From a virus, in IMG/VR virus record IMGVR_UViG_3300044726_000041, positions 1-39,938 of that record: 39,938 bases of DNA; one strand, given 5' to 3'. Numbering within the stretch: the first letter of the stretch is position 1; every line of letters begins with the position of its first letter. A model generated the notes under the pieces. That model saw only the letters and a list, made by a program, of their open reading frames with translations, searched no databases and was not told the origin of the DNA. Made by a program: the position numbers and the translations under genes. Below are positions 1-39,938 of this stretch, piece by piece.

Positions 1-793
1 TACCGGTGGGAGTTCTTTTGAAGTCCTCCTCAACACACCTACCGCTCGCAATAAGTCGGGCAGCAAGTTCAGCGGCACTGTCAGGGTTACAGTTACCAAT
101 AATCTTGAGGAGTCTTTCGGATGCCTCTTTGTATTGGCCCTCGTAAACATCTAAGTCCCTTTCCAATTTAACTTGATCTATCCGTATGCCTTCTGACTCA
201 TTCTGATTCAGAATGGCGGCTAGTCGTTGCTCTCGACGGTACGCCTCAAGCATACCCTTCTGATTGATGTCGAGTAGCAGATGGTCGAAAAGTCTGCGGG
301 TACGGTAAGTGTCCCCGTTTGCGTACGGGGACACAATATCACCCGGTGCCTTGGAGATATGAGCTCCCCACTCCTTACCAATGTACCCCTTAGCTGCTAG
401 ATACTTCCGCAGATCGTCCTGCTCGGTCGGGTCAATGCCTAGGATACGGTGAGCCGACGGCTTCAGACTGAGGGAGTCCGCCTGAGGATCGAACAGGTAA
501 TTCAGGAAGAGCGTGTCGTGGACCTTCAGAGGGTCGTGCGGGCGGGGAAGATCCATCCATTTATGGGCGACCTCAGTGTCGAAGCGACCGTTGTGAAAGA
601 CGTTCTCTCCATCCCATATCTGGGCGAGCGATCTATGAGCATCTTCCCAGGTACAATTGTTCCCGCTCGGGTGCCCCCACGCCATGTATGTAGGAGCCTC
701 AGCTTCGGCTAACCAAATGCTTACGCCGACTGGCTTCGGCGGGAAATTGGGCCGCTTCTCAATGGCCTCGGTTTCAAAGTCTACAGCATTCAC
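1..793 (-). CDS. DNA polymerase I (family A), N-terminal part with 3'-5' exonuclease domain
   Basis: This is the amino-terminal part of the replicative DNA polymerase; the gene continues at the other end of the window (38942-39938). I translated it directly because it runs off the edge. The proofreading motifs are intact: Exo I Asp5/Glu7 (VDFETE), Exo II (HNGRFD) and Exo III (YANGD, YxxxD). The start chosen is the GTG at 793-791, preceded by AAGGGG that overlaps the stop of the upstream small gene; no ATG precedes the conserved Exo I motif in frame. The reading frame reaches base 1 as KRTPTG, the sequence that precedes the polymerase domain in this family. With the 8-base terminal overlap removed, the full protein is 593 residues, shorter than T7 polymerase (704). 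It is expected to replicate the phage genome together with the primase-helicase at 3771-5879. Confidence 0.93.
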   Translation of the reverse strand, partial: MNAVDFETEAIEKRPNFPPKPVGVSIWLAEAEAPTYMAWGHPSGNNCTWEDAHRSLAQIWDGENVFHNGRFDTEVAHKWMDLPRPHDPLKVHDTLFLNYLFDPQADSLSLKPSAHRILGIDPTEQDDLRKYLAAKGYIGKEWGAHISKAPGDIVSPYANGDTYRTRRLFDHLLLDINQKGMLEAYRREQRLAAILNQNESEGIRIDQVKLERDLDVYEGQYKEASERLLKIIGNCNPDSAAELAARLIASGRCVEEDFKRTPTG

Positions 794-798
794 TAGGT

Positions 799-933
799 CT
801 ACCCCTTGAAGAAGTAAGCAATCAACGCTGTTACAAAGGCTACAATCATACCCTCTAGTGCCAAGACTACGATTCGCAGCTTGGCCTCTAGCAGGGCTAT
901 CCTTGTGGGGATGTCGGCGTCAGCAGGTGGCAT
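799..933 (-). CDS. Small membrane protein, possible XhlA/holin-like
   Basis: A 44-residue protein has a short amphipathic coiled-coil-like N-terminus (TRIALLEAKLR) followed by one hydrophobic segment near residues 20-41 and a terminal Lys-Gly. This layout is like small XhlA-type or single-span holin-like proteins, but no family is certain. A longer frame starts at 1065, but it would overlap the upstream lipoprotein gene by about 146 bases. The ATG at 933 overlaps it by only 14 bases and has an AGG-type ribosome site, so I prefer it. The stop lies five bases before the polymerase GTG, so the lipoprotein, this gene and the polymerase are translationally close. A membrane role is supported by sequence; a lysis role is only inferred. 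Confidence 0.6.
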   Translation of the reverse strand: MPPADADIPTRIALLEAKLRIVVLALEGMIVAFVTALIAYFFKG

Positions 934-1621
934 TGGTGCTACCTGCTGTATCAGTAGTGCCTCCTGTACAATTACGTGTCGTTGTGTCGGGACTCTTGAT
1001 ACGTATGATGCCTTGGTTACCTGAGAGCGCGCCGGAGTTGTCTCCCACGTAGCGCCCGTCACCAATTACACCGTTGCCGTTAAGCGTGATGTTAGGAGTC
1101 AGTGGTCGCAGATTTGCGTTGTTAACTACATTGAACGCTCCGCCAGCTATGTCGCGGTTCGCAGCGTATCCACCTAGAGCCGTCGTGCTGAAAGCATTGT
1201 AGCTAGCAATGGTCGAATTAGCCTGATTGTTACTCTGAGTCACCCCTAGCCTATACCCAAAGTAACCTGAGGCTACTGCGGTCACGGGGCCAGCAAAGAT
1301 AGCAGCCCACTTAAGTGCCCTATCCTCTTGACTTTCTGGGATCGTCGGTATTTGTACGGGTACGAGCCTGGTATCCGATCCACCCCTGCCCCCGAGCGCA
1401 AGAGCCACTAGAGCAAGTTGCTTACTCTGAGGATCGGCTCGATCAGCTATCGCAGCCATAGCCTGGTAACGAGCCTCCTCAGCTCGAGCCTTGGCCATCT
1501 CCACGTTCGACTGGGAGGTAACGGTGAGTCGGTACGACTCCATTTGAAGGGCGTAGTTGGGGTCGAGCGTAGTCTGACAGCCCGCCTGGAGCATTGCTAG
1601 AAACAGTACGGTACGCTTCAT
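920..1621 (-). CDS. Predicted lipoprotein with internal membrane segment, unknown function
   Basis: The 233-residue protein begins with a lipoprotein signal peptide: basic MKR, a hydrophobic stretch and the lipobox LQAGC with Cys15 as the likely lipidated residue. A second hydrophobic stretch lies near residues 105-126 (IFAGPVTAVASGYFGYRLGV). The region before it is Ala-rich and helical; the C-terminal half is Asn/Gly/Thr-rich, low in complexity and repetitive. A GGGAGGAG ribosome site precedes the ATG. An N-terminal lipid anchor plus a membrane span recalls unimolecular spanins, but there the span is C-terminal, so I do not call it a spanin. It sits just upstream of the 44-residue membrane protein, and the two may act together at the envelope. 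No specific family was recognised. Confidence 0.75.
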   Translation of the reverse strand: MKRTVLFLAMLQAGCQTTLDPNYALQMESYRLTVTSQSNVEMAKARAEEARYQAMAAIADRADPQSKQLALVALALGGRGGSDTRLVPVQIPTIPESQEDRALKWAAIFAGPVTAVASGYFGYRLGVTQSNNQANSTIASYNAFSTTALGGYAANRDIAGGAFNVVNNANLRPLTPNITLNGNGVIGDGRYVGDNSGALSGNQGIIRIKSPDTTTRNCTGGTTDTAGSTNATC

Positions 1622-1678
1622 CGCTCCTCCCTGGTGATCCCATCCCGGAAGCCCGCAACGCGAGCCTCCAGACTAAGA

Positions 1679-2446
1679 TCAGTATTTACGAGCTGCCCCC
1701 GCTTCCGGCTTAGGTGCTGCCGACGGCTTGTCGTACGGGGCGAAGATCAACGGAGTCGTGTCCTTGCGCTTATTCAGCAATCCCTGGATCAGTGCCCCAT
1801 CCGTGATCTTATCGACCAACTGGAAGTTCACTTGGAACTGCGTCTTAGCATCCGGCTCGACCGACATCTCTGAGATCACCGCTAGTGGCGGGATTTTGAG
1901 GACGTTCGCCAACTGCGAAGCGTAAGTGCTCCAATTCTTGACGGACGTGACCGGGAGCTTCGCCAGTGCAACTTCCGCTCTCGGCAGCTTCTCGGGGTCC
2001 AGATCGTCCGCCGACACAATCGCCAGTCTACGAACATTCTTGCAAGCCTTGCCCTTACCACCTCCGGGGTCGCTGCCCCATACGTTGTTCGGGCAGACCG
2101 CGCAACTTTCCGCCTGGGGCTTTGCCGAGTCAGCGTGCGGTTTGAGGTCGTCGTCTGTCTCCGAGAACGCATAGCAGATCGGCGGCTGCGGATTGTTCGG
2201 GTCATACCTGTCCTCATACAGCTGGTTCTCGAAGATGGAGTGGATCACGATACAATCCACCTTGTTCTTCGGCTGCGGCGTTCCGTTGATCGTAAGCTGC
2301 CCTCCCTTGAAGCTAACCCAATTGCCTGAAGGCTTTTCAGCCTCCGCTGTCGCGAAGGCCATCTTGGCGAGTTGCTCTTGCCAATCGACAACCTGGGTTC
2401 CGTTTCCTGCCGCCTCAGGGGCGGGTACTGCCTTCTTCTCAGCCAT
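1679..2446 (-). CDS. Conserved phage protein with Cys cluster, possible ssDNA-binding replication protein
   Basis: The 255-residue protein has a disordered Ala/Glu/Lys-rich N-terminus, a beta-rich core (WVSFKGGQLTINGTP) and a cysteine cluster (CAVCPNNVWG...GKACKN, about residues 115-138) that could bind zinc. The tail is Ala/Pro-rich. This arrangement occurs in phage replication regions next to primase and polymerase genes, where such proteins are often suspected to be single-strand DNA-binding proteins; that function is inferred from context only. The ATG is set by a strong AAGGAG site. A candidate structured RNA (2479-2621) lies just upstream. No other SSB candidate is visible in the genome, which adds weight to this guess. 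Confidence 0.8.
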   Translation of the reverse strand: MAEKKAVPAPEAAGNGTQVVDWQEQLAKMAFATAEAEKPSGNWVSFKGGQLTINGTPQPKNKVDCIVIHSIFENQLYEDRYDPNNPQPPICYAFSETDDDLKPHADSAKPQAESCAVCPNNVWGSDPGGGKGKACKNVRRLAIVSADDLDPEKLPRAEVALAKLPVTSVKNWSTYASQLANVLKIPPLAVISEMSVEPDAKTQFQVNFQLVDKITDGALIQGLLNKRKDTTPLIFAPYDKPSAAPKPEAGAARKY

Positions 2447-2478
2447 GACTTGTCTCCTTGAGACTGGTTACAAAAGGG

Positions 2479-2621
2479 TGCCCCCTCAAGACACTCCGAA
2501 ACGCAAGAGCCACGTTACATCTTGCTTGTATAGTTTGGTTGCACTCTTTCGCCGCACTATACTTCATCGGTACTCTGTTCGCCCTAAGAGTGGCTTTGGG
2601 CTTTCCATGCTTGAGGGGGCA
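2479..2621 (-). ncRNA. Candidate structured RNA with three nested helices
   Basis: Between the genes at 1679-2446 and 2627-3040 the sequence forms nested inverted repeats. P1 is a perfect 12-bp pairing of 2479-2490 with 2610-2621. P2 pairs 2504-2513 with 2590-2598 (9 bp, one bulged base). P3 is a perfect 7-bp pairing of 2528-2534 with 2556-2562. The order is strictly nested, as expected for a folded RNA or large cruciform. The minus strand is assumed because neighbouring genes are transcribed that way. A 63-codon open frame (2439-2630) also covers the region; it has an ATGA junction with the upstream gene but no clear ribosome site and no recognised family. I therefore prefer RNA structure, without excluding a small protein. 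Confidence 0.45.
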
Positions 2622-2626
2622 TTGAC

Positions 2627-3040
2627 TCATTTAGCACCGGATACACTTAGTTTGAATACCTCTTGCCTACCTACGCCGGGAATTTCAATCCCGACATCCC
2701 AACGCTCCTTCACGGCTAGATTCGTGAGCCGGCGGTGAAGAAGATCAAAGTGGCCCGTCTCCTTGATGTGCTCATAGACGGCCAACCAGTCGGTCGCTTG
2801 GGGCTCTATCAGAATCGTCATCTTGACGACGCCGTTCGATGCCCCCAACGCCTTCAAACCCTGCTCCTTGTACTTCGCGATGATCGCGTCCTTCAGGACT
2901 TCTTCAAACTCCTTGATCGTCGCGGATTCCTTGTCCTTGATGAGACGTTGCGCCCTGACCGATATGTACTGATTGATGAGGTCGGGCAGATGGGAGGAAA
3001 TCGCCAGTTCCTCGAGCTGAAACGGCTCTGGATTACTCAC
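2627..3040 (-). CDS. Hypothetical early/replication-region protein
   Basis: The 137-residue soluble protein is mostly helical and charged in its N-terminal half (LIKDKESATIKEFEEVLKDAIIAKYKEQG), with a more mixed alpha/beta C-terminus. No cysteine cluster, signal or membrane segment is present and I recognise no family. It starts at a GTG preceded by AAGGGG at a good distance and overlaps the end of the upstream 132-residue gene by 8 bases, indicating coupled translation in one operon. It lies between the primase-helicase unit and the putative ssDNA-binding protein, so a role in DNA metabolism or its regulation is plausible but unsupported by any motif. Confidence 0.75.
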   Translation of the reverse strand: MSNPEPFQLEELAISSHLPDLINQYISVRAQRLIKDKESATIKEFEEVLKDAIIAKYKEQGLKALGASNGVVKMTILIEPQATDWLAVYEHIKETGHFDLLHRRLTNLAVKERWDVGIEIPGVGRQEVFKLSVSGAK

Positions 3041-3431
3041 CTTTGCCCCTTCCCTGTACGCATGAACCGCCGCGCCTGTCGAAGGGAAGGAAAGTTCTGA
3101 GTTTCTCCAAGGCCTGATACCTTCTTGCCGCTACGGACAAGTCCTTGGACGAGTCCGAAGTGTTTTGCTTGATTCCCGCTGCTTTTCCGTCGCACATTTC
3201 CCTCCGTGAAATCGAGACGGCGCAGAGCGTACCCCTACTTGCGGGTTGCACAATGATTACGCCATCGAAGTCCTTACAGTTGTCATTGTCCGTAAAGTCT
3301 CTGATCGAGAAGTACGGCCCACCACTGTAGGAAGCGCTGAAGTCTAGACCACTCAGGAAGGCTGCCTTCAACTCCGCCTGAGTCTTGTAGGTTCTCCCGT
3401 AGGCTGGGAAACCCGATAGGCTCGCTTTCAT
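3033..3431 (-). CDS. Hypothetical protein, first gene after promoter at 3484-3512
   Basis: The 132-residue protein has no recognised domain. Its N-terminal part (PYFSIRDFTDNDNCKDFDGVIIVQP) looks like a small beta-rich fold; the C-terminus is strongly basic (ARRYQALEKLRTFLPFDRRGG). GAAGGG precedes the ATG. The gene follows a sigma-70-like promoter whose predicted transcript starts about 45 bases upstream and includes a short hairpin (3451-3467). It overlaps the following gene by 8 bases. The basic tail might contact nucleic acid, but that is only a guess. Confidence 0.72.
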   Translation of the reverse strand: MKASLSGFPAYGRTYKTQAELKAAFLSGLDFSASYSGGPYFSIRDFTDNDNCKDFDGVIIVQPASRGTLCAVSISRREMCDGKAAGIKQNTSDSSKDLSVAARRYQALEKLRTFLPFDRRGGSCVQGRGKGE

Positions 3432-3450
3432 GTTTACCCTTCACTAGTAC

Positions 3451-3467
3451 GCCTACAATCGGTAGGC
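3451..3467 (-). promoter_or_regulatory. Leader hairpin / possible operator
   Basis: GCCTAC (3451-3456) and GTAGGC (3462-3467) form a 6-bp inverted repeat with a 5-base spacer between the promoter at 3484-3512 and the gene starting at 3431. It could be an operator or a leader RNA hairpin; the sequence alone does not decide. Confidence 0.4.
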
Positions 3468-3483
3468 TCGATCTCTGATATAG

Positions 3484-3512
3484 ATTATACGCTCATCTGT
3501 CTGAAAAGTCTA
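3484..3512 (-). promoter_or_regulatory. Sigma-70-like promoter (P1)
   Basis: Minus strand: -35 TAGACT (3507-3512), 17-base spacer ending in GCG, -10 TATAAT (3484-3489). Just upstream is the element CCAACCGAAAGAGC, nearly identical to that upstream of the promoter at 6038-6067. The promoter overlaps the 3' end of the zinc-ribbon gene at 3493-3771. Confidence 0.75.
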
Positions 3513-3771
3513 GCTCTTTCGGTTGGAATCGTTTGAGAGCCGTTAGATACTCATACCTAGCATCTTCCAATTTAGAGGCCGCACTTCTGATCTCTTCATT
3601 GGCATTCGGATCCACTAGAGGATTGCATTGTCTAGCACGATGGGGCTCATTTATGCAATCTATACAAGCATTATTGAGTACATTGCATTTCTTGAGGTAT
3701 TCTTCTCCCTGGGTATACCGTACATCGCGAGTTTGACCACAGAAGAAACAAGTAAACGAATCTCTGTCCAT
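3493..3771 (-). CDS. Small zinc-ribbon-like protein
   Basis: The 92-residue protein contains CxxC (CFFCG), a lone Cys-Asn-Val segment and a second CxxC (CIDC), a probable zinc-binding site, followed by a helical charged C-terminus. A longer frame starts at 3807, but the ATG at 3771 forms a TAATG junction with the primase-helicase stop and has AGAGG upstream, so I chose the shorter form. Its CFFCG...CxxC core resembles the larger protein at 7713-8213, suggesting related small zinc proteins. Such proteins in phage early regions often bind host factors or DNA; the target here is unknown. The gene's 3' end also contains the P1 promoter. Confidence 0.72.
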   Translation of the reverse strand: MDRDSFTCFFCGQTRDVRYTQGEEYLKKCNVLNNACIDCINEPHRARQCNPLVDPNANEEIRSAASKLEDARYEYLTALKRFQPKELDFSDR

Positions 3772-5879
3772 TAGAATTTCCTCTTGAGATAAGGATGGTT
3801 TTCCCATTTCTTGTATAACTCTTTCAGATCGGGAGGGAACATATGTAGATCCAATCCCTTGACTATGGATCTAAATGAAGAATTAATTCCGTCACTTACG
3901 TTTACTTTACCATCTTTTGAATCGCCCACCCGTACCAAAGGATAGTCCATACTCAAGATACGGGTTATTGACTGTCTGTCCTTTCGACCTGGCTCATTAT
4001 ATGGGGACATTTGAAACATTAGTCGAGTGGGTATAACCTTCAGTTCCTTTAGTACATCAGGAATTTCATCTATGAAGAGTTCAAACTCTATTAAAGCAGG
4101 CGCTCGATTCTCAGATACAATTTTGCGCTTAGAGTCAAGATTGGTAGCGGCTTGACGAAGCGAGTAGACATCAACTTCAGGATACCGACTCTTGATATAT
4201 TTACGCAGTCTCCCGCCGAAATTGGGCGTTGCTTTCATCCAGTCCCAGCATGCCTTAGTCTGTACGGGATTACCATAGGCGCTAGAACTGAGAATAAGCC
4301 AACGTCGAGCTTCTCCAGAGACCGGCAGGAAATGTTGATTAGAATTGATCCAAAACAACATGCGATTACGTACACGGTAAGCCTGAACGCCCTTCGGGTT
4401 TACAGGAAGGTAGTCGCTGTCCCCGATTAACTTCAGAGTAGCTTCCATGTCACGAGAGGTCATCCCCGACTGCGACGGCTCTTCCATACAAACGGCTTGC
4501 TTGAATATGTGATTATCTTCGTGCGAGTATCCAAGATTCAATGATCCGATATACGTGTAATCTCTGTTAGTCGTAAGTGCTGCAAACAATGCTGTAGCTA
4601 AGCAGGTTTTACCTGTCCCCTCCGCGCCGGACATGAAGACCATCAAGGGCGACTTATCTTGGGGGTTCTCTATTCGATGAGCTAAGAGTTGTAGCAATAA
4701 CGTCTGCTCTAACGAACTTGGTAAGGCCACTTTAAGCAAATTCAAGAATGGTTCAATGTCTCCATCTTCCTCAATTGGGGAGGCATCTCTCCATAAATTA
4801 TATACCGTGTCTTCCTCCGCCCACTCGGGCATACCAGGCCAGAAGTCTACAGATTGAGCGGCGGTCTTGAAGGGATCACGATCGAATGTAACGGCCAATG
4901 TAGCTTTACCATTGCCGATCTGATAGCCTGCATAGGGATTGACTAACGACCCAGCTTGCGATAGGTCGGGGGCAATTAGCAGAGATGCCGAGGCAGCATT
5001 GATAACCTTGCGCCGAATACGGTCAACATAGTTAGTTGTCCCCGTTATCCAGCAGAGTTTCTTATTCAGAATCTCCATCAAATCAGAGTATCGTCCACCC
5101 TCCCACTTCTCCAACCAGTTCTTAAAGTTGTCCCAGAAAGGCTTGAGACCTTGGAGATTAATGAAGTCGTCTAGACCTGTCTTCTCAAATTCTGGTAGAT
5201 CGGGGAGGATACAGTAATCCGCGAAGTCGTTGGCCTTACGACGCCCGTTCAGTAAACCAACGAGCCTAATAGCTGAATTCTTGATATCGAATTTAGTGTG
5301 AGCATCCGAGTCAGCTATGTATGTAATACGCTTGAGCTTCGGACTATTGACCAACCTCTCGAGACCAGGTACGAATAGGTTGGTATTCTTGATAATGAAC
5401 ATATCCTTGCCCTGGATCGAAGTACAGGGCATTCCCGCTCGACATGCGCGTATCGCCTTGGGGATACCCTCAGTGATAAAGACGTGTTCTATATCCATCC
5501 AAGGCTGAGGAATGAGTGGGAAGTACAGATCAAACTTCCCGCGACCAGCTAGATACTTGGGAAACGCCTCTTTCTGCATCTTCGCAAACTGCTCCGCCGT
5601 CATCCCCTTGGGAGGAACATCTTTGGGCGCCTCACCAATCATACGAGCTTGGTATATGTCCATTTTGTTTCCGTACTCATTTAAGTACTGAAACAAGATA
5701 GCTGATCGACCTTGAATCAACTTGGAGCGTATGCCGAAGTCGTACAGACGTTCAGTGGGGCAGAATTGAATAGCATGGGCTTCTACGTCATGTAGAGCTA
5801 GCCCCATTTCATCCCTACGCTTATTGAAGTACGCCCATTCCGCGGAACGGAGGTCAGAACCAGGAAAACCGGAAGACAT
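3771..5879 (-). CDS. Primase-helicase (TOPRIM/DUF3854-like plus SF3-type helicase)
   Basis: The 702-residue protein joins two replication activities. The N-terminal half has TOPRIM-type motifs like DUF3854: FITEG at 134-138, IADSDAH at 188-194 and a GLDDF motif near 235, consistent with primase-type metal binding. The C-terminal half is a superfamily 3/DUF5906-like helicase: Walker A GAEGTGKT at 418-425, an acidic Walker B-like VCMEEP at 463-468, a polar motif FWINSNQ near 509-515 and an Arg pair in EARRW near 523-527. It should unwind and prime phage DNA for the polymerase. The ATG at 5879 is preceded only by GGGAC, which is buried in a hairpin (5883-5909), so translation may be regulated. 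It is transcribed from the promoter at 6038-6067. Confidence 0.9.
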   Translation of the reverse strand: MSSGFPGSDLRSAEWAYFNKRRDEMGLALHDVEAHAIQFCPTERLYDFGIRSKLIQGRSAILFQYLNEYGNKMDIYQARMIGEAPKDVPPKGMTAEQFAKMQKEAFPKYLAGRGKFDLYFPLIPQPWMDIEHVFITEGIPKAIRACRAGMPCTSIQGKDMFIIKNTNLFVPGLERLVNSPKLKRITYIADSDAHTKFDIKNSAIRLVGLLNGRRKANDFADYCILPDLPEFEKTGLDDFINLQGLKPFWDNFKNWLEKWEGGRYSDLMEILNKKLCWITGTTNYVDRIRRKVINAASASLLIAPDLSQAGSLVNPYAGYQIGNGKATLAVTFDRDPFKTAAQSVDFWPGMPEWAEEDTVYNLWRDASPIEEDGDIEPFLNLLKVALPSSLEQTLLLQLLAHRIENPQDKSPLMVFMSGAEGTGKTCLATALFAALTTNRDYTYIGSLNLGYSHEDNHIFKQAVCMEEPSQSGMTSRDMEATLKLIGDSDYLPVNPKGVQAYRVRNRMLFWINSNQHFLPVSGEARRWLILSSSAYGNPVQTKACWDWMKATPNFGGRLRKYIKSRYPEVDVYSLRQAATNLDSKRKIVSENRAPALIEFELFIDEIPDVLKELKVIPTRLMFQMSPYNEPGRKDRQSITRILSMDYPLVRVGDSKDGKVNVSDGINSSFRSIVKGLDLHMFPPDLKELYKKWENHPYLKRKF

Positions 5880-5882
5880 GTT

Positions 5883-6030
5883 AGTCCCAGTTGAATCGAA
5901 CCTGGGACTTGTCTAGAGTTGGTTCGTGAGAGCGTTGCACTCTCGGCGCCCTGGGAGCGCAGTGAACCTATCCATCCTCGTCCGGTTGCCCGGAATGAAG
6001 AGGCCTCTTCACTCCCGGCTCGACCTAGTG
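5883..6030 (-). promoter_or_regulatory. Structured 5' leader of the primase-helicase gene
   Basis: About 150 transcribed but untranslated bases separate the promoter start from the ATG. They contain a near-perfect 32-bp palindrome (5988-6019, core TGAAGAGGCCTCTTCA), a 5-bp stem with 7-base loop (5928-5944) and an 8-bp hairpin (5883-5890 with 5902-5909) that pairs part of the only plausible ribosome site. The loop of the last hairpin carries GTTCGATTC, which looks like a tRNA T-loop, but no full tRNA can be folded. No gene is seen here. Confidence 0.5.
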
Positions 6031-6037
6031 AACTTCG

Positions 6038-6067
6038 ATTATAACCCGAAAACAGCCTCGTCGTCTA
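6038..6067 (-). promoter_or_regulatory. Sigma-70-like promoter (P2) for primase-helicase
   Basis: Minus strand: -35 TAGACG (6062-6067), 18-base spacer, -10 TATAAT (6038-6043). The upstream element CCAACCGAAAACGC matches that of P1 and lies just downstream of the terminator at 6091-6114, so a new transcription unit begins here. Confidence 0.75.
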
Positions 6068-6090
6068 GCGTTTTCGGTTGGAATCGTATG

Positions 6091-6114
6091 AAAAAGGCCG
6101 GGAATGACCCGGCC
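6091..6114 (-). terminator. Intrinsic terminator
   Basis: On the minus strand, a 7-bp GC stem (6108-6114 with 6096-6102), a 5-base loop and a run of five T follow the gene at 6149-6730. This is a canonical rho-independent terminator. Confidence 0.85.
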
Positions 6115-6148
6115 TGAAGAGGACTTCCACTGTTGTAAATAGTACTTG

Positions 6149-6730
6149 TTAGCTTGCTGCGGCTTCGCCCTCGGTGGTCTCGCCTTCAGTTTGGGTCTCG
6201 CCCTCGGCAGGGGCTTCAAGCTTCTTCTTGGCCATCGCCTTCTGGAAGAGATCCTTGCGGTTCTCTTCAACGTCCGGCTTGCCGGGAACACGAGCGGGAT
6301 CAGCGCGGTTCGCCTTGCCCTGACCAATCGTGAACTCGGCATTGGCGAACGTACTCGCGGGGACAAGGTAGTCGAGCGTGAGGAAGCCACGGTCGCCTGC
6401 CGGCGTGTCGACCCAAATGTAGTCGATCACTTTGTCCGCCGCCGACCAACCCTTGCTGGAGGTTACCCAGACAGGCGTCTCGACACCGTCGAGCATGATT
6501 TTCAGATCACCATCGGGAGCCTTGCCCGCCCGCTTCGGCAGGTTAGGCCGACGGACCAGCTGATACTGCGTCCCGTCCGAGTGCTGCAGGTAGACCTGCG
6601 GCTTCGCGGGGACAGCGGGAACTGCCGGCTGCGTTTCGCCGTTGGTCTCGGTCGCCGTCTGCGCGACTTCGATTGCTTGCGCTGCTTGACCTGCTTCGCC
6701 TTCAGGTGCAAACTTCTGTTTCTTTGCCAT
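6149..6730 (-). CDS. Early protein with acidic Ala/Glu-rich tails, paralogue of 8794-9234
   Basis: The 193-residue protein has a central region (about 55-125) flanked by low-complexity arms: Gln/Ala/Thr/Pro-rich at the N-terminus and Glu/Gly/Ala/Thr-rich and acidic at the C-terminus. The central part (LKIMLDGVETPVWVTSS...IDYIWVD...LTLDY) matches the protein at 8794-9234 (LPIVLDGTPYVAKVTSN...LEYIWVE...ATLNY) by eye, so the two are paralogues. It has a strong AAGGAG site, its own promoter (6789-6817) and its own terminator (6091-6114), a monocistronic arrangement suggesting high or separately timed expression. Function is unknown; an abundant nucleic-acid- or host-factor-binding protein is one possibility. 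Confidence 0.8.
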   Translation of the reverse strand: MAKKQKFAPEGEAGQAAQAIEVAQTATETNGETQPAVPAVPAKPQVYLQHSDGTQYQLVRRPNLPKRAGKAPDGDLKIMLDGVETPVWVTSSKGWSAADKVIDYIWVDTPAGDRGFLTLDYLVPASTFANAEFTIGQGKANRADPARVPGKPDVEENRKDLFQKAMAKKKLEAPAEGETQTEGETTEGEAAAS

Positions 6731-6788
6731 CTTACTTCTCCTTGACTAGGTTAACTGCTCGGGTCGGCTCTCTTTTGAGCCTAGATAA

Positions 6789-6817
6789 ATCATACTCTGG
6801 TTTTGACGGAAAGTAAA
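6789..6817 (-). promoter_or_regulatory. Sigma-70-like promoter (P3)
   Basis: Minus strand: -35 TTTACT (6812-6817), 17-base spacer, -10 TATGAT (6789-6794). It drives the gene at 6149-6730 and lies directly after the stop of the 32-residue basic peptide gene. Confidence 0.6.
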
Positions 6818-6818
6818 G

Positions 6819-6917
6819 TCAAATCGCTTGAGTATTCGTGAGTATCGTCTGAGGGTTCCGTCCCCTTGACTTCTTGATCCTTCTGCGCCTTTGTTTGCGA
6901 TGTTGCTTGGTAGTCAT
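6819..6917 (-). CDS. Very basic 32-residue peptide
   Basis: A short frame of 32 codons encodes a peptide with 11 Lys/Arg, concentrated in its first 20 residues, with a short neutral C-terminus. Its ATG overlaps the stop of the gene at 6914-7138 in an ATGA junction and is preceded by AGAGAGG at good spacing, which argues that it is translated. No family is recognised; the charge suggests RNA, DNA or ribosome binding. Its stop lies immediately before the -35 of promoter P3, so it closes the small-gene operon. Confidence 0.5.
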   Translation of the reverse strand: MTTKQHRKQRRRRIKKSRGRNPQTILTNTQAI

Positions 6918-7138
6918 GGGCCGCCTCTCTCTTGTCGGTCAGCGCAGCGGTCGCATTGGTAGCCTTGAGCTACATCCGCCGGAGTGAGGCGGTTAGGCGC
7001 TTCACAAGTAGGACACGGATGTATGCGGGGGTTCTGGGGGCTTTCAGCACGTAGTGCGCTGCCCTCGTTAGCAAATCTAGGATCACGTCCTTCACCATCC
7101 CAGTCCTCCATCTCCAAGGGGTCATAGACTCGTCTCAT
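6914..7138 (-). CDS. Small protein with four-Cys zinc ribbon
   Basis: The 74-residue protein ends in a probable zinc ribbon: CPTC about residues 42-45 and CDRC about 58-61, with a disordered Asp/Glu/Arg-rich N-terminus. Its ATG overlaps the stop of the upstream 67-residue gene (ATGA), so translation is coupled. It belongs to a run of tiny early genes, three of which carry metal-binding motifs, typical of host-takeover regions. The target is unknown. Confidence 0.68.
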   Translation of the reverse strand: MRRVYDPLEMEDWDGEGRDPRFANEGSALRAESPQNPRIHPCPTCEAPNRLTPADVAQGYQCDRCADRQERGGP

Positions 7139-7338
7139 TTGAGCACCAACCCTTCGACAGTCGTCAGAATCGGCCCCGTGGCCTTCATGAAGTACTCATA
7201 TCTGTCGTTCGGGACTTGATGAGCGAAGTGCTTAATGAGGGCGAGCAGTAGCGCGTACTTGTCGAGGTCGGAGAGCTGCTCGAAGCTCACTTCGACCTTG
7301 AAGGTGTTAGCAATGTTGCTAAAGCTGAGGGGTTGCAT
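7135..7338 (-). CDS. Small helical early protein, unknown function
   Basis: The 67-residue protein looks mostly helical (SDLDKYALLLALIKHFAHQVPNDRYEYFMKA) with no membrane segment, signal or metal site. GGAGAACGAC precedes the ATG. It overlaps the next gene by four bases and lies 15 bases after the zinc-finger gene at 7354-7638. No family was recognised. Confidence 0.65.
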   Translation of the reverse strand: MQPLSFSNIANTFKVEVSFEQLSDLDKYALLLALIKHFAHQVPNDRYEYFMKATGPILTTVEGLVLK

Positions 7339-7353
7339 GTCGTTCTCCGGGGT

Positions 7354-7638
7354 TCAGCTTCGGTGAATCTTAGCGTGTTGTCCCAGACGACCGATGGAGA
7401 CGACCTTAAAGCAGATCGGACATTCGCACAAGGCTCGGAGCTTCATCGGGGGACGGGGATGGTCGTACATGTAGACAGTCTTAGGCTCAATCCACATCTT
7501 GATCCCATTGACCATACGGGGAGCAAGTCCGTTCGGCAGGTGCTTCTTCGGGTCCAGTCCGAATAGAACTGGTATGGAAGCAATCCGCTCCCACTTGATT
7601 CCTGGAATCTTCGGATCGTGAATCGTATTGTAGCTCAT
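7354..7638 (-). CDS. Small protein with C2H2-type zinc finger
   Basis: The last third of this 94-residue protein carries CPIC-x11-HAKIH (C-x2-C-x11-H-x3-H), very close to the classical C2H2 finger spacing and including a hydrophobic-basic stretch before the first His. The N-terminal two thirds has no recognised domain. AAGGAAAG precedes the ATG. A DNA- or RNA-binding regulatory role is plausible by motif. It is the second gene of the operon from the promoter at 8253-8281, after a 9-bp hairpin. Confidence 0.7.
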   Translation of the reverse strand: MSYNTIHDPKIPGIKWERIASIPVLFGLDPKKHLPNGLAPRMVNGIKMWIEPKTVYMYDHPRPPMKLRALCECPICFKVVSIGRLGQHAKIHRS

Positions 7639-7672
7639 TGCATCTTTCCTTTAGTGGTCGGGCAGGCTCGCC

Positions 7673-7705
7673 CCGAGAGGGTCGGCTGGATTAGCTCCCT
7701 CTCGG
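7673..7705 (-). promoter_or_regulatory. Intercistronic hairpin
   Basis: Perfect 9-bp arms (7673-7681 and 7697-7705) with a 15-base loop lie between the genes at 7713-8213 and 7354-7638. No T run follows, so it is not a canonical terminator; it may stabilise or process the transcript, or attenuate it. Confidence 0.45.
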
Positions 7706-7712
7706 TGCTCTC

Positions 7713-8213
7713 CTAGACGGTCGTTGGCTTCGGTTGGTAGTTGACGAGGATTGGTCCCGGGCTGTTCGAGCCGCCGGGGGACACTTCTAATACATTGTTA
7801 TCGTAAAACTGGAACGTCCAGCCGTCTACGTTCTCGGTGGAGAGGAGATTGCCTCCTCGTTGGATCTCGCCGCGCTCCCCGATGTCGTCATCGCCGAAGC
7901 GTATAGCAGTTAGGTAGATGGTCTTAGTATCCATCTCGGTCGCAAACTTCTCCCACGCCTTCGGGCCGAGGATGTCCATCAGGTCTAGGAAATTGAGGTC
8001 GGGGGACACTCCCTCTAGCCAGTTGGCTAGGCGCTCGTCTCGGGCGTTGATTAGGAAGCACTTCTCGCAGCAAGCGGCGTATCCTGAGAGGAACGGCACT
8101 TTGTGCTCAGGATTATCAGTGTACGGGTAGAGACCGCAGAAGAAGCACAGATCGGGGTCATCGTTGGAATCGTTGCCTTCGGCGGCGGGGGCAGTACTTT
8201 CGTTGGTATTCAC
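7713..8213 (-). CDS. Early protein with N-terminal zinc-binding motif
   Basis: The 166-residue protein has a short Asn/Glu/Ala-rich N-terminus, a CFFCG motif, then CCEKC about 26 residues later (probable zinc ribbon), and an acidic C-terminal region (RFGDDDIGERGEIQ, then DGWTFQFYDNNVLEV). The open frame extends to 8333, but a promoter -10 lies at 8253-8258 inside that extension, and the GTG at 8213 has an ideal AAGGAG, so I start there. The Cys core resembles the protein at 3493-3771. No known function; it is the first gene of its operon and is likely expressed early. Confidence 0.72.
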   Translation of the reverse strand: MNTNESTAPAAEGNDSNDDPDLCFFCGLYPYTDNPEHKVPFLSGYAACCEKCFLINARDERLANWLEGVSPDLNFLDLMDILGPKAWEKFATEMDTKTIYLTAIRFGDDDIGERGEIQRGGNLLSTENVDGWTFQFYDNNVLEVSPGGSNSPGPILVNYQPKPTTV

Positions 8214-8252
8214 GTTACTCCTTAGCAGTTTTAGCGAGGGACTCGCAGAAGT

Positions 8253-8281
8253 ATTATACGCGAGTTTTTCTGAAAAGTCTA
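8253..8281 (-). promoter_or_regulatory. Sigma-70-like promoter (P4)
   Basis: Minus strand: -35 TAGACT (8276-8281), 17-base spacer, -10 TATAAT (8253-8258) preceded by GCG. From the -35 it reads CTAGACTTTTCAGA, the same as P1. It precedes the small early gene run 8213-6819 and is next to the iteron cluster. Confidence 0.78.
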
Positions 8282-8321
8282 GGATTTTCAGAAGATAGTC
8301 AGACGGGAGGCAGATTTCCGA

Positions 8322-8584
8322 ATACCGACCCATAATTCAAGTTTTGGCCAGTCGGCGCCACCGAAAAACAGCCATGATACCGACCTTATACCGACGTGGG
8401 AGATTGGAGTAGGTAGAAAAAAGTCCTTATAAATCAAAGGCTTATAAGTGGAATATCTACTATACCGACTATACCGACTATTTAGCAATAATAGAGCTAA
8501 AGGTATGCGGATATTTCTCCCGTCACGCTAAATAAGTAGGTCTAGAAGAATAGGGCACGGGTCGGTATTCGGTACGGTCGGTAT
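8322..8584. repeat. Iteron cluster, candidate replication origin
   Basis: Seven exact copies of the 8-mer ATACCGAC or its complement lie in 263 bp: 8322-8329, 8377-8384, 8388-8395, 8462-8469, 8471-8478 on plus, and 8561-8568, 8577-8584 on minus. An AT-rich stretch with two CTTATAA motifs (about 8417-8460) sits between them. Only isolated copies were noticed elsewhere (for example near 19545 and 36552). Iterons beside an AT-rich segment are a common origin or repressor-array design. The short frames here are repetitive by-products of the iterons, so I annotate no gene in 8285-8740. Confidence 0.6.
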
Positions 8585-8645
8585 GGGTGATATTTGCCCC
8601 GATCTGAACGCCACGTAACCGGGGTTGGTGAACGCTGCGCGCCAG

Positions 8646-8672
8646 ACCCAGCCAAGCCAGTCCAAGCCAAGC
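8646..8672. repeat. Short tandem CCAAG-type repeat
   Basis: About 27 bases consist of near-tandem copies of GCCAAGCC/CCAAGCC, just before the paired palindromes at 8685-8725. It has no coding explanation and may be part of the origin/control region. Confidence 0.45.
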
Positions 8673-8684
8673 CATGCATGGTCG

Positions 8685-8725
8685 TTGCTTAGCAAGCACC
8701 CCCACTGGGGGACGTTGCTAAGCAA
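8685..8725. promoter_or_regulatory. Paired TTGCTWAGCAA palindromes in a larger inverted repeat
   Basis: TTGCTTAGCAA (8685-8695) and TTGCTAAGCAA (8715-8725) are each palindromic and are also inverted copies of one another, with CCCCC-ACT-GGGGG between them. Related TGCYTAGCA sites occur at 9361-9452. They look like binding sites of one dimeric regulator, or a cruciform near the origin. Confidence 0.55.
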
Positions 8726-8742
8726 CCACGGCCAATGGACGT

Positions 8743-8788
8743 AAAAAAGCCACCCTTTCGGGTGGCTCGACCGGGGCTTTCGCCCCGG
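8743..8788 (-). terminator. Tandem-hairpin intrinsic terminator
   Basis: On the minus strand a 7-bp GC hairpin (8782-8788 with 8771-8777) is followed by an 8-bp hairpin with a GAAA loop (8760-8767 with 8748-8755) and a run of six T. It ends the transcript of the gene at 8794-9234. Confidence 0.92.
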
Positions 8789-8793
8789 CCACC

Positions 8794-9234
8794 TTACGCT
8801 TCGGCGGTCTCGGCAACTTCCGGGGTCGCCTCGGGGGCAACTTCCTCGGTCACGCCGTCGCGACGCTTCGCCCAGGTCACCACGAACTTCTCCACCCGTC
8901 CGGCCTCACGCTTCTTCGCCGCCGCCGTCGCGGTCACCCGCTTCGGGATCGGGTCGCCCACGCCGTCTTTCCGCTCGAAGGCCACGCCCGCGAACTCGGC
9001 AGCTTTCTCGCCGTAGTTCAGGGTCGCGTACTTCGCGACGCCATCGATCTCGACCCAGATATACTCCAGGGCCTTCGCCGCGACCCCGCCGCACCACGCG
9101 ATATTCGAGGTCACCTTCGCGACGTACGGGGTTCCGTCCAAGACGATCGGGAGGTCCACCGACTTCTTCGGCATCCTACGCGCCGAACCGTTCACGAGGG
9201 TTAGCTTACGACCACCTACGAGAGCTAGATACAT
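8794..9234 (-). CDS. First leftward early protein, paralogue of 6149-6730
   Basis: The 146-residue protein shares its core (residues about 28-80: PIVLDGTPYVAKVTSN..., LEYIWVE, ATLNY) with the protein at 6149-6730 and ends in a similar acidic Ala/Glu/Pro/Thr tail; a Lys/Arg-rich stretch lies just before the tail. I start at the ATG at 9234 because GGAAAGG is well spaced from it; the upstream ATG at 9249 overlaps that ribosome site. It is alone in its transcript, between promoter P5 with an operator-like palindrome and a strong terminator. It is therefore probably an early, highly expressed and regulated product. Function is unknown. Confidence 0.8.
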   Translation of the reverse strand: MYLALVGGRKLTLVNGSARRMPKKSVDLPIVLDGTPYVAKVTSNIAWCGGVAAKALEYIWVEIDGVAKYATLNYGEKAAEFAGVAFERKDGVGDPIPKRVTATAAAKKREAGRVEKFVVTWAKRRDGVTEEVAPEATPEVAETAEA

Positions 9235-9252
9235 TTTATACCTTTCCATTTA

Positions 9253-9271
9253 TACGGTAACGTTTACCGTA
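9253..9271 (-). promoter_or_regulatory. Palindromic operator or 5'-terminal hairpin
   Basis: TACGGTAA and TTACCGTA (8-bp arms, 3-base spacer) cover the expected transcription start of promoter P5 (-10 at 9277-9282). As DNA it is positioned like a repressor operator; as RNA it would form a hairpin at the very 5' end of the mRNA. Confidence 0.6.
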
Positions 9272-9276
9272 CATCT

Positions 9277-9305
9277 ATAATACCCTACCCTAGGTGCGAA
9301 GTAAA
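9277..9305 (-). promoter_or_regulatory. Sigma-70-like promoter (P5), start of leftward arm
   Basis: Minus strand: -35 TTTACT (9300-9305), 17-base spacer, -10 TATTAT (9277-9282). Followed at once by the 9253-9271 palindrome. Confidence 0.7.
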
Positions 9306-9360
9306 GACCGTTCGTCGGCTCAAAGTGCTGTATATACAAGGACTTAGCTCTTTGGCCTAC

Positions 9361-9453
9361 GTTCTGCCTAGCAGAACAGCAGCATTCTATTAGGCAGTAC
9401 GCCATTTTGCTAGGCAGAACGAAAATGTCTTGGATAATCAATTGCTTAGCAAC
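9361..9453. promoter_or_regulatory. Cluster of TGCYTAGCA operator-like sites between divergent arms
   Basis: A 17-bp palindrome GTTCTGC-CTA-GCAGAAC (9361-9377), a degenerate copy (9391-9400), an inverted copy of its left half (9405-9420) and TTGCTTAGCAA (9442-9452) lie in the divergent intergenic region. They share TGC[CT]TAGCA with the pair at 8685-8725. No gene is visible in 9306-9617; a G-rich stretch with several G runs occupies about 9457-9500. Confidence 0.5.
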
Positions 9454-9617
9454 GCTCGGGGAGTGGGTGGGGGGTCGAGCCGGTCGTGGGGTACCCTGTG
9501 GTGCTGTGGAGGCCGCATCAAACTTGCGTTGTGGGTTGTGTACCCTGTAAGCCCATTCTCAGGAGGTACCACAAGAGATCCCTTCAAACGAACCCCGGCA
9601 AATTCAAACGAAACCGC

Positions 9618-9647
9618 TTTACGCCAGCAGTTTCCAAGGAGTATACT
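9618..9647 (+). promoter_or_regulatory. Sigma-70-like promoter (P8), start of rightward arm
   Basis: -35 TTTACG (9618-9623), 18-base spacer, -10 TATACT (9642-9647). The upstream element CAAACGAAACCGC matches the one at promoter P6 (15371-15400). Predicted transcription starts about 15 bases before the first late gene. Confidence 0.62.
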
Positions 9648-9668
9648 AGAATTTTCAGGAGAGTCCAA

Positions 9669-9986
9669 ATGACCAATCCATCAGCACCCGAAAAGTCTGC
9701 CCCCGTTCCGACACCTAAGTCAGAGCGGAATGAAGTTCCTGTACCCCTGGGCAAAGGATCAGACCCAGACTACCTCAAGGATCCAACGACACGGAATATT
9801 GCCCCCGCTCCGGCAGAAACGCCAAGGGGTCCACCCAAAGAAGGAGCACATTGGCCAGCGAGCGGTGAAACTGAAGAGCCAAAGTGGCCCAAGGCAGAGA
9901 GCAAACCTGCTCCGAACGTCAATCCTAACCTGCAAAGACCTGACCCAAAGGTCGAAGTCAAGGATCCCAAGACCTATAAGCCGTGA
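9669..9986 (+). CDS. Proline-rich disordered protein, first rightward gene
   Basis: The 105-residue protein is rich in Pro, Lys, Glu and Ala with no predicted folded domain, hydrophobic segment or cysteine. A longer frame begins upstream, but AGGAG lies just before the ATG at 9669, and promoter P8 lies inside the longer form, so I use 9669. It overlaps the terminase small-subunit gene by four bases (GTGA), which links it to packaging. Function unknown; it might be a disordered packaging or capsid accessory factor. Confidence 0.72.
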   Translation: MTNPSAPEKSAPVPTPKSERNEVPVPLGKGSDPDYLKDPTTRNIAPAPAETPRGPPKEGAHWPASGETEEPKWPKAESKPAPNVNPNLQRPDPKVEVKDPKTYKP

Positions 9987-10366
9987 CCGCGCAGGGCAAG
10001 AATCTAGCACGTATCTCGGACGATGCTGAGGAGATTGCCGAGGGCCCCATCACGCCTACCATGCAAGAGGTGGAGGACAACCTTCAAGCCCTAGCCTCCT
10101 CAGCTAAACTGCCCGCCTATACTCGCACCCGGAACGTGCGGGAACAATTTCAACACGCCTTCGAGCTGATCGGCGGCATACCGCGACTCGCCCACTGGGC
10201 TCATGCGAACCCGGACAAGTTCTATGCCCTCTACTCCAAGCTAATACCTGCGCAAGTCACTGGAGCAGACGGTGGTGCACTGAAGATCGAACTGTCCTGG
10301 CTTAACACCCGAGATACGACCGGCAGAAGCCAAGGACAGGTGATTGATTTGGAGCCGCAGCCATGA
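9983..10366 (+). CDS. Putative terminase small subunit
   Basis: The 127-residue helical protein includes FELIGGIPRLAHWAHANPDKFYALYSKLIPAQV (about residues 55-88), a segment seen in small proteins encoded just before podoviral large terminases and resembling their DNA-recognition/oligomerisation part. It starts at GTG in a GTGA overlap and its stop overlaps the next ATG, so it sits in a tight operon. The likely role is recognition of the packaging site and loading of the large terminase. Identification rests on position and this segment; no catalytic motif is expected. Confidence 0.62.
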   Translation: MTAQGKNLARISDDAEEIAEGPITPTMQEVEDNLQALASSAKLPAYTRTRNVREQFQHAFELIGGIPRLAHWAHANPDKFYALYSKLIPAQVTGADGGALKIELSWLNTRDTTGRSQGQVIDLEPQP

Positions 10367-10617
10367 CGCCGCTCCGCATGTTCACGCATATCCTCAAGAT
10401 GTGCGAGAAGGACACCACAGAAACTGCTACCTCAGTGAAGGCGATGCTGCAGCAATACAACACGGCGGCTAATGCGGACAAAGAGCTGGACGTGCAGTGG
10501 TACTCGGCACAGGGTATCAAGGTCATTGACGAACTTCTGACCCACGGTTGGGCCTCTCCTCAAATTAAGGAGCAGGTCTACGGCAGACTCAGCGCCATTA
10601 TCCCAAGGGACGTGTAA
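10363..10617 (+). CDS. Small helical packaging-region protein, unknown
   Basis: The 84-residue all-helical protein has no known motif (MFTHILKMCEKDTTETATSVKAMLQQYN...). It overlaps both neighbours: ATGA with the terminase small subunit and TAATG with the polyvalent protein. It may assist packaging, but nothing in the sequence proves it. Confidence 0.68.
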   Translation: MTPLRMFTHILKMCEKDTTETATSVKAMLQQYNTAANADKELDVQWYSAQGIKVIDELLTHGWASPQIKEQVYGRLSAIIPRDV

Positions 10618-11678
10618 TGGCAGGCCCATGGAATCCCGCCGCAGTGTCGCAAGGCTTACGCAATTACGTCGGAGGTCAATTCTCCCTCGACCCGCAGCCA
10701 GAGCAGAGCTATACTGAGATGGCTGGAGACGCTGCGCTAGGCTTCATCCCAGGCGTAGGTCAGGCGATGGCCTTACGGGATATGGAGCGCGCGCGTAGAG
10801 CACAGGATCCCGTGGCCGGAGGCTTGGCAGCAGCGTCACTCGTCCCGTGGGGGCGTATGGCCAAAGCCCTCAGAGGGCCAGGTGCAGAGTTAATCGCCGG
10901 CAAGGCTGCGAAGAATGCCCCCGTTGGGACACTCCCCGACGCTGAGAGGCTAGCCAAGGAAGGACAGGATACCTGGGATACTGGTTGGTATCAAGGCACG
11001 GAGAAGAGCAAGCCTTGGAAGTGGGAGATTGACGACTCAAAGTCGAAGATGATCACTAAGCCTGGACAAGGCTACGGCCCCAATCAGGCTCACTTTGATT
11101 ACGAGGGCAAGTTATCGGAGCATTTTGACCATCCGGAACTGTATAAGAACTACCCTGACCTGGCTAACATGCGAGTTCACGCCTACATCATGCCAGGTAC
11201 CCCTGAAACACAAATGGCGAAGTACGTGCCTGGGCGTCATCCCAGAATCGAGGCCATTGCCAATGATGAGAAAGAGCTGAGACGACTTCTGCTCCATGAA
11301 ATACAGCACGGGATACAGGCGAAAGAGCGAGGATTTGAAAAGGGCTCATCTAATCTGGGCATAGAGTCTGGATTGCAGCAAGCGCGAGAGTTATTCAGTA
11401 CTACACCCCATACCGGTGATCCGGCCTTCGCTGAGAAGCATTACCTGCACAATAAGGGGGAGGTTGAAGCTCGTACGACAGAGTTGCGTCGTGATTATAC
11501 CCCTGAGCAACGCAAGGCTGTGAAACCACTGGACATGGAACGTCCGCTTGAGGATAGAGTGTCTACGCTAGACACGGTGAATGCGATCATCAATAGGGCT
11601 GCGGGTGGAAAGCTGTCCCCCGAAGATCAAGCTATACTACCTTCGCTGGTAAAACTTGTTCGTGGGTGGATTGATTGA
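10617..11678 (+). CDS. Polyvalent-type protein with HEIQH metallopeptidase-like motif
   Basis: The 353-residue protein has three parts: a Gly/Ala-rich, weakly hydrophobic N-terminus (residues 35-85), a central region, and LLHEIQHGIQ at 224-233 containing HExxH (His227, Glu228, His231). This resembles the domain seen in large polyvalent phage proteins (LPD23-like) that carry HEIQHAIQ-type motifs. It may be a zinc peptidase that is packaged or injected, or a lysis- or maturation-related enzyme; none is proven. Its place between the terminase small and large subunits is unusual. AAGGGA precedes the ATG, and its stop overlaps the TTG start of the large terminase. Confidence 0.7.
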   Translation: MAGPWNPAAVSQGLRNYVGGQFSLDPQPEQSYTEMAGDAALGFIPGVGQAMALRDMERARRAQDPVAGGLAAASLVPWGRMAKALRGPGAELIAGKAAKNAPVGTLPDAERLAKEGQDTWDTGWYQGTEKSKPWKWEIDDSKSKMITKPGQGYGPNQAHFDYEGKLSEHFDHPELYKNYPDLANMRVHAYIMPGTPETQMAKYVPGRHPRIEAIANDEKELRRLLLHEIQHGIQAKERGFEKGSSNLGIESGLQQARELFSTTPHTGDPAFAEKHYLHNKGEVEARTTELRRDYTPEQRKAVKPLDMERPLEDRVSTLDTVNAIINRAAGGKLSPEDQAILPSLVKLVRGWID

Positions 11679-12991
11679 AACTGAATCTGCCCTATGAACC
11701 CAGGGCTCAGTTTATACCGTTCCACAACCGCAGGGCTAGATTCGGCACGTTAGTTTGCCATCGGCGCAGCGGTAAAACAGTTGCGGCGGTCAATGATCTT
11801 ATCATCGGCGCGGTAGAATGTCTTCTCCCCCGTCCGCAATTAGCGTACGTTGCCCCCAATTACGCCATGGCGAAGCGGATTGCGTGGGAGTACGTCAAGC
11901 AATATGCGGCTCCGCTGATCGAGCAGACCCATGAATCTGAGCTCAGAGTCACTCTCAAGAATCAGGCGAAGATATACCTGTTGGGTGCTGAGAAAGCTAA
12001 CTCTCTGCGTGGTATTTATCTTGACGGCTGCATACTGGACGAGTACGCCCAGATTCGACCGTCAATGGTCTCCCAGGTTATACTGCCTTCCCTCTCCGAC
12101 AGGAAAGGTTGGCTTGTATACATGGGAACGCCAAGGGGTAAGAATCATTTTTACGACATGCATAAGAAAGCCCTCGCAACTCCTGAGTGGTTTTCTCTAC
12201 TTCTGAAGGCTAGCGAATCTGGAATACTAGATGCTGAAGAGCTTTCTCTCATTAAGTCGCAGATGGATGCAAGCGACTATGAACAGGAGTTTGAAGTATC
12301 CTTCGACGCAGCCCTTAAAGGAGCAATCTACGGTGCGGAGATGGAGAAGGCAGAGATTGAGGGCAGGATTGGCGAGTTTCGGCTTGATCCTAACATTCCT
12401 CTGGACGTCGTTGCTGATCTTGGCTATACTGATGACACAGTCTTAGGTTTCTTTCAGAAAGCTCCAGGCGGAGTTCTCCTTCATGAAGTTTACATCAACA
12501 ATGAAATGGAGTGGGACTCGTATCTGGACGAAATTGATCTTCGCAACGTCCGGGACATATACCTACCGCATGATGCCAGAGCCAAGAATCTCCAAACGGG
12601 CCGCTCAATTGTAGAGCAGACTATCAAACGTGGGTATCGTCCTCGGATTGTACCAGATCATAAACTTAGGGATGGTATCTCAGCTACAAGGAAACTGCTA
12701 CCATTCGTGTATTGGAACCTTCCGCTATGCTCTGGCGGAATTGAGGCGATGAAGTCGTATCGCAGAGAATGGGATGAGAAGCTTAATTGTTATCGTGAGC
12801 GTCCGATGCACGATTGGGCCTCCCACACCGCTGACATGGTTCGATATTTGGGGGTGGTCTTTAACAATATTAACTACACAGACTCGAGAATCATCGTACC
12901 AGAGTCAATAGGACGACCCGCCAGTTACAGTTTTAACCTTGAAGACCTCTTCACCGACTATCGTACCAACCCAGGACTGCGAAGGGATTGA
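11675..12991 (+). CDS. terL: Terminase large subunit
   Basis: The 438-residue packaging motor has an ATPase domain with Walker A CHRRSGKT (28-35), Walker B LDGCILDE (Asp122-Glu123) and coupling motif GTPRG (151-155), followed by an RNase H-like nuclease domain with acidic residues Asp248 (VADLGYTDD), Asp300 (LPHDARAKN) and Asp387 (SHTADMVRYL). It cuts concatemeric DNA and pumps it into the prohead. It starts at TTG in a TTGA overlap with the upstream gene. The length is typical. It acts with the putative small subunit at 9983-10366 and the portal downstream. Confidence 0.93.
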   Translation: MKLNLPYEPRAQFIPFHNRRARFGTLVCHRRSGKTVAAVNDLIIGAVECLLPRPQLAYVAPNYAMAKRIAWEYVKQYAAPLIEQTHESELRVTLKNQAKIYLLGAEKANSLRGIYLDGCILDEYAQIRPSMVSQVILPSLSDRKGWLVYMGTPRGKNHFYDMHKKALATPEWFSLLLKASESGILDAEELSLIKSQMDASDYEQEFEVSFDAALKGAIYGAEMEKAEIEGRIGEFRLDPNIPLDVVADLGYTDDTVLGFFQKAPGGVLLHEVYINNEMEWDSYLDEIDLRNVRDIYLPHDARAKNLQTGRSIVEQTIKRGYRPRIVPDHKLRDGISATRKLLPFVYWNLPLCSGGIEAMKSYRREWDEKLNCYRERPMHDWASHTADMVRYLGVVFNNINYTDSRIIVPESIGRPASYSFNLEDLFTDYRTNPGLRRD

Positions 12992-12993
12992 TT

Positions 12994-15060
12994 ATGGCTG
13001 CTGAAGGATTTACCAAGATCGAATCCCTGAAAGAACAGACCTCCAAAGAGGGTGGAGATTATCAACGTTGGATTTCAGAGCTTCAAGCAGCGGACAAAGA
13101 GTCTGATAAATGGCGCAAGAAGGGGCGCAAGATAGTCAAGGAATACCGTGCGGAACGCTCAGAAGCGTCGGGTCTTGATGTTTCAATGGAGCGTCGATTC
13201 AATTTGTTTGCGGCGAACGTCAATATTCTCCAAACATCGCTGATGAATCAGGCTCCCTCCGCCACGGTCAATCGGGAGTTCAAAGACGCGTCTGACGACG
13301 TAGCGCGCATCGCGTGCAACATTCTCGAGCGTGCGCTTAATTCGCACAACAATCGCAACTTCAAGATCGTCAATATCTTGAAGCAAGTCGTACAGGATAT
13401 GCTTGTTCCGGGTCTGGGCTTGTCGTGGCACACTTACTACGCTGAGACTGAAGCTAAGACTCAGGAGCCTACGGAGGCCATGCTTCAAGCCAATCCTGAA
13501 GCCAAAGGGCTTGAGTATGATGAGGTCGTCAAAGAAGAGATCAGAGACGAGTACGTGTATTGGGAGGATTTGGCTTGGTCGCCCGCGCGTACCTGGGAAG
13601 AGGTTCGCTGGATTGCTCGCAAGACGTACCTGACGAAGGATCAAGGTACGAAGCGATTTGGTAAAGCCTTCAAGGACGTACCGCTGGATTACGCCCCCAA
13701 GAAACAAGACAGTTCGGTTGAGACTAAGAATGCGGTATTCCAGCAGGCTATTGTATTTGAAATTTGGGACAGGGATTCCAAGAAGGTCATTTGGCTGAAT
13801 AAGAATCACGATAAGATTCTGGAAGAGAAAGATGACTTCCTAGAGCTAGATGGGTTCTTCCCTTGCCCGAAGCCACTCGTCTCGACGATGAGCAACGGGC
13901 AGTTTGTCCCCATTCCAGATTTTGAGTACGCCAAGGATCAGTACCGTGAGCTCAATGAAGTTAACACAAGAATCGGGCTACTGGTACGCGCGTGCCGCGT
14001 TGCGGGAGTATACGACAAATCCGCTCCCCAAGTCGCCACCTTGCTCAACAACGCTGCAGAGAATACGCTTGTCGCGGTGGACCAATGGGCGGCATTCGCT
14101 GAGAAGGGCGGCATTAAAGGTGTAATCGACTGGATTCCGCTAGAGCAGATCGTCGCGACCATCGATCAGTTGCTTAAGGCTCGTGAGGACATCAAGCAGC
14201 AGATTTATGAGATCACGGGGATGGCGGATATCATCCGGGGAGCCACGAAGGCCAGTGAAACGCTCGGCGCGCAGAAGATCAAGGCCCAATATGCGTCGAT
14301 GCGGATTCAAGAACGCCAGAAGGCGGTGGTCGAGTTCAGTTCGTCTATCTTTGATATCCAAGCGCAGCTTATGCGCAAGCATATGGACATCAGCGAGATT
14401 GCGAAGCTGGCTCAGGTTGACTTCATGGCTGAGGATCCACAAGCAATACAGCAAGCTCTCAAACTCATCAAGATGCCTGAGTTTGTGCTTCGCTCGCAAG
14501 TGGAGTCGGACACGCTCTCCGACATTGATTTCCAGGCGGAGAAGTCTGATCGCATGGAGTATATGCAAACGATCTCGAATTACTTGAAAGACATGCTCCC
14601 GCACATACAAAACGACCCAATGATGGGGCCGTTTCTGCTTCAATTGCTTCAATTCTCCCTCGCCGGATTCAAGATCGGCAAGAAATTTGAGGGCGAGCTC
14701 GACAAGACATTCCAAGCCATTCAGCAGAAGATTGCTAATCCTCCGCCGCCAGAGAAAACCCCTGAAGAGAAGAAGGTTGAAGGTGAGCTTCAGATTATGC
14801 AAGCTGAGGGCGAAGAGCGCAAGGAGGAGCATGGCCTGAAGATGGAAGAAATGAAGATGGGGATGCAGACCAAGGCTCAGGAGAACAAACTCAAGCTCGT
14901 AGGCAAGCAGGACGAGCTTCGGGTCAAGCAACAAGCTAATGCTCAGAAAATGGAGCAGAATACCGCTCAGTTTTGGCAGCGTATGCAACAAGATGCGCAG
15001 CGGGCCCAGCAAGAGCAGGCTAATGCGTTCATGACAGGAGGCGGGGGTGGCAACGCGTAG
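12994..15060 (+). CDS. Portal protein (P22/BPP-1-like)
   Basis: The 688-residue protein has the length and features of podoviral head-tail connectors: a helical N-terminus, a central alpha/beta body, and the conserved segment GMADIIRGATKASETLGAQKIKAQYASMRIQERQ near residues 408-441, typical of P22-type portals. The C-terminal 120 residues form a long Glu/Lys/Gln/Met-rich coiled coil ending in a Gly tail, consistent with a barrel. A TTG two codons upstream is possible, but AAGGG is better spaced for the ATG at 12994. It forms the dodecameric channel for DNA entry and exit and docks the terminase. Confidence 0.9.
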   Translation: MAAEGFTKIESLKEQTSKEGGDYQRWISELQAADKESDKWRKKGRKIVKEYRAERSEASGLDVSMERRFNLFAANVNILQTSLMNQAPSATVNREFKDASDDVARIACNILERALNSHNNRNFKIVNILKQVVQDMLVPGLGLSWHTYYAETEAKTQEPTEAMLQANPEAKGLEYDEVVKEEIRDEYVYWEDLAWSPARTWEEVRWIARKTYLTKDQGTKRFGKAFKDVPLDYAPKKQDSSVETKNAVFQQAIVFEIWDRDSKKVIWLNKNHDKILEEKDDFLELDGFFPCPKPLVSTMSNGQFVPIPDFEYAKDQYRELNEVNTRIGLLVRACRVAGVYDKSAPQVATLLNNAAENTLVAVDQWAAFAEKGGIKGVIDWIPLEQIVATIDQLLKAREDIKQQIYEITGMADIIRGATKASETLGAQKIKAQYASMRIQERQKAVVEFSSSIFDIQAQLMRKHMDISEIAKLAQVDFMAEDPQAIQQALKLIKMPEFVLRSQVESDTLSDIDFQAEKSDRMEYMQTISNYLKDMLPHIQNDPMMGPFLLQLLQFSLAGFKIGKKFEGELDKTFQAIQQKIANPPPPEKTPEEKKVEGELQIMQAEGEERKEEHGLKMEEMKMGMQTKAQENKLKLVGKQDELRVKQQANAQKMEQNTAQFWQRMQQDAQRAQQEQANAFMTGGGGGNA

Positions 15061-15373
15061 GTTTAGGTTCAGCGCCGCTGAGGGTAAGCTTGTCGAGTTC
15101 ACTGAGCCTGAGGCTCGTGGCGTGCAGATCATCGGAGACAGTCACTACGATGGACTACAAGCTACCGATGGGACTGATATCTCATCCCGAGCCAAGCACA
15201 AAGCCTACATGAAGAAGAACGGGCTGACTATCGCTGACGACTTCAAGGAAACTTGGGCGAAGGCTGAAGAGAAACGAGCAGATTTCTACCAGGGAAAGGG
15301 CGGGTCTGTATCTCGCGAAGACATCGGACGAGCTATACACGAATTAGAGTCAAAAACCAAGCGAAACCGCTAG
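15047..15373 (+). CDS. Conserved head-module protein, unknown role
   Basis: The 108-residue protein carries DSHYDGLQATDGTDISSRAKHKAYMKKNGLTIADDFKETW, a pattern that I recall from small proteins encoded beside podoviral portals. It starts at a GTG with a strong AGGAGG and overlaps the portal gene by 14 bases in another frame. Its C-terminus, rich in Lys/Arg, contains the upstream element of promoter P6. It may be a minor head or scaffold-associated protein; no catalytic motif is seen. Confidence 0.72.
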   Translation: MATRRFRFSAAEGKLVEFTEPEARGVQIIGDSHYDGLQATDGTDISSRAKHKAYMKKNGLTIADDFKETWAKAEEKRADFYQGKGGSVSREDIGRAIHELESKTKRNR

Positions 15374-15400
15374 ACTTGGAAGCTGTTTTAGGCGTATAAT
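15371..15400 (+). promoter_or_regulatory. Sigma-70-like promoter (P6) for scaffold and capsid
   Basis: -35 TAGACT (15371-15376), 18-base spacer ending GGCG, -10 TATAAT (15395-15400). Upstream CCAAGCGAAACCGC matches the elements of P1, P2 and P8. It would boost expression of the scaffold and major capsid genes up to the terminator at 17487-17524. Confidence 0.75.
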
Positions 15401-15422
15401 CTATTGATCAGGCGAAAATCTA

Positions 15423-16478
15423 ATGGCCAACGAAGAAGCACTGCTAGAACCTGTCGAAACCACTGAGGCGCCACCGTCCCTCAGGGAGACAATCGAGGCA
15501 GCGGTTGATGAACAAGCACCCGAGTCGCTGGAATCTGGCACTCCTGTACCTGCGGGTGAAGGAAAGGCTGAGAAGCTTCCTGAATCGAAGCCCGCCGGTG
15601 AAGTAGCAAAGTCTGCCGAGAAAGCCGCTGGAACAGCCCCAACCCCCGACCCGAAGGCTGCTCCGGCGGCAGGAGCTACTGAACTCAAGGCTCCTGCTCA
15701 GTGGAAGCCTGAGGTACGGGAGCATTGGAACAAGCTGCCTAGGGCAGTGCAAGAAGAAATTGTCCGTCGGGAAGCTGACTCGCTGCGTTTGATCGGCTCG
15801 GTAGGTCCCAAGATTCGGGCGGCTGATGAGATAGCCCAGCAGATACAGCCGTTTGCGGAGCGCCTGCAACAAAATGGCGTGCCCCCGATGTCGTTTGTCC
15901 AAGATTTATTCTCCACCGCTAGGTCGTTGGCTGGGGGAGATCAGCAGACCAAAGCTGAAGTTGTAGCAAATATCGTTCAGTCGTATGGTGTTAATTTGCA
16001 GGCGCTCGATGCAGCCCTAACTAGGCGAGTCAGCGCACCCGCTGAAGTGCACCAAGCTCGTCAGATGATGACGAGAATGCAGTATCAGCAGTTGCATCAG
16101 CAAGCCTCCCAGGAACACGAAAACCTGGCGGTAGCTGAAAGTGCAATCGCTGAGTTCGGAGCTGATCCGAAGCACGAGTTCTTTGCAGACGTACGGGACA
16201 TGATGGCAGACCTGGTAGAATCCGGCAAGGTGAATAGCCTTGACGACGCCTATACAGCTGCTATCTGGGCTAATCCCGGTACTCGCAAGATCCTCCTTCA
16301 GAGAGAAGCGCAGTCGCGCGTAGCAACTAAGACCAAGCGCGCGGAAGCTGCACGCCACGCTAGTTCTGCAGTCCATGGCTCGCCCACATACAGTCCGGGG
16401 GCTGCCAATGGGGCTGCGGAGAATCAATCGTTGCGGCAGTCTATCGAAGCAGCCTTCGACGAGCACACCTCTCTTTAG
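15423..16478 (+). CDS. Putative capsid scaffolding protein
   Basis: The 351-residue protein has an acidic, Pro/Glu/Ala-rich disordered N-terminus (about 1-85), a helical Gln-rich middle (about 85-290) and a C-terminal region ending in a short basic then acidic helix. It lies between the portal and major capsid genes, the standard site of a scaffold, and has the acidic-disordered plus helical make-up of that class. It should guide prohead assembly and then leave or be degraded. It follows its own promoter (15371-15400) and is 9 bases from the capsid gene. Confidence 0.75.
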   Translation: MANEEALLEPVETTEAPPSLRETIEAAVDEQAPESLESGTPVPAGEGKAEKLPESKPAGEVAKSAEKAAGTAPTPDPKAAPAAGATELKAPAQWKPEVREHWNKLPRAVQEEIVRREADSLRLIGSVGPKIRAADEIAQQIQPFAERLQQNGVPPMSFVQDLFSTARSLAGGDQQTKAEVVANIVQSYGVNLQALDAALTRRVSAPAEVHQARQMMTRMQYQQLHQQASQEHENLAVAESAIAEFGADPKHEFFADVRDMMADLVESGKVNSLDDAYTAAIWANPGTRKILLQREAQSRVATKTKRAEAARHASSAVHGSPTYSPGAANGAAENQSLRQSIEAAFDEHTSL

Positions 16479-16487
16479 GAGTAACCC

Positions 16488-17468
16488 ATGTCTTTCCCGA
16501 ATGTAACTGATATCGTCGCCACGACGATTCAGAATCGATCGAAACAGATCGCCGACAACGTCACGAAGAACAACGCGCTGAGTGCGAAGCTGCAACAGCG
16601 CGGGAACATTCGCACGTTCTCCGGCGGCAACACGATCATGGAAGAACTGTCGTTCGCTGAAAATGCGAACGGCGGCTGGTACAGTGGGTATGATCTGCTC
16701 CCCGTTGCAGCGCAGGACGTCATCAGCGCTGCGGAGTACGCCATTAAGCAGCTGGCGTGCCCGATCGTCATGTCCGGTCTTGAACAACTCCAGAACGCGG
16801 GCAAGGAGCAGATGATCGACCTGCTGGAATCACGCATCAATGTCGCCGAAGCAACGATGGCGAACCTGCTGTCGGGCGGACTGTACTCCGATGGTACTGG
16901 CTCGGGCGGCAAGGAACTGACCGGCCTGAATGCCGCCGTACCAACGAATCCTGCAACGGGTACCTACGGGGGCATAGACCGTGCAACGTGGACGTTCTGG
17001 CGTCCGAAGGTGGTCGGTCGGTCAGCTCTCGCCGTTCCCGGCCCAATTACGCCCACGAACGTCGGCGAGGCCATGAACAAGCTCTGGGCCCAGCTCGTTC
17101 GTGGGTCGGATCGTCCCGACCTGATCGTGACGGACTCCGTTTTCTGGGGTACCTACGTGGCCAGTCTTCAGGCGCTGCAACGCTTCACGCAGGCTGAGAC
17201 GGGCAAGCTCGGCTTCCCGTCACTGAAGTACATGGATGCGGACATCGTACTGGATGGCGGTATCGGTGGTTTCTGCCCCGCCAGCACGATGTTCTTCCTC
17301 AACACCAAGTACATCAGCCTGCGTCCGCACTCGGCGCGCAACATGGTTCCGCTGTCGCCAAATCGGCGCTATGCGATCAACCAAGACGCCGAGGTGCAGA
17401 TTCTGGCGTGGGCCGGTAATCTCACGGTTCGGGGCGAGCAGTTCCAAGGCCGTCTGATCGACGCATAG
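16488..17468 (+). CDS. Major capsid protein
   Basis: The 326-residue protein follows the scaffold gene and has sequence typical of podoviral HK97-fold coats: a long N-terminal helix region, SGLEQLQNAGKEQMIDLLESRINVAEATMANLL (spine-helix-like), the LIVTDSVFWGTYVASLQALQRF segment and a beta-rich C-terminus. The similarity I recognise is to BPP-1-like and other betaproteobacterial podophage coats. AGGAG precedes the ATG. The gene is flanked by a promoter two genes upstream and a terminator directly downstream, giving a strongly expressed scaffold-capsid unit. Confidence 0.88.
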   Translation: MSFPNVTDIVATTIQNRSKQIADNVTKNNALSAKLQQRGNIRTFSGGNTIMEELSFAENANGGWYSGYDLLPVAAQDVISAAEYAIKQLACPIVMSGLEQLQNAGKEQMIDLLESRINVAEATMANLLSGGLYSDGTGSGGKELTGLNAAVPTNPATGTYGGIDRATWTFWRPKVVGRSALAVPGPITPTNVGEAMNKLWAQLVRGSDRPDLIVTDSVFWGTYVASLQALQRFTQAETGKLGFPSLKYMDADIVLDGGIGGFCPASTMFFLNTKYISLRPHSARNMVPLSPNRRYAINQDAEVQILAWAGNLTVRGEQFQGRLIDA

Positions 17469-17486
17469 GAACAACCTACCTGTCTG

Positions 17487-17524
17487 ACCGGTGGGCTTTG
17501 TCGCGAGGCTCACCGGTTCTTTTT
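17487..17524 (+). terminator. Intrinsic terminator after major capsid gene
   Basis: ACCGGTG (17487-17493) pairs with CACCGGT (17511-17517), followed by TCTTTTT. It is on the plus strand just after the capsid gene. Confidence 0.85.
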
Positions 17525-17537
17525 CAAGGAGATCAGA

Positions 17538-18185
17538 ATGCCCGCATACGCAATGGGGATGGCTCGGTCGGTTCCAAACGACCTAAACCTGAATAACGGG
17601 GCTGCCAACTCCAACCCTGTAGCAAATCCTGCGATCGGTAAGCAAGTACTCATGAACCCTTTCGGTGGACCCAAAGGGTCGGCTTTCGACAAGGATTCGG
17701 TCAACAATGCGTCGACTGGTGCTTTGAGCACTGGTATCGGCATTGGTCTGAACGCCGAGTCGCCTGGTGGTATCGACGCGCTGTATACTGCCGTCGGTGG
17801 ACCGAAGTCAGGTTTCAGCGACGACTACACTCCAGGCGTGACCCTACCCAATGGCGTCGCTGCGACGGATTCTCGTCTTGTCGCTATCGGGGGTGGCAAG
17901 AGTGTAATTACAGCCGGTGCTGGTTCTGACTGGTCGCGCGGAACGTCTGCCCCCGTTCCGTACACTCTGGGCTTCGCGCTCGCAGCGTTCGGTGGTGGCG
18001 GATCACGGGACGGTGGCGCCGGCCCGATCTTCACGAGCTTCCCGCTGAAGACTGTTACAGCCGCTGGTGCGGTCGCCATCGCTGGCGTCATCGAAACCGG
18101 CTTTGTCAATCGTATGGATGCGGCAATGGTAATCGGCAAGTCGCAGTTCGGCTCTGCCTCGGCTGCCCAGGTCGCACCGTCGTAA
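17538..18185 (+). CDS. Putative head decoration/cement protein
   Basis: The 215-residue protein is rich in Gly, Ala, Ser and Asn with beta-type character and no charged helices, signal or membrane segment. It lies directly after the major capsid gene and its terminator, where BPP-1-like podophages encode a cement protein that stabilises the shell. I assign this by position and composition only. It could also be another virion surface protein. AAGGAG precedes the ATG inside the end of the terminator region, so it must be reached by readthrough. Confidence 0.6.
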   Translation: MPAYAMGMARSVPNDLNLNNGAANSNPVANPAIGKQVLMNPFGGPKGSAFDKDSVNNASTGALSTGIGIGLNAESPGGIDALYTAVGGPKSGFSDDYTPGVTLPNGVAATDSRLVAIGGGKSVITAGAGSDWSRGTSAPVPYTLGFALAAFGGGGSRDGGAGPIFTSFPLKTVTAAGAVAIAGVIETGFVNRMDAAMVIGKSQFGSASAAQVAPS

Positions 18186-18194
18186 GAGGTTCCA

Positions 18195-18740
18195 ATGGAA
18201 AACCAAGCGCAAACGGACTGGTCAAAGGTCACTGACGGTGTACTGGAGAATGAGCCGCGGTACGTTCATGACTCCAAGCTTTACGTACAGTTTTATCTCC
18301 GCCCCATTCTTATGCAAACTGAGTCGGAGCAAGCTGGTCGTCCAATCTTCAAGGACGTTGTACATGTCCGCATACTTGTTCCTGGGGACAAGCTTAGTAT
18401 TGTTGATCGGCTTGCCTCTCCTGACGATAAAGCCAGGTTTGCGACTCAGTTTGCAAAGTTTGAGTCGGGCGGCTCGCAAGAAGTGGTTGGAACTCGCCTC
18501 GAAGTGGTTCCATGGATGACGAGAAGTAAGGTTGAGGAATACAAATTCTTCAACATCGTCACCGTTGAACAGCTTGCAGGGGCAAGCGACCAGGTAGGAC
18601 AGAAGTTTCCTGGTTTTCACCAGGATCGGGAGAAGTCCAAGCAATTCTTGGAGGCGACCACTGGGGTCAATGCCAAGATCAAAGAGCTTGAAGAAAAGCT
18701 CGCCAGACTTGAGGCAGAAAAGACAGCCGAAAGCGCGTAA
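18195..18740 (+). CDS. Head/tail-module protein with C-terminal coiled coil
   Basis: The 181-residue protein has a beta-rich N-terminal region (KLYVQFYLRPILMQTESEQ...VVHVRILVPGDKLSIVDRL), a central part, and a Lys/Glu coiled coil at about 150-178. It sits between the decoration candidate and the head-tail adaptor and is joined to the latter by a TAATG stop-start. Related small proteins occur at this position in other podophages, but I know no assigned function. A structural or assembly-chaperone role is likely. Confidence 0.72.
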   Translation: MENQAQTDWSKVTDGVLENEPRYVHDSKLYVQFYLRPILMQTESEQAGRPIFKDVVHVRILVPGDKLSIVDRLASPDDKARFATQFAKFESGGSQEVVGTRLEVVPWMTRSKVEEYKFFNIVTVEQLAGASDQVGQKFPGFHQDREKSKQFLEATTGVNAKIKELEEKLARLEAEKTAESA

Positions 18741-19483
18741 TGCCAGCCAATCCGCACACCACGCTGATCGAGGTAGTCAATCTCGTAGCGCAGTCTGTAG
18801 GTCACCCGTCCACGACGGACGTGGCCTCTGCTACGGATGAGGCGATACTGCGGATAGCGTTCTACGCCAACATCTGTGGCTCAGAGTTGGCTTTTATGTT
18901 CAATTGGCAGTTTTTGATGAAGACTGCCAATATCGATGTCGTTGCGGATGCGCCGGGTCAGACTGAGAAGGGCTTTGCTCTGCCCGTTGACTTCAAGGCC
19001 ATGTTGGACGATACGCACTGGGATGCCGGTACTCAGATGCCCGCTATCGGCCCCATCAATCCGCAGGACTGGCAGTGGTTGGTCGTTCGTCAAGCGATGA
19101 TCACGACCAGATTCATGTGGAGGATTCGGGACAATTTGCTCTGGATCAAGTCACCCCCAGAAACATCCAGAGTCTTGACCTTTGAGTACCTCTCCAAGTT
19201 TTGGGCCCGTGACGGTAATGACGTTGCCCCCATAGACTTACTCGCAAAGAACAGCGATTACCACATTTACCCCTGGCAGTTGATGGTCTTGTTTACCCGG
19301 GCTAAGTGGTTCGAGAATGAGGGCTATGACTCATCGGGGGCATATCTGGATTTCCAGAAAGCATTCGCGTACGAGACAGGAACCAATCAGGGGGCTACGT
19401 CGCTCAGTCTCGTGCCCGGTGTGGGCTACCCCTACATCAGTGTAGCCCGCAATATTCCTGATTCGGGCTATGGCTCGGCTTAG
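18740..19483 (+). CDS. Head-tail adaptor (tail tubular protein A-like)
   Basis: The 247-residue protein has the layout of podoviral adaptor proteins: N-terminal helices (TLIEVVNLVAQSVG...EAILRIAFYANICGSEL), a middle with VVRQAMITTRFMWRIRDNLLWI, and a helix-rich C-terminal part. Such proteins sit under the portal ring and connect it to the nozzle. The TAATG overlap with the upstream gene and the 14-base overlap with the nozzle gene fit this order. Assignment is by position and pattern. Confidence 0.68.
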   Translation: MPANPHTTLIEVVNLVAQSVGHPSTTDVASATDEAILRIAFYANICGSELAFMFNWQFLMKTANIDVVADAPGQTEKGFALPVDFKAMLDDTHWDAGTQMPAIGPINPQDWQWLVVRQAMITTRFMWRIRDNLLWIKSPPETSRVLTFEYLSKFWARDGNDVAPIDLLAKNSDYHIYPWQLMVLFTRAKWFENEGYDSSGAYLDFQKAFAYETGTNQGATSLSLVPGVGYPYISVARNIPDSGYGSA

Positions 19484-21107
19484 AGTCCGCCAAGCTCAAC
19501 AGCGCCAAGCTCGGCTTACCATGCCGCTCGGAGGGCTGAACTATACCGACAGCATGTTGACCACGCCTCCGCAAGACGCGTGGATGTTAGATAATTTCAT
19601 AGCTCGTCCATTCGGTGTTGAAGTTCGCAAGGGTACGCGCTATTGGGTACCTCTAGCCAATTCGTTTGCGAATGAAGTACGGTCGATCATCCCGTATACC
19701 GCCCAGTCTGGACTCAATAGCAAGCTATTTGCCTCTCAGGCTCTGGCTACTAGCATTTTGTATGACATCACCAGTCCGAACACAGCACCGACCGTATCGC
19801 TGACTCCCTCCACCCCATCGGACGTTCCGGGTGAGTGGTTCTACACGAATTTTACCAATCCGTCCGGTGGGTTTCTTTGTGTTGTAGCGGCGGGGGCAGG
19901 ATATTACACGTATACGTCGGCGGGATGGGTGGAGCATGTTAACGGCACGTCGCCGGGACAGATTGAGTTTCCAGCAGGAGATACCACTACCACTAAGAAC
20001 TTCTGCTTTATATGGACTTGGAAGAACCGCATTTGGTTCCTCAAGCGTGACTCGTCGGTGGCCTATTACCTCCCCATTAACCAGATTGCAGGTAAGGTAG
20101 CCTCATTTGATTTCGGGGCTCAGCTCGAGCATGGGGGGTCGCTGAACTACGCTACGGGTTGGACGTATGACTCAGGCTCCGGTATGGACGATGGACTCAT
20201 CATCGTTTCAAGCGAGGGTGATGCGTTGCTTTATGAGGGCACGGATCCAGCCAGTGCAGCCACTTTTCAGCTTAAGGGGTGTTGGTACTTGGGACGTTCG
20301 CCAATTGGTCGTCGGTCATATTGTCAGCATGGGGGCAATCTCTTATTTCTGACGGAGTACGGCATTTCAACCGCCAGCGATATGGTTGCGGGTAAGCTTC
20401 ATGTCTCCGATCTATCGGGTAGTACAGGTTTTAAGGTCAATCCGCATCTGTCTCGGATCGTCTCACAATATGTCAATTTCAGATATTGGTTCTTGCTCCC
20501 GTATCCGACTGAAGAGCTTTTGATTGTAGGCTCGCCTTGGGTAAATGAGGACATCGCGGTACGTCAATCGTTTGTGATGAATTCCATTACAAACGCTTGG
20601 AGTACTGTTAGCGAAATGGATATGCTGTGTGCCGAGGTATATCAGGGTATGCTGATATACGGCACTCGCGATGGCAAAGTGATTCGGGGCTTGACGGGAT
20701 ATCAAGATGGTGTATCCGCAGATGGCCTAGTTCTAGGTTCAGAGGTGACGGGTCGTCTCATGAGTAGCTTCCAGGATTTGGGAAGCCCCACTATGAATAA
20801 ACGTGCACTGCGAGTAAAGGTGTACGGCTTCATAGATACACAGCCGTCGATCTTCGTAATCATGAAGGATGAGTACAAGGTCAACGATCTCCTGAGTACT
20901 CCTGCCCCCGTTCTGTCCACTCTGCCTTCTTGGGACGTAGCGATCTGGGATCAGTCTCTTTGGAGTTCATCTACTAGCTCACTCCGTCGGTGGATCGGTG
21001 TTACAGGATTCGGCAAGAAACTGTCTACTCAGATGGCCGTTCGCGGCTCAGGTAAGGTGCTTCTGACCGACTACGAACTGCTATTTGAACAAGGTATAGG
21101 ATTGTGA
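19470..21107 (+). CDS. Tail nozzle / packaged-DNA stabilisation protein (P22 gp10 / T7 gp12 type)
   Basis: The 545-residue beta-rich protein begins with the conserved start of nozzle proteins (LTMPLGGLNYTDSMLTTPPQDAWMLDNFIARPFGVEVRKG), followed by repeated beta-strand blocks as expected of a beta-propeller-like nozzle. In related podophages this hexamer closes the portal and carries the tail fibres. The length is close to P22 gp10 (about 470) and BPP-1-like homologues. It starts inside the adaptor gene and ends in a GTGA overlap with the cupin gene. Confidence 0.8.
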   Translation: MARLRVRQAQQRQARLTMPLGGLNYTDSMLTTPPQDAWMLDNFIARPFGVEVRKGTRYWVPLANSFANEVRSIIPYTAQSGLNSKLFASQALATSILYDITSPNTAPTVSLTPSTPSDVPGEWFYTNFTNPSGGFLCVVAAGAGYYTYTSAGWVEHVNGTSPGQIEFPAGDTTTTKNFCFIWTWKNRIWFLKRDSSVAYYLPINQIAGKVASFDFGAQLEHGGSLNYATGWTYDSGSGMDDGLIIVSSEGDALLYEGTDPASAATFQLKGCWYLGRSPIGRRSYCQHGGNLLFLTEYGISTASDMVAGKLHVSDLSGSTGFKVNPHLSRIVSQYVNFRYWFLLPYPTEELLIVGSPWVNEDIAVRQSFVMNSITNAWSTVSEMDMLCAEVYQGMLIYGTRDGKVIRGLTGYQDGVSADGLVLGSEVTGRLMSSFQDLGSPTMNKRALRVKVYGFIDTQPSIFVIMKDEYKVNDLLSTPAPVLSTLPSWDVAIWDQSLWSSSTSSLRRWIGVTGFGKKLSTQMAVRGSGKVLLTDYELLFEQGIGL

Positions 21108-21529
21108 GCGAGGTCGTTACTGATTTTCGTAGCAAAGTCATTAACTTGGAGACGGAGCTACTCAAGCTTCCTCAAGTTGACGCTAAACTTGAGCACTTCT
21201 TCGCACGGGGAGTGTACGCTCGGGCGCTCCACATTCCGAAGGGGTGTACTCTGACGGGGAAGATTCACAAATACTCGCAGATCAATGTATTGTTGAAGGG
21301 AAAGATGGCGATAGCCAGCGTCGAGGGAATGAAGGAAATGGTTGCGGGCGATATCATTGAATCAGGCCCAGGGGTGAAGCGCGCGGGATATGCTCATGAA
21401 GATAGTGTATGGCTCACTATCCACGGAACTCATGAACGGGACTTGGAGCGTCTGGAGGATGAGTTGATTTCCCCCAGCTTTGAGTCTTATGACAAATTCT
21501 TACTGGAGGCTAAGCCATGTCTTGGATGA
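21104..21529 (+). CDS. Cupin-domain virion-module protein
   Basis: The 141-residue protein fits a RmlC-like cupin barrel: HIPKGCTLTGKIHKYSQINVLLKGKMAI forms the first cupin motif with a single His rather than the full His-His-Glu-His set, then VAGDIIESGPGVKRAGYAHEDSVWLTIHGT. Cupins in phage structural operons are known but their job is unclear; with incomplete metal ligands it may be structural. It starts at GTG (GTGA overlap with the nozzle gene) and overlaps the next gene by 13 bases. Confidence 0.75.
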   Translation: MSEVVTDFRSKVINLETELLKLPQVDAKLEHFFARGVYARALHIPKGCTLTGKIHKYSQINVLLKGKMAIASVEGMKEMVAGDIIESGPGVKRAGYAHEDSVWLTIHGTHERDLERLEDELISPSFESYDKFLLEAKPCLG

Positions 21530-22116
21530 CCGCAATCAGTGTAGGCGGGTCGATGCTTGGCGGTCTCATGAAGAAAAAGGGTGGAGACGCCCAAAGCGCC
21601 AATATTGAGAGGTTCCGCAAGGAAGATCTTGAGGCCAATCGTGAGAACTACGCCACTCAGTTAAGGGATTCCAGATTCGACAGGTCAAATCCTTTCCAGA
21701 ACGTCTCCTGGACGGAGGGGCCTGATGGAAAATGGACGCAAGAAAGCAAATTCGCGCCAGAACAACAAGGCCTTTTTGACAAGCAAAATTCCATTCGCGC
21801 GGCGCGTATGGCTGCGGCTACGGGCCAAGATTTATCGCGCTACAGCAAGGGGATCGACTACAACGCGATGGGGCTGGGTCACTTGGCTCAAGCTGCTGGC
21901 GCTGGCCCTGGTACTACAGGCAAGCGCCCTTGGGCTGATTCTCCTTGGGCTTCGGCTGGCGGAGAGTATTTGAATTACATGTCTGGTCCACCGGGAGGAA
22001 TGCAGCATCCGCTGTCTATGACTCCCTGGAATGTAGGTGGACAATCCCTACCTGCAGGTGGCGGGGCGCTGATGCGAGTGGGTGATGTAGCAGACAAACT
22101 TAAGATGGAGAAATAA
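21517..22116 (+). CDS. Internal virion/ejection protein candidate
   Basis: The 199-residue protein starts with a Gly-rich hydrophobic segment (TAISVGGSMLGGLMKKKGG) like those of podoviral ejection proteins, followed by a polar helical region and a Gly/Pro-rich C-terminus. It is the first of four genes (21517-27002) between nozzle and fibre, the usual place of internal virion proteins injected with DNA. GGAGG precedes the ATG. The exact role is unknown. Confidence 0.68.
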   Translation: MSWMTAISVGGSMLGGLMKKKGGDAQSANIERFRKEDLEANRENYATQLRDSRFDRSNPFQNVSWTEGPDGKWTQESKFAPEQQGLFDKQNSIRAARMAAATGQDLSRYSKGIDYNAMGLGHLAQAAGAGPGTTGKRPWADSPWASAGGEYLNYMSGPPGGMQHPLSMTPWNVGGQSLPAGGGALMRVGDVADKLKMEK

Positions 22117-22118
22117 TC

Positions 22119-22676
22119 ATGCCTGGTCCAATGCCAAGTCTCGGTGGTTCAATGTTGGGTATGGGTGGTGGAATGGGCATGCAAGCTCCTAGTCAGGGCG
22201 GCGGCATGTCTTGGGATCAATTTAAGCAGCAAACTCCCCAGATGCAACAGCAAATGATGGACGGAATGCAGGCGTCAGGCGGGGTGAATCCTGCGCAGAA
22301 CATTCCTCAACACGTAGTCCCTCCCCAAGCTCAGATGCAAGGGCCGCAGCAAGGTGGAATCGGGCGAATGATGGGCGGTGGAATGCAAGGGCCGCCACCT
22401 GGGATGGGGCCGCAAGGAATGGGCGGAATGATGAGACCTCCTATGGGCATGCAAAAGCCCATGCCTACGGGTATGCCCCAAGGCGGAGCTATGCAATCTC
22501 CGGGTATGCCTCGTCCCCCCATGCCTCCGGGGCCGTCAAACATGATGCCTCAGTCGAACGCGGGTCAGACGGCAATGCCTCCAACTATGCCTTCGGGAGC
22601 ACCTGGGGGTGGTCAGCCTATGCAAGCTCCCCCGAGTGCGATGGCCATGGCGCTTCGCGGTCAGTCCCCGATGTAA
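22119..22676 (+). CDS. Methionine/glycine/proline-rich low-complexity virion-module protein
   Basis: The 185-residue protein contains about 34 Met (about 18% by my count), with Gly, Pro and Gln making most of the rest; it has almost no charged residues except in one short helix-like block (MSWDQFKQQTPQMQQQMMDGM). GPPxGM-like units repeat irregularly. It has a ribosome site (GGAG) and exact gene-to-gene spacing, so it is likely translated. It may be a flexible internal virion protein or a membrane-interacting one. I recognise no family. Confidence 0.7.
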   Translation: MPGPMPSLGGSMLGMGGGMGMQAPSQGGGMSWDQFKQQTPQMQQQMMDGMQASGGVNPAQNIPQHVVPPQAQMQGPQQGGIGRMMGGGMQGPPPGMGPQGMGGMMRPPMGMQKPMPTGMPQGGAMQSPGMPRPPMPPGPSNMMPQSNAGQTAMPPTMPSGAPGGGQPMQAPPSAMAMALRGQSPM

Positions 22677-22685
22677 GGAGGCATC

Positions 22686-23789
22686 ATGCCGTACGGCGTC
22701 GGCACTACGAACTACAGTGTCCCCACTACTAGCGTAAAGCAGCAGGGCGGGAATGCCCCCGGCGGGGTCATTCCCGAGAATCAGAAGCCTGCTAACGCTG
22801 TAGGCGGGTACCAAACTGAGGGCTTTCAGTACGGCATGCCGTCGGCTGGGGGCATACAGACTAGCGTCAAAGATAACTCGGGTCAAGACCTCGGCTATAT
22901 TGATCCACAGAGTATGCCCGTGTCCTCCGTTGGTCGGGCAGACCCGTACTTTAGACAGGCCTCGGATGCGTACTATCAACAAGCCGAGTCACGGCTAAAT
23001 CCTCAGTGGCAGAATACCCAGGCTGATCTGGAATCCAAGCTTGAGAACATGGGCTTGTCTCGTGGATCTGAGGCGTGGGAACGTGAAATGTCGAGTATGG
23101 GTCGTTCCAAGAACGACGCCTACAATCAAGCTCAGATGCAGTCAATCCTGACTGGCGGGGCAGAAGCCCAGCGTATGCAAGGGATGGATATTGCGTCGGG
23201 CAATTTTGCCAATAACGCCGCTCAACAAGATTTTCTGAATAAGTTCAAGTCCCAAGAAGGTGCGATGGCATTGGGTCGGTTTGGAAATGAGGCCCAAGCT
23301 CAGCAGTTTGGTCAGAACGAATCTTCAGCTAGACTTAACAACGATGCGCTGAAGACGCAGCAGGATGTGGCTCAAGGTTGGGGAAGTCTCAAGAACCAAC
23401 TTGATCTCGGGGAGATGAATGCTCGAGCGTCTGAAGCCGGTGCCGAAGCCGCAGCCGCTGGGGCGAATGCTCAGATGGCGATGCAGACGAAGCAGATGGA
23501 GTTGAATCAAGCCCTCAACATGCGTCAACAGCAAGGGGCCGAACGTCAGCAAGACTTCAATATGGCCCGGCAGATGTACTATGATCCAATTATCACGCAG
23601 AATATGCTGATGGAGGGTCAGGGGCCGCAGTACGATCCTAGCTACGCCAACTATGGTCTGGCCCCGCCGAGCATGGGTAACGTAAACTCCAGCGGATACG
23701 CCGAACAAGCTGGTAACGCCGCGAACGCAAGGGCGTCTGGTATAGGTAGCATGGGCGGATCTTTGCTTGAAGGACTCAAAGCCTTCTAA
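22686..23789 (+). CDS. Internal virion/ejection protein candidate, Gln/Ala-rich helical
   Basis: The 367-residue protein has a disordered N-terminus, then a long Gln/Ala/Met-rich alpha-helical body (about 90-300) with LENMGLSRGSEAWEREM and many AQ/QQ pairs, and a Gly/Ser-rich C-terminus. The composition matches podoviral ejection proteins such as T7 gp14/gp15-like or P22 gp16-like proteins, without clear homology. AAGGAGG precedes the ATG. It likely forms part of the trans-envelope DNA channel. Confidence 0.66.
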   Translation: MPYGVGTTNYSVPTTSVKQQGGNAPGGVIPENQKPANAVGGYQTEGFQYGMPSAGGIQTSVKDNSGQDLGYIDPQSMPVSSVGRADPYFRQASDAYYQQAESRLNPQWQNTQADLESKLENMGLSRGSEAWEREMSSMGRSKNDAYNQAQMQSILTGGAEAQRMQGMDIASGNFANNAAQQDFLNKFKSQEGAMALGRFGNEAQAQQFGQNESSARLNNDALKTQQDVAQGWGSLKNQLDLGEMNARASEAGAEAAAAGANAQMAMQTKQMELNQALNMRQQQGAERQQDFNMARQMYYDPIITQNMLMEGQGPQYDPSYANYGLAPPSMGNVNSSGYAEQAGNAANARASGIGSMGGSLLEGLKAF

Positions 23790-23798
23790 GGAACATCC

Positions 23799-26700
23799 AT
23801 GAATGAAGGTATGGACTTTAGTCTCGACCCTTTCCAGGTCGATGAGACGATTCTCAACGATCGGCTGAAGGCTGCGCTCGCCAAACAATTAGCAGCCTCT
23901 AAGGGTGGAGGCAACGATCCCTACCTATCAACCGTAAGTGCGATGGATCGAATTGGATCTGAGCGCGAAATGCGGAATGTTGAATCTGAGCGTCGTCAAC
24001 TCGCTCAGAAGTTCCATACCGATCTGTCCAATATGGCCGGCGCTCAGGAAGATCCTGAGATTCGGGCTATGTTGTCGAATCCCCTGACGGCGAAGCAGGG
24101 CATCGCCATGATGCAAGATGCGCATAAGCGCAAGCTTGCCAAACAAGATTATGAAGCTGCTAATGCCGTATTCAATCGGGGGCGATCCCAGGGCAGCGCG
24201 TTGCCTAATGCTACAGCTGCGGTAGGTGGAGGTCAGATTCCTTCCCGTGAAGAACTCATGGAGTTGGAGAATCATTGGAATCCTGCCGTAAAGGCTCGGG
24301 CCAAGCAAATGCTTGAGGCGTACTATACGCCACAAGATCCTAACAAGACCCACTTCCTCAGGCCTGATGGAGCTGTCCCCGTTCCGGGCATGGTCGAGGC
24401 GCAGGAGACTCGTCAGCGCGTTACTGAGAAGATCAAGTCTGAGAACGAGCTTGTCGAAGTACCCACGGGTCAAGGCAACCAGAAGAAATTTGTACTTCGG
24501 TCAGAGGCAATCAAGATGTACGGGCCGCAAGCGGCTCAATTGCCCGCGGTCAACCCCGGATCGGCCCCAAACGGCCCAGGAATGAGCGGGCCGACGCCAG
24601 TTCCTGCACAAGCTGCCCCCGCTCCGCCGGCAGCGGCTCCTGCAGCCGGCTACTCGCCACCCGCTCAGCAGCAAACTCCACCGCCAGCCCTTAATACTGC
24701 ACCGTCGCCGGTGGGATTGCCCCCGCGCGGGCAATATCAGGTTCCGCCTCAGCAAGAAGCCGTTGCTCAAGGTAAGAAATTGGAGATTCTCCAGACAGAA
24801 CTTCAAGCTGAGCTCGCCAAACAACCCGCTACGCCTCAGGAAGCGCAGATTCGAGATCAGAACGTAGCCATGATTCGGAAGGAGCTTGGCGGTAAGGGTG
24901 GAGCAATGCCCCCCGCTGGGCCAGTCGTCGGGCCGCCTGCTCCAAAGATGCCGATTGACTTTGCGGAAGGTCCACCGACTAATGTTCTTCCCACAGCCCC
25001 CTTCGGTCAGAACCCAATTGGCATGAAGGAACACGAGGCTGCAGTTAAGCAAGAGCAGGAAAATCTTGCGGGGAAGCAGAAGTCCTGGACTACTCTCCCC
25101 CAGACTGGGGAATCCCTCAAGACGATGAGGTCGGCTCACGAGGGCGGAATGCCTGGTGGCGGTATAGGCTCCATGATCATGAATGCGTGGGACTTCATGA
25201 CGGGGAGCACTACTGGCGGTAATCCCAAGGTATCTAATGCACGCGATTTTGAAGGAGCTGTGAATGAGTTGATTGGAAGCTTCCAGAAGGAGTATGGAAG
25301 CAATCCATCTAACATTGATTTTCTCGCAGCCAAAGCCCGCGTGCCTCAACCAGGGGATAGCCCCAAGACTCGCGAACAATTCATGGCCCGTATGGAACGG
25401 GCTCATCAATTCGAACAAGCGGCGTCTCAACATGTACCGGGACTGGTGCAGAAGGGTTGGACTGTACCGCAAGCTTACGAGATGACCCGGAAGTGGTTCG
25501 ATACGCAGGTACCTCCCATTCCGTCAGATAAGCAGCCGCAAAAGAAGGCTGAAGCTGGGGGTGGGGTGCTATCCAGTACTCTGGCGGCTCTTAACCCAAT
25601 CGGCTCTGCGAATGCCGCAGAGATGCCTCCCGGAGGTGGGGCGCTACCCAGTACTATGTCTGCTACGGGGGGCAATCCATACGCTGGCGCCTTCAAGGGT
25701 GCTAAGCCTTTCATTGAGGGTGGCGTTGATGCCTGGGGCAACGTCATCCGTGGAGCAGGACAACTCGTCGGTGCGTACAGCGGCGAGGACTGGGCGAAAG
25801 AAGAGGCAAGGCAACAAGCTAGGGCCGAAACAGATCCGAATTACTCGGCAGGTCGTACCACGGGTAGCGTACTTGACCCCACGGCTTTGATCGGCTTCAA
25901 GCCCTTCAAGATATTTGGTAATGCCTTAGTGGGCGGAACTCAAGGCCTCACCCAGCCGGCTAAGGATATTGAGGAACGACTGACGAATACCGTACTCAGT
26001 GGTATAGGTGGAGCCGTGGGTGGAGCCGCTGGTTCTGTCGTCGGCGGCACTGTCCAGAAGGGCAGTAAGGAGCTGATTGAACGGGGCAAGAAGCTGCTAG
26101 ATGAGTTTCCATCGTTCAAGCCCAAGTCGACGCAGATCAGCGGGGATGTAACTAACCGCGGCATGGAATACGCGACTGGTACGGGTAGGGCTGCGTACGA
26201 GGAACAAACTGCGGCTATTACCAGAGATTTGATGAAGAGCGCAGGTTTGAAGGGTGAACGCCTAAGTCAAGAGGGAATTGAGGCTGGAAGGCAGAGCGTG
26301 AAGAACGAGACCAACGCTCTATTCCCCAAGAATGTAAAGGCCAAGATTGACGATGACGATAAGGCTGTTCTAGCGGGAGAGATTGGTCAACTTAAGACCG
26401 TGGAAGACGTCATGGCCAAGTCTCCAACCTTAGCCATGATTCACGAGGTGCTGACTAAAGATGGGGGAAGTATCCAGTCAATCAAAGCCTCCAGCATTCT
26501 CGATGCGTGGCGGGAGGCAGAAATGATGACTCGGAAGTTTCCAGAACAAGCTGAGTCTATTAAGGGTGTCCTCCGTCCGCTCATCGACAAGGCTATTGGC
26601 CCAAAGAACGCCAGCAAGTTTGACGACCTGCTTCGCCAAGGTCGTGAGATCGACGACATTGATCGCGTCTACCGATCTGGTGGCTCTAGCGCAGAAGGGT

Positions 26701-27002
26701 ACTCTGCGGGCTATATCAGTCCCGCTAAACTGGTAGCCGAAGCAGGTACGGGGCCGGTCAAGGGTAGCAAGATCGACAAGGCTGCTGAGCTAGTTCATCA
26801 ATTCAAGGTGCGGAATCCCCGTGATGAAGCGTTTAATCCTCTGAATCCGCTAGACTGGTCTCGACAGATCTTTGGCCCCGCGGCTAGCAAGGTCGATCGC
26901 ACGGGTATTCGTGATACAGAAACTCAGAAGCGAATCGCTCAGATTCTTCGTGCTGGAGTTCAGCAAGCGCCGATCCAAGGTGCTCAGGCAATTGGAGAGT
27001 AG
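23799..27002 (+). CDS. Large internal virion protein (ejection channel candidate)
   Basis: The 1067-residue protein is the largest here. Residues 1-230 are helical and charged; about 250-330 is a Pro/Ala/Gln linker; a helical middle follows; a glycine-zipper hydrophobic segment (TVLSGIGGAVGGAAGSVVGGTVQ) lies near 740-765; the C-terminal 300 residues are helical and charged. There is no visible lytic transglycosylase Glu-Ser signature. Its place before the tail fibre and its glycine-zipper segment fit the big ejected core proteins of podophages that cross the cell envelope during infection. It is 9 bases from the previous gene. Confidence 0.72.
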   Translation: MNEGMDFSLDPFQVDETILNDRLKAALAKQLAASKGGGNDPYLSTVSAMDRIGSEREMRNVESERRQLAQKFHTDLSNMAGAQEDPEIRAMLSNPLTAKQGIAMMQDAHKRKLAKQDYEAANAVFNRGRSQGSALPNATAAVGGGQIPSREELMELENHWNPAVKARAKQMLEAYYTPQDPNKTHFLRPDGAVPVPGMVEAQETRQRVTEKIKSENELVEVPTGQGNQKKFVLRSEAIKMYGPQAAQLPAVNPGSAPNGPGMSGPTPVPAQAAPAPPAAAPAAGYSPPAQQQTPPPALNTAPSPVGLPPRGQYQVPPQQEAVAQGKKLEILQTELQAELAKQPATPQEAQIRDQNVAMIRKELGGKGGAMPPAGPVVGPPAPKMPIDFAEGPPTNVLPTAPFGQNPIGMKEHEAAVKQEQENLAGKQKSWTTLPQTGESLKTMRSAHEGGMPGGGIGSMIMNAWDFMTGSTTGGNPKVSNARDFEGAVNELIGSFQKEYGSNPSNIDFLAAKARVPQPGDSPKTREQFMARMERAHQFEQAASQHVPGLVQKGWTVPQAYEMTRKWFDTQVPPIPSDKQPQKKAEAGGGVLSSTLAALNPIGSANAAEMPPGGGALPSTMSATGGNPYAGAFKGAKPFIEGGVDAWGNVIRGAGQLVGAYSGEDWAKEEARQQARAETDPNYSAGRTTGSVLDPTALIGFKPFKIFGNALVGGTQGLTQPAKDIEERLTNTVLSGIGGAVGGAAGSVVGGTVQKGSKELIERGKKLLDEFPSFKPKSTQISGDVTNRGMEYATGTGRAAYEEQTAAITRDLMKSAGLKGERLSQEGIEAGRQSVKNETNALFPKNVKAKIDDDDKAVLAGEIGQLKTVEDVMAKSPTLAMIHEVLTKDGGSIQSIKASSILDAWREAEMMTRKFPEQAESIKGVLRPLIDKAIGPKNASKFDDLLRQGREIDDIDRVYRSGGSSAEGYSAGYISPAKLVAEAGTGPVKGSKIDKAAELVHQFKVRNPRDEAFNPLNPLDWSRQIFGPAASKVDRTGIRDTETQKRIAQILRAGVQQAPIQGAQAIGE

Positions 27003-27004
27003 AC

Positions 27005-28168
27005 ATGCCCCGTAACAGTGCAGGTGTATATTCGCTCCCACCGACCAATCCGGTCATCCCTTTCACGACGATCGCAACGTCGTGGGCGAACCCCACGATG
27101 TCGGACATCGGGGCAGAACTGACCAATAGTCTTGACCGCACCGGTCGCGGTGGTATGTTGGCCCCGTTCCGCATCTTTGACGGTACGATCAGCCAACCTG
27201 GCTTAGGCTTCAACAACGAAGTCGGCCTGGGCATCTGGCGGTCAGGTACTGGCGTGATGCAATTCGTTGCTGCTGGGGTCAATCTATTTCGCATCGACTC
27301 AGGCCTAGGTGCTGCAGTCAGCCCGACCAAATTGGCGGTATACGGGGAAGAGCAGTTTAGAGTGCCCGGCAGTAAGTGGTGGCGAGTGTCTGATATAGGG
27401 GGCAATCTGCGATTTATGCCGTCAGCTACCGCCGATGCGGAAGATTGGGACGCCGCCAAGGGGCTGATATTTGATACAGCTGGAGGATTGACTATAGCAG
27501 GTGGGATGGCTGTTGGTACTAACGTATCTATAACTGGTAATTTGACGTTGGGACCAAATGCTAACTTGAATACGGGCCCAACTGGAGTATTGACCGTTTC
27601 GGGGTGTTCAGGCTCTTTTAATGTGGCTAGTGCTCCAGCTAAACTCAGTATAAATAATGCAGGCGCTGCTGGGGATGCGTCCTATATGTGCTTCAGTAGA
27701 ATTGGTCAATTCTACACCTATTTCGGCCTAGACATTGACAATCAATTAAAGTTTGGTGGGGGCAGTTTCGGCACTTCAGTACAGAATATACTCCATACCG
27801 GCAACTCATTCACTCTTGTGGCAGGCTACCACCTAGATGCCTCTACTCGTAATATCAATTCTACAGGCTCGTTTACTGCGGGTTCTGTAATGGGGGCTTA
27901 CCAATATAAAGGTGCGTTTAATAGTAGTTGGGACTTTCGGATTGCCCAGACTATTGGCGTAACCCCAGGATCTACCATCACCAGTATTTTATTGCTTGGG
28001 GGTCAGGTCGGCCGCATACTTGTAAATGGTGGCGGCTCTATCAATCTCCCCGCTGGAGTCAAGCTAGCCTCAGGTACGGCGTGGGGGACAACCTATTCCA
28101 TCGTTAGTATGTGGGGTGGTGGGGGTACGGATATTTGGGCCACGGTCACGCCGTATAGTGTTCCATGA
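27005..28168 (+). CDS. Tail fibre protein
   Basis: The 387-residue protein begins with a segment (MPRNSAGVYSLPPTNPVIPFTTI, SWANPTMSDIGAELTNSLDRTGRGGMLAPFR) that is conserved at the N-terminus of many betaproteobacterial podophage fibres and serves as the virion anchor. The remainder is Gly/Asn/Thr/Ser-rich beta structure as in receptor-binding shafts, ending in a Trp/Tyr/Gly-containing tip. No variable-repeat signature or reverse transcriptase is present, so it is not a diversity-generating target. GGAGAG precedes the ATG. It overlaps the next gene by four bases. Confidence 0.85.
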   Translation: MPRNSAGVYSLPPTNPVIPFTTIATSWANPTMSDIGAELTNSLDRTGRGGMLAPFRIFDGTISQPGLGFNNEVGLGIWRSGTGVMQFVAAGVNLFRIDSGLGAAVSPTKLAVYGEEQFRVPGSKWWRVSDIGGNLRFMPSATADAEDWDAAKGLIFDTAGGLTIAGGMAVGTNVSITGNLTLGPNANLNTGPTGVLTVSGCSGSFNVASAPAKLSINNAGAAGDASYMCFSRIGQFYTYFGLDIDNQLKFGGGSFGTSVQNILHTGNSFTLVAGYHLDASTRNINSTGSFTAGSVMGAYQYKGAFNSSWDFRIAQTIGVTPGSTITSILLLGGQVGRILVNGGGSINLPAGVKLASGTAWGTTYSIVSMWGGGGTDIWATVTPYSVP

Positions 28169-29067
28169 GCATTCTGTCCATTTCGGCGAGGCCGACTGCT
28201 AGTGCGCAGGTTAGTTCTTCATATGGCCCTCAAGCTTGGTTTCCTGGTTCGGCTAATATAGTTGGCTACCCTCCTGTTAGCACGGGCATGGGGTGGATAG
28301 TTTGGCAGATTCAGAATGCATCCTTGCCTACTGGTGAGAATTTTAATGGTATGACGTTCTCTGGAGGTACGGCCTTTGCCCCATCGGGTCGTGCGGCTAC
28401 CTTTGTTGGTAAGTTGTCCAAGACTTACGCAGCCTTCTCAGGCGCGGCGGGGGACACTCTCCTAACCCTGACGGGCGGCGCTGCGTATGCCCCCATTCCT
28501 GGAGTATATGCCCCCGCAATTGGTCTGACCACAAATGATATCATCGCCGGTAATTGCTTCTTCGGCTTTTCAGGTATGTCTGGCTCAGCTGTTCCAGGCA
28601 GCGGTAATGGCACCTACGATTCTGGCGCTCTCGACTGGACGATGTACTTCGGGACAGATGTCCCCAATCCGCCCCCGACATCCCCGTCCGGTACATTGGT
28701 TAACCCAGCTGCGAATAATAACCCAGGTAAGATAGTGGGTATACAGCAATTCCAGGCTCTGACCTTTACCCTGCTAACCCCTAGACCAACAAACAGCATT
28801 ACGTTTGTCTTCAGTTTTGCTGTTGGTTCTCCGCTCAGATTTGCAGATACAGGAACTACAGGCAAATCCATACCTGGCGGCGCTGTAGGTAATCCAGGCA
28901 ATCCCTATGGGCCAGTCTCATCGGGGCTGATCAATATACCTACTGGTACGCCTCTTGGCCCCCATATAATTGATGCACGAGCTCAGTCAGGTTCGTTCAA
29001 TACTTACGTTATACAGAGTACCTTGTTGGTTACGGGTAGCAGTGGTGGTGGATTCACGGAGGCATGA
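28165..29067 (+). CDS. Tail fibre-associated or tip protein
   Basis: The 300-residue protein is rich in Gly, Ser, Thr, Pro and Ala with beta-type repeats and no charged helices; it resembles a surface or fibre-tip protein more than an enzyme. It begins in an ATGA overlap with the tail fibre gene, so it is probably made with it, and could be a second receptor-binding component, a fibre chaperone left on the tip, or a particle surface decoration. No family recognised. Confidence 0.65.
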   Translation: MSILSISARPTASAQVSSSYGPQAWFPGSANIVGYPPVSTGMGWIVWQIQNASLPTGENFNGMTFSGGTAFAPSGRAATFVGKLSKTYAAFSGAAGDTLLTLTGGAAYAPIPGVYAPAIGLTTNDIIAGNCFFGFSGMSGSAVPGSGNGTYDSGALDWTMYFGTDVPNPPPTSPSGTLVNPAANNNPGKIVGIQQFQALTFTLLTPRPTNSITFVFSFAVGSPLRFADTGTTGKSIPGGAVGNPGNPYGPVSSGLINIPTGTPLGPHIIDARAQSGSFNTYVIQSTLLVTGSSGGGFTEA

Positions 29068-29294
29068 TGAGACCAGAGAACTACGTGGTTGGAAAGCTAG
29101 TCATCCCGATCAATTCATTCTGGGCCTACGCCCAGACTCTCTTGCCACCAGGGCACTTCTACACCATGGGGCAGGTCGTGGCAAAGCCAGAAGCGTTAGA
29201 GATCAGCTATTCCGCCTCGACTGAGGGTATGCCCCCATCGCCAGAGGATATACTCACAGCTAAACTTGGAAAGGATGAGACAGATGGAACATGA
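29064..29294 (+). CDS. Small late protein, unknown
   Basis: The 76-residue soluble protein (MMRPENYVVGKLVIPINSFWAYAQTLLPPGHFYTMGQ...) has no known motif. ATGATG starts follow GGAGG; the second ATG (29067) gives better spacing. It overlaps the fibre-tip gene by four bases or joins it directly. It might be a fibre assembly or lysis accessory protein. Confidence 0.65.
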   Translation: MMRPENYVVGKLVIPINSFWAYAQTLLPPGHFYTMGQVVAKPEALEISYSASTEGMPPSPEDILTAKLGKDETDGT

Positions 29295-29496
29295 AATTCG
29301 AGGGCAGGATCTAATTGAGATTTTATCGTTGCAGCGCAACGCTGCGATGGATGAGGTCGCCAGGCAAGCAGCGATCATAAGAACAATGACTAAAAAGTTG
29401 GAGGAGAGACCGCAGCAAGAAGTGATTCAATTCCCTGTAAGACCACTTGAGGATCCAAATGAATCCGATACTCGCCTTGATCGTTCCACTGGGTAA
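29284..29496 (+). CDS. Small coiled-coil late protein
   Basis: The 70-residue protein is mostly a charged helix (GQDLIEILSLQRNAAMDEVARQAAIIRTMTKKLEERPQQE) likely to form a coiled coil. I start at the ATG at 29284, which is better spaced from AAAGG than the codons at 29266 or 29275. It overlaps both neighbours. No membrane segment is present, so it is not an obvious holin or inner-membrane spanin. Function unknown. Confidence 0.6.
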   Translation: MEHEIRGQDLIEILSLQRNAAMDEVARQAAIIRTMTKKLEERPQQEVIQFPVRPLEDPNESDTRLDRSTG

Positions 29497-29932
29497 TACT
29501 CCAGGCTATCCAGATAACACCCTGCCAGGTTTCGGTCGTCCGGTTGATCCTGGCTACGGCCAGGGCCATCCTGTTGGGGGCCATCCCGGCAATGCTCTCC
29601 CCATTCCGCCAGTTCGTCCGTCGCCGCCCATCGTTCTGCCCCCAGAGATGTGGCCTCCTCAGCTCCCGCCTGGAGTGTCCATCGACAACGAGCTGCCCCC
29701 GCCACGCTACGGTCATGTCTCGCCACCAATCGTCATTCCGCCTGACCCAAGCATCGGTATCAGTCAGCCGATTGTTCTGCCGGAACTGCCGTATGGGGTG
29801 GCAATTCTGATCGCGTTGCCTCTGGCTCAGCCAAAGGCTGACGATCCGCCGGGAACAGTACCAGCTATCCTTGTCCAGTCGGGCAAGAAGCCAGTACTGG
29901 TGTACGTCTCAGCAGCACCGTCACCGAAGTAG
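29459..29932 (+). CDS. Proline-rich late protein
   Basis: The 157-residue protein has a short hydrophobic N-terminus (MNPILALIVPLG) followed by a Pro/Gly-rich stretch (residues about 10-110) and a short folded C-terminus ending VLVYVSAAPSPK. Similar MNPILALIVPL-starting Pro-rich proteins occur in late regions of other podophages, without known function. The ATG at 29459, after GAGG, is chosen; it overlaps the coiled-coil gene by 38 bases in another frame. The N-terminus could insert in a membrane. Confidence 0.65.
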   Translation: MNPILALIVPLGNTPGYPDNTLPGFGRPVDPGYGQGHPVGGHPGNALPIPPVRPSPPIVLPPEMWPPQLPPGVSIDNELPPPRYGHVSPPIVIPPDPSIGISQPIVLPELPYGVAILIALPLAQPKADDPPGTVPAILVQSGKKPVLVYVSAAPSPK

Positions 29933-29937
29933 TGGTA

Positions 29938-29961
29938 AGCGGGGAGGGTGCCCTCCCCGCT
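29938..29961 (+). terminator. Strong hairpin, possible weak terminator or stabiliser
   Basis: A perfect GC-rich inverted repeat with 10-bp arms (29938-29947 with 29952-29961) lies after the Pro-rich gene and before the PEP-CTERM gene. No T run follows, so it may instead be a processing or mRNA-stabilising element. Confidence 0.45.
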
Positions 29962-29984
29962 GTGTAGTCCTCAAGGGGAAATAC

Positions 29985-30698
29985 ATGAAGAAGCTTCTAG
30001 CAGTAGCAGCGCTCGCGGTGCTAGCATCTCCAGCATTTGCGACGCTCCAACTATCAGCTAACATCAACGGCGTCATCTTTAACTGCCAAGACCAGGCAGC
30101 GTGTGATACCAATCCACTGGTAGGTCAGCTGGCGATTGCGAACATTACAGTCGCTGGAGTGGAAATTCTGGGTTCGGCTCAGACACAATTCGTCGGCGCC
30201 ACTAACTTTCTGAATACCTCCAGCTTTCAAATTATCAATCACAACGCCACTGCAATCGCAATTGCACTGGCTATCTCAGGCACTAGCTTTCTTGGCCCCG
30301 TCGCAGAGTTCAACGCCAGCGGCAGTGGAACGTGGCAGAACGCCATCGGAAGCAATCTGAACCTGCTGTACTACGGTGACCCAGCTAATGCCCAAGGTGC
30401 AGACAATCCGACTGATCTACCAGGTACGCTACTCGCCAGCTTCGCCGACGCAGCCCTTCTACTGACCGACTCCTTCAGCTTCAGTACTAGTGGCCCATTT
30501 GCAGCTGCTAACCTGTACAGTATGAGCCTGGGTACTAACGGCACCCTCGCCGGCTGGAATGGTGTAGCGGGTCAGGAAGCTACTCTGGTTGGTCGTAGCC
30601 AAGCCATCGTTACACTGCAATCAGTACCAGAGCCAACGACCCTCGCCCTTGCGGGTTTGGGACTGCTCGCTGCGGGATGGACTCGTCGCAGAGCCTGA
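29985..30698 (+). CDS. PEP-CTERM surface protein encoded by the phage
   Basis: The 237-residue protein has a Sec signal peptide (MKKLL, hydrophobic core, ASPAFA with cleavage after Ala19) and a C-terminal PEP-CTERM tail: VPEP at about 214-217, a hydrophobic helix (TLALAGLGLLAAGW) and a final TRRRA basic cluster. PEP-CTERM proteins are cleaved by host exosortase and are linked to exopolysaccharide and the cell surface. The mature body is a low-charge Asn/Ala/Gly/Ser beta-type domain with two Cys (near residues 33 and 39). I start at the ATG at 29985, preceded by AAGGGG; a longer frame from 29871 would lose the signal peptide. Last rightward gene, behind a hairpin, it looks like a cargo gene. 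Confidence 0.88.
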   Translation: MKKLLAVAALAVLASPAFATLQLSANINGVIFNCQDQAACDTNPLVGQLAIANITVAGVEILGSAQTQFVGATNFLNTSSFQIINHNATAIAIALAISGTSFLGPVAEFNASGSGTWQNAIGSNLNLLYYGDPANAQGADNPTDLPGTLLASFADAALLLTDSFSFSTSGPFAAANLYSMSLGTNGTLAGWNGVAGQEATLVGRSQAIVTLQSVPEPTTLALAGLGLLAAGWTRRRA

Positions 30699-30836
30699 AT
30701 TAGCCTGCTCTAGCGCGTCCGCGCTAGAGGCTCCGGGTATCTGGGAAATTTTCTAGCGACGCTCCTAGCAGGTTTATTCAGTCTCTAAATCCTGCTCGGA
30801 GCGTCGGCCCGATACCCCTACCGGGCCACTAGGTTG
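30699..30836. repeat. Inverted repeats at convergence of the two arms
   Basis: Between the converging ends of the PEP-CTERM gene and the DUF3310 gene are: a perfect 10-bp inverted repeat (30708-30717 with 30720-30729), a long hairpin with 16-bp arms and one mismatch (30757-30772 with 30791-30806), a 6-bp pair (30806-30811 with 30822-30827), and GGGTATC (30735-30741) complementary to 30811-30817. No clear T run exists on either strand. It probably serves as a bidirectional transcription stop or mRNA 3'-end structure. Confidence 0.6.
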
Positions 30837-31334
30837 TTACCCTTGATTGACGTAGGCGCCAGTTGGTGCAGCAGGATCAGGGCAGTTCATGTGGGCATAT
30901 CCAGGGAAGTAGCCATGTGGACACCTGACCTCTCCCCGGCATTTACGACAGGTAAACAAGGCACCTTTGCCGTCAGTGCCTTCGTATGAGAATCTCACCC
31001 AGCCCGTAGGATTGACTTCGTGCGGGTCTACGGGAGCAGCTTCTACTGGGATTTTGTAGCCACGCACCGGATCGGCCTCTGACGGGATAGCATCTATTAC
31101 TGGTGTCTTGTCCCCCTCCAGCAGTTCGATGTACTTCGCCAGGAAATGCTGGGCCTTCTTCAGATCCTGAATCCCTCCCTTGTCCCGGTAACGACAGATA
31201 TACTTCGTGATCTGCCCTTGGAAGTAATCCATGTTTAGGATCCACGCAAAATCCCAGTGTTGCAGATTGAATGGGCCGGCAGTGCTTCGTAGTTGATAGT
31301 GGACTCCGCCCACTTGGTGATTGTTCTGGCTCAA
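30837..31334 (-). CDS. DUF3310 protein with C-terminal zinc-binding extension
   Basis: The N-terminal half of this 165-residue protein matches DUF3310 (QVGGVHYQ, then MDYFQGQITKYICRYRDKGGIQDLKKAQHFLAKYIELLE), a family common in phages near nucleotide-metabolism genes and sometimes called SaV-like or nucleotide kinase-related without firm proof. The C-terminal part (about 115-155) adds CRKCRGEVRCPHGYFPGYAHMNC, a probable zinc site. The start is a TTG in a TTGA overlap with the upstream HD gene, preceded by AAGGAG. It is the last gene of the leftward arm. Confidence 0.75.
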   Translation of the reverse strand: MSQNNHQVGGVHYQLRSTAGPFNLQHWDFAWILNMDYFQGQITKYICRYRDKGGIQDLKKAQHFLAKYIELLEGDKTPVIDAIPSEADPVRGYKIPVEAAPVDPHEVNPTGWVRFSYEGTDGKGALFTCRKCRGEVRCPHGYFPGYAHMNCPDPAAPTGAYVNQG

Positions 31335-31903
31335 TGCTTTACTCCTTGAGGTGATTCCTCGAATTCAGGAATGTTGACGTACGGGTTGGAAGCTAGTACC
31401 TTGAAGAGATCCATCGCTCTCTTGTGAGTCTTGAGCGGCCCTCGGAGTAGGTTGTTAGCATGGACTATCCCCCGCATGAGCATCTCAAAGACAATCTGAT
31501 TCCCGACGGCCACTTCCTCGACGCACTTAAAGTTGAGATCCATGATGTCGGCGAATTTGACTAGGGCGTCATCGAACTCGGGCAGCTTCTCGACAGGAAA
31601 GCCCATATCCTTGACGATCTTCTCCTCCAGGGCTTCAATGACCGTATTGAACTCAGGAGCCATCCATTTCGTGGGCGCGGGAATGTCCCCCGTTACCAAT
31701 TCGGGGGCATCGTGGTAAAGCACCGCCGTTACCACACTTAAAGGTGGCTTATCATCGTACAGGAAATAGATGGTCATTAGCATGTTAGCCGTGTGCTCTC
31801 CCACGTTTTCAGGTACGGCCATGAAGGGGACAGTATGAAACCTCCGCACTTTGAAGGCTTCACGCATGAACATCAAACGGTCACCTTTTGTTTTCACGGT
31901 CAT
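31331..31903 (-). CDS. HD-domain 5'-deoxynucleotidase (YfbR-like)
   Basis: The 190-residue protein has the HD hydrolase signature: ENVGEHTANM (His37), LYHDAPELVTGDIPAPTK (His64-Asp65, Glu68, Asp73) and KFADIMD (Asp119), as in YfbR 5'-nucleotidases that dephosphorylate dNMPs. In phages with modified thymine, related HD or dTMP phosphatases lower the host dTMP/dTTP pool, so it may keep ordinary thymidine out of the DNA. It overlaps the TS-fold gene upstream by 23 bases. The start is uncertain: the ATG at 31903 sits right on its ribosome site, and GTG at 31897 or ATG at 31873 are alternatives. Confidence 0.8.
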   Translation of the reverse strand: MTVKTKGDRLMFMREAFKVRRFHTVPFMAVPENVGEHTANMLMTIYFLYDDKPPLSVVTAVLYHDAPELVTGDIPAPTKWMAPEFNTVIEALEEKIVKDMGFPVEKLPEFDDALVKFADIMDLNFKCVEEVAVGNQIVFEMLMRGIVHANNLLRGPLKTHKRAMDLFKVLASNPYVNIPEFEESPQGVKH

Positions 31904-32867
31904 CCTTCACACGAACTAGCCAGTCGACGCAGCCCTTGCGCCAGTCGTCATCGTAGATGCGGCTAGCAACGTGGATCGCCTTGTGTAGATCGTCCTGTTT
32001 GTAAATCTCCCAGGCATCGTACATGGGGACTGCGTTATCCCGCAGAATTCTGCACTGATACGGGCGATTACTGTGGATTCCCTCTTCCACGAATCGTATG
32101 GCCTCGTCCTGATCAAAATTTCGCGGGCCAAATCTCCAAGCTTGTAGGGTAGGTCGCTGAGTATACCAATCGTCCCATCCACCTCTTTCCCACTTATCCT
32201 CCCACCCTAGATACACGTGTAGGTTATTGGTGAATTGGTACATATTGCCGATTTCCAGGTCTACTGCGTTGGCGATATACTCTTGAAGAATCGACATGTG
32301 AACGAAATTCGCCCCCAACATGCCCCAGACCAGGTCGTTAGACCTGTTACAGATAGTCATGTGGAGGTAGTTTTCCTGCACCTTGAAGTAGACGTGGGTG
32401 TTGCACGGGAGGTCTTTACTGAAGGACTCCAAATCGACCTCAGGATCCCACATACCGAGGACAGCCCGTCGAGTATGTGAATCCTTCTTCAGCATGTAGA
32501 TTATCTGCTCGATCTGGTCGGCCCCGAAGTGATGTTTCCACCTATGCCCGTAGGCTGCGTGGAACGTCGTTCCGTTGTCCGAGTATTGCTTGATGTTCTG
32601 CGCAAACTTCGCCAGGAACGGCACAGAATTGGCACCCGCGAGCATCCAGATTGCTTCCATGTAGTGGAAGAACGGGTTGGCGTTCCGTATGGGGTCGAAC
32701 AAGACCCTGCGGTACGGGGAGGTGTGAGTAAGAAGCACTGGTTCTTGGAATACCAAGGCTGCACCATTTCGGGTCATCTCCTCTCTGACGTAGTGGTGCT
32801 TGGTATATTGAAGCTCGTAGTACGCCTCATTCACGTCGGTGTACGTTAGACTGAGTGGACTAGACAT
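31881..32867 (-). CDS. Thymidylate synthase-fold enzyme, probably deoxyuridylate hydroxymethyltransferase
   Basis: The 328-residue protein keeps the core of the thymidylate synthase/dNMP hydroxymethylase family: EAIWML (Glu71), YGHRW (106-110), catalytic Cys155 in DLPCNTHVYF, RSND (175-178), Asn187 and NNLHVY (His217, Tyr219). Retained Asn187, equivalent by eye to E. coli Asn177, fits dUMP rather than dCMP as substrate. The Trp that shields the methylene intermediate in true thymidylate synthase (E. coli Trp80) has no clear counterpart, which would favour water addition and 5-hydroxymethyl-dUMP. With the base-modifying genes around it, a hydroxymethyltransferase is more likely than thymidylate synthase, but this is inference. 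GGAGG precedes the ATG at 32867; longer N-terminal frame is rejected. Confidence 0.85.
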   Translation of the reverse strand: MSSPLSLTYTDVNEAYYELQYTKHHYVREEMTRNGAALVFQEPVLLTHTSPYRRVLFDPIRNANPFFHYMEAIWMLAGANSVPFLAKFAQNIKQYSDNGTTFHAAYGHRWKHHFGADQIEQIIYMLKKDSHTRRAVLGMWDPEVDLESFSKDLPCNTHVYFKVQENYLHMTICNRSNDLVWGMLGANFVHMSILQEYIANAVDLEIGNMYQFTNNLHVYLGWEDKWERGGWDDWYTQRPTLQAWRFGPRNFDQDEAIRFVEEGIHSNRPYQCRILRDNAVPMYDAWEIYKQDDLHKAIHVASRIYDDDWRKGCVDWLVRVKDDRENKR

Positions 32868-33111
32868 TGATATTCCTCCAGAAAGTGATGGTTCCTGAGG
32901 CGTGTCGCTTATACCACCCAAGCATCTTCCCCTCCTGGACGTTCCAGCACTCGACCGTCGTGTTGATCTGTTGCCACTGGAGGAACTTGATTGCCCCATC
33001 TAGACACCGAACGGGATCGCTGTAATTCCGTCCGGGCAATCCGTAGTCCTTGAAGAAGTGTCGATAGGGTCTGGTCGTTTTGGGCTGTATTTCAATCGGC
33101 ATTCTAGCCAT
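32860..33111 (-). CDS. Small conserved-looking protein within base-modification cassette
   Basis: The 83-residue protein (MPIEIQPKTTRPYRHFFKDYGLPGRNYSDPVRCLDGAIKFLQWQQINTTVECWNV...) looks like a compact alpha/beta protein with a basic surface and no known motif. AGAGG precedes the ATG, and it overlaps the TS-fold gene by 8 bases, so the two are translationally coupled. Its place between the HMUDK_hel-like and TS-fold genes suggests a role in thymine modification, possibly as a small subunit or effector. Function unknown. Confidence 0.68.
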   Translation of the reverse strand: MARMPIEIQPKTTRPYRHFFKDYGLPGRNYSDPVRCLDGAIKFLQWQQINTTVECWNVQEGKMLGWYKRHASGTITFWRNINV

Positions 33112-33137
33112 TTCTTTCCTCTGAGGTTACGTTCCTG

Positions 33138-33959
33138 TTATTTGCCAGGGTATCCTGATCTCGGTTTCCCCTGACCTAACCTAACACGTTGGTACTTGTC
33201 GAACTCACATAGGCAATTCTGAATATCCTGGAGACAGAGATCAGTCCGTCCAAGTTTTAGCTTCACCTCCCTCATCTCTTGCAGCCCTCGGGCTTGGTTA
33301 ACTGTATCAGTGAGAGGTCTGTCGTGAAGCCTATTCAGACCCCTAGCACTACCTGGACCAATAGCAGCCCAGGTATACCAATCTTCAGCCTGCTCCAGCA
33401 CTATTGAATGCTTTAAATCTGCGATAATCTGCCCCGCTATGAACGGACCCACGCAAGGATAGCGATTCTGAATTATAGTCTCCCAGCTCTTCTGGATCGA
33501 ACTGGGGTCAAGCTTCGGTGGATTCTTGAAGTACGTGTTCGCATTGCCCGTTACCCACGCATTCTTGCGTACTCCAGTCGGCCCCGCCGTGATCATATAG
33601 GCACCGGTATAGACCTTGTTACCCTGGGCCTGATATTCGTCCAGCTTCTTACAGAAAACATCTTCGTTCCACTCTGCGGGGAAGCCAATATACTCAAGAG
33701 TGCTAGGCCAATTGATCGTCCGACCGAGCATGATGGCGGGGACAAAATTCTTCTCAAACCAGTACTTGTCACTTCGCCAATTGTCGGCGAACCACTGGGT
33801 AACCTTGTCATCTTCCCGCCGTACATTGCAGAACTTGTAGGCCTGAAAGATTGGGTCTTTAGACCACGGTCGGGGGACTCCTGTTTCCTTGAGGTCGTGG
33901 ACGCGCTGACGCTCGTTCATCCAGTAGTCGAGTATCACGAATTGATCTGGATTAAGCAT
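33138..33959 (-). CDS. HMUDK_hel / aGPT-Pplase-type DNA base hypermodification protein
   Basis: The 273-residue protein has the signature of the helical domain tied to 5-hydroxymethyl-dU DNA kinases and thymine pyrophosphorylases (HMUDK_hel, PF18723-like): ILDYWMNERQRVHDLKETGVPRPWSKDPIFQAYKFCNVRREDDKVTQWF, then TGAYMITAGPTGVRKNAWV, and a C-terminal IQNCLCEFDKYQRVRLGQGKPR. In other phages this domain is fused to the kinase; here it is a separate gene directly after it. It probably binds DNA and takes part in replacing the 5-hydroxymethyl group of thymine. The ATG at 33959 has AAGGA and overlaps the kinase stop by 8 bases; a longer frame to 34001 is rejected. Confidence 0.82.
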   Translation of the reverse strand: MLNPDQFVILDYWMNERQRVHDLKETGVPRPWSKDPIFQAYKFCNVRREDDKVTQWFADNWRSDKYWFEKNFVPAIMLGRTINWPSTLEYIGFPAEWNEDVFCKKLDEYQAQGNKVYTGAYMITAGPTGVRKNAWVTGNANTYFKNPPKLDPSSIQKSWETIIQNRYPCVGPFIAGQIIADLKHSIVLEQAEDWYTWAAIGPGSARGLNRLHDRPLTDTVNQARGLQEMREVKLKLGRTDLCLQDIQNCLCEFDKYQRVRLGQGKPRSGYPGK

Positions 33960-34494
33960 TGTCGCCGTCCTTGAACAGATTGAATACTTCCTCGCCTGCA
34001 TTTAGGCAGTGAATATCCACGACCACCCGACCCTGGGTAATCAACTTCTGCCTCAGCATAAGGATTTTCCTGACTCGATTCCGAGTGTTCTCCTCATTCA
34101 GAGGTTTAGCATTTCCCTTAGCCAGGCGACGAGCCTTGACTCGCTCAATGCAGAGCTCAATCGGCGTATCAAGGAACGCGAAAACGTGACGATTCCCATA
34201 GGGCTCTGATGCCTCCCCAAGCCTGCCGTAATACTCTGATCCTAGCAGCCCTTCATAGAACACGTGTCCCTGCGAGGCGTAGTGATGAATCAGCGAGATC
34301 TGCTGTCCTGCTGTGAGGGTATCGCACCCACCGCACTGAGAGTTGTAGAGACCTAGCACATAGAGTGATTTCTTGAATCCTGGAATCGTCACCCTATATG
34401 CCAACTCTACTGGGTCAGTATCGCCCAGACTCATGAGGTGCCGAGCTACCGTGCTCTTCCCCGAGCCACTGGTACCGTGCAACTTAATAAGCAT
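33952..34494 (-). CDS. P-loop kinase, 5-hydroxymethyl-dU DNA kinase type
   Basis: The 180-residue P-loop kinase has Walker A GTSGSGKST (7-15), an unusual CGGCDT motif (54-59) after LGLYNSQ that is characteristic, as I recall it, of phage 5-hydroxymethyl-dU DNA kinases, and an AFLDTPIELCIERVKARR segment typical of kinase lids. It should phosphorylate 5-hydroxymethyluracil in DNA to make the leaving group for amino-acid transfer. It overlaps the SNF2-like gene by 11 bases upstream and the HMUDK_hel gene by 8 downstream. A plain deoxynucleotide kinase is the main alternative. The CGGC motif and neighbours favour the DNA kinase. Confidence 0.8.
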   Translation of the reverse strand: MLIKLHGTSGSGKSTVARHLMSLGDTDPVELAYRVTIPGFKKSLYVLGLYNSQCGGCDTLTAGQQISLIHHYASQGHVFYEGLLGSEYYGRLGEASEPYGNRHVFAFLDTPIELCIERVKARRLAKGNAKPLNEENTRNRVRKILMLRQKLITQGRVVVDIHCLNAGEEVFNLFKDGDNA

Positions 34495-35839
34495 GTTCGC
34501 TCCGAATTGCGTCTAGAAAGTTGTTTTGAGTGCGTTCCTTGGCGAGTAGCGTCCTGGATACGGTTTTATCCAAGGTGTTATCTGCGAGGATTCTGTGCAC
34601 AAAGACGCGATTGCTAGGCTGACCTTGCCTCCAGACACGCTTATACAGCTGGTGGAATGTATCCAAATCCCAACCCAGCCCGTAGTAGCAGACGTGATGG
34701 CAGGCCTCCTGAAGATTGAGACCGTGGCCGGCTGACATAGGATGGGCGAGAAGTACTGGAATTTCGCCTCGATTGAAAGCATCGATCACCCTATCCAGTT
34801 TTGGACCAGTCATCCCCGTTAAGCACGGAGCATCTTTGAATACCCTCTGAATTCGTTCCAGGTCATGCTGAAACTCATAGGCCACTAGTAGGGGTGTACC
34901 CTGCAGTTGCTCTACGAGGTCAACTAACGCCTCTGTCTTCGCGTCGTGAACGTGGTGGGCTATATGGAATTCGTCATACACTCCCCCGTTCGCCACCTGA
35001 CGACACTTGCTGCCTATGGCTGCTGCATTCACGGAGAGTATGGTAGAGTCCCCCACCTCAGCAAGAAAGTGAGTTTCAAAATCCTTATACACCTTCCTAG
35101 CAGCTGGGGGTAGGTCAATGTAGATGTCGTCAAAGATCAGTTCCGGCATCTCAAGATGATCCTCTGCGGCTAGACGCATGACGTAGGGCTTGATCCTAGC
35201 CTGTATTTCTTTATCAGCTCCTAGCCGCAGTTTCCACTCGTACCCACCGTATCCGGACTGGAAGAAATACTGCATCCTAAAGTGGGTGATAAACTTGCCT
35301 AGAGATTGTCCCCGATCCATCACGAAACACTGTCCGAATAGATCCATGTAGCCGTTGGGGGCAGGCTCGCCCGTCAGAATGATCCGACGCTTGAACGTAT
35401 GGAGAACTGGCTTCAGTAACTTGAACCTGGCCGTCGAGTAGTCCTTGAATTTCGTGGACTCGTCTATGATCAACATATCCGGCTGGATCTTATCCAACCC
35501 ACCATTTTGGAAGAACCACTTCAATCCTTCAGGATTGATGATATAGATGTCCGTGATGGCGTTGAGCCGGTCATCCTTCTCCGGCCCATGTAGAATGGTA
35601 TAGCTGAGATGTCTGAACTCGTCCCACTTCTTGATCTCGTCCGGCCACACTTTGTAGCATGGACGAATGGGGGCGATGATCAAGATGCGATTGATCTGCT
35701 TCTGACCACGTAGGTAGGATGCTACGGCGAGACTGACGGATGTCTTCCCCATACCTGGATCGAGGAAGATTCCACAGTAAGAGTTGCCGAGAACGAACTT
35801 CACGGCCTCAAACTGATAAGGCTTGGGCGTCCACTTCAT
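34484..35839 (-). CDS. SNF2-like superfamily 2 helicase
   Basis: The 451-residue protein has SF2/SNF2 motifs in order: motif I DPGMGKTS (27-34), motif Ia LIIAPIRPCYKVWPDE, motif II IIDEST (about 125-130), motif III LTGEPAPN, and motifs V-VI in HGLNLQEACHHVCYYGLGWD and LYKRVWRQGQPSNRV. Phage members of this group act in replication, recombination or DNA repair by translocating on DNA. It follows promoter P7 and an AAAGGAAG ribosome site, so it heads the last leftward transcript, in front of the hypermodification genes. It may help expose DNA for modification, but this is only positional. Confidence 0.88.
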   Translation of the reverse strand: MKWTPKPYQFEAVKFVLGNSYCGIFLDPGMGKTSVSLAVASYLRGQKQINRILIIAPIRPCYKVWPDEIKKWDEFRHLSYTILHGPEKDDRLNAITDIYIINPEGLKWFFQNGGLDKIQPDMLIIDESTKFKDYSTARFKLLKPVLHTFKRRIILTGEPAPNGYMDLFGQCFVMDRGQSLGKFITHFRMQYFFQSGYGGYEWKLRLGADKEIQARIKPYVMRLAAEDHLEMPELIFDDIYIDLPPAARKVYKDFETHFLAEVGDSTILSVNAAAIGSKCRQVANGGVYDEFHIAHHVHDAKTEALVDLVEQLQGTPLLVAYEFQHDLERIQRVFKDAPCLTGMTGPKLDRVIDAFNRGEIPVLLAHPMSAGHGLNLQEACHHVCYYGLGWDLDTFHQLYKRVWRQGQPSNRVFVHRILADNTLDKTVSRTLLAKERTQNNFLDAIRSEHAY

Positions 35840-35868
35840 GCTTCTTTCCTTTTTGTTACTACCCCTAG

Positions 35869-35898
35869 ATTATACGCTACTACCACCGTCCGCGTCTA
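35869..35898 (-). promoter_or_regulatory. Sigma-70-like promoter (P7)
   Basis: Minus strand: -35 TAGACG (35893-35898), 18-base spacer, -10 TATAAT (35869-35874) with preceding GCG. It overlaps the 3' end of the gene at 35870-36766 and drives the helicase, kinase and modification genes. Confidence 0.7.
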
Positions 35899-36766
35899 TA
35901 GCGTACACGAAAAGATTCTTGGGAATTACTGGGGGCATGAACTCGGCCATCGCTTCAGCACGCCATCCGTATCCCTTGAAACTCGCACGCTTAGTCTGAT
36001 TGTCCGAGCCGATCCAGTTGCTCCCCGACTTGATGTGATACCAATCACATAGACAGGACTCGATCTCAGCTGGTCCTATGGGGCGATCAAAGATCGGTGG
36101 AGCTAGTAATTGCAAGTCCTTGACGGAGTCGCAGACTCTCTGAAAGGCTAGGTACGATGGTAGATGGGGGTATTCCGCCAACGCCGCTCTCTTGGGGATA
36201 GTCGACAGATTACGGGCGAGGCCATCATAGCTGTGTATCGACAACTCTAGGCAGCGATCCATGTAGTCGGCCACCTTTAGCTGGAAGTACGGGCCGAACT
36301 GAGCTAGTCTAGTTTCACACCCAGACTTAACCCCCAGATACGTCCGGGCAAACTTGTAGAAGAAATCGTTGGGGTTAGGAGAGAACTGCTCCATAATCTG
36401 GAGAGCGTTCAGACCCGCTGCGCCTCGAAAATGACGTCGCCCCGATCCACGGGGAGCAACTCCATACTGATCCCGGATATATGCCCAGAATTCGGGGCCA
36501 TTGTAATCGGCAGCCGCTGCGGCAGTACCTACGTGGTAGTAGGTCAACATACCGACGCAGAACTTAGTCGCCCAGTCGTAGCCCCACTCCTGCTTGGCCT
36601 TAACCACGGCCCAGTAAACGGGATCGTTGTCCCCCGTTGCGATGTCGGCTTTGGTGAAGTCGCGAAAGTTGCTAATCTTCCTTGGTAATACTGTTGATAA
36701 CGTCGATCCCAGTGGACCAATGGTCGACCACGAAAACTCGGACTCCGTGTTGTCTAAGGCTAGCAT
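35870..36766 (-). CDS. Amino acid:DNA transferase candidate (aGPT-Pplase clade 2-like)
   Basis: The product (298 residues from ATG 36766) contains FTKADIATGDNDPVYWAVVKAKQEWGYDWATKFCVGMLTYYHVGTAAAAADY, then PRGSGRRHFRGAAG, and a C-terminal IESCLCDWYHIKSGSNWIGSD, a pattern like the alpha-glutamyl/putrescinyl thymine pyrophosphorylase clade 2 (ADDT) family that replaces activated 5-hydroxymethyluracil with an amino acid or amine. The family match begins near 36676, directly at the stop of the VRR-nuclease gene, where only an ATT codon is available; the next ATG upstream is 36766, overlapping the nuclease by 95 bases. The start is therefore uncertain. It should act after the kinase at 33952-34494. 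Confidence 0.75.
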   Translation of the reverse strand: MLALDNTESEFSWSTIGPLGSTLSTVLPRKISNFRDFTKADIATGDNDPVYWAVVKAKQEWGYDWATKFCVGMLTYYHVGTAAAAADYNGPEFWAYIRDQYGVAPRGSGRRHFRGAAGLNALQIMEQFSPNPNDFFYKFARTYLGVKSGCETRLAQFGPYFQLKVADYMDRCLELSIHSYDGLARNLSTIPKRAALAEYPHLPSYLAFQRVCDSVKDLQLLAPPIFDRPIGPAEIESCLCDWYHIKSGSNWIGSDNQTKRASFKGYGWRAEAMAEFMPPVIPKNLFVYAIDADGGSSV

Positions 36767-36959
36767 GAATATGCTCTTGTAACTTTCCGGGCTTTTCACC
36801 CTTACGTTTGAACTCAATAAAAAACACCTTACCTTTGAATACATATAATCTATCGGGCCACCCTCTCCTTCCAAGCACATTGAGCTTTAGTACCAGACAT
36901 CCCTTAGCCTTGGCATAGTCAGAAACCTTGTTCTCTATTGCTGACTCTAGAACCTGCAT
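36672..36959 (-). CDS. VRR-NUC-type endonuclease
   Basis: The 95-residue protein carries the VRR-NUC nuclease core: an N-terminal helix (LESAIENKVSDYAKAKG), GRRGWPDRL with the metal-binding Asp, FIEFKRKGEKPGKLQEH (Glu-x-Lys) and VFVVDHWSTGID. Such enzymes cut branched or structured DNA and are common in phage recombination modules. The ATG at 36959 is preferred to 36992 because it reduces the overlap with the upstream gene to 13 bases and keeps the whole domain. It may resolve replication intermediates with the Cas4-like exonuclease. Confidence 0.85.
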   Translation of the reverse strand: MQVLESAIENKVSDYAKAKGCLVLKLNVLGRRGWPDRLYVFKGKVFFIEFKRKGEKPGKLQEHIHASLRQHGVRVFVVDHWSTGIDVINSITKED

Positions 36960-37600
36960 GGGCCACCATACCTCTGCGAGTAGTCGCACCACTTACAATG
37001 AGAGCCTGGCTTAGTGGGGAAGATCGTGTCCTCTTCAGCTAGTTTGATTCTTCCATCCATCATGATACGGATAGGCTTGACTCGATTAGCTGGGGTTATC
37101 TTCGGCTTGGTTACTATTCCCTGATCGACGTAGATCAAACGGGAGTGGTATTCGTAATCTGGGAAGTGGGCCGCTGCTACCGCCACGTAGTTGGACAGTT
37201 GACCCTCGTGGTAGTCGTATATCTGCCCCGTCTTGTGGTCCTCTACACCGCAGACTTTGGAGGGCTCATCGACGTAGATGACGTCTATGATAGCCCTGAA
37301 ATAGGTCTCTGAGTCATCGTACTCGCACGGGGACCAGTCTACCCTTACGGCCAGCTTCTTCTCAGCCATAGCCTTCTTGGCTTTAAGAGTCATCAAATGC
37401 GCTGATACACGCTGGAACTCGTGGGGGTACATCATCAACTTGCCCTCTAGATACAACTGCGCCCGCTCGTGTATAGCTGTCCCCCGACTCGCAGCGGGCG
37501 ACTCCGGCCTGAACCCTGGTAGCCTTTCAATATAGTTGTACTGGTACTGCTTGGGGCAGGTTTCGTACGTGCTAAGCCGGGAGTGACTCCAAGGTCTCAT
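36947..37600 (-). CDS. Cas4/RecB-like PD-(D/E)XK exonuclease with Fe-S cluster
   Basis: The 217-residue protein has a Cas4-type layout: SHSRLSTYETCPKQYQY with Cys15, RGTAIHERAQLY, the PD-(D/E)XK active site (AIIDVIYVDE, then GVEDHKTGQ), QLSNYVAVA and a C-terminal triad Cys202, Cys205, Cys215 that with Cys15 would bind a 4Fe-4S cluster. It is expected to be a 5'-3' or bidirectional DNA exonuclease for recombination. Its ATG overlaps the ligase stop (ATGA). No CRISPR locus is present, so a CRISPR role is not indicated. Confidence 0.87.
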   Translation of the reverse strand: MRPWSHSRLSTYETCPKQYQYNYIERLPGFRPESPAASRGTAIHERAQLYLEGKLMMYPHEFQRVSAHLMTLKAKKAMAEKKLAVRVDWSPCEYDDSETYFRAIIDVIYVDEPSKVCGVEDHKTGQIYDYHEGQLSNYVAVAAAHFPDYEYHSRLIYVDQGIVTKPKITPANRVKPIRIMMDGRIKLAEEDTIFPTKPGSHCKWCDYSQRYGGPCRF

Positions 37601-38466
37601 GTATCCTCACTCATTCTGAATCCCAGGAATGCTGGATGTCTGGGCCGGTCTTTGATTCCGATTGGTAGATATTCATACGAGACAATTTGACCTCTGTATT
37701 TATCCTTGTTCTTCCAAATCTCATCGCGATCCTGAAAAGTGAAACCCGTGCCGATATTGAATGATACGCCGCTGCTAATGTCCACGACTTCCAGGGCCCC
37801 AAGTGTACCCATCGGTGTGAGATTCGCTTGGTGGCTGGATCTTTCCATATTCCCCAAGTTATCCAGTTTGGCTTCATTTCCATTGTGCATTTGCTCCACG
37901 AAACCAACGACCCTGGCCTCAGAAGTGAGCTTTCTCTTGACCTTAAGCAACCCACCTTCTCGAGCTGTAGACCTACCAAACTTGTACTTCCCATTCGGAT
38001 CACGTAGCATGACGCCTTCGTATCCTGTATCGAGCATCTGCTCTTCAAACAGTAAGAGCTGAGCCTCGTCCTCCACCAGAAGGTGCGGAACGGGGCGCAA
38101 TATATCATGACCCGTGACGTAAGGGTATGTCTCCCGCAGGCGGTTCTGGAAAGGCTGAGTACTGACTAGGTCAAAGACGTAGAACTTGAGATCCTTGATA
38201 TCGGCATCGAATGCCGACGTCACTTTCATGGTGTCTCGGAATACTGACTTCCCGTATGGATCACCTACGATCAATTCTCCATCTAGCGGGGCTGCGAATT
38301 TGAACACCCGTTGAACTTCCCGGTTGGGGATAAGCTTGAGCGAACGGGTCTTGAGGATCCCATCTAGGCATGTAGCTCTTACCCCATCGAGCTTGGGTGA
38401 AGCGAGTACCGGGTATTGAAGGATCTTCAGATCTGCTTCATCTGCTAACATGGGCTTAAAGGTCAC
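37597..38466 (-). CDS. ATP-dependent DNA ligase
   Basis: The 289-residue protein has the nucleotidyltransferase motifs of ATP-dependent ligases: motif I KLDGVR with the adenylated Lys25, DGELIVGD (motif III region), EGVMLRD (motif IV) and LLKVKRK (motif V), then an OB-type C-terminal domain. It seals nicks during replication and repair. It starts at GTG (38466); an in-frame ATG five codons later is an alternative. Unlike T7-like ligases it has no long insert. The stop overlaps the Cas4-like gene start. Confidence 0.92.
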   Translation of the reverse strand: MTFKPMLADEADLKILQYPVLASPKLDGVRATCLDGILKTRSLKLIPNREVQRVFKFAAPLDGELIVGDPYGKSVFRDTMKVTSAFDADIKDLKFYVFDLVSTQPFQNRLRETYPYVTGHDILRPVPHLLVEDEAQLLLFEEQMLDTGYEGVMLRDPNGKYKFGRSTAREGGLLKVKRKLTSEARVVGFVEQMHNGNEAKLDNLGNMERSSHQANLTPMGTLGALEVVDISSGVSFNIGTGFTFQDRDEIWKNKDKYRGQIVSYEYLPIGIKDRPRHPAFLGFRMSEDT

Positions 38467-38608
38467 GATTTTTAGCCTGTCCTAGAGTGGATTTTCGGGG
38501 AGAGTACCCGATATGGCGAATTTCGTAGCGTCGCCTATACATTTGATTAATCCTGCTACTGTCCTGTTATGCGGGTCGTCGGGCGACGGTCGCGCGCCGC
38601 CCGACTTG
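38467..38608 (-). promoter_or_regulatory. Intergenic region with hairpins
   Basis: The 142-bp gap before the ligase gene holds an 8-bp GC hairpin (GTCGGGCG at 38578-38585 with CGCCCGAC at 38598-38605) just after the DUF3309 gene, and a smaller CGGGGAGAGTACCCG hairpin (about 38498-38512). No T run follows the first on the minus strand. No convincing promoter or gene is seen. Confidence 0.45.
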
Positions 38609-38767
38609 TTATAGTTTCCCCATCAGTAGCAAGATGACTACGATGATGAGGATAACCCCCACTATACCAGTTGGTCCATAGCCCCAATTAGCGGCGTGAG
38701 GCCATGTTGGGAATGCCCCGACTAGCAACAAGATCAGGATGATGAGGAGAATCGTGCCGACGCTCAT
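38609..38767 (-). CDS. DUF3309-type small membrane protein
   Basis: The 52-residue protein has two hydrophobic segments (TILLIILILLLVGAF near 5-19 and VGVILIIVVILLL near 37-49) around WPHAANWGYGP, the pattern of the bacterial DUF3309 family. It starts at the ATG at 38767, whose ATG overlaps the upstream stop (ATGA) and is preceded by GGGAG. The family is usually chromosomal and uncharacterised, so a phage copy is notable. A holin-like role is possible for a two-span protein of this size but is not shown. Confidence 0.78.
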   Translation of the reverse strand: MSVGTILLIILILLLVGAFPTWPHAANWGYGPTGIVGVILIIVVILLLMGKL

Positions 38768-38931
38768 TGTATTGGACTCCCAAAGACCTTCCAGCCGAGA
38801 CAAACTAGCAGGATGAACAGTAGAATATCCGGCCCGACTACAGGCCAAGCCACCGGCCCGCGAAACGTGCCGTAGCCGTAACCGACCAGCCATAGCAGCA
38901 TCAGAATCCAGAACAAGAGTGCGAGCGACAT
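38764..38931 (-). CDS. Small two-span membrane protein
   Basis: The 55-residue protein has two hydrophobic segments (ALLFWILMLLWLVGYGYG and DILLFILLVCLGW) joined by TFRGPVAWPVVGP. AGGAGG precedes the ATG at 38931, 11 bases after the polymerase stop, so it is translated with the polymerase transcript. It overlaps the DUF3309 gene by four bases; the pair may form a membrane complex. A role in lysis or envelope change is plausible but unproved. Confidence 0.75.
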   Translation of the reverse strand: MSLALLFWILMLLWLVGYGYGTFRGPVAWPVVGPDILLFILLVCLGWKVFGSPIQ

Positions 38932-38941
38932 AGTGTACCTC

Positions 38942-39938
38942 CTATTGAATGTCCCACCAGTTCGCACCGGTCTCAACCTTAGCCTTGAACGGTACGTCCC
39001 AGCCTTGCTGAGTCTCCATGCTGGCTTTGATCTCAGCGATTTCACTCTCCAGATGATCCGGGTCTACAGAGTAGACGTTCTCATCATGGACTGTGATCAT
39101 AAACCTGCGGTACGGTGTCCGGTAACCTGTACTATTAATGGCTTCCTTCGTCTGGTCAGCTGCCGAGCCCTGAATCAGATAGTTCAGTAGCTTGTACTCA
39201 AACGTCCATTGATGACCGTTGACCAGTTTGGCTCTCTCAGCGTGTATGAGTCTTCCACCCCACGTCTTGACCGGGAGACCCTGGCGACCTCTTTTGGAGA
39301 CATCGTCCATGAGTTCTTTGAACCCGGGCAGAGCTTGGAAGTAGTGAGAGCGGATTTTAGAGGCTGTACCACGATCCACGCCCAGCGATTCGGCCAGTGA
39401 GTTGATCCCACTACCGTAAAGCAGCGAGAATCCGGTGATTTTGACTTGCTTGTGATCAAGCGAGATACCTGCGTCCGATTCAATGATTTTGGAGACGGCC
39501 TTGTGGAAATCGGCACCTGGATCATTACGATAGATCTCGGCCGCACGACCTTCAGCAAAGTGCGCCGCGATGCGCATCTCTTGACCGTTGAAGTCGGAGG
39601 TAACAAGAAGGTTACCTTCATCGGGAAGGACATATTGCCTCATGAATGGTAATGGGAGCAATCCTGCCGGAGGCTCACCTTTGAACTCGGTGGGGATATT
39701 CTGGAAGTTAGGATTGGAGCTAGACAGTCGCCCCGTTCGCGTGCCGTATATGTCGCCCCGTACTTGATTGAACTCGGGATGGAGCCTGCCCCCGCTACGA
39801 GTGGCTAGCTCGACCCACGGCCTCATGAAAGTCGTGAGCAGGGTCTTCAGATTACCTCTGTAACCGAGAAGGACTCTGAGCTCGGGGTCTTTGACGGCGT
39901 TGTCGATGCTGTCTTTAGCGACACTAAGCTTACCGGTG
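38942..39938 (-). CDS. DNA polymerase I (family A), C-terminal polymerase domain
   Basis: This is the rest of the DNA polymerase begun at 1-793. It includes TGKLSVAKDSI, the GRLSSSNPNFQNIP segment, motif A SDFNGQEMR (Asp377 of the joined protein), motif B KITGFSLLYG (Lys428, Phe432) and motif C VHDE (His546-Asp547). The catalytic acidic residues are all present. Phe432 corresponds to E. coli Pol I Phe762, the wild-type-like, ddNTP-discriminating choice. The joined length is 593 residues. Whether this enzyme accepts modified dUTP analogues cannot be seen here but matters because of the hypermodification cassette. Confidence 0.95.
   Translation of the reverse strand, partial: TGKLSVAKDSIDNAVKDPELRVLLGYRGNLKTLLTTFMRPWVELATRSGGRLHPEFNQVRGDIYGTRTGRLSSSNPNFQNIPTEFKGEPPAGLLPLPFMRQYVLPDEGNLLVTSDFNGQEMRIAAHFAEGRAAEIYRNDPGADFHKAVSKIIESDAGISLDHKQVKITGFSLLYGSGINSLAESLGVDRGTASKIRSHYFQALPGFKELMDDVSKRGRQGLPVKTWGGRLIHAERAKLVNGHQWTFEYKLLNYLIQGSAADQTKEAINSTGYRTPYRRFMITVHDENVYSVDPDHLESEIAEIKASMETQQGWDVPFKAKVETGANWWDIQ

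Follow-up and report, generated by a model that had tools for sequence, protein, structure and literature searches.

The closest described relative of the locus reported here is the PEP-CTERM/exosortase system (EpsH/Xrt; PF07589, TIGR02595, PF09721), whose substrates combine a signal peptide with a tripartite C-terminal signal. PEP-CTERM proteins attach exopolysaccharide to cells, and overexpression of one of them, the flocculation-associated PepA, moves exopolysaccharide from soluble to bound (PMC9850573). Cells that lose the exosortase CrtB show altered PEP-CTERM proteins in their exoproteome and adhere less well to polysaccharide (PMC12188702). On the phage side, there are known cases in which a phage-encoded, surface-exposed protein excludes other phages, such as the lipoprotein Ltp (PMC3952083).

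We analysed a 39,938-base IMG/VR virus record, the whole of which is referred to as the window, from a tailed phage of about 40 kb. One of its proteins carries the same signal peptide and tripartite C-terminal signal, above curated cut-offs; here, however, the substrate is phage-encoded and, in these searches, phage-restricted, the enzyme must be that of the host, and the mature domain has no counterpart among the families described in Pfam or NCBIfam. PepA (NF033554) has a similar architecture and aligns with residues 113–236 of the window protein, reaching upstream of the signal, but the score is 31.2 bits against an equivalog cut-off of 80, and the mature part alone gives no match. Like Ltp of Streptococcus phage TP-J34, the protein is phage-encoded and predicted to be displayed on the infected cell via a host export route; Ltp, however, is a lipoprotein and comes from a temperate phage, whereas here the route would be sortase-like and no lysogeny genes were recognised in the window. 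Phage morons are likewise accessory genes that sit at a variable junction and are missing from relatives, but in the window no separate promoter was found, and the flanking hairpins have no clear T-runs. Unlike a unimolecular spanin, the protein has no lipobox cysteine after its signal peptide. The open literature that we searched gave no account of phage-encoded exosortase substrates, although absence there is no proof that none has been reported; a substrate that is phage-encoded and, in these searches, restricted to phages appears not to be described in that literature.

Results

Identification of a phage-encoded PEP-CTERM protein

The gene encodes 237 amino acids (Table 1), and its product scores above the curated cut-offs of both relevant profiles: PF07589 with 30.7 bits against 20.7 (E = 2.9e-7, residues 213–235, positions 30621–30689) and TIGR02595 with 19.8 bits against 16. 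A six-frame PF07589 search of the full record returned a single match, of 35 bits, which is this gene; the same six-frame search of 14 control genomes returned none. By inspection, the signal peptide MKKLLAVAALAVLASPAFA, followed by T, has n, h and c regions and an A-x-A cleavage site (SPAFA/TLQ), of which A17 and A19 are invariant among 21 homologues. The C-terminus, SVPEPTTLALAGLGLLAAGWTRRRA, comprises a sorting signal that starts SVPEP, with VPEP at residues 214–217, a hydrophobic helix at 218–233 and RRR at 234–236, so that the PEP motif, the helix and the basic cluster lie at the extreme C-terminus (residues 214–237). A prior sequence-only reading had proposed a phage-encoded PEP-CTERM protein with the full exosortase sorting signal (signal peptide, VPEP, helix and Arg cluster) and had named these two profiles as its check; all four elements are present, both profiles match, and the observation at 29985–30698 is confirmed. 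Chance is ruled out, since the tripartite design is conserved in 27 other phage contigs. Judged from these sequence features, the protein is very likely an exosortase substrate.

Table 1. Coordinates of the PEP-CTERM locus and of associated genes (window positions unless a record is named).
Feature	Position	Strand	Basis or remark
PEP-CTERM protein gene, 237 aa	29985..30698	+	ORF (ATG at 29985, downstream of AAGGGGA; stop codon ends at 30698); PF07589 + TIGR02595; phage homologues
Shine-Dalgarno-like AAGGGGA	29973..29979	+	sequence
Sec signal peptide, residues 1–19 (A17-F-A19 / T20)	29985..30041	+	by inspection
Mature domain, ~190 aa, residues 20–210, predicted all-beta	30042..30614	+	AlphaFold2; conserved in homologues
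PEP-CTERM sorting signal, residues 213–237	30621..30695	+	PF07589 match; helix in AlphaFold2 model
Preceding proline-rich gene, function unassigned	29459..29932	+	cluster c78; homologue also adjoins PEP-CTERM gene in L026
Convergent gene, other border of cargo site	30837..31334	-	homologues flank junction without PEP-CTERM gene in L137, L138
Hairpin, 10-bp, GC-rich, no T-run, between preceding gene and ribosome-binding site	29938..29961	+	fold z = -3.2
Hairpin after stop codon, convergent junction	30703..30738	+	fold z = -2.0
C-x-x-C-bearing second-slot genes	L006 9215-9973; L015 10798-11604; L018 10723-11523; L021 10723-11511; L022 1809-2468		
Beta-helix genes (PF13229)	L016 11704-12852; L018 11720-13042	leftward	c1 cluster in other large phages
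Recurring gene copies	window 920-1621 (-); L003 1484-2095; L005 2125-2736; L138 9536-10165 (reverse complement coordinates)		

Conservation and predicted structure of the mature domain

The mature domain of the window member had no match in Pfam or NCBIfam, and a PDB sequence search with the family found none either. Among homologues, its conserved core comprises GSGTWQNA and L-x-x-R-S/G-Q, with 25 positions invariant in an alignment of 21 members. For homologue pairs with unsaturated synonymous change, dN/dS in the mature part ranges from 0.04 to 0.33, and one further pair has zero replacement changes; pairs that include the window member are saturated for synonymous change and were left out. 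As judged from these homologue pairs, the mature domain is under purifying selection.

AlphaFold2 modelling on the family alignment (mean pLDDT 83) predicts twelve strands and a C-terminal helix at residues 218–236. Foldseek returned weak, class-level likeness to carbohydrate-binding modules, tail-fibre domains and TNF-like folds, with query-normalised TM scores below 0.4, and we therefore read nothing from it beyond an all-beta domain. Matches of this strength are too weak to establish sugar binding.

Distribution among phages and cellular genomes

Successive scans of viral contigs found 1, then 13, then 27 loci, and the homologues on these 27 other IMG/VR contigs show 38–68% identity. They share the signal peptide, the mature domain and a PEP-like tail, except that the start is missing in L012, at a contig end. 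PF07589 scores above cut-off in 26 of the 28 records, window included; the remaining two end in VPEP..RR and, in L012, IQEP..RRR. Neither the isolate phages nor the plasmids searched yielded a homologue of the PEP-CTERM protein, and none was found in two scans of 84,980 bacterial and archaeal species genomes, which used exact short peptide patterns able to miss distant relatives, so that distant cellular relatives may exist.

As PEP-CTERM proteins are normally cellular, the gene might be a recently captured host gene without a phage function. The occurrence of homologues on 27 other viral contigs and the lack of a cellular homologue in the genomes scanned argue against a stray host gene; purifying selection also stands against such a capture, which we regard as extremely unlikely.

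The exosortase profile PF09721 had no match in 52 carrier records (28 + 24), and the enzyme must therefore come from the host. A tRNA search of the window found none, and the nearest isolate phages by portal or capsid have diverse hosts, so that we name no host for the window phage.

Genomic setting and accessory character

Late genes of the window phage run rightward from about 9.5 to 30.7 kb and encode terminase, portal, major capsid and tail proteins and a lysis-category amidase, together with a T7 gp14-like internal protein that scores below cut-off. Leftward genes encode a thymidylate synthase-like enzyme, a 5-hmdU kinase domain, helicase, exonuclease, ligase and DNA polymerase A. The PEP-CTERM gene closes the late operon, as the sequence-only reading had also concluded: it is the final rightward gene ahead of the leftward block from 30837, and is convergent with the first gene of that block. 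The search of the window found no sigma-70 promoter dedicated to it, and expression thus probably follows the late program; in L016, a promoter-like TTGCCA-17-TAATAT lies upstream of the PEP-CTERM gene. The upstream hairpin is not claimed as a family trait, stems of at least 9 bp occurring in 2 of 15 cases against 3% of controls, which is too few.

Two further features concern the phage genome itself. The PF18723 5-hmdU kinase domain (143 bits) adjoins the thymidylate synthase-like gene (33138–34001 and 31881–32999, both leftward), and together they suggest that thymidine is probably hypermodified in the phage DNA. DNA polymerase A is split across the record ends (1–793 and 38942–39938, both leftward), its parts totalling about 595 aa against 594 aa in L137, with the join off by one or two bases; the record is therefore probably a nearly complete, circularly permuted genome.

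Neighbours of the PEP-CTERM gene differ between records. It overlaps the portal stop as ATGA in L014, lies upstream of terminase in L012 and L026, and has tail genes a few kilobases away in L003 and L016; by sequence, the family occurs in unrelated phages. PF07589 had no match (0/40) in 40 records that share the window capsid gene, drawn from the best 80 of 424 matching stretches; some of the 40 are fragments, but 26 are at least 25 kb, and the window itself is detected by this search. A scan with the tail protein for close relatives found none. In the colinear L137, a single small ORF separates the homologue of 28165–29067 from the homologue of the convergent gene, with no PEP-CTERM gene between them; in L138 other small genes occupy the matching junction. 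The differing junctions mark this as a variable cargo site, and on these genomic comparisons the PEP-CTERM gene is accessory, moron-like phage cargo. In several phages, a further gene of unassigned function recurs, either adjoining the PEP-CTERM gene or occupying the same junction (Table 1).

Structural genes as neighbours, along with the weak Foldseek likeness to tail-fibre domains, could suit a virion protein, or an accessory for receptor binding, that joins the particles after its export. A signal peptide would, however, be unusual for a cytoplasmically assembled component, and the same family lies beside unrelated structural modules, which points to the host, and not the virion, as the protein's site of action; we consider a virion role very improbable.

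The arrangement of signal peptide, beta domain and C-terminal transmembrane helix, the late position, and the fact that no spanin was recognised in the window phage would fit a lysis or envelope protein with unimolecular-spanin topology, its PEP-CTERM likeness being due to chance. Such a protein is very improbable here, because TLQLS and not a lipobox cysteine follows the signal peptide, the PEP-CTERM scores exceed curated cut-offs, the phages examined that share the capsid gene lack the PEP-CTERM gene, and second PEP-CTERM genes, described below, carry unrelated domains. More generally, a lysis role lacks positive support, given the lack of a lipobox and the tail, portal or terminase neighbours in different phages.

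A second PEP-CTERM slot and exchange of tags

In 11 records, all from larger phages, a second PEP-CTERM gene lies about 0.7–0.9 kb further on. In L016, L018, L019, L021, L022 and L024 the two genes overlap or directly adjoin, mostly as ATGA. The second-slot mature parts form six groups without significant similarity, save for a short stretch of CxxC type that precedes the PEP motif in some of them (E = 4e-4, L015 versus L022), and hhalign found no relation between the first-slot mature domain and the second-slot family. An AlphaFold model of the slot-2 family reached a pLDDT of 64, and we drew no conclusions from it. L037 carries a different mature domain already in the first slot, with a tail nearly identical to that of L024.

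The short stretch, C-x-x-C-x-I/V-T/N-P, stands right before the PEP motif and is common to second-slot proteins with otherwise unrelated domains. Just past the PEP-CTERM pair in L016, L018 and other large phages lies a leftward gene for a right-handed beta-helix protein (PF13229; Table 1).

One second-slot family, A5, occurs on 27 viral contigs. Its close members have PEP-CTERM tails and the others PEPxxWA, VPLPA-like, VPxP..GAGLPG or VPIPP tails. The PEPxxWA tail scores 41.5 bits in L049, against a cut-off of 35, and 29.6 bits, below it, in L041; the VPLPA-like tail of L042 scores 23.1 bits against a cut-off of 25.35. VPxP..GAGLPG and VPIPP were named from sequence and match no curated model, and for these two types exosortase dependence is thus inferred. 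On a tree of A5 mature domains, the tail label needs six changes, against a minimum of four and a mean of 12.5 for shuffled labels, and PEPxxWA and VPxPPA tails each appear in two places. This pattern looks like what host-matched sorting would predict.

We tentatively suggest that these uncultured phages carry a modular, exosortase-dependent arsenal for surface display, in which a conserved PEP-CTERM protein is joined, in larger phages, by an often translationally coupled second slot with a freely exchanged mature domain, and in which the C-terminal tag is itself swapped to match the exosortase type of the host. If so, the C-terminal tag would be a readable host marker and a determinant of host range.

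Discussion

By analogy with the PepA and CrtB findings, infected cells would export and process the phage protein and then carry it on their surface or in their matrix. During infection, Sec would export the protein, and its C-terminal helix would anchor it in the inner membrane until host exosortase cuts at the PEP site; the freed protein would then come to lie on the cell surface or within the exopolysaccharide. Once there, it would change the outside of the infected cell, most likely through a tighter or masked exopolysaccharide layer that keeps competing or sibling phages off and spares progeny from being wasted on a cell already infected. That the protein acts on the host surface or matrix is, on this analogy, probable, and the explanation as a whole, accessory cargo presented via the host exosortase that alters the surface or matrix of the infected cell, seems to us fairly likely. 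Among the functions proposed earlier, host-surface remodelling fits best.

Superinfection exclusion is our first choice among the benefits, inferred as it is, but as the main benefit it is doubtful; expression is probably late, and exclusion is less useful late than early. The main rival to this benefit is matrix loosening by substrate competition: a bulk late substrate would occupy the host exosortase and leave host PEP-CTERM proteins unmatured, the matrix would loosen, and progeny would be freed from flocs or biofilm. The late-operon position of the gene, sorting tails of the host type and dependence of the phages on the host enzyme all fit such a decoy. A decoy would need the tail only, however, whereas purifying selection on the mature domain is strong and the domain is conserved over diverse phages, and we consider a decoy rather unlikely.

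If surface or matrix alteration through the host exosortase is confirmed, phages use a host sorting system that has been regarded as a chromosomal biofilm trait, and they have a new route to alter bacterial surfaces and matrix. Host-type tags would be a sequence clue to which bacteria uncultured phages infect. Small substrates borne by phages could in turn help to dissect how exosortases act on their cargo, which is still poorly understood.
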